Part shown: one piece after another, positions 1 through 40,566 of the stretch
How positions within the stretch are numbered: the stretch's first letter is position 1
Layout: every line of letters begins with the position of its first letter
Origin: an uncultured bacterium
GTDB taxonomy: Bacteria; Planctomycetota; Brocadiia; Brocadiales; Scalinduaceae
Direction of reading: 5' to 3'
Assembly (NCBI GenBank): GCA_913055705.1
Contig: CAJXKT010000006.1
Coordinates: 1 to 40,566, forward strand
DNA: 40,566 nucleotides
Position numbers and translations under genes: made by a program
Notes under the pieces: model-generated
Told to the model about the DNA's origin: nothing
Databases searched by the model: none
What the model saw: only the letters and a program-made list of their open reading frames with translations

Positions 1-2187
1 ATTACGGCTGTATCTACTACTATAGTTTCCTTTATTCCTGTGTTCTTTATGCAGAGTCAGGAAGGCAGGCTTTTTAAGCCACTGGCGTACACAAAGACAT
101 TTGCCCTGTTTGCTTCGGTCGTTGTTGCCATAACGGTCGTACCGGTACTGTGTAACCTGTTTTTAAAGGAAGTAAATTGGCGAAAGAAGACTTCAATAAT
201 CCTTGGAGGTTCTTCCGGTATATGTTTAATATTTATAATTCGGTATCTGATATTTGGAAGATACGAAACTATTAGTATGCCAACTGCATGGATATTTTCA
301 ACGGTTGGAGGTTTGCTCATTGGATTGCTTATTTACGTAATGAGCAGAGAACGCCTCAGACCAATGGAGAAAAACGTTATTTCTCGGGGCATATGTGCTG
401 TATATGAACCTGCGCTCAGGTGGATACTTGCCCACAAGGTTATTTTCCTGATAATTCCTGCATTTATAGTCTTTAGTGGAGTTTTTATATGGTTGGGTCT
501 GGGACGGATGGCTTATCCGGTTGAAAAGGGATTAAGTTATGTCATGTTGGATTTAAATAAGATTAGCCCCTGGGTTGCACTTAAACACAAATTTCCTGGG
601 ATCGGTCGTGAGTTCATGCCTGCACTGGATGAGGGGTCTTTTCTTTACATGCCTTCGTTCTTACCTGCTGCGAGTCTGACAGAGGTGATGGCCGGTTTGA
701 AGAAGCAGGACATATTAATGGAACAGATACCTGAGGTGGATATGGTTGTTGGTAAACTGGGCAGGGCTGAGACTGCTCTTGATCCGGCTCCGACTGCAAT
801 GATTGAGACAATTGTAAATCTGAAGCCAAAGGACCAATGGAGAATAGTGACTGTGAAGAGGTGGTATTCAGATTGGTATATTCCACGATGGACGAAAAGT
901 ATCTTGGGCTTAATATGGTCAGATGAGAGGACTATCACAAAGAATGAGATCCTTGAGGAATTGCGCAAAGCTACGGATATGCCCGGTGTTGTACCCACGT
1001 GGCTTCAACCGATACAGACACGGGTGATCATGCTCCAGTCCGGCCTGCGTGCAATGATGGGGGCAAAGATATTTGGCGCTGATCTGAAGGAAATTGAACG
1101 TATAGGCTTGCAATTAGAGTCAATAATAAAACAGGTACCGGGAGCAGTTGACGTGATAGCCGATCGCATCGTTGGTAAGCCTTACATTGAGTTTAAAATA
1201 AACCGTGAAGCAATTGCAAGATACGGGGTGAATCTGAGTGATGTTCAGGATGTCATAGAGGTTGCCATTGGGGGTAAGAATATAACCTGGACTGTTGAGG
1301 GCCGCGAACGTTATCCGGTAAGGGCCAGATATATGAGAGAGATCAGGGATAATTTCGAGATGCTACCGAAGATACTCATCCCGACTCCTACCGGTGCGCA
1401 GATTCCCATTACACAGGTATGCGATATTGAATATACAATAGGCCCTTCCATGATTAAGAGTGAGGATACTCTTATGGTAGGGTATGTTACTTTTAATACA
1501 AGGGAACGTGATGAAGTTAGCGTGGTTGAAGATGCCGATAAGCTCGTAAAGGCGAAGATAGCCTCCGGAGAGTTCAGCTTACCTAAAGGGTATTATATAA
1601 AATGGGCGGGTCAATTTGAGAATCAGATAAGGGCTAATAAGCGTATGGCCATTCTGTTGCCCATATGCCTTTTCGTAAACTTTTTTATACTCTTTCTTCA
1701 GTTCAGGACTATTTCGACGACGTTGTTTGTTTATATAGCAATTCCCGTATCACTGGCTGGTGGTTTTATACTGCTTAATGTATTTGGTTACAACCTCAGC
1801 GTTGCAGTATGGGTAGGTTTCATAGCACTGTTTGGTATTGCGGTAGATAATGGTGTGATCACGGCGACGTATCTTGAGCAGACATTTAGAAAGCGAAAGA
1901 TCAGTTCCATTGAAGATGCCCGTGATGCAACTGTACTTGCATGTCTGAAGCGTATTCGTCCCTGCCTTATGACGGTAGCCACTACAATTATTGCCCTGAT
2001 GCCCATCCTCTTGTCAACGGGGCGAGGTTCTGATGTGATGAAGCCGATGGCAATCCCAACCGTTGGAGGCATGACCGTAGCCCTGATCACGATCTTTATA
2101 GTTCCCTGCTGTTATTGCGGACTCATGGAGCTTAAGCTGAGATGGGGCATCGAGGATCCTCGCTTTGAAGAAAACGCCACAGTTTAG
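1..2187 (+). CDS. Heavy-metal efflux RND pump, CusA/CzcA family (5'-truncated by window edge)
   Basis: Inner-membrane proton-driven RND subunit that exports metal cations such as Cu(I), Ag(I), Zn or Co through a tripartite complex. The frame is open from base 1, before the Met in the ORF track, and reads TTIVSFIPVFFMQSQEG, a typical CusA/CzcA segment near TM4, so the gene enters from outside. 728 codons remain of a family length near 1030-1050. Visible parts: TM helices around residues 30-165, a periplasmic PN/PC-like domain, the family stretch QPIQTRVIMLQSGLR, then a C-terminal TM bundle (about 550-700) with GIAVDNGVI and GRGSDVMKPMAIPTVGG. No adapter (CusB) or outer-membrane factor lies downstream, so partners would be upstream of the window. 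Metal specificity cannot be read from this fragment. The family call is secure. Confidence 0.93.
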   Translation: MTAVSTTIVSFIPVFFMQSQEGRLFKPLAYTKTFALFASVVVAITVVPVLCNLFLKEVNWRKKTSIILGGSSGICLIFIIRYLIFGRYETISMPTAWIFSTVGGLLIGLLIYVMSRERLRPMEKNVISRGICAVYEPALRWILAHKVIFLIIPAFIVFSGVFIWLGLGRMAYPVEKGLSYVMLDLNKISPWVALKHKFPGIGREFMPALDEGSFLYMPSFLPAASLTEVMAGLKKQDILMEQIPEVDMVVGKLGRAETALDPAPTAMIETIVNLKPKDQWRIVTVKRWYSDWYIPRWTKSILGLIWSDERTITKNEILEELRKATDMPGVVPTWLQPIQTRVIMLQSGLRAMMGAKIFGADLKEIERIGLQLESIIKQVPGAVDVIADRIVGKPYIEFKINREAIARYGVNLSDVQDVIEVAIGGKNITWTVEGRERYPVRARYMREIRDNFEMLPKILIPTPTGAQIPITQVCDIEYTIGPSMIKSEDTLMVGYVTFNTRERDEVSVVEDADKLVKAKIASGEFSLPKGYYIKWAGQFENQIRANKRMAILLPICLFVNFFILFLQFRTISTTLFVYIAIPVSLAGGFILLNVFGYNLSVAVWVGFIALFGIAVDNGVITATYLEQTFRKRKISSIEDARDATVLACLKRIRPCLMTVATTIIALMPILLSTGRGSDVMKPMAIPTVGGMTVALITIFIVPCCYCGLMELKLRWGIEDPRFEENATV

Positions 2188-2244
2188 TATTCCATCTTTA
2201 CAACACTTTCAATGAAAATATGGACATAGATCATCCCTCCAATA

Positions 2245-3156
2245 CTATTGTATGCCCAGTTTAAATTTAAGAGATTTGAGGGTATTTTTCATAAGCATCG
2301 TAATCGTCATAGGTCCAACACCACCGGGAACCGGCGTAATACTTCCGGCAATCTCTTTGGCTGCTTCGAAATCAACGTCACCTCTTAACACAGCGACCAT
2401 TTTGTTTGGATCCTTCTTGCTGGGTTTCTCGCCTACCCTGTTAACTCCAACGTCAATCACGCATGCACCCGGTTTAATCCACTCCGGTTTTACCAGGCCG
2501 GGAACACCGGCAGCAACGATTAAGATATCCGCACGTTTGCAGTGTTCGTCCATATTCTTTGTGCGTGTATGAACAATGGTGACTGTGGAATTGGCGCCAT
2601 TTCCTTTCTGAAGCATCATATTGGCAATTGGTTTTCCAACAATATTTGAACGTCCGACCACTACCACTTCAGCTCCACTTGTTTCAACACCCGCACGTAC
2701 AATCATCTCCTGGATACCGGCAGGTGTGCACGGAGGGAATCTAACCTCATCTCCGCCGATCATGAGACGCCCTACATTCACGGGATGGAAGCCGTCGACG
2801 TCCTTATCCGGATCAACGGCATTTAGAACCTTCTTTTCATCTATGTGATCAGGGAGGGGAAGCTGGACAAGGATACCGTTTATAGAATCATCGTTATTAT
2901 ACTTGTCGATAAGTGCAAGGAGGTCATCTTCCGAGATATCGACCGGTTGAGAATCCTGAACCTCATTGAAGCCGACCCTGTGGGCGGTCTTAATCTTCAG
3001 AGTTACATACGACATTGAGGCAGGATTTTCACCTATCAGTATAGTTACAAGTCCGGGCACAACCCCGTGCTTTTCTTTTATTTCCGCTACTTCTGCAGTA
3101 ATCTCTTCTAATATTTGTTCTCGAATCTCAGTACCTTTGATTAGTTTTGCAGTCAT
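2245..3156 (-). CDS. folD: Bifunctional methylenetetrahydrofolate dehydrogenase / methenyltetrahydrofolate cyclohydrolase
   Basis: Cytosolic enzyme interconverting 5,10-methylene-, 5,10-methenyl- and 10-formyl-tetrahydrofolate, an intermediate step of one-carbon metabolism and of the methyl branch of the Wood-Ljungdahl pathway. The 303 residues match the usual FolD length. Seen: the catalytic Tyr/Lys region SYVTLKIKTAHRVGF (about 50-64), the substrate motif QLPLPDHID, the Rossmann segment VVVGRSNIVGKP (about 165-176), and the C-terminal signature PVPGGVGPMTITML. A good ribosome site (AAGGAGAA) lies about 10 bases upstream of the chosen ATG. The gene is monocistronic here, facing the end of the RND pump gene. 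A formate dehydrogenase lies 4.5 kb away on the same strand; a formate-THF ligase was not found in the window. Confidence 0.97.
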   Translation of the reverse strand: MTAKLIKGTEIREQILEEITAEVAEIKEKHGVVPGLVTILIGENPASMSYVTLKIKTAHRVGFNEVQDSQPVDISEDDLLALIDKYNNDDSINGILVQLPLPDHIDEKKVLNAVDPDKDVDGFHPVNVGRLMIGGDEVRFPPCTPAGIQEMIVRAGVETSGAEVVVVGRSNIVGKPIANMMLQKGNGANSTVTIVHTRTKNMDEHCKRADILIVAAGVPGLVKPEWIKPGACVIDVGVNRVGEKPSKKDPNKMVAVLRGDVDFEAAKEIAGSITPVPGGVGPMTITMLMKNTLKSLKFKLGIQ

Positions 3157-3347
3157 TTCTCAAGTTCTCCTTTTATAATATGCGTTATGTTTAATTGTAC
3201 AATACCAGTGGCGTTTTATTGATTTTCCATTTGATATTGAGAAAAGCTCTATACGCAGTTCATCGTCTGTATTTCTTAACAAAAGCGTCTAGAAAGGTAG
3301 GATAATAGTAAAATAATCATTAAAATACAACTTTTTTTCTTACTCCT

Positions 3348-4283
3348 TCAATCTCTTTTGAGGTGTGGGTTATCACTACATACATTAGATTCAAATTGTA
3401 TGACGGTATGACCAATACTAAACTTTTCGTTTACCAGTGTGTTGATATTTGACATGATTTGTTGAGTTTCACTGACCATTATGTCTTTGATATAAATGTG
3501 TGCACTCATTGCGTACATACCTGACGTAATCGTCCATATATGAACATCATGCACCCCCTCTATTTCATCAAGTTCACTTATACTCTTTACTACATTCTCC
3601 AAGTCTACATCCTTTGGAGTAGCCTCAAGCAGGATGTCAACGGATTCCGTAATTAACTGATATGACCATACCAGGATTACGATACATATCAGGATACTCA
3701 GGGCAGGATCTAATATATACCATTGTGTATAATGCATAATAATTGCCCCAAAGACTACAACCAGAGATGAAAATGTATCTGCCATCATGTGCATGAAAGC
3801 AGATTTGATATTTAAACTGCCGTGACTTGTTTTGAGGATGTATGCACATGCGAGATTTACAAGAAGGCCGACAATGGCGACAATGAGCATGTGCCCGCTT
3901 GCAACAGGTTCCGGATTAATGATGCGTTTATAGGCATGGAAGAAGATCCATATGGTGATTAAGAATAAAGTAGCGCCGTTAAATAATGCGGCTAAGATTT
4001 CCAGACGGTAAAAGCCGTAGGTTTTCCTGGCGGTTGGAGGCCTTGATGCAAACATAATCGCCCCGAGGCTTATCAATAGAGCGATCATGTGGGTTAGCAT
4101 ATGTCCTGCATCACTGAGCAGGGCTAAACTATTGGTTAGAAAACCTGCGATACCTTCCACAATGAACATAGTTCCGGTTAAGGCACATGCTAATACAAGT
4201 TTTGAGCGCTCCTCTCCCCGGTGTGTGTGGTTGTGGGAGCTATTAGACACTTTATCTATTTTTGTGTTGTGATGTATTGACAT
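3348..4283 (-). CDS. Cation diffusion facilitator (CzcD/ZitB-like, probable Zn(II) exporter)
   Basis: Six-TM proton/metal antiporter of the inner membrane that exports Zn(II) or similar divalent ions. The 311-residue length fits the family. An N-terminal His-rich stretch (HNHTH, about 18-21) precedes TM1. TM2 carries SDAGHMLTH (57-65) and TM5 carries FMHMMADTFSS, the site-A metal ligands. The C-terminal cytoplasmic domain contains DVHIWTITSGMYAMSAHIYI. The TM2 motif reads HxxxH where the CzcD/ZnT group normally has HxxxD, confirmed on the nucleotide sequence (CAC codon). Ribosome-site match is weak. A promoter-like TTGTAC-N16-TATAAT lies upstream. It is not adjacent to the RND pump gene, with folD between, but both are metal-export genes. 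Confidence 0.93.
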   Translation of the reverse strand: MSIHHNTKIDKVSNSSHNHTHRGEERSKLVLACALTGTMFIVEGIAGFLTNSLALLSDAGHMLTHMIALLISLGAIMFASRPPTARKTYGFYRLEILAALFNGATLFLITIWIFFHAYKRIINPEPVASGHMLIVAIVGLLVNLACAYILKTSHGSLNIKSAFMHMMADTFSSLVVVFGAIIMHYTQWYILDPALSILICIVILVWSYQLITESVDILLEATPKDVDLENVVKSISELDEIEGVHDVHIWTITSGMYAMSAHIYIKDIMVSETQQIMSNINTLVNEKFSIGHTVIQFESNVCSDNPHLKRD

Positions 4284-4629
4284 TTTTCATATTGACGTTA
4301 TAGAAAACATTTATTATAAAAAATAGTCTCTTAAGTACAAGGCATAAATCAGTTTCCTCCAGATGTTAATTCTTGATTTTGACAGGGATATGTTTTGTAC
4401 TTTCTTGTGTGTTATGAGATTAAAAAACCTTATATTTCCAGCTCTTTTAATTCCTTGACTCCAGTGGTTTCCGATGGTAGAAAGAAGTGTAATTTACCTG
4501 TACTGCATAGCGGTTATTGCAGAAGAATGTTCTGGTTTAAATAAGCAGAGTTTAGAAAAAGAGTAACTATTTCTCCGGCTCCATCCATTCCGGCAGTACT
4601 TTTTCAATTGTTTGTAGTGTATACGATAA
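4284..4629. other. 346 bp intergenic region between divergent CDF transporter and folK genes
   Basis: Contains the minus-strand CDF promoter described separately and, toward folK, a possible plus-strand promoter TTGACT-N17-TAGAAA (4455-4483). No RNA gene or repeat was recognised. An antisense reading just before folK gives a protein-like tail ending in VLPEWMEPEK, listed as a finding. The rest shows nothing I can name. Confidence 0.5.
4313..4340 (-). promoter_or_regulatory. Predicted sigma-70-type promoter for the CDF transporter
   Basis: Read on the minus strand, TTGTAC (-35) is separated by 16 bases from a perfect TATAAT (-10). The start of the CDF gene lies 30 bases downstream of the -10. 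Match by eye only; not tested against background frequency in this AT-rich DNA. Confidence 0.5.
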
Positions 4630-5088
4630 ATGACAAAGGTATATGCAGGCCTTGGATCTAATCTTGGAAACAGAGAGGCAAATTTAGTCCGTGCTATTAC
4701 CAGGATAGATGCATGTAATGATATTTGTGTTAAAGGCGAATCCGGGTTTTTGGAAACAAAGCCTGTTGGCGGCCCTCCACAGCCAGACTATCTTAACTGT
4801 GCCATAGTATTGGATACAGAAATTGAGCCACATGAACTGTTGAAAGAGTTTAAGAAGATTGAGACAGAACTCGGGAGAAAGCCGGGTGTAAGATGGGGGC
4901 CGAGGATTATAGACCTCGATATACTATTATATGGAGATAGGGTCATAAATGATCATAATCTTAAGATTCCTCATGAAAGCATGCATAAACGTATTTTTGT
5001 GTTAGAACCATTATGTGAGATATCTCCTGATATCAGGCATCCTGTATTAAGGAGAAATATTTCTGAACTATTGGAAGAATTAAAGTAG
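4630..5088 (+). CDS. folK: 2-amino-4-hydroxy-6-hydroxymethyldihydropteridine pyrophosphokinase
   Basis: HPPK transfers pyrophosphate from ATP to 6-hydroxymethyl-7,8-dihydropterin in folate biosynthesis. The 152 residues match the family. Seen: the N-terminal GLGSNLGNRE (7-16), the substrate region KPVGGPPQPDYLNCA (44-58), and the Mg-binding signature GPRIIDLDILLYGD with the two Asp at 95 and 97. An in-frame stop directly precedes the ATG, so this is the earliest start in frame. It has no clear Shine-Dalgarno sequence. The lptF-like gene starts 28 bases after the stop, so the two are probably co-transcribed. Confidence 0.97.
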   Translation: MTKVYAGLGSNLGNREANLVRAITRIDACNDICVKGESGFLETKPVGGPPQPDYLNCAIVLDTEIEPHELLKEFKKIETELGRKPGVRWGPRIIDLDILLYGDRVINDHNLKIPHESMHKRIFVLEPLCEISPDIRHPVLRRNISELLEELK

Positions 5089-5116
5089 GCATCGGCTGTT
5101 TCCTTGAAGGAGTAAA

Positions 5117-6190
5117 ATGTTATTTAAGATTGATAAATATATTATTAAGACATTTGTACCGACTTTCATCATATGTATGTTTGCAGTTTGTGGTATTTAT
5201 ATAGTTATTGATGTGATTCAGAAGCTTGATGATTTTATTGAAATGGGTTCCAAGGCGTTTGCGTTGGCAGGACATTACTATGGACTTATGATACCGGTAT
5301 TTGTAGCACAACTATTTCCTGCGATAACACTGATCGCAGTGAGTCTGGTTCTTGTAAAGTTTGCAAAGAATAATGAAATATTGGCTATGCAGGTTGCAGG
5401 GATTAATCTTTATAGGATTTTACTTCCTGTTTTCATTTTATCGGTTTTTATGTCGTTTATATCAGTTGCAAATCAGGAACTGCTTATACCAAAACTTGCT
5501 GAGGGACTGGTAAAAGTAGAGCAGTCAACATTCGAAGAGGAAGAAAAAAATAATATCCTTACTGAAGATGAGGCAAATCGCTTACTCTTAAGGGTGTGGA
5601 CATTTAATGTTGTTGAAGGAAGGTTAGAATCTGTATTTGTCATTGGAAAAAACGAAGAAGGTAAAAAAGAGTTTACTATCAGTGCCAAGAAAGGTAAATG
5701 GACAGATGACAAAAGATGGTTGTTAATGAATGTAGTCAGGCATAACTATGATGAAAGTGGTAAGTGGGTTGCTCCTGCGCAATCAATGGATGAGTATTAC
5801 CTGGAAACTACATTAACACCTGAGCAACTAAGCATAGTTGATATCAATTCGACACTGAAGAGTTTTAAAGAATTAAGAGAATTATGTAAAAAAGAACCGG
5901 AGAATCCGAGATATAGCGTTATGTTTCATGCTAGGGCGGCGTCTCCTCTGACTAATTTTGTGCTGCTTTTTTTAGGTATTCCCTTTGTTGTGGGCTTTGA
6001 AAGAATGAGCAGGAATGTCTTTCTGAGGGTTGGGATAAGTATCCTTATTTGTTGTGCATTCTTTGTCTTATCGTATGTCTGCATGAATCTTGGTAATATG
6101 GGCATTCTACATCCAGTCCTGGCAGCATGGTTGCCGGTAGTTTTGTTTGGGTGTCTGGGATTATTCTTATTTGATGGAATGCGTATTTAG
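5117..6190 (+). CDS. LptF/LptG-family permease (YjgP/YjgQ), lipopolysaccharide export
   Basis: Inner-membrane permease of the LptB2FG ABC machine that extracts lipopolysaccharide and passes it to LptC/LptA. The 357 residues match the usual length. Layout: three N-terminal TM helices (about 12-35, 50-75, 98-120), a periplasmic beta-jellyroll-like middle (about 125-265), and three C-terminal TM helices (about 275-352). The segment FHARAASPLTNFVLLFLGIPFVVG is typical of the family just before TM4-5. A ribosome site (GAAGGAG) sits 8 bases before the ATG. Only one permease is present here; a partner LptF or LptG and the ATPase LptB are expected elsewhere, so F versus G is not decided. Confidence 0.9.
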   Translation: MLFKIDKYIIKTFVPTFIICMFAVCGIYIVIDVIQKLDDFIEMGSKAFALAGHYYGLMIPVFVAQLFPAITLIAVSLVLVKFAKNNEILAMQVAGINLYRILLPVFILSVFMSFISVANQELLIPKLAEGLVKVEQSTFEEEEKNNILTEDEANRLLLRVWTFNVVEGRLESVFVIGKNEEGKKEFTISAKKGKWTDDKRWLLMNVVRHNYDESGKWVAPAQSMDEYYLETTLTPEQLSIVDINSTLKSFKELRELCKKEPENPRYSVMFHARAASPLTNFVLLFLGIPFVVGFERMSRNVFLRVGISILICCAFFVLSYVCMNLGNMGILHPVLAAWLPVVLFGCLGLFLFDGMRI

Positions 6191-6285
6191 TGTCTTTACA
6201 GAGAAACTAATCAAATCATTTTTTAGGCTTAGTCAGGAAAATTTGTTGTTAATGAGTAGAGATGCAGGGATTGAGATGATTGCCC

Positions 6286-7467
6286 TCACTCAGTGTCTTT
6301 GTCTAACTTTTCAATCTTGACTATACCGTAAAGAAATAGATAGGCGATGGCAAGGCCTACTATAAAACCAATTGCAGTTGAGTGAAATGCTATGATTACA
6401 GCTGCTGTCAGGAGCATGACGAACATATCGCTTCTTGTCTTAGTATCTCGTGACGTCATTGCGAGTTCCATACCGGAGAATGTAAGAAGAACTCCGAGGA
6501 CACTTAACGGATAAACAGACAATAACTTAATGGCATAAGCACCAAAGAAAAAGCCGATAATCATTTTAACTATCCCAAGGATAGCTATGCTTCCTCCGGT
6601 CCTGGCTCCGAAACTATACTGCCCGGCCAGGCCTCCGGCACCATGGCACATCGGCATAGCTCCAAACCAGCACCCTATAAGGTTCATCAGACCTACACTG
6701 GTAGATACCCTTCTTACATCAGCACCTTTCTTTGGGAAGAGATCCCAGGAAAGTGCGCATACGGCAATTACTGAGTTCAGGATGGTCAGAGGTATTTGAG
6801 GTATTGCCGCCCGGAATGTACCACTTATAAAGTCATCCGCATTTAAAGTAACAAATTCTGGGATACTTAGTTCATAACTGAATCCCTTGAGAATGTCTGG
6901 TGTTCGTAAAAAGAGAAATATAAAGCCAATTGCAAAGATTACAAGGGCACCGGGAAACTTTTTGCTGAAGAACAGGAATAGGACAAGCAAGCCGCAAAAG
7001 GCTCCTACCGCTATACTGTCAAGACCAAATATAGTGTTGGTATTGGTAACCATTTTAATACCCTTGATAATAAGCAATAAGCCAAGCCCAAGTTGTAACC
7101 CCCTGATAACACTAAGAGGTATGTGTCTGTTTAGAAATACTATCAGGTTTGTTACACCCAGCATAAATACAATTGCGCTTACCACTATTCCGGCAGCTAA
7201 TATCTCATTAAGCGTGAGACCCTCATTGATTGCAATTATGCCTATCGCCTTCATTGGCTGAACGGCAATGGGTATACCAAATATAAAACCGGAGATCAGG
7301 TTGAAAAGTCCGGAGAAGAACAAGGCACTTCCGGCATTCAAACCGCAGACCGTTACCAAACCCACCAGTATGGGAATAAATGTTCCCATGTCGCCTAATG
7401 CCCCTGCAAATTCGTGTCGGTTGAAACGAAAGCCCTTAATATTATTTAATATATTTTTTGTCCACAT
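6286..7467 (-). CDS. MOT1-family molybdate (sulfate-like) transporter
   Basis: Polytopic membrane protein of the MOT1/MFS_MOT1 group, related to SulP transporters but lacking a STAS domain. Known members take up molybdate with high affinity. At 393 residues it has about ten hydrophobic segments and the family hallmarks GALGDMGTFIPI (about 22-33), IPIAVQPMKAIG (about 66-77) and MPMCHGAGGLAGQYSFGARTGG in the second half. The gene sits directly behind a Moco-type riboswitch and an intrinsic terminator, and follows a Mo/W formate dehydrogenase on the same strand. This strongly supports molybdate (or tungstate) rather than sulfate as substrate. The Shine-Dalgarno match is weak. The start ATG lies about 20 bases after the terminator U-tract, so expression requires terminator read-through. 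Confidence 0.9.
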   Translation of the reverse strand: MWTKNILNNIKGFRFNRHEFAGALGDMGTFIPILVGLVTVCGLNAGSALFFSGLFNLISGFIFGIPIAVQPMKAIGIIAINEGLTLNEILAAGIVVSAIVFMLGVTNLIVFLNRHIPLSVIRGLQLGLGLLLIIKGIKMVTNTNTIFGLDSIAVGAFCGLLVLFLFFSKKFPGALVIFAIGFIFLFLRTPDILKGFSYELSIPEFVTLNADDFISGTFRAAIPQIPLTILNSVIAVCALSWDLFPKKGADVRRVSTSVGLMNLIGCWFGAMPMCHGAGGLAGQYSFGARTGGSIAILGIVKMIIGFFFGAYAIKLLSVYPLSVLGVLLTFSGMELAMTSRDTKTRSDMFVMLLTAAVIIAFHSTAIGFIVGLAIAYLFLYGIVKIEKLDKDTE

Positions 7468-7485
7468 AATTGCCTAAAGTATGAT

Positions 7486-7533
7486 TAAACAAAAAAACCA
7501 TCGTTCTGTCTTGTAAAAGATAGAACGATGGTT
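7486..7533 (-). terminator. Intrinsic terminator of the riboswitch (expression platform)
   Basis: On the minus strand a perfect 12-bp stem (AACCATCGTTCT / AGAACGATGGTT) with a 14-base loop is followed by a run of Ts, about 20 bases before the MOT1 start codon. Its position between the aptamer and the coding start makes it the likely switch that stops transcription. A competing short hairpin GAAC/GTTC overlaps its 5' arm. I could not resolve the anti-terminator pairing. Confidence 0.85.
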
Positions 7534-7554
7534 CTAGTTAACATTCTCGTTGCC

Positions 7555-7651
7555 ATCTCCTTTCCAAGAAGGGGAGGTATAAGTGTTTCCGCTCATACCC
7601 TATCGGTTATTTATCCATTGAATTCTATTTCAGGTTAAATAACTCGGAGAT
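7555..7651 (-). ncRNA. Molybdenum-cofactor (Moco) riboswitch aptamer
   Basis: Read on the minus strand: P1 is ATCTCC/GGAGAT (7646-7651 with 7555-7560). P2 is GTTATTTA/TAAATAAC (7636-7643 with 7606-7613). The conserved core ATAGGG follows, then a GGTATGAG/CTTATACC stem (7592-7599 with 7576-7583), then CCTCCC, six bases, and GGAAAGGAG closing P1. The order CAGGG-like, hairpin, CCUCCC, N6, GGAAAGG is the same as in the E. coli moaA Moco RNA as I remember it, with identical spacing between CCUCCC and GGAAAGG. The P2 apical loop (22 bases) can form only a short AU-rich stem, so P3 is weak or missing. The aptamer precedes a terminator and a molybdate transporter gene, a coherent genetic setting. 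Confidence 0.88.
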
Positions 7652-7690
7652 ACAAAATTTAGATTGTATTGAATATGTAGGAGTGAACCC

Positions 7691-7723
7691 GCCAAACTGC
7701 CGTCAGGCAGGCTGCCGTTTGCC
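7691..7723. repeat. GC-rich imperfect inverted repeat after the formate dehydrogenase stop codon
   Basis: GCCAAACTGCCG and CTGCCGTTTGCC-type arms form an imperfect hairpin immediately downstream of the formate dehydrogenase stop on the minus strand. It is much more GC-rich than its surroundings and has no T-run, so it may be a 3'-end stabilising structure or a small dispersed repeat rather than an intrinsic terminator. Confidence 0.45.
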
Positions 7724-7724
7724 C

Positions 7725-10427
7725 CTACTTGTGCCCGTTTAATTTTTCAATCTTGATTGCACACGACTTGTATTCAGGGATCTTGCATATCGGGTCAAGT
7801 GCATCGTTCGTAAGGAGATTTGTCAAAGCATCACGATTATGGAACGCGAGGAAGGTAATACCCGGCTGTACTCTATCTGTTATGTGTACCTTTACCTCCA
7901 TCTTACCTCTCCTTGAACTGGCGAGAATCCTTTCGCTGTCCGTTATGTTAAACCTTCTGGCATCAAACGGATTTAACTCTAGTGACTCTTCTGGCCATTG
8001 ATTAAATATCGCATTGGATCTTCTCGTCATGGAGCCATTGTTATAATGCTGTCTGCGGCGTCCGGTTGAAAGGATTAACGGATACTTATCATCAGGTACT
8101 TCAGCCGAAGCAATATGCTCCTTAAAATTGAACTTGGCTTTTCCATTCGGCCTGTTAAATTTCTCCTCATACATGATTTGTGTACCAGGATGGTCTAAGC
8201 TAGGGCATGGCCATTGGATTCCGTCCGGATTACATCTTCCATGATTAACACCTGCAAACATCGGTGCAACACTGGCAAGTTCGTCCCATATTTCAGATGG
8301 TGAAGAGTAGTCCATATTTTTTATTCCAAGCGCCTTTGCTACAAGACATATGGTCTCCCAATCCGCTTTGCCACACAATGGATCAATCGCCTTTCGGATC
8401 AGCTGAATTCTTCTTTCACCATTGGTAAATGTACCATCCTTCTCTGCGTGACTTGAGCCGGGAAGGACTACGTGAGCAAACTCTGTAGTGTCCGTTGGAA
8501 GAATATCCTGTACAACAAGAAAGTCCAGTTTCTTAAGGCCGGCTTTTACAAAGTTGACATTGGCATTCGTCATGGCAGGATCTTCACCGAAAATATAGTA
8601 GCCCTTTAACTTGCCTTTATTCATTGCTACGTCCATCTCTGTGCATGTCAGGCCTATCTTGTCATCCAGTTTGGTCTTCCACGCCTTTTCAAACTTCTTC
8701 TGTGCCTTATCATCACCAACCTTCTGATATCCAACAAACGTATTAGGCAGCGCTCCCATATCACACGCCCCCTGTACATTATTCTGCCCACGGGTCGGAT
8801 TGATTCCTACGTTTGATCGTCCAAGATGACCGGTAACTGTGGCAAGATTAGCCAGTGACATAACATTGTATGTACCGGTTGTATGTTCCGTCATTCCAAG
8901 GCTGTATATAATCATTGCTTTATCAGTTGAAGCGTACATTCTGGCCGCCTCAATAATCCTGTCCTTGGCTACACCTGTTATACCTGAAACGTGTTCCGGT
9001 GTATATTTCGCGACACCTTTTTTGAGCTCATTAAACCCTTCTGTGCGTTTCTTTATAAACTCCTTATCCTCAAGTCCTTCTTTCAGGATTACGTGTATAA
9101 TTCCATTCAACAGAGCTATGTTTGTTCCGGGTATCAGATTCAACCACACATCCGCCTTTTCTGCGAGTTGTGTCTTTCTCGGGTCACCTACAATCAGCTT
9201 TGTTCCATTTTTTATGGCGTCTTTTATCTTAAGCCCTACAATCGGGTGTGCTTCATATGGATTAGCGCCTATCACGAATAGTAATTCCGTATCACGAATT
9301 TGATCAAATGAATTAGTCGCGGCGCCACTACCAAAACATGCTGCAAGTCCAGAGACGCTTGCACTGTGGCATACCCTCGCGCAGTTATCAACATTGTTTG
9401 TGCCCATCATTCGGCCAAGCTTCTGGAATATATAGTTCTCTTCATTTGTACATCTTGATGAAGAGAGGAACCCAAGGCTGTCAGGACCGTGCTTCTTCTT
9501 AATCTCTGTGAACTTTTCAGCTATAAGAGAAATTGCCTCGTCCCAGCTGGCCTCTTCCAGTTTGCCATTCTTTCTTATGAGCGGTGTGGTTATTCTGTCT
9601 TTATGATGTATGTGCTCGTAACCAAATCTACCTTTTACACAGAGACTTCCTTTGTCATTAACCGGTGCATCATAGCATGGTGAAATAGAGACTACTTTCT
9701 TGTCTTTTACATTCAAAAAGTAGTTGCAGCCTGTTCCGCAATATGTACAGGTAGTCCTGGTTTTTTCAAATTGCCATGGACGTCCCTTGCCTTTCGCGGA
9801 TAGTTCCTGCAGTGCGCCAACCGGACACGCATCTATACATTGACCGCAAAGTTCACAATCACCCTCTTTGGAGATATTAGAATTGCTCGGGGCGCCAATT
9901 GCCGTAAACCCGTGAGCCTTAAACCCGAGTGCATATGATCCCTGGAGCTCACCGCAGGTACGCGCGCACCTGGTACACATAATACATTTATCTTTGTCCC
10001 ACTCTATAACTCCGTTATTTGGAAGTTCCGGGAATTTTCGAATAGTTTGCTGACTCCATTCCGCATGCACATCAAACTGGTAAGCATAATTTTGGAGTTT
10101 GCAATTACCTGTTTTTTCACAGGTCATACAGTCATTAGGGTGGTTACCTAGTATCAACTTAAGGTTGTTTCTTCGGAGTTCAGCAATGTTATCGCTTTCC
10201 GTCACAACACTCATGCCATCCCAGACAGGAGCGTTGCAAGCTGTCACAGGCCCCAGGTTCCCGTCTACTTCAACAACACACATTCTACATTGTCCAAATG
10301 GCTCTAATAGATTCCAATGACATAAATGTGGAACGTGGATATTGTTTTTCTTAGTAACATTAAGGATGGTTTCACCATCATTTGCTTCATATTCTTTCTG
10401 GTTAATTTGTAATGTAATCTTTTTCAT
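7725..10427 (-). CDS. fdhA: Formate dehydrogenase catalytic subunit with NuoG-like Fe-S N-terminus (Cys form)
   Basis: Large Mo/W-bis-PGD enzyme interconverting formate and CO2. I start it at the ATG six codons inside the track ORF because TCAGGAG lies just before it, giving 900 residues. Domains: [2Fe-2S] ferredoxin with Cys36, 47, 50, 64; a His/Cys3 [4Fe-4S] site (His96, Cys100, 103, 109); two [4Fe-4S] motifs CIMCTRC (148-158) and CELCGQC (191-201); then the molybdopterin domain with its own [4Fe-4S] site (CTYCGTGC from 227, Cys263). The active-site motif CARVCHSAS puts Cys at about 353, where E. coli FdhF has selenocysteine, so this is the Cys form. The C-terminal dinucleotide-binding domain ends the protein. 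A polyferredoxin gene lies upstream and the riboswitch and MOT1 gene downstream. No diaphorase subunit is visible. The electron partner (NAD or ferredoxin) is unknown. Confidence 0.93.
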   Translation of the reverse strand: MKKITLQINQKEYEANDGETILNVTKKNNIHVPHLCHWNLLEPFGQCRMCVVEVDGNLGPVTACNAPVWDGMSVVTESDNIAELRRNNLKLILGNHPNDCMTCEKTGNCKLQNYAYQFDVHAEWSQQTIRKFPELPNNGVIEWDKDKCIMCTRCARTCGELQGSYALGFKAHGFTAIGAPSNSNISKEGDCELCGQCIDACPVGALQELSAKGKGRPWQFEKTRTTCTYCGTGCNYFLNVKDKKVVSISPCYDAPVNDKGSLCVKGRFGYEHIHHKDRITTPLIRKNGKLEEASWDEAISLIAEKFTEIKKKHGPDSLGFLSSSRCTNEENYIFQKLGRMMGTNNVDNCARVCHSASVSGLAACFGSGAATNSFDQIRDTELLFVIGANPYEAHPIVGLKIKDAIKNGTKLIVGDPRKTQLAEKADVWLNLIPGTNIALLNGIIHVILKEGLEDKEFIKKRTEGFNELKKGVAKYTPEHVSGITGVAKDRIIEAARMYASTDKAMIIYSLGMTEHTTGTYNVMSLANLATVTGHLGRSNVGINPTRGQNNVQGACDMGALPNTFVGYQKVGDDKAQKKFEKAWKTKLDDKIGLTCTEMDVAMNKGKLKGYYIFGEDPAMTNANVNFVKAGLKKLDFLVVQDILPTDTTEFAHVVLPGSSHAEKDGTFTNGERRIQLIRKAIDPLCGKADWETICLVAKALGIKNMDYSSPSEIWDELASVAPMFAGVNHGRCNPDGIQWPCPSLDHPGTQIMYEEKFNRPNGKAKFNFKEHIASAEVPDDKYPLILSTGRRRQHYNNGSMTRRSNAIFNQWPEESLELNPFDARRFNITDSERILASSRRGKMEVKVHITDRVQPGITFLAFHNRDALTNLLTNDALDPICKIPEYKSCAIKIEKLNGHK

Positions 10428-10528
10428 GCTTTTCTCCTGAAACAAATCATCTAGCTGTTCAACGTTTATAAAATATGTAAGTTATTTGAGCTACATTTAA
10501 ACTGTCACAATTGAAATTCTTTCATAAA

Positions 10529-10545
10529 AGGCTAAAGCCTGAATT
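10529..10545 (-). terminator. Possible weak hairpin between the polyferredoxin and formate dehydrogenase genes
   Basis: AGGCTTTAGCCT followed by TTTTAT on the minus strand downstream of the polyferredoxin stop. The stem is only four to five base pairs, so at most it would attenuate read-through into the formate dehydrogenase gene. Confidence 0.25.
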
Positions 10546-10606
10546 CCCGGAGGAGTTTTTAAACTTTTACGTGCTTTCTATAACAGCAACAAAGCAATTA
10601 CTACGC

Positions 10607-11059
10607 TTAAGCAGTAACAGCAACCTTCTTTTCAACTTTGTATGTCAGCGCAGAAGTCTTACATGCCTCTACGCATGCCATATCGTCATACCCTTTACAA
10701 TCATCGCAGTTGATGGCAACATTCATTTCTGTTTCTTTAGTGATCGCACCGAAAGGACAAGCATCAATGCATGCCCAACAGCCATTACATTTCTCCTGGT
10801 CTATAACAACGTTACCATCCTCATATTTAGTAATTGCGCCATAATCACATGCCTCCATGCATTTTGGATTTTTGCAATTCTGGCAAACAGTTGCATGTGG
10901 TTTATCTTTTCTGAAACTTATGTTAATCCTTGGAACTGGAGCCGGTTTTTCCAGAGCGGATAAGGCAAAATCCTGTGCCACTGAATGCCTGATAGCACAT
11001 TCAATCATACATCTTTTGCAGGTAACGCAGTTTTTGCTTGTAAATCTTTTCTTTAACAT
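10607..11059 (-). CDS. Polyferredoxin electron-transfer subunit (HycB/CooF-like, four [4Fe-4S] motifs)
   Basis: A 150-residue soluble iron-sulfur protein resembling HycB, HydN and CooF, which shuttle electrons between formate or CO dehydrogenase and a partner. Four Cys clusters are visible: NCVTCKRCMIEC (10-21), VCQNCKNPKCMEAC, KCNGCWACIDACP, and NCDDCKGYDDMACVEAC. No signal peptide is present, so it is cytosolic or docks to a membrane complex. It is upstream of formate dehydrogenase on the same strand with a 179-base gap, suggesting a shared function and perhaps a shared transcript. The ribosome site is a modest GAGAAGA. It could serve another oxidoreductase, but the neighbour makes formate dehydrogenase the leading guess. 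Confidence 0.88.
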   Translation of the reverse strand: MLKKRFTSKNCVTCKRCMIECAIRHSVAQDFALSALEKPAPVPRINISFRKDKPHATVCQNCKNPKCMEACDYGAITKYEDGNVVIDQEKCNGCWACIDACPFGAITKETEMNVAINCDDCKGYDDMACVEACKTSALTYKVEKKVAVTA

Positions 11060-11188
11060 AGTGTCTTCTCGATCTGATAATAAACTTTAAAATAATTGTA
11101 ATATTTAAAATTGCAATCGCATAATCTATCAAAATTACGGTATGTGTGCAATGATATTTTGTCAGATGATGTTTAATGGCGGGGAATT

Positions 11189-11797
11189 CTATCCTTTTAC
11201 GGCATCAATAAATTTCTTTATCAGTTTTCTGTCTTTTTTGCCGGGGCCACTTTCAACACCGGAGGAAACATCCACTGCATAAGGATTTACAATTCTTATG
11301 GCCTGTGAGACATTTAAATGTGTTAATCCTCCTGCCACTATAACGGGGATTGAAGTCCTTAATTTTTTTACAATCTTCCAGTCAAAAGAGGTACCGGTAC
11401 CACCCATTTTATTTTCTGAGTATCCGTCGAGCAGGATGGCGTCAGGTTTGTATTTTCTTATTGGAATAATATCTTTTTCATTTTGTATTCGAAACGCCTT
11501 AATAGTTTTGAAAACTTTCAGTTTATTTAATAAACTTGGCCGTTCATTTCCATGGAGTTGTATGGTGTCCAGACCGCAAAACCTGCAGATTGCTTCGATA
11601 TTTTCTGCGGTATCATTGACGAAAAGTCCAACAGTCGTAACGAATGGAGGTAATTTTCGTACGATAGCACGTGCTTTTTCCTTGCTTACATTTCGTATAC
11701 TCTCTGCAAACACAAAACCAATAGCATCTGCACCGTAATCAACAGCGAATTTTGCGTCACTTAAAGTTTTTATACCACAGATTTTTACCTTTGTCAT
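11189..11797 (-). CDS. trpF: Phosphoribosylanthranilate isomerase
   Basis: Catalyses the Amadori rearrangement of N-(5'-phosphoribosyl)anthranilate in tryptophan biosynthesis. The track ORF opens at a TTG; I choose the ATG five codons later because GAAGGTGG lies just upstream and the protein then starts MTKVKICGIK, the normal TrpF N-terminus with catalytic Cys7. The 202 residues fit the family. Further motifs: GADAIGFVFA, IQLHGNE, and the C-terminal phosphate-binding VDVSSGVESGPGKKD with the catalytic Asp. No other trp gene is adjacent, so it is outside a trp operon here. Confidence 0.97.
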   Translation of the reverse strand: MTKVKICGIKTLSDAKFAVDYGADAIGFVFAESIRNVSKEKARAIVRKLPPFVTTVGLFVNDTAENIEAICRFCGLDTIQLHGNERPSLLNKLKVFKTIKAFRIQNEKDIIPIRKYKPDAILLDGYSENKMGGTGTSFDWKIVKKLRTSIPVIVAGGLTHLNVSQAIRIVNPYAVDVSSGVESGPGKKDRKLIKKFIDAVKG

Positions 11798-11821
11798 TTT
11801 TGCCACCTTCAAGAATTGGAG

Positions 11822-11850
11822 ACAATATCAAAATATATACATCAAGTCAA
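11822..11850 (-). promoter_or_regulatory. Predicted promoter for trpF
   Basis: TTGACT-N17-TATTGT on the minus strand, with the expected start site about 18 bases before the trpF ATG. The -35 is good and the -10 matches four of six positions. Confidence 0.4.
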
Positions 11851-11940
11851 ATCGATTAATACTTTAAAGGATTATGGAGGAGTTTGGGAGTTCGAAGGTA
11901 TTGGTTGTGCGATACAAACAGGCATTTCTGGTTTTTAGTA

Positions 11941-12957
11941 TTAGTTTGTGTTATCAGCGATAAATTTCTGATAAGTAAGCACGTCTTCTTTGCTTCCTAT
12001 GATTAAAGGTACTTTCTGATGAAGCTCTGTTGGCACAATGTCCATTATATTTTCTTTACCGGTAGTTGCCATTCCACCAGCTTGTTCTACTATAAATGCT
12101 AAAGGCGAAGCCTCATATAATAAACGCAATTTACCTTTTGGATTCTTTGGGTCTTTGTAATCGGCGGGATATAGAAATATACCACCGTAGAGTAGATTTC
12201 TGTGAAAATCAGATACCAGTGATCCGATATATCGCAATGAGTATGGCCTGCCTGAAGCAGAGTCTTTTTCTTTCAGATGGCTGATGTATTTTTTTGTCCC
12301 TTCATCCCAGAATTTCGCATTTCCTTCGTTTGCGCTATAGATTTTTCCTTTTGAAGGAGTTTTTATATCTTCATGTGATAATAGAAACTCACCCACACTG
12401 GGGTCTAGCGTGTAACCGTTTACGCCCTGGCCTGTTGTATAGACCAGTACGGTACTGGAACCATAAATGATGTAACCGGCAGCGACCTGATCACTTCCCT
12501 TTTGGAGGCAGTCTTCGAGTGTTCCGTTTTCACCATCTGTTTTCTTCCTATGTATGGAAAAGATTGTACCAATGCTGACATTTGCAGCAATATTGGACGA
12601 ACCATCAAGCGGATCAAAGAGTAGTACATATTTACCTTTGGGAAACTCGTCTGGAATATGCATAACTTCGTCTCTCTCCTCTGAGGCCATTATGCAAAGA
12701 TGTCCCCCATGATCCATGGAATTAAATAATTTGTCATTGGCATATTCATCCAGCTTCTTTATTTCATCACCAGAAATATTTTCTTCACCGGTGAGGCCAA
12801 GTATATCAACAAGGCCGGCCTTATTAACTTCTCTTGATATAACCTTAGCCGCATATATTAAGTCCATTAACAATCCGGTAAGACTGCCTGTTGCCTGAGG
12901 AAATTTCCTTTCCTGTTCAATAATATGCCTAAGCACACTCATACCTTTTGTGCCCAT
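11941..12957 (-). CDS. fbp: Fructose-1,6-bisphosphatase, class I
   Basis: Hydrolyses fructose-1,6-bisphosphate to fructose-6-phosphate in gluconeogenesis or reductive carbon assimilation. The 338 residues match class I enzymes. Metal- and substrate-site motifs are seen: ASEE (91-94), FDPLDGSSNI (114-123), and the C-terminal YGGIFLYPAD followed by LRLLYEASPLAFIVEQAGG. A strong ribosome site AGGAGGC lies seven bases upstream of the ATG. It stands alone between trpF and the DUF116 gene. In an autotroph using the Wood-Ljungdahl route it would provide sugar phosphates; that context is inference. Confidence 0.97.
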   Translation of the reverse strand: MGTKGMSVLRHIIEQERKFPQATGSLTGLLMDLIYAAKVISREVNKAGLVDILGLTGEENISGDEIKKLDEYANDKLFNSMDHGGHLCIMASEERDEVMHIPDEFPKGKYVLLFDPLDGSSNIAANVSIGTIFSIHRKKTDGENGTLEDCLQKGSDQVAAGYIIYGSSTVLVYTTGQGVNGYTLDPSVGEFLLSHEDIKTPSKGKIYSANEGNAKFWDEGTKKYISHLKEKDSASGRPYSLRYIGSLVSDFHRNLLYGGIFLYPADYKDPKNPKGKLRLLYEASPLAFIVEQAGGMATTGKENIMDIVPTELHQKVPLIIGSKEDVLTYQKFIADNTN

Positions 12958-13134
12958 AAAAACGCCTCCTGAAGGTTTCCGGTTTTGTCAGTTTGATATT
13001 TTTGCTGCTTAATATTTATTTAAATGTATTACATAATCAAAGAAAGAATGAGCATAGTTGAATAAAGGATTTGCTATTTATGCTTTGGCAAATCAAAGAT
13101 TTGTGGCGGGGTGCAATGTCAAATGTTCTGTTAT

Positions 13135-13596
13135 TTAAGAAACTTTCTTGTGATTTTTGACAAAGAATTTTATGGCCTTTATTACATCGTCCATATACAC
13201 ATCCGTATCTACACAGTAGCCGTGAGGTCTCAGGTTAGGGACTGCATATATGGCTTTTGGCATGGCAGCCATTAATCCTGTCCGCAATTCTTTTTCACAG
13301 GCAATGGCCACAACCCCCTGAACTTCCTCAGCCATGACTCTTTTAAGAGCAATTCTCCCGCCACTGGCAACGGCTATACTTACGCCGTATTCTTCTGACA
13401 ATGCCAGTAAGTCCATTACCTTGCACTTTCCGCAGCGTTTACACTCATTGATATCATGTTTGATATTCTGCTTGCAAGTTGAATTTTGTATGCAGTGTGG
13501 AAAAAGGAGCAGTAAACCCTCAGGCGGGCATTTCTTTTTCCTCAGCTTGGTCATCATGTTGTTAAGTGAAACAAATTTTTTGTCTATAACTTCCAT
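13135..13596 (-). CDS. DUF116 family protein
   Basis: Cys-rich cytosolic protein of unknown biochemical function, 153 residues. It shows the DUF116 pattern: PHCIQNSTCKQNI (48-60), ECKRCGKCKVMDLLALSEEYG, a glycine-rich ASGGRIALK, AIACEKELRTGL, and PNLRPHGYCVDTDV near the end. The clustered cysteines suggest metal or Fe-S binding, but that is inference. A good ribosome site (GGGAG) precedes the ATG. It is the last gene of a tight def-fmt-DUF116 run on the minus strand (38-base gap after fmt). I recall DUF116 beside fmt in other anaerobes, which hints at a role tied to translation initiation or protein maturation. Confidence 0.88.
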   Translation of the reverse strand: MEVIDKKFVSLNNMMTKLRKKKCPPEGLLLLFPHCIQNSTCKQNIKHDINECKRCGKCKVMDLLALSEEYGVSIAVASGGRIALKRVMAEEVQGVVAIACEKELRTGLMAAMPKAIYAVPNLRPHGYCVDTDVYMDDVIKAIKFFVKNHKKVS

Positions 13597-13634
13597 TCTA
13601 TTTGTATCTCCCTTGTTAGAGGATTTCTAATATC

Positions 13635-14585
13635 TTATTGAAATAAATAATTAACTTTAAGATCGTGTCCTCTTGAGAATGCAGTAGCGCTCATCATTCG
13701 CTTGCCTTCCGGTTTGACTTCTTTGATCCATACACTTCCGTTTCTTGCAGCAGTCTTAATGCCTCGATTAGATATATCCGTAATCGTACCGGGAACGTTA
13801 ACTGTTCCAGCATCTGGAGAGTTATCTCGTTCCGTCTTTAGAATTATTATTCTCTCCTTTGAATTATTTCTGATTAAAGAAGTATAAGCGGATGGTCTCG
13901 GATTCATACCTCTTACAAAATCATGTATCTCTTTTTCATCTTGATTCCAGTTAATAAGCCCGTCTTCTTTTTTGATTTTTGGTGCAAGAGAAACAAGTTC
14001 TTCATCCTGTTGTGTGTATTTTACACTTCCTGTTTCAATCTGCATTAAGCTCTCTAGTAAAGTCTCTGCTCCGAGCCTGCTCAATCTGTCTCCAAGTTCA
14101 CCGGCTGTTTCTTCAAGATCGATTGTTAATGATTTCTGGACGATCATCTCACCGGCATCCATCTTCTCACTCATAATGATGGTGGTTATCCCTGACTCTT
14201 CCTCTCCGTTAATGACTGCCCAATTAATAGGTGCCGCGCCACGGTATTTGGGTAGCAGTGAAGCATGGACGTTAACGCATCTATATTTTGGTAAATTCAG
14301 TATTTCAGACGAAATTTTTTGTCCGAAAGCAACAACTGCTATAACATCTGGATTCAGCCCTTTAAGTTTCTCAATGATGAGATTATCATTTACATCGTCC
14401 GGCTGTATTACGTGGAAGCCTGCATCTATGGCAACACTTTTAACAGGGGGTGCGCAAGGCTTTCCCTTTCGACCTTTAGGTTTATCTGTCTGTGTAACTA
14501 CGGCCAGTATATTGTGTTTGGATTCACTTAAACATTTTAAACTGGGAACCGCAAATTCCGGCGTACCAATAAAAACTACATTCAT
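13635..14585 (-). CDS. fmt: Methionyl-tRNA formyltransferase
   Basis: Formylates Met-tRNA(fMet) with 10-formyl-THF, enabling initiation. The 316 residues match Fmt. Seen: N-terminal VFIGTPEFAVPSL (4-16), the catalytic-loop region VNVHASLLPKYRGAAPINWA with the conserved His, the SEKMDAGEMI segment with the catalytic Asp, and a C-terminal anticodon-side domain starting near 205. The Shine-Dalgarno match is poor. The gene follows def by 29 bases and precedes DUF116, forming a likely three-gene operon. The folate donor links it to FolD and FolK in this window. Confidence 0.97.
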   Translation of the reverse strand: MNVVFIGTPEFAVPSLKCLSESKHNILAVVTQTDKPKGRKGKPCAPPVKSVAIDAGFHVIQPDDVNDNLIIEKLKGLNPDVIAVVAFGQKISSEILNLPKYRCVNVHASLLPKYRGAAPINWAVINGEEESGITTIIMSEKMDAGEMIVQKSLTIDLEETAGELGDRLSRLGAETLLESLMQIETGSVKYTQQDEELVSLAPKIKKEDGLINWNQDEKEIHDFVRGMNPRPSAYTSLIRNNSKERIIILKTERDNSPDAGTVNVPGTITDISNRGIKTAARNGSVWIKEVKPEGKRMMSATAFSRGHDLKVNYLFQ

Positions 14586-14614
14586 ACTGTATTTAATTGC
14601 GGACAGTTAAAAGA

Positions 14615-15130
14615 CTAACTAACACCGGCCTTGCTATTTTGATAAGACTGTTCAAGTTCTTTCAGTTTCGTTTTGTTAGCTATCGTACTTGCAGGAGTCA
14701 TCTTGTCAATAAAAAGACAGCCATTCAAGTGGTCGATCTCATGCTGCCATGCACGGCTCAATAGGCCTTCAGCTTCTATCTCACGCTTCTCACCCTTAAG
14801 ATTGTATGCGATGACCTTTACATATTGTGAACGTATGATATTTCCCATTACATCGGGGAAGGACAGGCAGCCTTCTTCTTCCAGAGTTTCACCTCGCTCT
14901 TCAGCGATATACGGGTTTATGAATACCCTTTCACCGGTTTTTTCACCGGTTATGTCTAATACAACTAAACGTATCGACAGTCCTACCTGTGGCGCTGCAA
15001 GCCCCACTCCACAAGCATCATACAATGTATCAAGCATTTCCTCGGTAATTTGGCAGATCTCGTTGTTAATATCTTCAATTGGTTCAGCCTTTATTTTTAA
15101 TACCGGATTTGGGTAAACAGCTATTTCCAT
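14615..15130 (-). CDS. def: Peptide deformylase
   Basis: Metalloenzyme that removes the N-formyl group from nascent proteins. The track ORF is 28 codons longer, but homology begins at MEIAVYPNPVLK, so I start there (171 residues, normal length). All three motifs are intact: GVGLAAPQVG (41-50), EEGCLSFPD with metal ligand Cys88, and QHEIDH (129-134) with ligands His130 and His134 and catalytic Glu131. No strong ribosome site precedes this ATG. First gene of the def-fmt-DUF116 operon, divergent from rpsT. Confidence 0.96.
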   Translation of the reverse strand: MEIAVYPNPVLKIKAEPIEDINNEICQITEEMLDTLYDACGVGLAAPQVGLSIRLVVLDITGEKTGERVFINPYIAEERGETLEEEGCLSFPDVMGNIIRSQYVKVIAYNLKGEKREIEAEGLLSRAWQHEIDHLNGCLFIDKMTPASTIANKTKLKELEQSYQNSKAGVS

Positions 15131-15288
15131 ATTTAGAATGATTTTATTCAGGTTTGCTTGAAGTAAATTCCTGTTTGTCGATAGGCAGTAAAGACTTATT
15201 GCCTTCAGAGTCAACAGAAATTAATGAAATTTAATACATTAGTATATAATATTATTTCCTTTAAAAGCAAGGATTATTTGTTTTTTTG

Positions 15289-15317
15289 TTGACAATAACA
15301 ACCCTATATCATAAACT
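15289..15317 (+). promoter_or_regulatory. Predicted promoter for rpsT
   Basis: A perfect TTGACA (-35), 17-base spacer and TAAACT (-10, four of six) lie about 54 bases upstream of the rpsT start codon. Spacing and strength fit a highly expressed ribosomal protein gene. Confidence 0.6.
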
Positions 15318-15370
15318 TTCCAGACTAAAATATAGCTGAAGAAATGGGTAAGAAATAAAGGAAAAATTTA

Positions 15371-15646
15371 ATGCCAACCAGCAAATCTGCGAAGAAAAAT
15401 GTAAGACAAGATACTGTACGTAGGATGAGAAACAGAGACAAAAAGTCTGCTTTAAGAACCCAGATAAAGAAATTTGTTGTGACCGTCAAAAAGAATGAAC
15501 TCGAAGAAGCGGAGAAACACCTGTCACTGGCGACAAAAAAGCTTGATAAGATTGCAGCTAAAAATATTATACACAAAAAGACAGCATCGAGAAAAAAGTC
15601 CCGCTTAACAAAGATGCTTAACAGGCAAAAGGCGGCTTCATCGTAA
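15371..15646 (+). CDS. rpsT: 30S ribosomal protein S20
   Basis: Small basic 16S rRNA-binding protein of the 30S body. The 91 residues are of typical length and rich in Lys, Arg and Ala. The N-terminus MPTSKSAKKNVRQDTVRRMRN and the C-terminal IIHKKTASRKKSRLTKMLN are characteristic of the family. A short AAAGGA ribosome site lies upstream. Monocistronic, with its own promoter before and a hairpin with T-run after it. Confidence 0.96.
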   Translation: MPTSKSAKKNVRQDTVRRMRNRDKKSALRTQIKKFVVTVKKNELEEAEKHLSLATKKLDKIAAKNIIHKKTASRKKSRLTKMLNRQKAASS

Positions 15647-15676
15647 ATATCCCGGAGATATTCAGCCTGCTTTTTT
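15634..15676. terminator. Possible terminator shared by rpsT and the convergent HDAC gene
   Basis: AATATC/GATATT (6 bp, five-base loop) with outer GGCT/AGCC pairing is followed by TTTTTT on the plus strand just after the rpsT stop. It lies between convergent genes and could act on both strands, though the plus-strand T-run is the clearer one. Confidence 0.45.
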
Positions 15677-16613
15677 AAATATCATACATCAGACCATTTA
15701 AATGTTCCTCTATGCATTTTGGTAAATCTAGTAAGTGATATCCACCCTCCAGGCAAGAAACAATTCTACCATCACAACAATCTTTAGCAATATTTTGTGT
15801 AAGCTTAGTTAGTTTATTGTAATCAGAAGCTTCCAGGCTCAGGCCACTTATTGGGTCCAGGCGGTATGCATCAAAACCGGATGAAATTAGTATAAACTGC
15901 GGTTTGAAAGGTTTAATTCTTTTTTCCAATATTTCTTCAAAGAATTTTAAATACTCCTGTGGTTCTATATTATAAGATAGAGGTATATTTATGGTGAAAC
16001 CAGAGCCACTGTCTTTTCCTGTTTCTTCTTCTGCGCCTGTTCCCGGGTAAAATGGATATCTATGCATGGAAAAATACATTACCGATGGATCGTCATAAAA
16101 GGCATCCTGTGTTCCGTTGCCATGGTGCACGTCCCAATCAATTATTACAATTCTATCAAGGCTGTATTTTGATTGAATGTACTTTGCGGCTATTGCAACA
16201 TTATTAAATAGGCAGAAACCCATCCCCTTTTCCGGGGTGGCATGATGTCCAGGAGGACGTACTAAACAAAATGCGTTGTCTGCCTTTTTATCCATTATTA
16301 AGTCAATGGCAGTGAGCGGTGCACCGGCAGCATTTAATGCGGCTTCATATGAGTCGGAGGATACATATGTATCGGGGTCTAAGTATTCTCCCCCTGATCT
16401 CGCAATTTCAGCAACTTGTTCTATTTGACTTGTGCTATGAATAGCAGATACTTCGGTTACGGTGGCAGCTCTTGGTTTCTTAATATCCAATTTCTGCCAG
16501 CAATTTGCTGAACGGAGGTGTTTAATCGTATTTATTATCCTTGCGGAGTTTTCAGGGTGATTGGGCCCTGTATCGTGCTTCAAATAAATATCATCGTAAA
16601 TAACTACCGTCAT
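15675..16613 (-). CDS. Histone-deacetylase-family (AcuC/HDAC-like) zinc amidohydrolase
   Basis: Member of the arginase/deacetylase fold family, which hydrolyses acetyl-lysine or acetylpolyamine substrates; the bacterial substrate is not predictable here. The 312 residues cover one full domain. Seen: DTGPNHPENSARI (14-26), RPPGHHA (119-125) with the catalytic His pair, the zinc site IIDWDVHHGNGTQ with Asp161 and His163, and SSGFDAYRLDPISGL with the third ligand Asp. No signal peptide. It stands alone, convergent with rpsT and divergent from the RNase H gene. Possible roles include acetyl-protein or polyamine turnover. Confidence 0.93.
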   Translation of the reverse strand: MTVVIYDDIYLKHDTGPNHPENSARIINTIKHLRSANCWQKLDIKKPRAATVTEVSAIHSTSQIEQVAEIARSGGEYLDPDTYVSSDSYEAALNAAGAPLTAIDLIMDKKADNAFCLVRPPGHHATPEKGMGFCLFNNVAIAAKYIQSKYSLDRIVIIDWDVHHGNGTQDAFYDDPSVMYFSMHRYPFYPGTGAEEETGKDSGSGFTINIPLSYNIEPQEYLKFFEEILEKRIKPFKPQFILISSGFDAYRLDPISGLSLEASDYNKLTKLTQNIAKDCCDGRIVSCLEGGYHLLDLPKCIEEHLNGLMYDI

Positions 16614-16679
16614 AGTAATTATGTTAAATTATTCTTTTTGATAAATCAAACCAATTATAACCAAAGGGATTGCAGGTGA

Positions 16680-17300
16680 ATGATGAAAAAAGATAGTATT
16701 TCTGACCATGAGATATTAACTCTGATACACAAGAATATCGATATGAAGAAGTTGAAGAATCAGAATAAAGCAATAACAAAGAAGAGAACAGATGAACTCC
16801 TTCAGAAACTTAAAGAATATGTAAAGAAGGATGATCTGTCCATTTCTGGTAATGCAGGAAAGGGTGCTTCAACTATTGATAAACAGTTTGATTTCTTAAT
16901 AGTAAATGTTGACGGTGCTTCAAAAGGGAACCCTGGAGAAGCAGGTATTGGCGTTGCTGTATTTGATAAAGATTTAAATATTGTGCATGAGAGCTGTGAG
17001 TATATTGGTGTGGCAACTAATAATATTGCAGAATATAAAGCCCTGATTCTTGGTGCTAAATTGGCAATAAAATTTAATGCAAAGAATACACTGTTTAAAT
17101 CGGACAGTGAACTCATGGTGAAGCAGATTATGGGCGAGTACAGAGTTAAGAATATACAGCTCAAGTCCCTTTATAGTGAGGTGCAAAGCCTTCTTGGAAA
17201 GCTGCCTGAATGGGAAATAAAGCACGTTCCCAGAGAAGAAAACAAAGAAGCTGATTTACTGGCAAATAAAGGTGTAGAAATATTTACTGAAAACAGGTAG
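16680..17300 (+). CDS. RNase HI-family protein with N-terminal helical extension
   Basis: Ribonuclease H fold that cleaves RNA in RNA-DNA hybrids. The RNase H domain occupies about 72-200 and all four catalytic acids are present: Asp78 (VNVDGASKGNPG), Glu118 (IAEYKAL), Asp142 (KSDSELM) and Asp192 (NKEADLLAN). The first 70 residues are charged, predicted helical and Lys-rich, and are not part of the core; I do not recognise a hybrid-binding domain there. AGGTGA lies before the tandem ATG ATG start. The secreted metalloprotease gene follows after 13 bases, so they are probably co-transcribed although functionally unrelated on their face. Confidence 0.92.
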   Translation: MMKKDSISDHEILTLIHKNIDMKKLKNQNKAITKKRTDELLQKLKEYVKKDDLSISGNAGKGASTIDKQFDFLIVNVDGASKGNPGEAGIGVAVFDKDLNIVHESCEYIGVATNNIAEYKALILGAKLAIKFNAKNTLFKSDSELMVKQIMGEYRVKNIQLKSLYSEVQSLLGKLPEWEIKHVPREENKEADLLANKGVEIFTENR

Positions 17301-17313
17301 AAAAATTAAGAAA

Positions 17314-18660
17314 ATGTTAACGAAGCTCCCGAAGATTAAATTACAGATATTTTTCACTTCCTTTGCGTGCCTTCTCTTTTTATCTAATTGTCTTTTTGCA
17401 CAAGACAGGCTTAAGGACGCTTCTGTTTATAAAGTTGGAGACAGAAAAGAATTCTGGACATGGAATCTTAAAGTCATGCCGCCGGAAGACATCAAATTAC
17501 AGGCAACCTGTCGTGGTATTGGAGAGAATGTATATATTTTTGTTTCTGATGATGTATGGGATGTGAATGTCTTTCAGCAGGATATAGAAAAGATAATGTA
17601 TGCTTTTGATCATTCTACTCCGGAAGCTTCAATTGACAAAGACAAAGGGATATATAAGATTCTTACCGAGACTTTTGGCTGTCCGCCTGATGAAGACGAT
17701 GATAACAGAATATATTTCCTGATTTCACAATTGGGAGAGTATCGCGGCCATCACTTTGATGGCTATTTCCGTTTTTTTGATGAGCTTGAGGGGAAGCATA
17801 GTAACCGAACAGAAATATTGTATTTAGATTGTGACGATCCTTCGGATGATTATTACCTTGGAATTATTGCACATGAGTTTCAGCATCTCATACACTGGCA
17901 GTATGACCGTAATGAGGCAGGGTGGATTGGTGAGTCATTGTCGGAAGTTGCAATGATTATTTGCGGGTTCTACACAGACAAGAAACATGTTGTCAGATAT
18001 CTAAATAATACGGACAAGCCCTTAGTAGCAAAAGGGCATCATAATGTTAGTTATGGAGCATGCCTTTTGTGGGGAACATATATTTATGAACAACTTGGGA
18101 TAGAGTTTCTGGGAAAGCTGGTACGGGAGAAGGAAAATGGTATCAAAGGCTTTCAGAATACGCTGAAAAGTATGAACATAGAAGACAACTTTTCAACTGT
18201 TTTTGGAGACTGGCTGGTTGCTAACTATGTATGCAGTAATCCTGTTAATGATGAAAAATTTAAATACAAATCCATACCACTTCCCATTACTCCGACTATT
18301 AAACATTTCTTTTCATTGCCGGTTTATGAAACCGGAAAAGTAAATGGATACGCAGCAGATTATCTGAAGTTCAGCATAGAGCGGGCGAAGGATAAGAAAC
18401 TGAGAATAATATTTAAGAGTGACATCCCTGCTGACTTCCTTATCAAGATCATCCGGATATACAATGATGACCTGTCCAATCCTGAGGTAGAAGATGTTGT
18501 GCTGAATGAACCGATAGAGACCTTTGATGTGAGTGATGTGGGAGTGGACTGCAGAGAGATTGTACTAGTGGTGTCAGTATTAAAGACAACAAAAGAACCC
18601 ATTCCCTATAGCTTTTCGGCGTCTTTAATTCCGTGTGCAGAAACAGTTTTGAGTCAGTAA
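17314..18660 (+). CDS. Secreted HEFQH zinc metalloprotease-like protein (M30/hyicolysin-like)
   Basis: Exported 448-residue protein. An N-terminal signal peptide (basic MLTKLPKIK, hydrophobic 11-28, probable cleavage near FAQ) is seen. The zinc-protease signature HEFQHLIHW lies at 187-195, followed at 204-211 by WIGESLSE, where the Glu is the likely third ligand, as in M30-type gluzincins. The acidic segment GCPPDEDDDNRIYFLI precedes the catalytic part. The C-terminal 120 residues look like a beta-rich accessory domain. Substrate is unknown. No lipobox and no C-terminal anchor were found. The catalytic residues appear complete, so it is probably active. Confidence 0.75.
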   Translation: MLTKLPKIKLQIFFTSFACLLFLSNCLFAQDRLKDASVYKVGDRKEFWTWNLKVMPPEDIKLQATCRGIGENVYIFVSDDVWDVNVFQQDIEKIMYAFDHSTPEASIDKDKGIYKILTETFGCPPDEDDDNRIYFLISQLGEYRGHHFDGYFRFFDELEGKHSNRTEILYLDCDDPSDDYYLGIIAHEFQHLIHWQYDRNEAGWIGESLSEVAMIICGFYTDKKHVVRYLNNTDKPLVAKGHHNVSYGACLLWGTYIYEQLGIEFLGKLVREKENGIKGFQNTLKSMNIEDNFSTVFGDWLVANYVCSNPVNDEKFKYKSIPLPITPTIKHFFSLPVYETGKVNGYAADYLKFSIERAKDKKLRIIFKSDIPADFLIKIIRIYNDDLSNPEVEDVVLNEPIETFDVSDVGVDCREIVLVVSVLKTTKEPIPYSFSASLIPCAETVLSQ

Positions 18661-18700
18661 TAAGGCTTAAAAGATTGTGTTAAGTGGCGAGATATGTCTG

Positions 18701-19981
18701 CTATTTCCTGACGCCCAGCATTTCAACGAAACCTTCGGTTCTTGTGGCGATCTGCCCTGACATATAGTTGGTGTCGTCAACGCAATCTCCATCTAGATTT
18801 AAGAGTGGGTATCCTTCCTTCGCCAGCTCTGCTTTTATGGTAGGTATTGCGGCGTTGTTTCTCCTGCATCCCCAGGTGGAATAAGCAATTATGCCGTCTA
18901 CATTGTAATCTTTAGCCAATGTTTTAATAACCTTCAGCCTGTTATCCAGAGGTCCGTTGTTGTGGTTGGAGATCAGCTTTCGTGCGAGGCTTTCGTATGG
19001 CTTATCAGGGTCTAGTTTGTCCCAGTAGACGTGATTAATTTCCTCAAAAACTATTTTGGTATTTCCGGCATTTTCAATCTTGTCAAAGACATCAGCCTTA
19101 AAATATGGCTTTAATTCCAGCCAGAGGAGCCTAATCTCTTTTTCATCTGCAGCTTCTCCATTTTTTCTTCTTGTAGCAATTATATCCTTGAGTTCATCTA
19201 CCAGTGCTGTGTAGAAATTTACTGCATATTCTGAACCGATTTGATAGTGACTTGGCACCATGAAGCCAAGGCCGTCACCTCCCGTTAGTGGGGACAAGGG
19301 ATCCTGTCTCACATGATTTAATTCAATCATTTTCTCCCTTGCCTGATTGGACAATTCGATGGCTTCTGCAAAAGCGTGTTTCTCCATCTTTTTCCCCGTA
19401 GCTTCTTCGATGCACTTTGTTAAGCTGATTAATTGATTTGTCAGATATTTTATAGAGTGGTCATTCATCTCATGAGGAACGTCTACTATCATACTCTGTT
19501 TTCCTGTTATAGATTCGCAAATCTTTATTGTCTTTATGTTACTGTCACATATCGTTGATGTCCCTGCGAGAAACAGGGGGCGCGGGTAGACACCCATATA
19601 AGCATTTCCTAAAGCTGTTCTATGGAATGAACAGACATCGGTTGGTATAGTACTCAGATCAGCTTCAGCAAGAGCATTAGAGCCTTGGCCAAATTTTGAA
19701 CAAAGGGCTGCAGCTATTTCTAACGAGAAGGGATAAAGTTTCATCGCAAAGATGATCTCTGATGGCACGAATAGCGTTGTCCATATTGAACCATGTTTGT
19801 ATGAATTAGAAAAAAGTTCAATCACGCCTTTCGATAGAATATGAAAAGCTTTGATATCTTCTTTTCCAATGCCTTTTCCGGTTACTTTTGTATATATATT
19901 CAGAAATCTAAATAGCTCTTTTGCTAACAGAGGGGTTAGTTTTCGAGCAAACTTCTTTTTTGCACTTTTAATGTTTACCAT
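18701..19981 (-). CDS. 2-hydroxyacyl-CoA dehydratase-family D subunit (double-cubane Fe-S type)
   Basis: The 426-residue protein belongs to the HgdB/FldB/HadB/BcrB-like superfamily that carries unusual [4Fe-4S] or double-cubane clusters and is reduced by an ATP-hydrolysing activator. Candidate cluster cysteines lie in TDVCSFHRTA, STICDSNIK, and the C-terminal STWGCRRNNAAIPTI; DGDCVDDTNYM precedes a typical ending TRTEGFVEML. It is downstream of the activator/D fusion gene on the same strand with a 150-base gap, so both D-type subunits of one complex are probably encoded here. The substrate could be a 2-hydroxyacyl-CoA or, as for double-cubane proteins, a small molecule. A moderate ribosome site (AAAGAGA) precedes the ATG. 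Confidence 0.85.
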   Translation of the reverse strand: MVNIKSAKKKFARKLTPLLAKELFRFLNIYTKVTGKGIGKEDIKAFHILSKGVIELFSNSYKHGSIWTTLFVPSEIIFAMKLYPFSLEIAAALCSKFGQGSNALAEADLSTIPTDVCSFHRTALGNAYMGVYPRPLFLAGTSTICDSNIKTIKICESITGKQSMIVDVPHEMNDHSIKYLTNQLISLTKCIEEATGKKMEKHAFAEAIELSNQAREKMIELNHVRQDPLSPLTGGDGLGFMVPSHYQIGSEYAVNFYTALVDELKDIIATRRKNGEAADEKEIRLLWLELKPYFKADVFDKIENAGNTKIVFEEINHVYWDKLDPDKPYESLARKLISNHNNGPLDNRLKVIKTLAKDYNVDGIIAYSTWGCRRNNAAIPTIKAELAKEGYPLLNLDGDCVDDTNYMSGQIATRTEGFVEMLGVRK

Positions 19982-20131
19982 AATTCTCTTTAGCTTATTT
20001 GGTTTAGGAAATCTCTATAACAATGCTTGGCAAGATTAATTTGATATTACCAGATATGTTTCCTGCAGATGGCTTAAATTGAGTGTTAGTGGCTATACCA
20101 AAGACTGGGGAGATTAATTGGTATCTCTAAA

Positions 20132-22039
20132 TCACGTAGTTAGCTGTTCTATGAATGCTTCAATCCTGGTCTTTATTTGACCCTCACTTTTAGAACTGTT
20201 ATCACAATTTATATGTAACAGGGGAATATGCTTTTTCTCAAACTCTTTCTTGACCAAAGGATAATCATATAATGTATGATCGCAGAATTTTAAGGAGTGA
20301 TAGATTGCTCCGTTTATTGCTCTTCTTTCGATAAGGGAGACTATGCTTTTAATTCTCCCGAAGACGTCGACCATCCTGGAGCAGGGAGATCTTTTTAAGT
20401 ATCTCTCAGATATAGACTTGTATGGGTTGTCTGTAATCTCAACTTTTTTGTCAAAATACCTGCTGCCGGTACATAAATCTTCTGATACCACCCTGGCACC
20501 AGCATCTTCAATCATTTTGATTATCTCTTCATTTTCCAGTATGCTTCCCCAAATAAAGAGTTTTGGTACCGGATCTTTTTCAGGAACATCGCTTATTTTC
20601 TTCATGAGAGAGGTGAGAGTTGATACATAATCCTGGAATTTTTCAGGTACTGCATTTATGCCCTTCCTCAATAAGGTGAAGGTTTCATAACCGGAATGCC
20701 CAACGTAACCGTTCCATTGCTTTTGTAAAAATTCCATAACGTTATCTCTCATTCCGTTGTACAAAGTGATACTTCTATTAATGTCTTCATTCTGTATCTT
20801 GAGTTTAAAGTGATTCTCTATTCCTTCTTTAAATGCTTGAATTTCATCGGCAAAATATTGTACGGATGCTTCGTCACTATTTTTTGGAATATCGAGGAAA
20901 TAATTAAATTTCTCTCCTTTATCTATTCTTACCCACGCATCATAGAGCCTTCTCATACCATCACAGGAATTAGTAAACACAATCCCTTCAAGGTGGTCCA
21001 GATTTCCCGCTAATTTTTCATCGGTAAGAGTTTTTATATATGAACATATATTACTGCAGAGAAGTGATTCACCACCTGCTCCATTTTCTTCATTTGAGCC
21101 CTTTATCCTGACGGGGTGATATCCAGCTGCCCTGATAATCTCGACTGGTGTATAAGTACAAAAATAGCCGATTTTCAGCATTTTATCATCATCGAGTTGA
21201 ACGTCGGCGATTGATGATGTCTTATTATCAGCAGTGGCCGTAACAGATTCTTTTTTCGTATCAGCATTTGCGTTCTCTAAGGCAATTATGGCTGCTCCTA
21301 AAGCACCAATTATTTGTGGTTCTTCAGGCATTTTTATAGTGCAGAGCAGCTTCTTTTCAAGTTCACGCACAACTCCTATATTCTTGGCAACGCCCCCGGT
21401 CATTACGACCGCTTCTTCCAGGCCAATCCTCTTCGCTTGTCCTGAGACCCTTTTGGCTATGGAAATATGTAATGCCTTGCAAATGTCTGGAGTCTTGTGA
21501 TCAGCGCCAATTAAGGACACCACCTCTGATTCTGCAAATACAGTGCACAAACTGCTGATAGAGACATTATCCTTCCCTTTAAGAGAGAGTTCCCCCATAT
21601 CATCAAGCTCAATCTCTAATGTCCTTGCCATCACCTCAAGGAACCTTCCTGTCCCTGCTGCGCACTTGTCGTTCATGGAAAAATCGACTACGCTGCCCTT
21701 GGCGTCCAGCTTTATGGCTTTGCTATCCTGCCCTCCAATGTCGATGACTGTTCTGGCATCAGGGAAGAAATAATTTGCACCTTTAGCGTGGCAGGTAATT
21801 TCCGTTACAACTTCATTGGCAAAAGGAACTTTGATTCTGCCATATCCAGTCGCAATTATATAATCTAAATCTTTTGCTTCTAGCTTTGTAACATCCAGGA
21901 TATGTTTGAATATTTTGTCGCATGCCTTTTTACTGCTGGCGCCTGTAGCGATTATCTCATAGGCCACTATTTCCTTTTTCTCATTTATTAATACTGCGTT
22001 TGTCGATAAAGACCCTATATCAATTCCGAGCGTCAACAT
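20132..22039 (-). CDS. Fusion of HgdC-type activator ATPase and a 2-hydroxyacyl-CoA dehydratase-like D subunit
   Basis: Residues 1-258 are a BadF/BadG/HgdC-type ATPase of the ASKHA fold: GIDIGSLSTNAVLI (5-18), IDIGGQDSKAIKL (99-111), and the two cysteines that normally bind the dimer-bridging [4Fe-4S] cluster, Cys126 (NDKCAAGTG) and Cys165 (SSLCTVFAESEV). A polar linker (about 259-287) leads to a D-subunit-like domain (290-635) with LLCSNICSYIKT, FTNSCDGMRRLYD and LKFCDHTLYDYP. Activator and catalytic parts are usually separate proteins, so the fusion is notable, although long activator proteins carrying extra domains do occur. AAGGAG lies before the ATG and a good promoter upstream. The role is low-potential electron injection driven by ATP; the substrate is not known. 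Confidence 0.88.
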   Translation of the reverse strand: MLTLGIDIGSLSTNAVLINEKKEIVAYEIIATGASSKKACDKIFKHILDVTKLEAKDLDYIIATGYGRIKVPFANEVVTEITCHAKGANYFFPDARTVIDIGGQDSKAIKLDAKGSVVDFSMNDKCAAGTGRFLEVMARTLEIELDDMGELSLKGKDNVSISSLCTVFAESEVVSLIGADHKTPDICKALHISIAKRVSGQAKRIGLEEAVVMTGGVAKNIGVVRELEKKLLCTIKMPEEPQIIGALGAAIIALENANADTKKESVTATADNKTSSIADVQLDDDKMLKIGYFCTYTPVEIIRAAGYHPVRIKGSNEENGAGGESLLCSNICSYIKTLTDEKLAGNLDHLEGIVFTNSCDGMRRLYDAWVRIDKGEKFNYFLDIPKNSDEASVQYFADEIQAFKEGIENHFKLKIQNEDINRSITLYNGMRDNVMEFLQKQWNGYVGHSGYETFTLLRKGINAVPEKFQDYVSTLTSLMKKISDVPEKDPVPKLFIWGSILENEEIIKMIEDAGARVVSEDLCTGSRYFDKKVEITDNPYKSISERYLKRSPCSRMVDVFGRIKSIVSLIERRAINGAIYHSLKFCDHTLYDYPLVKKEFEKKHIPLLHINCDNSSKSEGQIKTRIEAFIEQLTT

Positions 22040-22107
22040 TTATATTTTCTCCTTAAGTGTTTATTGCCTGTTTCATACCACTTTTGGTTCTATATGATTA
22101 GTCTTCT

Positions 22108-22136
22108 ATATTAACATGGTGGTTTTGTGTAGTCAA
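22108..22136 (-). promoter_or_regulatory. Predicted promoter for the activator/D fusion operon
   Basis: TTGACT-N17-TAATAT on the minus strand, with a leader of about 60 bases to the start codon. Both boxes match five of six consensus positions with ideal spacing. Confidence 0.6.
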
Positions 22137-22210
22137 GGTATATAGTTATTACTGAGAATTTGCAAGAAATGTGTTATTTTTAGAGGATGGAAGATAGTTT
22201 GGTGGGTATT

Positions 22211-22252
22211 AATAAAAAAAGGCTTATAAGGTATGCAACCTTATAAGCCTTT
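22211..22252 (-). terminator. Strong intrinsic terminator after the NrdD-tail-like gene
   Basis: A perfect 15-bp stem (AAAGGCTTATAAGGT/ACCTTATAAGCCTTT) with a five-base loop is followed on the minus strand by a T-run. It sits 80 bases downstream of the stop codon of the small gene and isolates it from the hydroxyacyl-CoA-dehydratase-like operon. Confidence 0.9.
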
Positions 22253-22331
22253 AATGGTAGGTTTACTTAATCTATCCCATCCAATCTCCATCTGGATCTG
22301 TTATTGGAATGAATTAAAGCCTTCTTTATTT

Positions 22332-22775
22332 TTATAAAGAGTCAATCATACCTAAGCGATCATCCTGGAAAAGTGGGCTTTTCCCTGTAAGGCCGTAACT
22401 TCCTTTAGCACGGTCTCTTAGCTCTCCTACTTTTGACTTGTTCCAGTTGTTAACTCTGGAATAATAGCCAACTATCCTTGTGATGCCGTTCAAGACTATA
22501 GGTTTTCTATCGTTTTGAATTACATTTATAAATTCTTGAGCTTTGTCTGTATCTGTAACTTTTTGGACGATTTCATCGATTGACACTTCAACGTAAGCAC
22601 CTTCAATACCTTCGGTCTTACTGTAGTCTCTAATCACGAAAACCTCTTCGCTATTAGGAAGTGCTGTACCGATTATCTCGAGGTCTGAAGACAACTCTAC
22701 AGCCTCTACGAAGATTGTTAAGCTCTTTTCAACACTTTCTGCAATACTGGCGCTCTCCTTTAATGTTACTGTCAC
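22332..22775 (-). CDS. Small protein with NrdD C-terminal (glycyl-radical loop) motif
   Basis: The 147-residue product starts at GTG with a strong GAGGAG ribosome site. Residues 98-122 read ITRIVGYYSRVNNWNKSKVGELRDR, which closely resembles the C-terminal tail of anaerobic ribonucleotide reductase NrdD, where RxxGY contains the glycyl-radical Gly (here Gly103). The large NrdD barrel, the ATP cone and the Cys4 zinc site are all missing. Residues 20-95 form an alpha/beta-looking part (FVEAVELSSDLEIIGTALP, YVEVSIDEIVQKV) I cannot assign. No NrdG activase is adjacent. It has its own promoter, palindromes and terminator, so it is an independent unit rather than a gene fragment. Possible roles: autonomous radical spare part, as GrcA/YfiD is for pyruvate formate-lyase, or a non-radical protein that kept the fold. 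Function unproven. Confidence 0.65.
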   Translation of the reverse strand: MTVTLKESASIAESVEKSLTIFVEAVELSSDLEIIGTALPNSEEVFVIRDYSKTEGIEGAYVEVSIDEIVQKVTDTDKAQEFINVIQNDRKPIVLNGITRIVGYYSRVNNWNKSKVGELRDRAKGSYGLTGKSPLFQDDRLGMIDSL

Positions 22776-22955
22776 TATATTCTCCTCTCTTTCGAAAAAA
22801 ATAAAATTATTTAACGTTTAAGCCACTTATTTAACTGATAACCAACCGAAAACTATTCTAGTGAGTATACCTCCTTTCCTGGAGTCTTAGAGCCGATCGA
22901 AATTTACAGTTAAAAAAGAAATGCATCTAGATGCGCAAATTCAAACTTGAGTGGT

Positions 22956-22983
22956 AATATACAGAATGTAAATAAAAAGTCAA
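22956..22983 (-). promoter_or_regulatory. Predicted promoter for the NrdD-tail-like gene
   Basis: TTGACT-N16-TATATT on the minus strand. The 22-bp palindrome 22984-23005 abuts the upstream edge of the -35 box, the place expected for an activator or repressor site. The leader to the GTG start would be about 170 bases. Confidence 0.6.
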
Positions 22984-23043
22984 GTACATTTTCTGCAAAA
23001 TGTACAAAATGTTGTATGTTAGGAAGTTTTATGTACAACATTT
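22984..23043. repeat. Tandem palindromes with TGTACA core (putative operator)
   Basis: Inverted repeat 1 is GTACATTTT-N4-AAAATGTAC (perfect, 9-bp arms). Inverted repeat 2 is AAATGTTGTA-N17-TACAACATTT (perfect, 10-bp arms). TGTACA occurs in both and again at 23155. Neither matches an FNR, NrdR or Fur box that I recall. Position next to the -35 suggests a transcription factor site. Confidence 0.6.
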
Positions 23044-23231
23044 ATAGTCGCAAAGACATTTCATTCCATGAGTTACAGAAGAAAAGGGAATTGCTAATTT
23101 TAGAGGAATTTTTTTTAATTTTTACTCAGAAAATGTGATAAATAAGATAGTTGTTGTACATCTTGCAGCAGTTGCGGTATGTGTAAAACAGATTACACTT
23201 TGCGTAATATGCGGAATATAAAAGGGTTACG

Positions 23232-25661
23232 TCATTTACCCCTTTTTTTAGTTTTTGTTTTTTTTGTTTCAAAAACTATAGGCAGTATTTCGTCTACTCT
23301 TTCTACTAATTTGAATGACAAGCCTTTTTTTGCCTTTTCCGGAACATCTACTAAATCCTTTTCGTTCTTCTTTGGCAGGATAACTGTGGTAATACCTGCC
23401 CTTTTTGCTGCTAATACCTTTTCTTTGATCCCGCCAACAGGCAAAACTCTACCCCTTAACGTTATTTCTCCCGTCATGGCAACACGAGGTTTTGCTGATA
23501 TACTCTTGAATAATGATATTAGAGATATTGCCATGGTAACGCCGGCTGAAGGTCCATCTTTGGGAATAGCCCCTGCAGGGACATGGATATGATAGTCATA
23601 TTTTGAGAAATCCTTTAATGAGAGGCCTAACGTCTTTGCCTTTGCACGGACGTAACTCAATGCAGCCTGAGCGGATTCCTTCATAACGTTTCCAAGCTGG
23701 CCTGTCAATGTCAACTTTCCGGTTCCCGGCATTTTTGTAGATTCAATGAATAATATTTCACCTCCGGCCTGAGTCCATGCGAGGCCTGTTGCTACTCCGG
23801 GTTCAACAGCTGTTTCTGCTATTTCGGAGAAGAATTTTATGGGCCCCAGAAAGTCGTTAATATTCTTTGCGTTTGCTTTAACCGGTTTTGTATTACCTGA
23901 GGCAATTTCTTTGGCGACCTTTCTACAAACCGTGCCAATTTCGCGTTCAAGGTTTCTGAGTCCGGCTTCTCTTGTGTAATCACTTATTATTGTCTTAATT
24001 GCGCTATCCGCAATTTTTAAATGATTTTCTTTTAAGCCATGTGCCTCAAATTGTTTTGGAATTAAATACTGTTTTGCAATTTCAAGTTTTTCTTCTGTGG
24101 TATAACCGGGCAAATCCAAGACTTCCATTCTGTCTCTTAAAGCATGTGGTATTGTATCGAGAATGTTGGCTGTTGTTATGAACATTACCTTAGACAAATC
24201 AAATGGTACGTCAAGGTAATGGTCTGAAAAAGAGAAATTCTGCTCCGGATCAAGTACTTCTAATAGAGCAGATGAAGGGTCTCCATGAAAATCTGTTACC
24301 AGTTTGTCTATCTCATCCAGCATATAGACAGGGTTGTTCGAGGAAGCCTTGCGGAGGCCTTGTATGATCCTCCCCGGGAGCGCACCAACATAAGTACGCC
24401 TGTGGCCGCGAATTTCAGCTTCGTCACGAATTCCTCCAAGCGACATCCTGACAAACTCTCTTCCCATTGCCCTGGCTATTGATTTACCAAGGGAGGTTTT
24501 ACCTGTTCCCGGTGGGCCTACAAAGCAAAGTATTGGCCCTTTCATGTCTTCCTTAAGCTTCCTGACGGCTAAGTATTCCAGAATCCTTTCCTTAACCTTT
24601 TTCAGATCGTAATGATCTGTATCTAGCACTTTGTGAGCGCTGGAGATATTCAGGTTGTCTTTGGTGGACTTAGACCAGGGTAGGGATATCACCCAGTCCA
24701 GATATGTACGTGCAACAGTGTATTCTGCTGATGAAGGATGCATCCTTGAAAGGCGTGAAAGTTCCCGATCTGCTTCCTTTTGGGCTTCCTCCGGCAATTT
24801 TGCCTGCTTTAACTTCTTCCTCAATTCTTTAACCTCGGCGGCCTGATCGTCTCCTTCTCCAAGTTCTTCCTGTATAGCTTTAAGTTGCTGGCGCAGATAG
24901 TACTCACGCTGTCCTTTATCCATTTCACTCTTAACCTGTGTTTGTATCTTACCGGCGAGTTCTAATACCTGCATTTCATTGTTAACAAATGTATTTATCT
25001 TCTGTAACCGTTTCTTCACATTTGAAGTTTCAAGGATTTCCTGTTTTTCAGATATGCTTATGTTCAGGTGAGAAGATATTAAGTCCGTAAGTCTTCCGGG
25101 ATCATCTATATTAACAATGACTATCTTTAATTCTTCTGGTACATTGGGAGAGATAGATATCATTTGAGAAAACTGATTTTTAGCATTTGTCGCCAGTGCT
25201 TCAGTCTCAACATCTCCTTTATCAGGATCGTCTTTCAGTACTTCTACTTTCGCATTAAAAAAAGGCTCTGTTTCGGTAAACTCTTTTAGGCGTATCCTTG
25301 CTATCCCCTGCACAAGCATCTTTGCTGTATTATCAGGCATCCTTAACATCTGCAATACCACTGAAGCTGTTCCATACTCATAAAGGTCTGAAGGAGCCAA
25401 ATTTTCTTTTTCTACATCTCTCTCGGCAACAAGCGCTAAGAATCTGTTAGTTGCCAGAACATTATCAAGTAGTTTAAGTTCTTTTTCTGTAGAAACCCCC
25501 AGAGCTGTAACCATATGTGGAAAGACCACTACATCCTTTAGCCCCAAAACAGGCAGTTCTTCAGGGATATTCATAGATTCCGGTTCGAAGTGCTTTGGAA
25601 TATCCGTCTTATCGAGTTCCACCTCTTCCGAATTTATTGTGTTCTTTTCCTTAACTTTCAT
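23232..25661 (-). CDS. lon: ATP-dependent Lon protease
   Basis: Cytosolic AAA+ serine protease that degrades misfolded and regulatory proteins. The 809 residues match bacterial LonA. Layout: N-terminal LON substrate domain (about 36-235), coiled-coil linker (REYYLRQQLKAIQEELGEGDD), AAA+ domain with Walker A GPPGTGKTS near 380 and Walker B YMLDEIDK, and the protease domain with catalytic Ser in PKDGPSAGVTM near 704 and Lys in GGIKEKVLAAKRAG near 745. The start lies 11 bases after the hsp20 stop, so hsp20-lon form an operon. The Shine-Dalgarno is weak, suggesting coupling to hsp20 translation. Confidence 0.98.
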   Translation of the reverse strand: MKVKEKNTINSEEVELDKTDIPKHFEPESMNIPEELPVLGLKDVVVFPHMVTALGVSTEKELKLLDNVLATNRFLALVAERDVEKENLAPSDLYEYGTASVVLQMLRMPDNTAKMLVQGIARIRLKEFTETEPFFNAKVEVLKDDPDKGDVETEALATNAKNQFSQMISISPNVPEELKIVIVNIDDPGRLTDLISSHLNISISEKQEILETSNVKKRLQKINTFVNNEMQVLELAGKIQTQVKSEMDKGQREYYLRQQLKAIQEELGEGDDQAAEVKELRKKLKQAKLPEEAQKEADRELSRLSRMHPSSAEYTVARTYLDWVISLPWSKSTKDNLNISSAHKVLDTDHYDLKKVKERILEYLAVRKLKEDMKGPILCFVGPPGTGKTSLGKSIARAMGREFVRMSLGGIRDEAEIRGHRRTYVGALPGRIIQGLRKASSNNPVYMLDEIDKLVTDFHGDPSSALLEVLDPEQNFSFSDHYLDVPFDLSKVMFITTANILDTIPHALRDRMEVLDLPGYTTEEKLEIAKQYLIPKQFEAHGLKENHLKIADSAIKTIISDYTREAGLRNLEREIGTVCRKVAKEIASGNTKPVKANAKNINDFLGPIKFFSEIAETAVEPGVATGLAWTQAGGEILFIESTKMPGTGKLTLTGQLGNVMKESAQAALSYVRAKAKTLGLSLKDFSKYDYHIHVPAGAIPKDGPSAGVTMAISLISLFKSISAKPRVAMTGEITLRGRVLPVGGIKEKVLAAKRAGITTVILPKKNEKDLVDVPEKAKKGLSFKLVERVDEILPIVFETKKTKTKKRGK

Positions 25662-25672
25662 TGCAGTATAAG

Positions 25673-26122
25673 CTAATATGTAATTTTAATGGATATTGTA
25701 GAATCAAAGGCTTTTTCGGCTTTTGGGATATTTATTACTATAAATCCGTTCTCGTATGCGGCCTGGATATTATTTGCATCGACATGTTTTGGAATCTTTA
25801 TCTTTCTTTCAAAATATCCATATCTTATTTCAACCTGATAAAAACATACCTTTTGATGGGCTGAATCGTCACCTCTTTTACCGCTTACTGTAAGTATATG
25901 GTTAGAAAATAGAACGGATATATCTTCCGGCTTAAGACCGGAAGCAGCAATTTTTACTATAATTTCTTTTCCTGTTTCATATACGTCAGTGGGGGGTTGC
26001 CATGGGGTTGATGAAGTGAAATCATGACTCTTTGTCATAAAAAAGAATTCTTCGAAAAGCTTTTCAATATTACTATGTTTTGCCATCAATTTTTGCGATA
26101 ATTCATCTGATATAGAAGCCAT
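25673..26122 (-). CDS. Hsp20/alpha-crystallin small heat shock protein
   Basis: ATP-independent holdase that binds unfolding proteins. The 149 residues contain a short N-terminal arm, an alpha-crystallin domain (about 43-140: PPTDVYETGKEIIVKIAASGLKPEDI, ILTVSGKR, YFERKIKIPKHVDANNIQAAYENGFIVINIPK) and a C-terminal TISIKITY tail with an IxI-like motif. GAGGG lies shortly before the ATG. It is upstream of and nearly touching lon, and downstream of groEL beyond a terminator. A TTCACG-N17-TACTAT box pair is the best promoter guess upstream. A heat-shock-type control is likely but no sigma-32 box is obvious. Confidence 0.94.
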   Translation of the reverse strand: MASISDELSQKLMAKHSNIEKLFEEFFFMTKSHDFTSSTPWQPPTDVYETGKEIIVKIAASGLKPEDISVLFSNHILTVSGKRGDDSAHQKVCFYQVEIRYGYFERKIKIPKHVDANNIQAAYENGFIVINIPKAEKAFDSTISIKITY

Positions 26123-26209
26123 TTTGCCCTCATTTCTATGCCTTAATAGTAGAAATATCTTGAAAAAGCGTGAAAATTAAATATAACAGCTTTGCAAAAT
26201 CCATTCAAC

Positions 26210-26245
26210 AAAAAAGCCGACCCATAAAATCAGGCCGGCTTTTTT
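26210..26245 (-). terminator. Intrinsic terminator after groEL
   Basis: On the minus strand AAAAAGCCG...CGGCTTTTT forms a stem with extra GC pairing inside (GGCC/GACC with one mismatch) followed by Ts, 35 bases beyond the groEL stop. The A-run on the other side means it could work in both directions. Confidence 0.8.
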
Positions 26246-26279
26246 AAATGATTGCTGTATAGTTTTACAGAGATAGAGT

Positions 26280-27923
26280 TTAGTACATATCTCCATATCC
26301 ACCATAACCTCCTCCACCTGCTGGCATAGCCGGTGCCTTTTTCTTTTCGGGTACTTTTCCTATCATAGCGTCAGTGGTTAACAGAAGCGTTGCAATGCTT
26401 GAGGCATTTTGAATTGCAGACCTTACTACTTTAGTCGGATCTACAATTCCCTGCTTAACCATATCACAATATTTAGATTTGCTTGCGTCATAACCCTCAT
26501 TTCCCTCGGCATTGGCTACCCTTTCTACAACGATTGGTGCATTTTCACCTGCATTCTCAACAATTTGACTTAGAGGTGCAGATAGCGCTCTACGTATAAT
26601 ATCAACCCCTGTTGATTCATCTCCCTTTAGTTTCAACGTTTTCAGTTTACCAATTGCACGCATAAAGGCCACTCCTCCACCAGGCAGAATGCCCTCTTCA
26701 ACAGCCGCTCTGGTAGCGTGCAAGGCATCTTCCACTCTGGCTTTCTTCTCCTTCATTTCACTCTCAGTAGCTGCGCCAACATTAATAAGCGCTACACCAC
26801 CAGTCAATTTTGCAAGTCTTTCTTCCAGTTTTTCTATATCGTAATCTGAGGTAGTACTCTGTATTTCTGCTCGTATTTGTGCTATTCTTCCCTGTATATC
26901 TTTGCTACTGCCGGCGCCCTCTATAATAGTAGTATTTTCTTTATCGATTTCAATCTTCTTCGCCCTTCCGAGGTCTTTGAGTTCTACTCCCTCCATATTT
27001 ATGCCCAGGTCTTCAAAGATAGCCTGTCCACCGGTAAGTATCGCAATATCCTGCAACATTGCCTTTCTTCTATCGCCAAAACCAGGTGCCTTCGCCGCCG
27101 CACATTTTAGTGTTCCGCGAAGTTTGTTGACTACCAGGAGGGTTAATGCTTCGCCTTCAATATCTTCCGCGATTATTAATAGAGGTTTGCCACTTTGTGC
27201 AACCTTTTCTAAAATAGGCAAAATATTCTTTGCTGAAGAAATCTTCTTTTCGTGAATAAGTATATAAGGGTCTTCCAGGATCACTTGCATCTTTGAAGGG
27301 TCGGTTACGAAATAAGGGGAAAGATATCCTTTATCAAACTGTAAGCCCTCAATCCATGTTGATTCGGTCTGTAAACTCTTGCCCTCTTCAACCGTAATAA
27401 CACCGTCCTTACCTACTTTTTCCATCGCATCGGCAATGATCTTGCCTATCTCGGTGTCTTGATTTGAAGATACAGTGCCAATCTGCTCTATCTCTTTTCT
27501 GCCTTTTACAGGAATACTCATCGCTTTCAAAGTCTCCACCACCTTATCAACGGCTTTTTCGATACCTCGTTTGAGTGCCATTGCATCTGCACCTGCGACT
27601 ACGTTTTTCAATCCCTCTAGAAATATGGCTTCTGCAAGTACTGTCGCGGTAGTAGTACCATCTCCGGCAACATCACTCGTCTTTGAAGCTACAGACTTTA
27701 CCATTTGCGCACCAATATTTTCTATATGATCTTCGAGTTCTATTTCTTTTGCTACTGTTACACCGTCTTTCGTAATTGTGGGCGACCCAAAACTTTTTTG
27801 CAGTATTACGTTTCTTCCTCTTGGACCCAGGGTTATTTTGACAGCAGAAGCGAGTTGATCAATACCCTTCTTCAAAGCGTCAAATGCGTCCTGGTCAAAA
27901 ACAATCTTTTTCTTTTCGGCCAT
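26280..27923 (-). CDS. groEL: 60 kDa chaperonin GroEL
   Basis: ATP-driven protein-folding chamber, 547 residues as expected. Seen: the equatorial ATP site [26 protein letters not shown] (28-53) and [16 protein letters not shown] (84-99), the apical-hinge segments, and [13 protein letters not shown]. The C-terminal tail is [12 protein letters not shown] instead of the common GGM repeats, so the chamber-lining tail is short and Gly/Tyr-rich. No groES is next to it in the window; it is therefore either a second groEL copy or relies on a distant groES. GGGAGG precedes the ATG. No CIRCE element was found upstream. Confidence 0.98.
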
Positions 27924-28299
27924 ATTTCAAAACCTCCCTTTTTCGGCTGTGCTACAGTTAAAATAAGTTTTTATATTTTTAGTTGAATGTAAGTAGTATA
28001 GCAAAAAAAATGCCTGATGTGATATTCTTATTTAATATCTGGGCTTTTGCCTTTGATTTCTTCCTAAAACGTATGCTGTCAACAGATCATAATACTTTTG
28101 GTTTAGTAAAATCAGGAAATACTTTTTTGTGCTAAAGGAGTGAGATTTAGTCGTACTGCCGAATTGGCAGGTGTCCTTTATTATGCAAACTTAGGAGGAT
28201 GTCATACTGGCAGTTGACGGTAAAAGAGGGTTTTTAGATGTGAAAACTAATCATAAATATATATTAGTAAAGAACTTAAGTGTCTTCTGAGATATAATA
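27924..28299. other. 376 bp intergenic region between groEL and tRNA-Leu
   Basis: Near groEL there is an extended -10 (TGCTATACT, minus strand, 27995-28003). A small hairpin CTGCC-GAATT-GGCAG lies near 28157-28172. No CIRCE inverted repeat, no groES and no RNA gene were recognised. Confidence 0.45.
27995..28003 (-). promoter_or_regulatory. Possible extended -10 promoter for groEL
   Basis: TGCTATACT on the minus strand matches an extended -10 box. The -35 (TCACAT region) is poor. The distance to the groEL ATG is about 70 bases. Confidence 0.35.
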
Positions 28300-28383
28300 T
28301 GCCGAAGCGGGGATTCGAACCCCGACATCCTTGCGGACACTAGGTCCTGAACCTAGCGCGTCTGCCAATTCCGCCACTTCGGC
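28300..28383 (-). tRNA. tRNA-Leu (anticodon CAG)
   Basis: Read on the minus strand, GCCGAAG...CTTCGGC forms the acceptor stem with discriminator A. The D arm GGCGGAATTGGCAGACGC is typical of class II tRNA-Leu. The anticodon arm CTAGG-TTCAGGA-CCTAG gives anticodon CAG for CUG codons. A long variable arm (GTGTCCGCAAGGATGTC) and the T arm CGGGGTTCGAATCCCCG complete it. CCA is not encoded and must be added. No intron seen. Confidence 0.97.
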
Positions 28384-28400
28384 TATAAGTGTAATAACAC

Positions 28401-28429
28401 TTGAAACTTGATGGTATATTTGTTAATAT
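28401..28429 (+). promoter_or_regulatory. Predicted promoter for smpB
   Basis: TTGAAA-N17-TAATAT, with the start expected about 18 bases before the smpB ATG, which itself has no clear Shine-Dalgarno. The -10 overlaps the -10 of the tRNA-Leu promoter on the other strand. Confidence 0.6.
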
Positions 28430-28452
28430 AAATGACTATAACGGTTTGTCAA
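28425..28452 (-). promoter_or_regulatory. Predicted promoter for tRNA-Leu
   Basis: A perfect TTGACA-N16-TATATT on the minus strand, giving a start about 35 bases before the mature tRNA. Its -10 hexamer is offset by one base from the smpB -10, so both directions share one box. Confidence 0.65.
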
Positions 28453-28453
28453 C

Positions 28454-28894
28454 ATGGAAATTGTTTCAACTAACAAAAAGGCTCGCTTTAATTATGAAAT
28501 TATTGAGAAAATCGAAGCGGGGATTGCTTTAAAAGGTACTGAAGTAAAATCAATTCGTAATAGAAATGTAAGTATAGGTGAAAGTTATGCACAAATAAAG
28601 GACGACGAGGTTTTTCTTCACAATTTACACATAAGTCCATACGAACAGGGAAATCGGGAGAACCATGATCCTATACGTGTAAGAAAGTTACTTCTTCATA
28701 AGCGTGAAATTAAGAAATTAGTCGCAAGAACCCAACAAAAAGGCCTTTCTTTAGTTCCTCTCTCAATTTATTTGAGGAAAGGGAAGGTAAAGGTTGAATT
28801 AGCTGTCGGTCGCGGTAAACGGTTAGTAGATAAAAGAGAAGCCATAAAGAAAAAGACTATTGAACGTGAGATTGAACGTATCGTTAAAAGATAA
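28454..28894 (+). CDS. smpB: SsrA-binding protein SmpB
   Basis: Binds tmRNA and delivers it to stalled ribosomes in trans-translation. The 146-residue length is normal. Seen: NKKARFNYEIIEKIEAGIALKGTEVKSIR at the N-terminus (beta-barrel, residues 7-36), the GESYAQIKDDEVFLHNLHISPYEQG segment, RKLLLHKREI, LVPLSIYLRKGKVKVELAVGRGKR, and a Lys/Arg-rich C-terminal helix. The tmRNA gene begins 20 bases after the stop, the classic smpB-ssrA pairing. Confidence 0.98.
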   Translation: MEIVSTNKKARFNYEIIEKIEAGIALKGTEVKSIRNRNVSIGESYAQIKDDEVFLHNLHISPYEQGNRENHDPIRVRKLLLHKREIKKLVARTQQKGLSLVPLSIYLRKGKVKVELAVGRGKRLVDKREAIKKKTIEREIERIVKR

Positions 28895-28914
28895 AAAGGG
28901 TTATGTGAACTAGA

Positions 28915-29268
28915 GGGGGCGAAAGGTATCGACCGGGTAACTGGATGCAAAAGTTGCACTCTGAGGTGGTCAGGCGGCCTCATAAAAAACCTGACAAAAA
29001 CTTAAATGCTGATAATGAACTAGCATTGGCTGCGTAAAACCGGCCGCGTCTTTTCAATTCTTTCCTGCGGGGCTGAATAGGCGAAAAATAGCAGGATAGT
29101 TAAGCCTTCTTGCTCAAAGGATGCTTGGCGAAACTTTAATTTGAGATAGTTGTTTTGAAGGCCTGTCTGTCGGCATTTAAAACGGCGAAATTAAAAGACT
29201 GACTATGTGTGTAGACGCTTTTGCTGAAATACTTTGGGACGCGGGTTCGACTCCCGCCGCCTCCACCA
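28915..29268 (+). ncRNA. ssrA: Transfer-messenger RNA
   Basis: One-piece tmRNA of about 354 nt. The 5' end GGGGGCGAAAGGTATCGACCGGG and the 3' tRNA-like end GCGGGTTCGACTCCCGCCGCCTCCACCA (quoted in part) are diagnostic, with G-U/GC acceptor pairing and CCA encoded. The tag reading frame ends at TAA (29035-29037). Taking the GCT at 29008 as resume codon gives ADNELALAA, a normal-length tag with the proteolysis signal ALAA. The exact resume codon is inferred from tag length and the usual Ala start. It follows smpB and precedes the receiver gene without a clear terminator. Confidence 0.95.
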
Positions 29269-29309
29269 TTTGAATTTGTTAGAGCTTTATCAAAAGGGTA
29301 TTTAATAAA

Positions 29310-29705
29310 ATGAGCATTGCCAGGATTTTAATAATTGCAGATGCAAGAGAAACTGTTGACGAGCTTAGAGATTTTTTTGAGTTACACGGTTTTGAAACGG
29401 AAGTTGCCCTGAATGCCAAGGTTGCATTTGCAATCCTGGAAGAAAGAAAGATGGATCTGGCAATAATTGGTTTTAAGGTTCAGGATATACCAGGCCTTGA
29501 AGTTTTGGCAGATGTCAGGGGTATAGATCCTGTTATTCCAGCTATTATAATTCATGGAAGTAATTCCAAAAAAATAAAGTCCATGATAATGAAGGCAGGG
29601 GCCCAGGGATACATTCCAAAACCTATCGAATGGGAACCGTTTTTAAATAAAGTAAGAAAAGTACTTGCATCTCGTGTGCGCAAGGCAGTACAAAGCCGCC
29701 TGTAA
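29310..29705 (+). CDS. Stand-alone receiver-like protein lacking the phospho-acceptor Asp
   Basis: A CheY-like (beta-alpha)5 domain of 131 residues without an output domain. The beta1 acidic region is reduced to IIADARE (one Asp, 11, where DD is common). At the end of beta3 the sequence is DLAIIGFKVQDIPGLEVL, so the normal acceptor Asp is Gly54. The conserved Lys104 (YIPKP) is retained and the Thr/Ser switch region reads IIIHGS. It is therefore a pseudo-receiver that probably cannot be phosphorylated in the usual way, or signals by protein contact. No kinase is near. It starts 41 bases after tmRNA and could share its transcript. Confidence 0.85.
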   Translation: MSIARILIIADARETVDELRDFFELHGFETEVALNAKVAFAILEERKMDLAIIGFKVQDIPGLEVLADVRGIDPVIPAIIIHGSNSKKIKSMIMKAGAQGYIPKPIEWEPFLNKVRKVLASRVRKAVQSRL

Positions 29706-29772
29706 GGGCCTGGATACAGATGGCCTGAAAACGGGATGCGAAAGGCCAGGTTATTTTTGGCCGAACTCTGAG

Positions 29773-31275
29773 ATGAAACTCATTTCCAGAACTAATCAAA
29801 CCAGATATAAAACCTCCTGTTTCTTAATAATTGCCTTCGTATTTTCCTGCATCTTATGTTTAGAGAATACATGGTCTACACCCAAAGAAGGAAAATTAGA
29901 GGAAGGCATAAATGCAATATTACAGAAATATAAGCCAAAAGGCTCCCGTGTTGGTATAAGTATATTTTCCATAAGTAAAAACAAGCCCCTGTACAAAACC
30001 AATTCTAACAAATCTTTTGTTGTTGCTTCCAATATGAAGTTATTTACTACGGCCACCGCTTTGGTCTATCTTGGCGCGGATTTTGAATACAAAACTAAAA
30101 TATTGTATCGTGGAAACATCTCTTCTGATGGTAAGCTGGATGGTGATATTGTCATAAAGGGAAGTGGTGATCCTAATATTTCAGGAAGGTTCTTTGAAGG
30201 TGAAATTACCGCTGTTCCAGCCTATTGGGCTGATGCAGTTAGAAAACAAGGTGTAAAAGTAGTTACGGGAGATATTATTGCTGATGACAGCATCTTTGAT
30301 AGAGAATTTGTTCATGATAGCTGGCCAAAAGACCAGCTTTCTGAGTGGTACTGTGCACCGATTAGTGGCCTCTCATTTAATGATAATTGCATTGATGTTG
30401 TTCTGGAACCCAACAATAAACCTGGAGGTCTTGTCTCCATTCAAATTGAACCTGAAACATCCTACGTTGAGATAATTAATAAATGTAAAACTACGACGTT
30501 GAAATCGAAGCATTCTTATTCGTTTCACAGAAAACCATTTACAAACCGGATTAATATTAAAGGGTTTTTATGGTCAAAGACTGAGCCTCAAAAAGAGTGG
30601 ATCACTATACATAATCCACCTCTATATACGGCGACTGTTTTTAAGGAGATATTAGAACAAAAGAATGTCCGGGTTATGGGGGAGGCGAGGGTTATTAACG
30701 AATCAGATTTAAATGCCGGACACAAACTTCGTAAATTAGCAGTAACGACTTCGAGTTTAACACAAGCTATCAATGTGACGAACAAGCGCAGTCAGGGTTT
30801 TTATGCGGAACAGATACTGAAGACTATTGGGGCGGTCGTTAAGAAGGAAGGGACATTTTCCGGTGGGCTGGACGTAATTAAGGATTTTATTTCAAAATTA
30901 AAAATCTCAGAGGATCAATATCAGCTTGATGATGGCTCCGGTCTGTCGAGAGAAAACAAATTGACTCCGGAATTGATAATAAGAGTGTTGCGCCATATGT
31001 ACGGACACAAAGATGCCGGTATTTTTCTGGAATCACTTCCAATTTCCGGCATAGACGGTACACTGAAGAAACGTTTGAAAGAAGAACCGTATAAATCAAG
31101 AATAAGGGCAAAGACAGGGTATATTCGCGGAACAAGCACGCTTTCCGGATACGTCAAAACATTAAACGAAGAAATAATAGCGTTTTCAATATTAGTAAAC
31201 GAAATAAAAGGCAGTACGTGGCAGGCAAAGCAGCTCCAGGATGCCTTATGCAGACTTCTGGTAAATTATAATTAA
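29773..31275 (+). CDS. dacB: D-alanyl-D-alanine carboxypeptidase/endopeptidase, PBP4 (DacB, S13) family
   Basis: Periplasmic penicillin-binding protein that trims or cuts peptidoglycan crosslinks. The track ORF overlaps the receiver gene; I start at MKLISRTNQTRYK, which gives a signal peptide (hydrophobic 15-30) and 500 residues. Catalytic motifs: SxxK at 86-89 (ASNMKLFTT), the SGLSREN box (DDGSGLSREN), and KTG at 447-449 (RAKTGYIRGTSTLSGYV). A domain of about 170 residues is inserted after SxxK, normal for PBP4. The Shine-Dalgarno is weak. It implies a peptidoglycan wall, of interest if the host is a planctomycete, where wall presence was long doubted. Confidence 0.93.
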   Translation: MKLISRTNQTRYKTSCFLIIAFVFSCILCLENTWSTPKEGKLEEGINAILQKYKPKGSRVGISIFSISKNKPLYKTNSNKSFVVASNMKLFTTATALVYLGADFEYKTKILYRGNISSDGKLDGDIVIKGSGDPNISGRFFEGEITAVPAYWADAVRKQGVKVVTGDIIADDSIFDREFVHDSWPKDQLSEWYCAPISGLSFNDNCIDVVLEPNNKPGGLVSIQIEPETSYVEIINKCKTTTLKSKHSYSFHRKPFTNRINIKGFLWSKTEPQKEWITIHNPPLYTATVFKEILEQKNVRVMGEARVINESDLNAGHKLRKLAVTTSSLTQAINVTNKRSQGFYAEQILKTIGAVVKKEGTFSGGLDVIKDFISKLKISEDQYQLDDGSGLSRENKLTPELIIRVLRHMYGHKDAGIFLESLPISGIDGTLKKRLKEEPYKSRIRAKTGYIRGTSTLSGYVKTLNEEIIAFSILVNEIKGSTWQAKQLQDALCRLLVNYN

Positions 31276-31399
31276 AGGATTGTAATTTTATGTTTTTTTT
31301 TATAAAGTGTGGAGTGTTGTTATATAAGCTCTATTAGTAAATAAGATATTGACGTTATTATTAACGACGGGACTTTGTAACCGTTTAAAGATTAATATA

Positions 31400-32008
31400 A
31401 TGCCAAAAAAGATCTATTCCCTGTACTCACATTTCTATGATAGTGTGTTTGGGACGCTATTACATCCCGGGCGTCGTATGGCGAGTGAATTAATGGACAT
31501 ACAACCGGGAGAAAAAATCCTTGAGGTTGGAATTGGAACCGGAATATCTCTGCCTCTTTATCGAAGAGACGCAGAGGTCATTGGTATCGACATAAGCCGG
31601 GACATGATTAAGCAGGCAGGAGAAAAAAAACAACGTCTTGGTTATCACAATGTAAAACTGTGCATAACGGATGCATCAGAGATGGCGTTTAAGAATAATT
31701 ATTTTGATAAAGTAATTGCCTCTCATTCGATCACAGTCATTCCAAAACCTTTCGAAACTCTTAAAGAAATAAAGCGTGTGTGCAAAGAAAATGCCGAGTT
31801 CTTTTTTCTAAACTATGCAGGAATCGATGATAATCTCGTTGCAAAGTTTGAGAAAGCGTTATCTCCCATACGATGCAGGCTGGGTCTGGGGAAAACCATA
31901 GACCTTGAGAAATTATTGAATAGTGCAAATTTTCATATTGATTTCAAAAACAGGATAAATATCTTCAAACTGGTCCAGCTCATAAAGTGTAGAAATAATG
32001 GTGTGTAA
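31400..32008 (+). CDS. Class I SAM-dependent methyltransferase (phospholipid N-methyltransferase-like)
   Basis: Rossmann-fold methyltransferase, 202 residues from the ATG at MPKKIYSLYSHFYD; the track start is a TTG without support. SAM motif I is ILEVGIGTGISLPLY (40-54), followed by EVIGIDIS and motif IV FDKVIASHSITVIPKP. The N-terminal YSHFYDSVFG and GRRMASELM resemble PmtA/UbiE-like enzymes acting on phosphatidylethanolamine, but substrate is not certain. No TM segments. Follows dacB by 124 bases, end to end with the convergent uvrA. Confidence 0.8.
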   Translation: MPKKIYSLYSHFYDSVFGTLLHPGRRMASELMDIQPGEKILEVGIGTGISLPLYRRDAEVIGIDISRDMIKQAGEKKQRLGYHNVKLCITDASEMAFKNNYFDKVIASHSITVIPKPFETLKEIKRVCKENAEFFFLNYAGIDDNLVAKFEKALSPIRCRLGLGKTIDLEKLLNSANFHIDFKNRINIFKLVQLIKCRNNGV

Positions 32009-32024
32009 TGAAATGGTGAAATGC

Positions 32025-34865
32025 TTACATGCCGCAAACACTCTTTAAATACCTCCCCGTATAAGACTTTTTGATTCGACATATTTTTTCCGGTGGGCCG
32101 GCAGCCACAACCTCTCCTCCTTTTTCACCTCCCTCTGGCCCAAGATCGATTATATAATCTGCTGTCTTGATAACATCAAGGTTATGTTCAATAACTATAA
32201 CCGTGTTTCCCATGTCAGTTAATCTGTGAAGTATCTTCAGGAGGTTTTGTATATCTGCGAAGTGGAGTCCGGTTGTCGGTTCGTCAAGTATGTAGAGTGT
32301 CTTTCCTGTGCTCTGTTTTGCGAGTTCAGTTGACAGCTTTACCCTTTGCGCTTCACCACCGGAAATAGTGGTGCTCGATTGCCCGAGCGTTATGTACCCC
32401 AATCCCACGTTACGTAGTGTCCTCAATATACGTTCTATTCGGGGAATATTCCTGAAAAAATCGTATGCTTCCTCTACGCTCATGTCCAGTGTATCAGAAA
32501 TGGTTTTACCCTTATACCTTATTTCCAGTGTTTCAGGATTGTATCTTTTGCCCCTGCATTGTTCACAAAGAACAAACATATCCGGCAGGAAATTCATGGC
32601 AATTTTCTTTGTACCCTGTCCTTCACATAGTTCACACCGGCCTCCTTTGACGTTAAAACTGTAACGTCCGGATTTGTATCCACGTATTTTAGACTCTTTT
32701 ATCAGGGCAAAAACATTTCTTATATGGCTGAATAGATTCGTATATGTTGCAGGATTGGAACGCGGTGTACGTCCGATCGGGGATTGGTCTATTTCGATAA
32801 CCTTATCGATCCTCTCTATACCTGTTATCCTGCTGTGTTTGCCCGGTTTGGCCCGGCTGCCATAAATTGCTTTCATCAGCGCTCTGTTTAATATCTGGTC
32901 GATCAGTGTGCTCTTGCCTGAACCGGAAACTCCGGTTATACAGCAAAAAACTTTTAAGGGAATCCTGACGTCAATTGACTTAAGGTTGTTTTCACTGGCA
33001 CCTTTTATCAGGATAGAGTTTTTAAGATCTGCCTTTTTCCTCAACCCGGAGACTTCCACCTTAAGTTTATTATTCAGGTATTGAGAGGTTAATGAGCCGT
33101 TATTGGATATAATCTCCGGAACAGTACCCTTTGCTACTACCGTTCCTCCATGTTCACCGGCGCCTGGCCCCAGATCAATTACATAGTCTGCGCTTCGTAT
33201 GGCAGCTTCATCATGTTCAACTACTATCACGGTATTTCCCGAATCCTTCAATTTCTCTAACGTACCTATTAATCTTTTGTTATCTCTCTGATGTAGCCCT
33301 ATTGTTGGTTCATCCAATACGTAGCAGGCGCCAATCAGACCTGTACCCACCTGAGTGGCCAATTGAATTCTCTGCATTTCTCCACCGGAAAGTGTATTGC
33401 TTCTCCTGTTCAGCGTTAAGTAGCATAACCCTATGTCAATCATAAAACTTAATCTTGTTGCGATCTCTTTTAATATCCTTCCGGCAAGAATCTCTCTTTC
33501 GCCCTGGAATTTAAGAGATTTGAAAAAGTCGAAGGCTTTTTCTACAGTCATTGAGGTAATCTCGGCTATCGACTTGTCGCTGACCTTTATTGATAAAGCT
33601 TCCGGCCTTAATCTTGCTCCACTGCACTCCTCACACACATCATAATCCATATATCTTTCAAGCCGTTTTACGACATCGGGACTGTTTGTTTTATCATAAA
33701 CACGCCATAAAGTCGTGATGACACCTTCAAAATGATCCGCATTATTATTTTGTCCCTCACCATATAATAAGATGTTTTTGACTCTTTTGTTAATCTTCTT
33801 GAATGGCACCTTCAGGTCTATACCAAATTTCTCTGAGAACTCATCTATTAGATGACTGTAATGATCTTGTGTGATTGGACTCCAGTTCGACCATGCATGA
33901 ACAGTTCCTTCGCCTAAACTTAACTCTTTATTGGGAATGATCAGTTCCGGATCAAACTCCAGCGTCATACCAAGCCCTTCACATTCTTTGCACGAACCGT
34001 ACGGGCTGTTGAAGGAAAACATTCTGGGTGCAAGTTCTTCGTACCCAATTCCGCAACCCGGGCAGGAATAGTGTTCACTGAAAACCATGTCTTCCCACTT
34101 CCCTTTTTTCTTCCTGGCAACCATCACTACACCTTCACCCAGTTCCAGGCTTGTACGTATTGAATCGTAGAGTCTTTTCTGGATGTCACTCTTGACTATC
34201 AGCCTGTCAACGACAACGTCGATATCATGTATCTTATACCTGCTTAGTTTAATGTCAGTACCTGCGTCAATAATATCTCCATCAACTCTGGCACGTACAA
34301 AACCCTTGCGTCTTATTTTCTGAAAAATCTCTTTATGCTCCCCTTTTTTGCCCTTGATTATAGGTGATAAAATCATAATTTTTTTGCCTTTGGGGATCTG
34401 GCTTACCCTGTGCAAAATCTGTTCTATGGTTTGCCTTGTGATTTTTGTACCGCAATTATGGCAATAGGGGGTGCCTGTTTTTGCAAAAAGGAGGCGCAGG
34501 TAGTCGTATATCTCTGTTGTTGTGGCAACAGTGGAACGCGGCCCTGTATTACTTGTGCGCTGTTCGATGGCAATCGTGGGAGGAAGACCTTCTATGATAT
34601 CAACATCCGGTTTCTGCATCTGGTCGAGGAATTGCCTTGCATATGAGGAAAGGCTTTCTATGTAGCGTCGCTGTCCCTCTGCATAAATAGTATCGAAGGC
34701 CAGAGAAGATTTACCGGAACCGCTCACTCCCGTGATGACCACAAGCCGGTCTCTGGGAATATTGATGTTTATACTTTTGAGGTTATGTTGTCTCGCACCC
34801 TTTATTGATATGTAATTAGTAATTGCTGATTTATCAGGCTTACTTTTTTCTCTTTTTCCTCGCAT
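32025..34865 (-). CDS. uvrA: Excinuclease ABC subunit A
   Basis: DNA-damage sensor of nucleotide excision repair, a dimeric ATPase with two ABC modules. The 946 residues are the full family length. Seen: Walker A GVSGSGKSS (46-54), insertion domains with the zinc-type CHNCG and CPGCGIGYEE...CKEC clusters, signature NTLSGGEMQRIQLA, Walker B YVLDEPTIGLH, second Walker A GVSGSGKSTL, second zinc finger CELCEGQG...CEQC, TTISGGEAQRVKLS and YILDEPTTGLHF. Its start overlaps the 3' end of pepA by 26 bases, so it is translated in coupling with pepA. No uvrB or uvrC here. Confidence 0.98.
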   Translation of the reverse strand: MRGKREKSKPDKSAITNYISIKGARQHNLKSININIPRDRLVVITGVSGSGKSSLAFDTIYAEGQRRYIESLSSYARQFLDQMQKPDVDIIEGLPPTIAIEQRTSNTGPRSTVATTTEIYDYLRLLFAKTGTPYCHNCGTKITRQTIEQILHRVSQIPKGKKIMILSPIIKGKKGEHKEIFQKIRRKGFVRARVDGDIIDAGTDIKLSRYKIHDIDVVVDRLIVKSDIQKRLYDSIRTSLELGEGVVMVARKKKGKWEDMVFSEHYSCPGCGIGYEELAPRMFSFNSPYGSCKECEGLGMTLEFDPELIIPNKELSLGEGTVHAWSNWSPITQDHYSHLIDEFSEKFGIDLKVPFKKINKRVKNILLYGEGQNNNADHFEGVITTLWRVYDKTNSPDVVKRLERYMDYDVCEECSGARLRPEALSIKVSDKSIAEITSMTVEKAFDFFKSLKFQGEREILAGRILKEIATRLSFMIDIGLCYLTLNRRSNTLSGGEMQRIQLATQVGTGLIGACYVLDEPTIGLHQRDNKRLIGTLEKLKDSGNTVIVVEHDEAAIRSADYVIDLGPGAGEHGGTVVAKGTVPEIISNNGSLTSQYLNNKLKVEVSGLRKKADLKNSILIKGASENNLKSIDVRIPLKVFCCITGVSGSGKSTLIDQILNRALMKAIYGSRAKPGKHSRITGIERIDKVIEIDQSPIGRTPRSNPATYTNLFSHIRNVFALIKESKIRGYKSGRYSFNVKGGRCELCEGQGTKKIAMNFLPDMFVLCEQCRGKRYNPETLEIRYKGKTISDTLDMSVEEAYDFFRNIPRIERILRTLRNVGLGYITLGQSSTTISGGEAQRVKLSTELAKQSTGKTLYILDEPTTGLHFADIQNLLKILHRLTDMGNTVIVIEHNLDVIKTADYIIDLGPEGGEKGGEVVAAGPPEKICRIKKSYTGRYLKSVCGM

Positions 34866-36372
34866 CAGGCATCTTCTTCCAGTCTAGAATCAATCGTGTT
34901 AGTAACCGTACACCAACTCCGGTAGCACCTTTTCTTATGTATGGGGTGTCCTTTTCTACCAGAAAAGTTCCGGCAATATCAAGGTGAACCCATGGGAAGT
35001 CTTCTACAAACTCACCTAAAAAACATGCAGCCGTAATGGTGCCTGCATACCGACCGCCGGTATTCTTAATATCGGCGATGTTGCTCTTTATCAATTCATA
35101 ATATTCCTTCCATAGCGGCAACTCCCATACTCTTTCATGGCTTTTTTCACCGGCGTGTTTAACCCTCTCTTTAAGTTTATCATTATTGCCGAGCATACCA
35201 GATGTAAATGTACCTAATGCGGCGACACATGCACCCGTTAATGTGGCAAGGTCTATTACGGCATCCGGCTTATACCTTTTTGCGTAAGCGATAGCATCCG
35301 CCAGGATCAGGCGTCCTTCGGCGTCCGTGTTTAAAATTTCCACCGTCTTTCCTGACATGCATTTGATAATATCACCGGGTTTCAAGGCGCTGCCACTTGG
35401 CATATTTTCTGTACACGGTACCAGGCCAACAATATGATTGGCTGGCTTCAGGTTGGATATAGCCTTAAAGGCACCCAGAACGGCGGCAGCGCCTGACATA
35501 TCGGCCTTCATCAAGTCCATACCACTTCCCGGTTTTAAGGATATTCCTCCTGAGTCAAATGTTACTCCTTTGCCTATAAGAACGATTGTATCACTGTTTT
35601 TTTTCCTGGTATTATATTCAAGGATGATAAATTTAGGTGGTTGAGAGCTCCCTCTCGATACATTCAAGATACCGCCCATCCCCAGTTTCTTCATATCCGG
35701 GCGTGATAATGTTCTGCATTTAACTCCCGTCTTCCTTGCAATCTCTTTTGCTTTATTTGCAAGGAAGGTTGGCGTCGCATCGCTTCCTGCCATATTCACG
35801 ATATCACGCGTGAAACAAACAGCTTCTGCTACAGTTTGAGTATTTTTTGCTACAGATTTAACCTTCGCCAGGACATCTTTCTTCTGGACAATCAATGTGA
35901 AATTATTAATGGTAGCTTTATCTTTCTTCTTCAATGTCTTATACATAGTGAAATTATACAGCGATAATAGTACACCCTCTACAACTGAACGAGTAGTGTC
36001 TTCTATGGAAATACCTTTGTATTCTGTTTTATATAATAGCATTGAAGGATTTTTAAATTTCTTTCCCTGTATTACCCTGGTTGCAGTACCGGCAGCCTGA
36101 CGAATCTTATCTGATGACAGTCCCGTCGCTTTTCCTAATCCAACAAGCAGGATCCTTTTTGGGATAGACTTCTTATAAGTTGGAATCATTACGGTTTCAT
36201 TTAGCTTGCCGGTAAAATCCTTGTTCTGCAGTGAATTTGATATGAATCCTCCGGATGCTTTATCAAGAGAGCTTAACTCGGAAGGTATTTTTTTTACATT
36301 TTCGAAGAGACTTATTACGATTACGTCTGTAGATTCCTTTTCTGCCGCACCAAATTTTACTGAAATCCTCAT
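34840..36372 (-). CDS. pepA: Leucyl (cytosol) aminopeptidase, M17 family
   Basis: Hexameric two-metal aminopeptidase, 510 residues. The track ORF begins at a TTG; GGAGG lies seven bases before the ATG at MRISVKFG, which I use. Metal and catalytic motifs: IGKGVTFDSGGISLKPGSGMDLMKADMSGAAAV (about 263-295, quoted in part) with the Lys and Asp ligands, and the M17 signature NTDAEGRLILADAIAYAK near 349 with Asp, Glu and catalytic Arg. The N-terminal 160 residues are the divergent M17 domain. First gene of a pepA-uvrA operon; divergent from the SurA-like gene. Confidence 0.96.
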   Translation of the reverse strand: MRISVKFGAAEKESTDVIVISLFENVKKIPSELSSLDKASGGFISNSLQNKDFTGKLNETVMIPTYKKSIPKRILLVGLGKATGLSSDKIRQAAGTATRVIQGKKFKNPSMLLYKTEYKGISIEDTTRSVVEGVLLSLYNFTMYKTLKKKDKATINNFTLIVQKKDVLAKVKSVAKNTQTVAEAVCFTRDIVNMAGSDATPTFLANKAKEIARKTGVKCRTLSRPDMKKLGMGGILNVSRGSSQPPKFIILEYNTRKKNSDTIVLIGKGVTFDSGGISLKPGSGMDLMKADMSGAAAVLGAFKAISNLKPANHIVGLVPCTENMPSGSALKPGDIIKCMSGKTVEILNTDAEGRLILADAIAYAKRYKPDAVIDLATLTGACVAALGTFTSGMLGNNDKLKERVKHAGEKSHERVWELPLWKEYYELIKSNIADIKNTGGRYAGTITAACFLGEFVEDFPWVHLDIAGTFLVEKDTPYIRKGATGVGVRLLTRLILDWKKMPDARKKRKK

Positions 36373-36430
36373 TCTCAATCCTCCATGCAAGAAGAATAAA
36401 CAAATAGTTTAATTATGATTCTAGTGCCAT

Positions 36431-36457
36431 ATTATACTAATAATGCCTGCAAGACAA
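36431..36457 (-). promoter_or_regulatory. Possible promoter for pepA-uvrA
   Basis: A perfect TATAAT on the minus strand with TTGTCT 15 bases upstream. The short spacer lowers confidence. Confidence 0.35.
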
Positions 36458-36472
36458 GAGAGTCTTTTTCTT

Positions 36473-36501
36473 TTGACAATCATAATTATATACATTAGAA
36501 T
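36473..36501 (+). promoter_or_regulatory. Predicted promoter for the SurA/PpiC-like lipoprotein gene
   Basis: A perfect TTGACA-N17-TAGAAT, the best plus-strand promoter match in the window, about 45 bases before the likely start codon. Confidence 0.65.
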
Positions 36502-36546
36502 CGATAAATTATCTATAATTTTTTAAAATCAACAATGGGGAAAGTA

Positions 36547-37854
36547 ATGAAAGTAAGAATTTTTATAACACTGATTTCTTTTAGTTTCTTAAGTTTATTA
36601 ATAAACGGCTGTGGCGATAATGGACACAGCAGCCATTATTCCGGCAGTGGCGACGACGACATGAATTTTGAGCAGCAGGCGTTGAAGATGGAACAGGAAG
36701 ACCTTGTCAAATTAAAGCAGAGTGAGAGGTATGAATCAGAGGATTTTTCCAGAATACATGAAGGTGCTACAGCAACTAAAGATCCTAACGAAGCTATTGC
36801 AATGGTAAATGGCGAACCAATCCTTCGTCTTGAACTTGACATGATATTAGATAAGGTAAAGCAAAAGATGGGTACAAAAAGATTACACCTCGTTGAAGAA
36901 AAAATTATAAAAGACCTGGTTACACAGTTTGTACTCAAGCAATTTATCAGAAAAGAAAATATTCAGGTTGATTCAAACCGCATTGAAGAAGAGATAAATA
37001 CATTCAGGGAAAATATTAGGAGTAACCCTGAGTCCGCGGATAAAAGTCTTGAAACACTTCTGGAAGAGCAGGGGGGGAGTATAGACGAGTTGAGAGTGGC
37101 CATGGACATTTCATTATCGATAGACGAATACCTGAACAGGACAACATCGGAAGAAGAGATGAAGAAATATTTTACTGAAAACATAGGTGTTTTTAACAGT
37201 GAAACTGTAACTGCAAGTCATATACTCATAGATACGAGAACGATAAAGGATGAAAAGGGTTTGAATAAGGCAAAAGAAGATACAGAAAGATTAAAGAAAG
37301 AACTTGATAATGGGGCTGATTTTGCAAAGCTTGCTGAGGAAAATTCCGATTGTCCTTCTGCAAAAAGTGGTGGAGAATTAGGTGTTATTGCCAGAGGGCA
37401 AATGGTGGAAGAATTTGAGAAAACGGCCTTTAATACGGAGGTAAATGGTATCAGTGAACCTGTCAAGACTAAGTTTGGTTACCACATAATTAAGATTACT
37501 GATAAGCAGGTGGGCAAAGACGTCACGTTTGAAGAGACAAAGGATAATGTCAAGCTTGCACTCTTTAATGAAAAAACAATGACATTAATACAAGAATTAA
37601 ACGACAATGCAGATGTAAACATTTTGTACAAACCAACCCCATATGCATCACCTGGTGGCCATGGCAGCATGTCAGCCCATGGCAGTACCATGTATGGTGG
37701 TCCGGGTGCTTCGTCTCATGGTGGCAGTACTGGCCCTGGTAATCCTGCTCCTCACGCTGGAATGCCTATGCCGGGTGGTTCAGCCTATGGTGGTGGTGAT
37801 CCTCACGGTGGTGGCAGTTCACCTCACGGTGGACCAATGAGTTCAACGGAATAA
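36547..37854 (+). CDS. SurA/PpiC-type peptidyl-prolyl isomerase lipoprotein with His/Gly-rich tail
   Basis: Outer-compartment folding factor with a parvulin domain. I use the second ATG because GGGGAAA precedes it and the resulting N-terminus MKVRIFITLISFSFLSLLINGC is a good lipoprotein signal with Cys22. Domains: an N-terminal SurA-like helical domain (about 80-210, including AMVNGEPILRLELDMIL) and a parvulin domain (about 222-335: ASHILIDTRT, NSDCPSAKSGGELGVIARGQMVEEFEKTAF, TKFGYHIIKI, each quoted in part). The last 75 residues are low-complexity Gly, Ser, Pro and six His, in GGHG/AHG/PHG units, with a further two His near the N-terminus. This tail is not part of known parvulins and suggests metal binding. 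Single-gene unit with a strong promoter. Confidence 0.88.
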   Translation: MKVRIFITLISFSFLSLLINGCGDNGHSSHYSGSGDDDMNFEQQALKMEQEDLVKLKQSERYESEDFSRIHEGATATKDPNEAIAMVNGEPILRLELDMILDKVKQKMGTKRLHLVEEKIIKDLVTQFVLKQFIRKENIQVDSNRIEEEINTFRENIRSNPESADKSLETLLEEQGGSIDELRVAMDISLSIDEYLNRTTSEEEMKKYFTENIGVFNSETVTASHILIDTRTIKDEKGLNKAKEDTERLKKELDNGADFAKLAEENSDCPSAKSGGELGVIARGQMVEEFEKTAFNTEVNGISEPVKTKFGYHIIKITDKQVGKDVTFEETKDNVKLALFNEKTMTLIQELNDNADVNILYKPTPYASPGGHGSMSAHGSTMYGGPGASSHGGSTGPGNPAPHAGMPMPGGSAYGGGDPHGGGSSPHGGPMSSTE

Positions 37855-37918
37855 TCATACACCCTTACAAATTGAGGGTCTGTAAACAACTATCCGTATT
37901 TTGTTATTCCCTTCCGAC

Positions 37919-37942
37919 CCGGCCTTGTCTATACAAGGCCGG
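37919..37942. repeat. Perfect 9-bp GC-rich hairpin
   Basis: CCGGCCTTG-N6-CAAGGCCGG, perfect stem, 65 bases after the lipoprotein stop. No T-run follows, so it may stabilise mRNA 3' ends or slow transcription rather than be a canonical terminator. Confidence 0.6.
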
Positions 37943-38014
37943 TGTTCGGCCAATAAACCTCATTGAGTCTTTTATCTTAACAATTCCCCTTCTCCTCCAG
38001 GGCGGACATGTTTC

Positions 38015-38038
38015 CCCCCTTTATAGAAGGGGGATTTT
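38015..38038 (+). terminator. Hairpin with T-run upstream of the CcsA-like gene
   Basis: CCCCCTT-N5-AAGGGGG followed by ATTTTAA on the plus strand, 20 bases before the CcsA-like ATG. It may terminate lipoprotein transcripts or act as a leader element for the next gene. Confidence 0.5.
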
Positions 38039-38057
38039 AAATTAGTCAATTAATAAA

Positions 38058-38825
38058 ATGGATCCACAGTTATATATAAAATTATCCATTATCTTATATT
38101 GGTGTTCATTGCTTATATACACCTCTTACTGGGTAATCGGTTTTCTGGGCAGGGGGCTAAGATTTTATGTCCTCTTAGGCGGGGTTATTCTACATTCATT
38201 ATCAATTACCTTCAGGGGTATTTCCATAGAATATTTCCCGCTGACAAACAAGTTTGAGTCCTTCACCGCATTTGCCCTTTCCTGCTTCATTGTGCTTTTG
38301 TGTTATTCCAGAGTGGAAAGTTACGTATACAGGATATCCCTGTTTTGTGTGGGATACTGCTTTTTTGTTGTAGCCTCTGTCTTCTTTTCAATGAAACAAT
38401 CATATGCCCCTCCGCTGATGTTGACTATATGGTATATCCTTCACGTTCCCATATCTTTCTTCTGTTATGCATTGTGGACAAGTTCAGCTGCTGCGGCAAT
38501 GGCGAGATATTTCTCAGAGGGAGATAAAAAGCGGTTTGAGAACATAATTGATTTCGGCTTTCAATACGGCCTGATAGCATTCTCAATATCCATGATCTTC
38601 GGCGGTCTGTGGGGGTACGTAGCCTGGGGTTCTTATTTCCTGTGGGATGCGAAGTTGCTGTGGTCTGTGATTATCTGGTTCTTCTATGCTACATGTATTC
38701 ATCTGGATTACTGGCCAGAGGCCAGCAGAAGATTCAAGACCCCACTAGCGCTGGTAGGTTTTGTGATATTACTTACAACGTATGTCGGTACGAGTTTCCT
38801 TATAAAGAGTACACACAGTTTTTAG
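38058..38825 (+). CDS. CcsA/CcmC-family cytochrome c assembly protein
   Basis: Heme-handling membrane protein of cytochrome c maturation. The 255 residues contain about eight TM segments. The heme-binding WWD-type motif reads WGYVAWGSYFLWDAKLLWS (quoted in part), at about residues 190-210, flanked by conserved His in LHVPISFFCYALW and CIHLDYWP; an earlier His lies in VILHSLSITFRG. It is short for CcsA but normal for the core domain. A ResB-like gene follows 150 bases downstream on the same strand, so together they resemble a system II CcsA-CcsB pair. Membrane-located. Confidence 0.92.
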   Translation: MDPQLYIKLSIILYWCSLLIYTSYWVIGFLGRGLRFYVLLGGVILHSLSITFRGISIEYFPLTNKFESFTAFALSCFIVLLCYSRVESYVYRISLFCVGYCFFVVASVFFSMKQSYAPPLMLTIWYILHVPISFFCYALWTSSAAAAMARYFSEGDKKRFENIIDFGFQYGLIAFSISMIFGGLWGYVAWGSYFLWDAKLLWSVIIWFFYATCIHLDYWPEASRRFKTPLALVGFVILLTTYVGTSFLIKSTHSF

Positions 38826-38975
38826 TTTTTTTGCCACGAAGACCCTAAGGCACAAAGTAGTAAAATATGATTTAAAAATCCGTTTAATTCTTTAGACGGG
38901 ATTAACAAGATTTACAAGATTTTTTTTATCTTTGTTTATCCTGTTATCCTGTCAAAAAACATAAGTTATATTAAA
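38826..38975. repeat. Intergenic imperfect inverted repeat (dispersed-repeat-like)
   Basis: GGGATTAACAAGATTTACAAGAT (38898-38920) and ATCTTTGTTTATCCTGTTATCCTGT (38928 on) are near reverse complements separated by a T-run. The segment TTTTGCCACGAAGACCCTAAGGCAC precedes them. Similar phrases recur in intergenic DNA of other bacteria in my memory, so this is probably a member of a dispersed repeat family. Its effect on the two flanking genes is unknown. Confidence 0.5.
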
Positions 38976-39944
38976 ATGAAGCAGATATACGGTTTCTTAA
39001 AATCTCAGAAGACTGGAATAATAGTCGGGTTTACCGTCACGGGACTCCTCATAATAGGGAGTCTTATAATGAATTTTTTCCCTGAATCTTATGAAGGGCT
39101 TTCGGGAGAAGATATTACCTTCTTCTATAATAACCCCCGGCCAATACACACATGGTTTTATATAATGTTTGTTGCCTTTGCCATGTATGGGATATCTATT
39201 TTCTTCTGTACACTGGACTCTATTCTCAGGAAGGTGAAGGCACGTACCAGCAAGATTCCCCTGTATGGGGCATCGATTGTACACGTTGGATTTCTGATTA
39301 CGCTGGTGGCCCATCTTATAGGCGGTATATGGTCAGAGTCCGGCATGCCTATCACGATTGCCGATGAATGGGTGCAGTCCGGTGAATATGAGTTGAAGGT
39401 GACAGACCTTGAAACCACTTCATACCCCAATGGTATGCCAAGGAAAATAAAGGCACAGATGAAAATAAGGAAGGACGGGGAAGAGTACGATGATACACTT
39501 GGCTACAACAATCCCGTACTTGTCGATAGCGGAACTAAGCAGTTTCTTTTACAAAATTATGGGAATATGCCAAACGGAGTAGTATTAAATATTGACGGTA
39601 AGACAAGTGTTTTTAATATAAAGGATGTTATAGAGATAAACGGATCAAAAGTGCTCCTGGCAAACCTTTTCCTTCCTCCACAGTTCCGCATTCCCGCTAT
39701 CCAGCTGGTTTCAAAAGGTAAAGACGGCAAGTACAATAAAAGTTACGTCCGCATCGGCAGGCAAAATGCACAAAACGTCAAGGGGTCGAACATGATTTTT
39801 GAAGACATCAAAGTCACACCTGCAGTAGCTGTTTCCGTAAAAAAGAACCCGAGTATACCACTTACACTGATTGCAATCGGCTGCTTCGGTTCTGGAATGC
39901 TTTTAGTGATCTTCAGGACAGCATATAAGATGGTAAGGGTCTAG
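38976..39944 (+). CDS. ResB-like cytochrome c biogenesis protein (compact)
   Basis: Membrane protein of the ResB/CcsB family, which with CcsA presents heme and apocytochrome. The 322 residues are shorter than typical ResB. TM helices at about 15-33, 58-82, 95-118 and 297-316 enclose one large periplasmic domain (about 120-295). The motif GASIVHVGFLITLVAHLIGG contains two His in a TM helix, a plausible heme-ligand site. Then ITIADEWVQSGEYELKVTDLE and a central beta-rich region follow, as in ResB proteins. No Shine-Dalgarno precedes the ATG. The reading of CcsA and ResB as one functional unit is by analogy to system II. Confidence 0.85.
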   Translation: MKQIYGFLKSQKTGIIVGFTVTGLLIIGSLIMNFFPESYEGLSGEDITFFYNNPRPIHTWFYIMFVAFAMYGISIFFCTLDSILRKVKARTSKIPLYGASIVHVGFLITLVAHLIGGIWSESGMPITIADEWVQSGEYELKVTDLETTSYPNGMPRKIKAQMKIRKDGEEYDDTLGYNNPVLVDSGTKQFLLQNYGNMPNGVVLNIDGKTSVFNIKDVIEINGSKVLLANLFLPPQFRIPAIQLVSKGKDGKYNKSYVRIGRQNAQNVKGSNMIFEDIKVTPAVAVSVKKNPSIPLTLIAIGCFGSGMLLVIFRTAYKMVRV

Positions 39945-40075
39945 GGATTGAATATTGAAGATTGTATATTGGAGCAAGAAGCAAGAAAAACGTTGAAGTT
40001 TACGTCTTTACATCAGAAATCATATCAGAGAAAATTAATAATAACTGTTAAGGCTTCCTCTATCTTGAAAAATAC
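39945..40075. other. Short intergenic region between ResB-like gene and CBS protein
   Basis: The phrase ATTGAATATTGAAGATTGTATATTGG repeats a 7-base unit imperfectly; no terminator or promoter can be named. The two genes converge here. Confidence 0.4.
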
Positions 40076-40510
40076 CTAACACTCCGCATGAATGTATCTC
40101 TCTAGTTCCTGAATCTCGAATTTCTGATCTTCTATTAACTGTTTGAGTACATCTCCCACTGTCACTATTCCGACCAGCTGATTCTTTTCTATAACTGGCA
40201 AATGTCGGACGTTTTTCTCAGTCATCAGCGCTATACAATCCTCAACCGAAGTTCCAGGATCAATGTAGAGCACTTTTTTAGTCATCAGTTCACTAACAGG
40301 TGTAGTTTTGGAAGACTTCCCTTTTAGAATTACTTTGCGAGCGTAATCACGTTCCGAGAAGATACCCACCACCCCCCTTTTGTCAATAACCAACAAAGCC
40401 CCCAAATTCTGATCAGACATTATCTGCAATGCATTATATGCGGTTTCACGTGGAGAAACAGACCATATCTTTCCCTTTTTGTCCTTCAAGATTTGACTGA
40501 CGTAATTCAT
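40076..40510 (-). CDS. Paired CBS-domain protein
   Basis: A 144-residue cytosolic protein consisting of two CBS repeats (about 8-62 and 74-130), which usually bind adenosyl ligands such as AMP, ATP or SAM as energy or redox sensors. Typical segments: NLGALLVIDKRGVVGIFSERDYARKVILKG, PVSELMTKKVLYIDPGTSVEDCIALM, and VRHLPVIEKNQLVGIVTVGDVLKQLI (each quoted in part). A good ribosome site AAGGAG precedes the ATG. Nothing fused or adjacent shows which partner it controls. The gene is transcribed away from the right window edge. Confidence 0.93.
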   Translation of the reverse strand: MNYVSQILKDKKGKIWSVSPRETAYNALQIMSDQNLGALLVIDKRGVVGIFSERDYARKVILKGKSSKTTPVSELMTKKVLYIDPGTSVEDCIALMTEKNVRHLPVIEKNQLVGIVTVGDVLKQLIEDQKFEIQELERYIHAEC

Positions 40511-40566
40511 TGATATACACTCCTTTCTTTAAAAACAGTCTGGCAATACTTTACCTACCATAATTA

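Follow-up and report, generated by a model that had tools for sequence, protein, structure and literature searches.

A P3-lacking riboswitch of the Moco family, situated between a formate dehydrogenase gene (fdhA) and a MOT1-type transporter gene, probably attenuates the transcription of MOT1 in uncultured marine anammox bacteria, which are important to the marine nitrogen cycle. From the sequence data, we assign this whole explanation a probability of roughly 0.8. The evidence comes from one stretch of Scalinduaceae DNA analyzed at its full length of 40,566 nt (the window), from the corresponding leaders and loci of related genomes, and from MOT1 loci of other phyla.

A Moco RNA between fdhA and MOT1

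The covariance model of the Moco RNA (RF01055) matched the minus strand of the window at 7661-7541 over its full length, scoring 68.9 bits where the gathering score is 36 (E=1e-14 across the whole window), and this was the only copy in the 2.07-Mb genome. The covariance search had been proposed in a sequence-only reading of this DNA as a check on its claim of a Moco-type riboswitch, and the result bore the claim out. That reading had placed P1, P2, the core, and a perfect 12-bp terminator before the start codon correctly, coordinates included, but had overlooked the absence of P3. The aptamer (7541-7661; cmscan, model positions 1-135 with the P3 columns deleted) contains P1, P2, a P4 hairpin with a GAAA loop, and the CCUCCC...GGAAAGGAG core; its conserved junction core and the GNRA loop on P4 comprise CUCCGAG, AGGG...GGAAAC...CCUCCC, and UUGGAAAGGAG. 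The P1 5' strand (AUCUCC, 7646-7651, minus strand) pairs in each of the six compared leaders with 7560-7555, and the P1 3' strand (GGAGAU, 7555-7560, minus strand) doubles as part of an antiterminator. Only about 4 bases (CGAU) separate P2 from P4, and the P3 model columns are likewise deleted in L046, L048, and L002. The P2 tetraloop receptor, CCUGAAA/CAAUGG in the window, departs from the consensus (CCUAAG/UAUGG type) and is canonical in L002, from the same order.

The aptamer sits between Mo/W-related genes, fdhA upstream and MOT1 downstream, an arrangement conserved in relatives. MOT1 (6286-7467, minus strand) encodes a 393-aa molybdate/sulfate-type transporter matching PF16983 at 188.7 bits, with two repeats that both exceed the curated cut-off and an invariant PxCHGxGG motif; its nearest relatives belong to Candidatus Scalindua (96% identical in two genomes, 83% in S. 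sediminis), which places the window in an anammox bacterium of the Scalindua family, order Brocadiales. The formate dehydrogenase alpha subunit gene, fdhA (7725-10445, minus strand; TIGR01591, 853 bits), is the upstream neighbor of all six leaders in the same orientation; its listed start is TTG, and an ATG a few codons downstream is likelier. A 4Fe-4S ferredoxin-like protein with Pfam Fer4 domains (10607-11059, minus strand), whose gene also adjoins fdhA in relatives, is likely a partner of FdhA.

The fdhA stop codon lies 64 nt from the aptamer, and a promoter scan of the gap between fdhA and MOT1 returned nothing above chance, so the RNA unit may divide an fdhA-MOT1 transcript; we infer that the two genes are co-transcribed. 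A palindromic hairpin just past the fdhA stop codon (7725-7670) has counterparts in L161, L162, L164, L165, and L195 and is missing from L163. Its sequence varies among close relatives (GGGCGTATTGCAATACGCCC, GGCGAACGGCCGTTCGCC, and others), and it looks like a mobile REP-type element. Elsewhere, the window carries a tmRNA gene (28915-29268, plus strand; RF00023, 186 bits) and a tRNA gene (28383-28300).

Terminator and antiterminator in the MOT1 leader

The 5' arm of an intrinsic terminator (7522-7533, minus strand) forms a perfect 12-bp stem with 7507-7496; the 3' arm and U-run span 7491-7507 on the same strand, with TTTTT at 7495-7491, and MOT1 starts 23 nt past the end of the U-run at 7491. 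The terminator and leader fold gave z scores of -4.0 to -5.8 against dinucleotide shuffles. An automated terminator scan called no terminator, a miss that we attribute to its stem and loop limits, because beyond a mismatch the stem is extended by an inner stem.

A competing antiterminator pairs a 5' arm (AGGAGAUGGCAACGA; 7547-7561, minus strand) with 7528-7515 through 14 pairs, and its 3' arm (UCGUUCUAUCUUUU; 7515-7528, minus strand) overlaps the terminator 5' arm. In each of the six leaders, the P1 3' strand and the bases next to it can pair with the terminator 5' arm and the loop side. Over these leaders, 92.9% of antiterminator cells were paired, compared with 40-52% when the arms were slid by 1-3 columns. 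Pairs were retained through one-sided G-U/G-C, A-U/G-U, and C-G/U-G changes; two-sided compensatory changes were absent among the six leaders because such close relatives vary little. The CTATCT block (7523-7518) was invariant in the six-leader alignment and its inner terminator partner was variable, the pattern expected if the antiterminator holds CTATCT.

Folding calculations gave a consistent picture across the six leaders. For a transcript ending in the terminator loop, the antiterminator had a probability of 0.80-0.94 and P1 of 0.00-0.04, whereas in the complete transcript P1 reached 0.76-0.99 and the terminator 0.82-0.99. At the decision point, the antiterminator state was more stable than the P1 state by 1.2-4.2 kcal/mol, a modeled difference that ligand binding could overcome. 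Shuffled versions of the downstream region gripped the P1 3' strand equally well in 1-14 of 200 trials, depending on the leader. A terminator and a mutually exclusive antiterminator that uses P1 are thus present, as judged by folding and pair counts in six leaders.

Because the antiterminator shares the P1 3' strand and the terminator 5' arm, the layout predicts a transcriptional attenuator that is OFF with cofactor. Without cofactor, the P1 3' strand would pair with the terminator 5' arm, RNA polymerase would read through, and MOT1 would be made. Binding of Moco or its tungsten analogue would keep P1 in the aptamer and release the terminator arm; the terminator would then form and turn MOT1 off, leaving upstream fdhA unaffected. 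Alternatively, the switch might be ON with cofactor, or the terminator might mainly end the fdhA transcript, with MOT1 driven by its own promoter and the RNA acting as a weak modulator. The short distance to fdhA and the lack of a strong promoter in the gap are compatible with this alternative, as is a relative (G376) that keeps a terminator-like relic although its aptamer is lost. However, competition between the P1 3' strand and the terminator 5' arm in six of six leaders is the usual OFF layout, and end-product repression is expected for an importer, which makes the alternative improbable.

The RNA-MOT1 unit in Scalinduaceae and at other MOT1 loci

Among 17 Scalinduaceae genomes, which are incomplete metagenome-assembled genomes, the RNA was present in six, MOT1 in six, and both in five (G000, G379, G382, G387, and G388). 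The order fdhA-aptamer-terminator-MOT1 was intact in all five of the latter, and the aptamer was intact in all six leaders, that of the more distant G388 included. Together with the covariance match, the terminator, and the conserved antiterminator, this conserved RNA-MOT1 unit supports the earlier suggestion that the riboswitch acts on MOT1.

Two genomes carry one partner without the other. G384 retains the RNA and the first MOT1 codons and then runs straight into the end of lptF, the rest of MOT1 being gone. G376 retains MOT1 and has lost the aptamer, with an insert of small open reading frames (ORFs) between the terminator-like relic and MOT1. Both could reflect genuine loss; for G384, an assembly error is another possibility. 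A chimeric contig was considered for G376 (S. arabica, L047) and rejected, since synteny puts MOT1 in its place, with the aptamer lost and the small ORFs inserted. The presence of MOT1 without an aptamer in G376 indicates that the RNA is not indispensable. The insert (L195, 6449-7840) holds ORFs of 80 and 93 aa that resemble a toxin-antitoxin pair by eye; the 93-aa ORF has no NCBIfam match.

The sequence-only reading had also proposed a survey of other MOT1 leaders. Across 80 MOT1 loci from many phyla, three Scalindua loci included, and the whole genomes surrounding them, the RNA lay directly before MOT1 only in Scalinduaceae, and the idea of a Moco RNA as a general feature of MOT1 leaders was rejected. 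Genomes of Pelotomaculum and Syntrophomonadaceae with 7-12 Moco RNAs had none at MOT1. Moco-synthesis genes occurred within about 5 kb of 20 of the 80 loci, including loci in distant phyla. In a member of Zixiibacteriota (L067, 192-6143), a weak, degenerate Moco RNA scoring 32.7 bits, below the cut-off, precedes an operon of eight genes in one direction, mobA-mobB-moaA-moaC-MOSC-mogA-moeA-MOT1.

P3-lacking Moco RNAs were also observed before other genes. In G206, from the same order (L194, 8965-10515), such an RNA (73.4 bits) with a terminator and a similar antiterminator directly precedes an OprO/OprP-type porin gene (Porin_O_P, ATG at about 9178); upstream there is another porin gene of this type. 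Porin_O_P genes adjoin modABC in G383 and G375 (loci L199 and L201). These arrangements hint at an outer-membrane step of molybdate uptake under the same control, with a possible molybdate/tungstate porin. L003 (1137-1621, minus strand), from a distantly related member of the phylum, has a P3-lacking Moco RNA of 74.4 bits before a small gene of the carboxymuconolactone-decarboxylase family, followed by moaA.

Exchange with modABC and the substrate of MOT1

Strong ModA-type matches, defined as PF13531 above 175 bits, were found in 9 of the 10 Scalinduaceae genomes that have neither the RNA nor MOT1 (G374, G375, G377, G378, G381, G383, G385, G386, and G389) and in none of the seven that carry the RNA and/or MOT1. 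The remaining genome, G380 (77% complete), lacked ModA, the RNA, and MOT1 alike. In G377, G378, G381, G383, and G386, modABC lies beside fdhA on the same contig, and ModE-like and Mop-domain proteins precede it there (domains tested in G386). In sister species of the genus Scalindua, the fdhA-adjacent site at which the RNA-MOT1 unit is found is thus taken up by the classical three-gene molybdate importer modABC and its ModE-like regulator; in G389, lptF and fdhA are adjacent with nothing between them. In a UvrA tree, six MOT1 genomes form one clade from which G388 stands apart. The ModA/MOT1 labels require two changes on this tree, and the exclusion is accordingly worth about two events instead of sixteen. 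Resolution of the FdhA tree was insufficient to indicate whether fdhA moved with MOT1.

The exchange at one site and the Moco-synthesis neighbors of MOT1 favor molybdate and/or tungstate as the predicted substrate, whose uptake by MOT1 would replace the ModE-controlled modABC of sister species. The earlier proposal of molybdate as the substrate is strengthened accordingly by the genomic pattern. PF16983 is related to SulP permeases (a weak TIGR00815 match), and its bacterial members are annotated as putative sulfate/molybdate transporters, so one might suppose that MOT1 mainly carries sulfate or another anion and that the RNA was inherited from the fdhA context. Such a supposition is hard to reconcile with the exclusion between MOT1 and modABC at the same site, with Moco-synthesis genes adjoining MOT1 in distant phyla, and with an aptamer kept intact as far as G388, and we regard it as very improbable.

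Ligand of the P3-lacking aptamer

P3-lacking forms made up 58 of the 176 Moco RNAs described by Regulski et al. in 2008 and tracked tungsten genes in 17 of 19 organisms, a link to the tungsten cofactor (Tuco) that was drawn from gene correlation, not binding (PMC2408646). A P3-lacking RNA beside a molybdate-type transporter in Pelobacter carbinolicus was read as the tungsten-cofactor type in the same work (PMC2408646). These precedents, together with FdhA as the direct neighbor of the RNA, speak for an aptamer that senses Tuco and a MOT1 that mainly takes up tungstate for a tungsten formate dehydrogenase; the Scalindua enzyme could use tungsten. However, neither an AOR-type tungsten enzyme (AFOR_N) nor TupB above the cut-off was found in any of the 17 Scalinduaceae genomes, so that, by the published criterion, tungsten use is not indicated. 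The RNA-bearing and MOT1-type genomes also had no strong ModA/WtpA-like binding protein (SBP_bac_11). Furthermore, anammox nitrite oxidoreductase contains molybdenum and has an orthologue in Scalindua brodae (PMC8387239), which calls for a molybdate importer, and sister species have modABC at the same site. A Tuco-sensing aptamer with tungstate uptake is therefore unlikely, although it is the most serious of the alternatives, and the sequence evidence favors Moco over Tuco as the ligand by about two to one.

The presence of nitrite oxidoreductase in Scalindua rests on the literature, since an ORF in G382 considered for this enzyme was rejected as a fusion of an FdhA-like protein and NifS. In this ORF (L206, 1-2930, minus strand; G382:C7), a single open frame encodes first a Mo-bisMGD oxidoreductase resembling formate dehydrogenase and then a cysteine desulfurase of the NifS/IscS type. 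Several relatives have matching frames of comparable length (about 1130-1180 aa). It would be unusual for such an enzyme to carry its own sulfuration partner, if that is what the desulfurase is.

Under Moco sensing, a more specific proposal can be made, namely that the P3-lacking aptamer governs the import of molybdate, not tungstate, in Scalinduaceae that depend on a molybdenum nitrite oxidoreductase and show no tungsten-specific genes. We hold this proposal tentatively, at slightly less than even odds. If it is true, the rule that the absence of P3 means a tungsten cofactor fails, and ModE-modABC was swapped as a unit for a single permease under RNA control. The Scalindua RNA also provides a natural setting in which to test P3 as the determinant of molybdenum versus tungsten cofactor specificity.

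Comparison with known systems

Moco RNAs ahead of mod and moa genes and terminator-type platforms have already been described. The sequence-only reading had seen in the window a link between the Moco RNA and MOT1; the link is present but not wholly new, as a Moco RNA has been reported in Caldithrix abyssi within a Moco-synthesis locus, where 1130 nt separate it from the downstream PF16983 transporter Cabys_2008 (PMC5317091). Relative to the literature searched, the new elements are a direct RNA-MOT1 unit in several species, the antiterminator of this unit, and its exchange with ModE-modABC at a single site. Bacterial MOT1 proteins have been predicted as molybdate transporters in sulfate reducers (PMC5840216), and a 2018 survey, which left MOT1 out of the prokaryotic importers, counted 278 Mo-using bacteria without a known Mo importer (PMC6147048). 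A riboswitch directly on MOT1 and the exclusion of modABC at the same site together offer independent evidence for bacterial MOT1 as a transporter able to close this gap.

The Scalindua RNA shares with the Moco RNA (RF01055; Regulski et al. 2008) the core, P1/P2/P4/P5, the GAAA tetraloop, a terminator-type expression platform, and a position upstream of Mo metabolism genes. It differs from the typical form in lacking P3 and in lying inside an fdhA-MOT1 pair, and its predicted target is a single-gene MOT1 transporter, unlike the usual moa, mod, and molybdoenzyme genes. With the P3-lacking "Tuco-type" RNAs it has in common the missing P3 and the association with a Mo/W transporter, whereas its host genomes have no detected tungsten-specific transporter or AOR. 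As in Caldithrix abyssi, a Moco RNA is linked to a PF16983 transporter; however, in Scalindua the RNA immediately precedes MOT1 and brings its own terminator, synthesis genes are lacking, and several species share the arrangement. Like the ModE-controlled modABC, the unit occupies the fdhA-adjacent site and would place molybdate import under feedback control, but whereas modABC encodes an ABC transporter regulated by a ModE-type protein that binds DNA, the predicted Scalindua system pairs a single permease with an RNA sensor of the completed cofactor.
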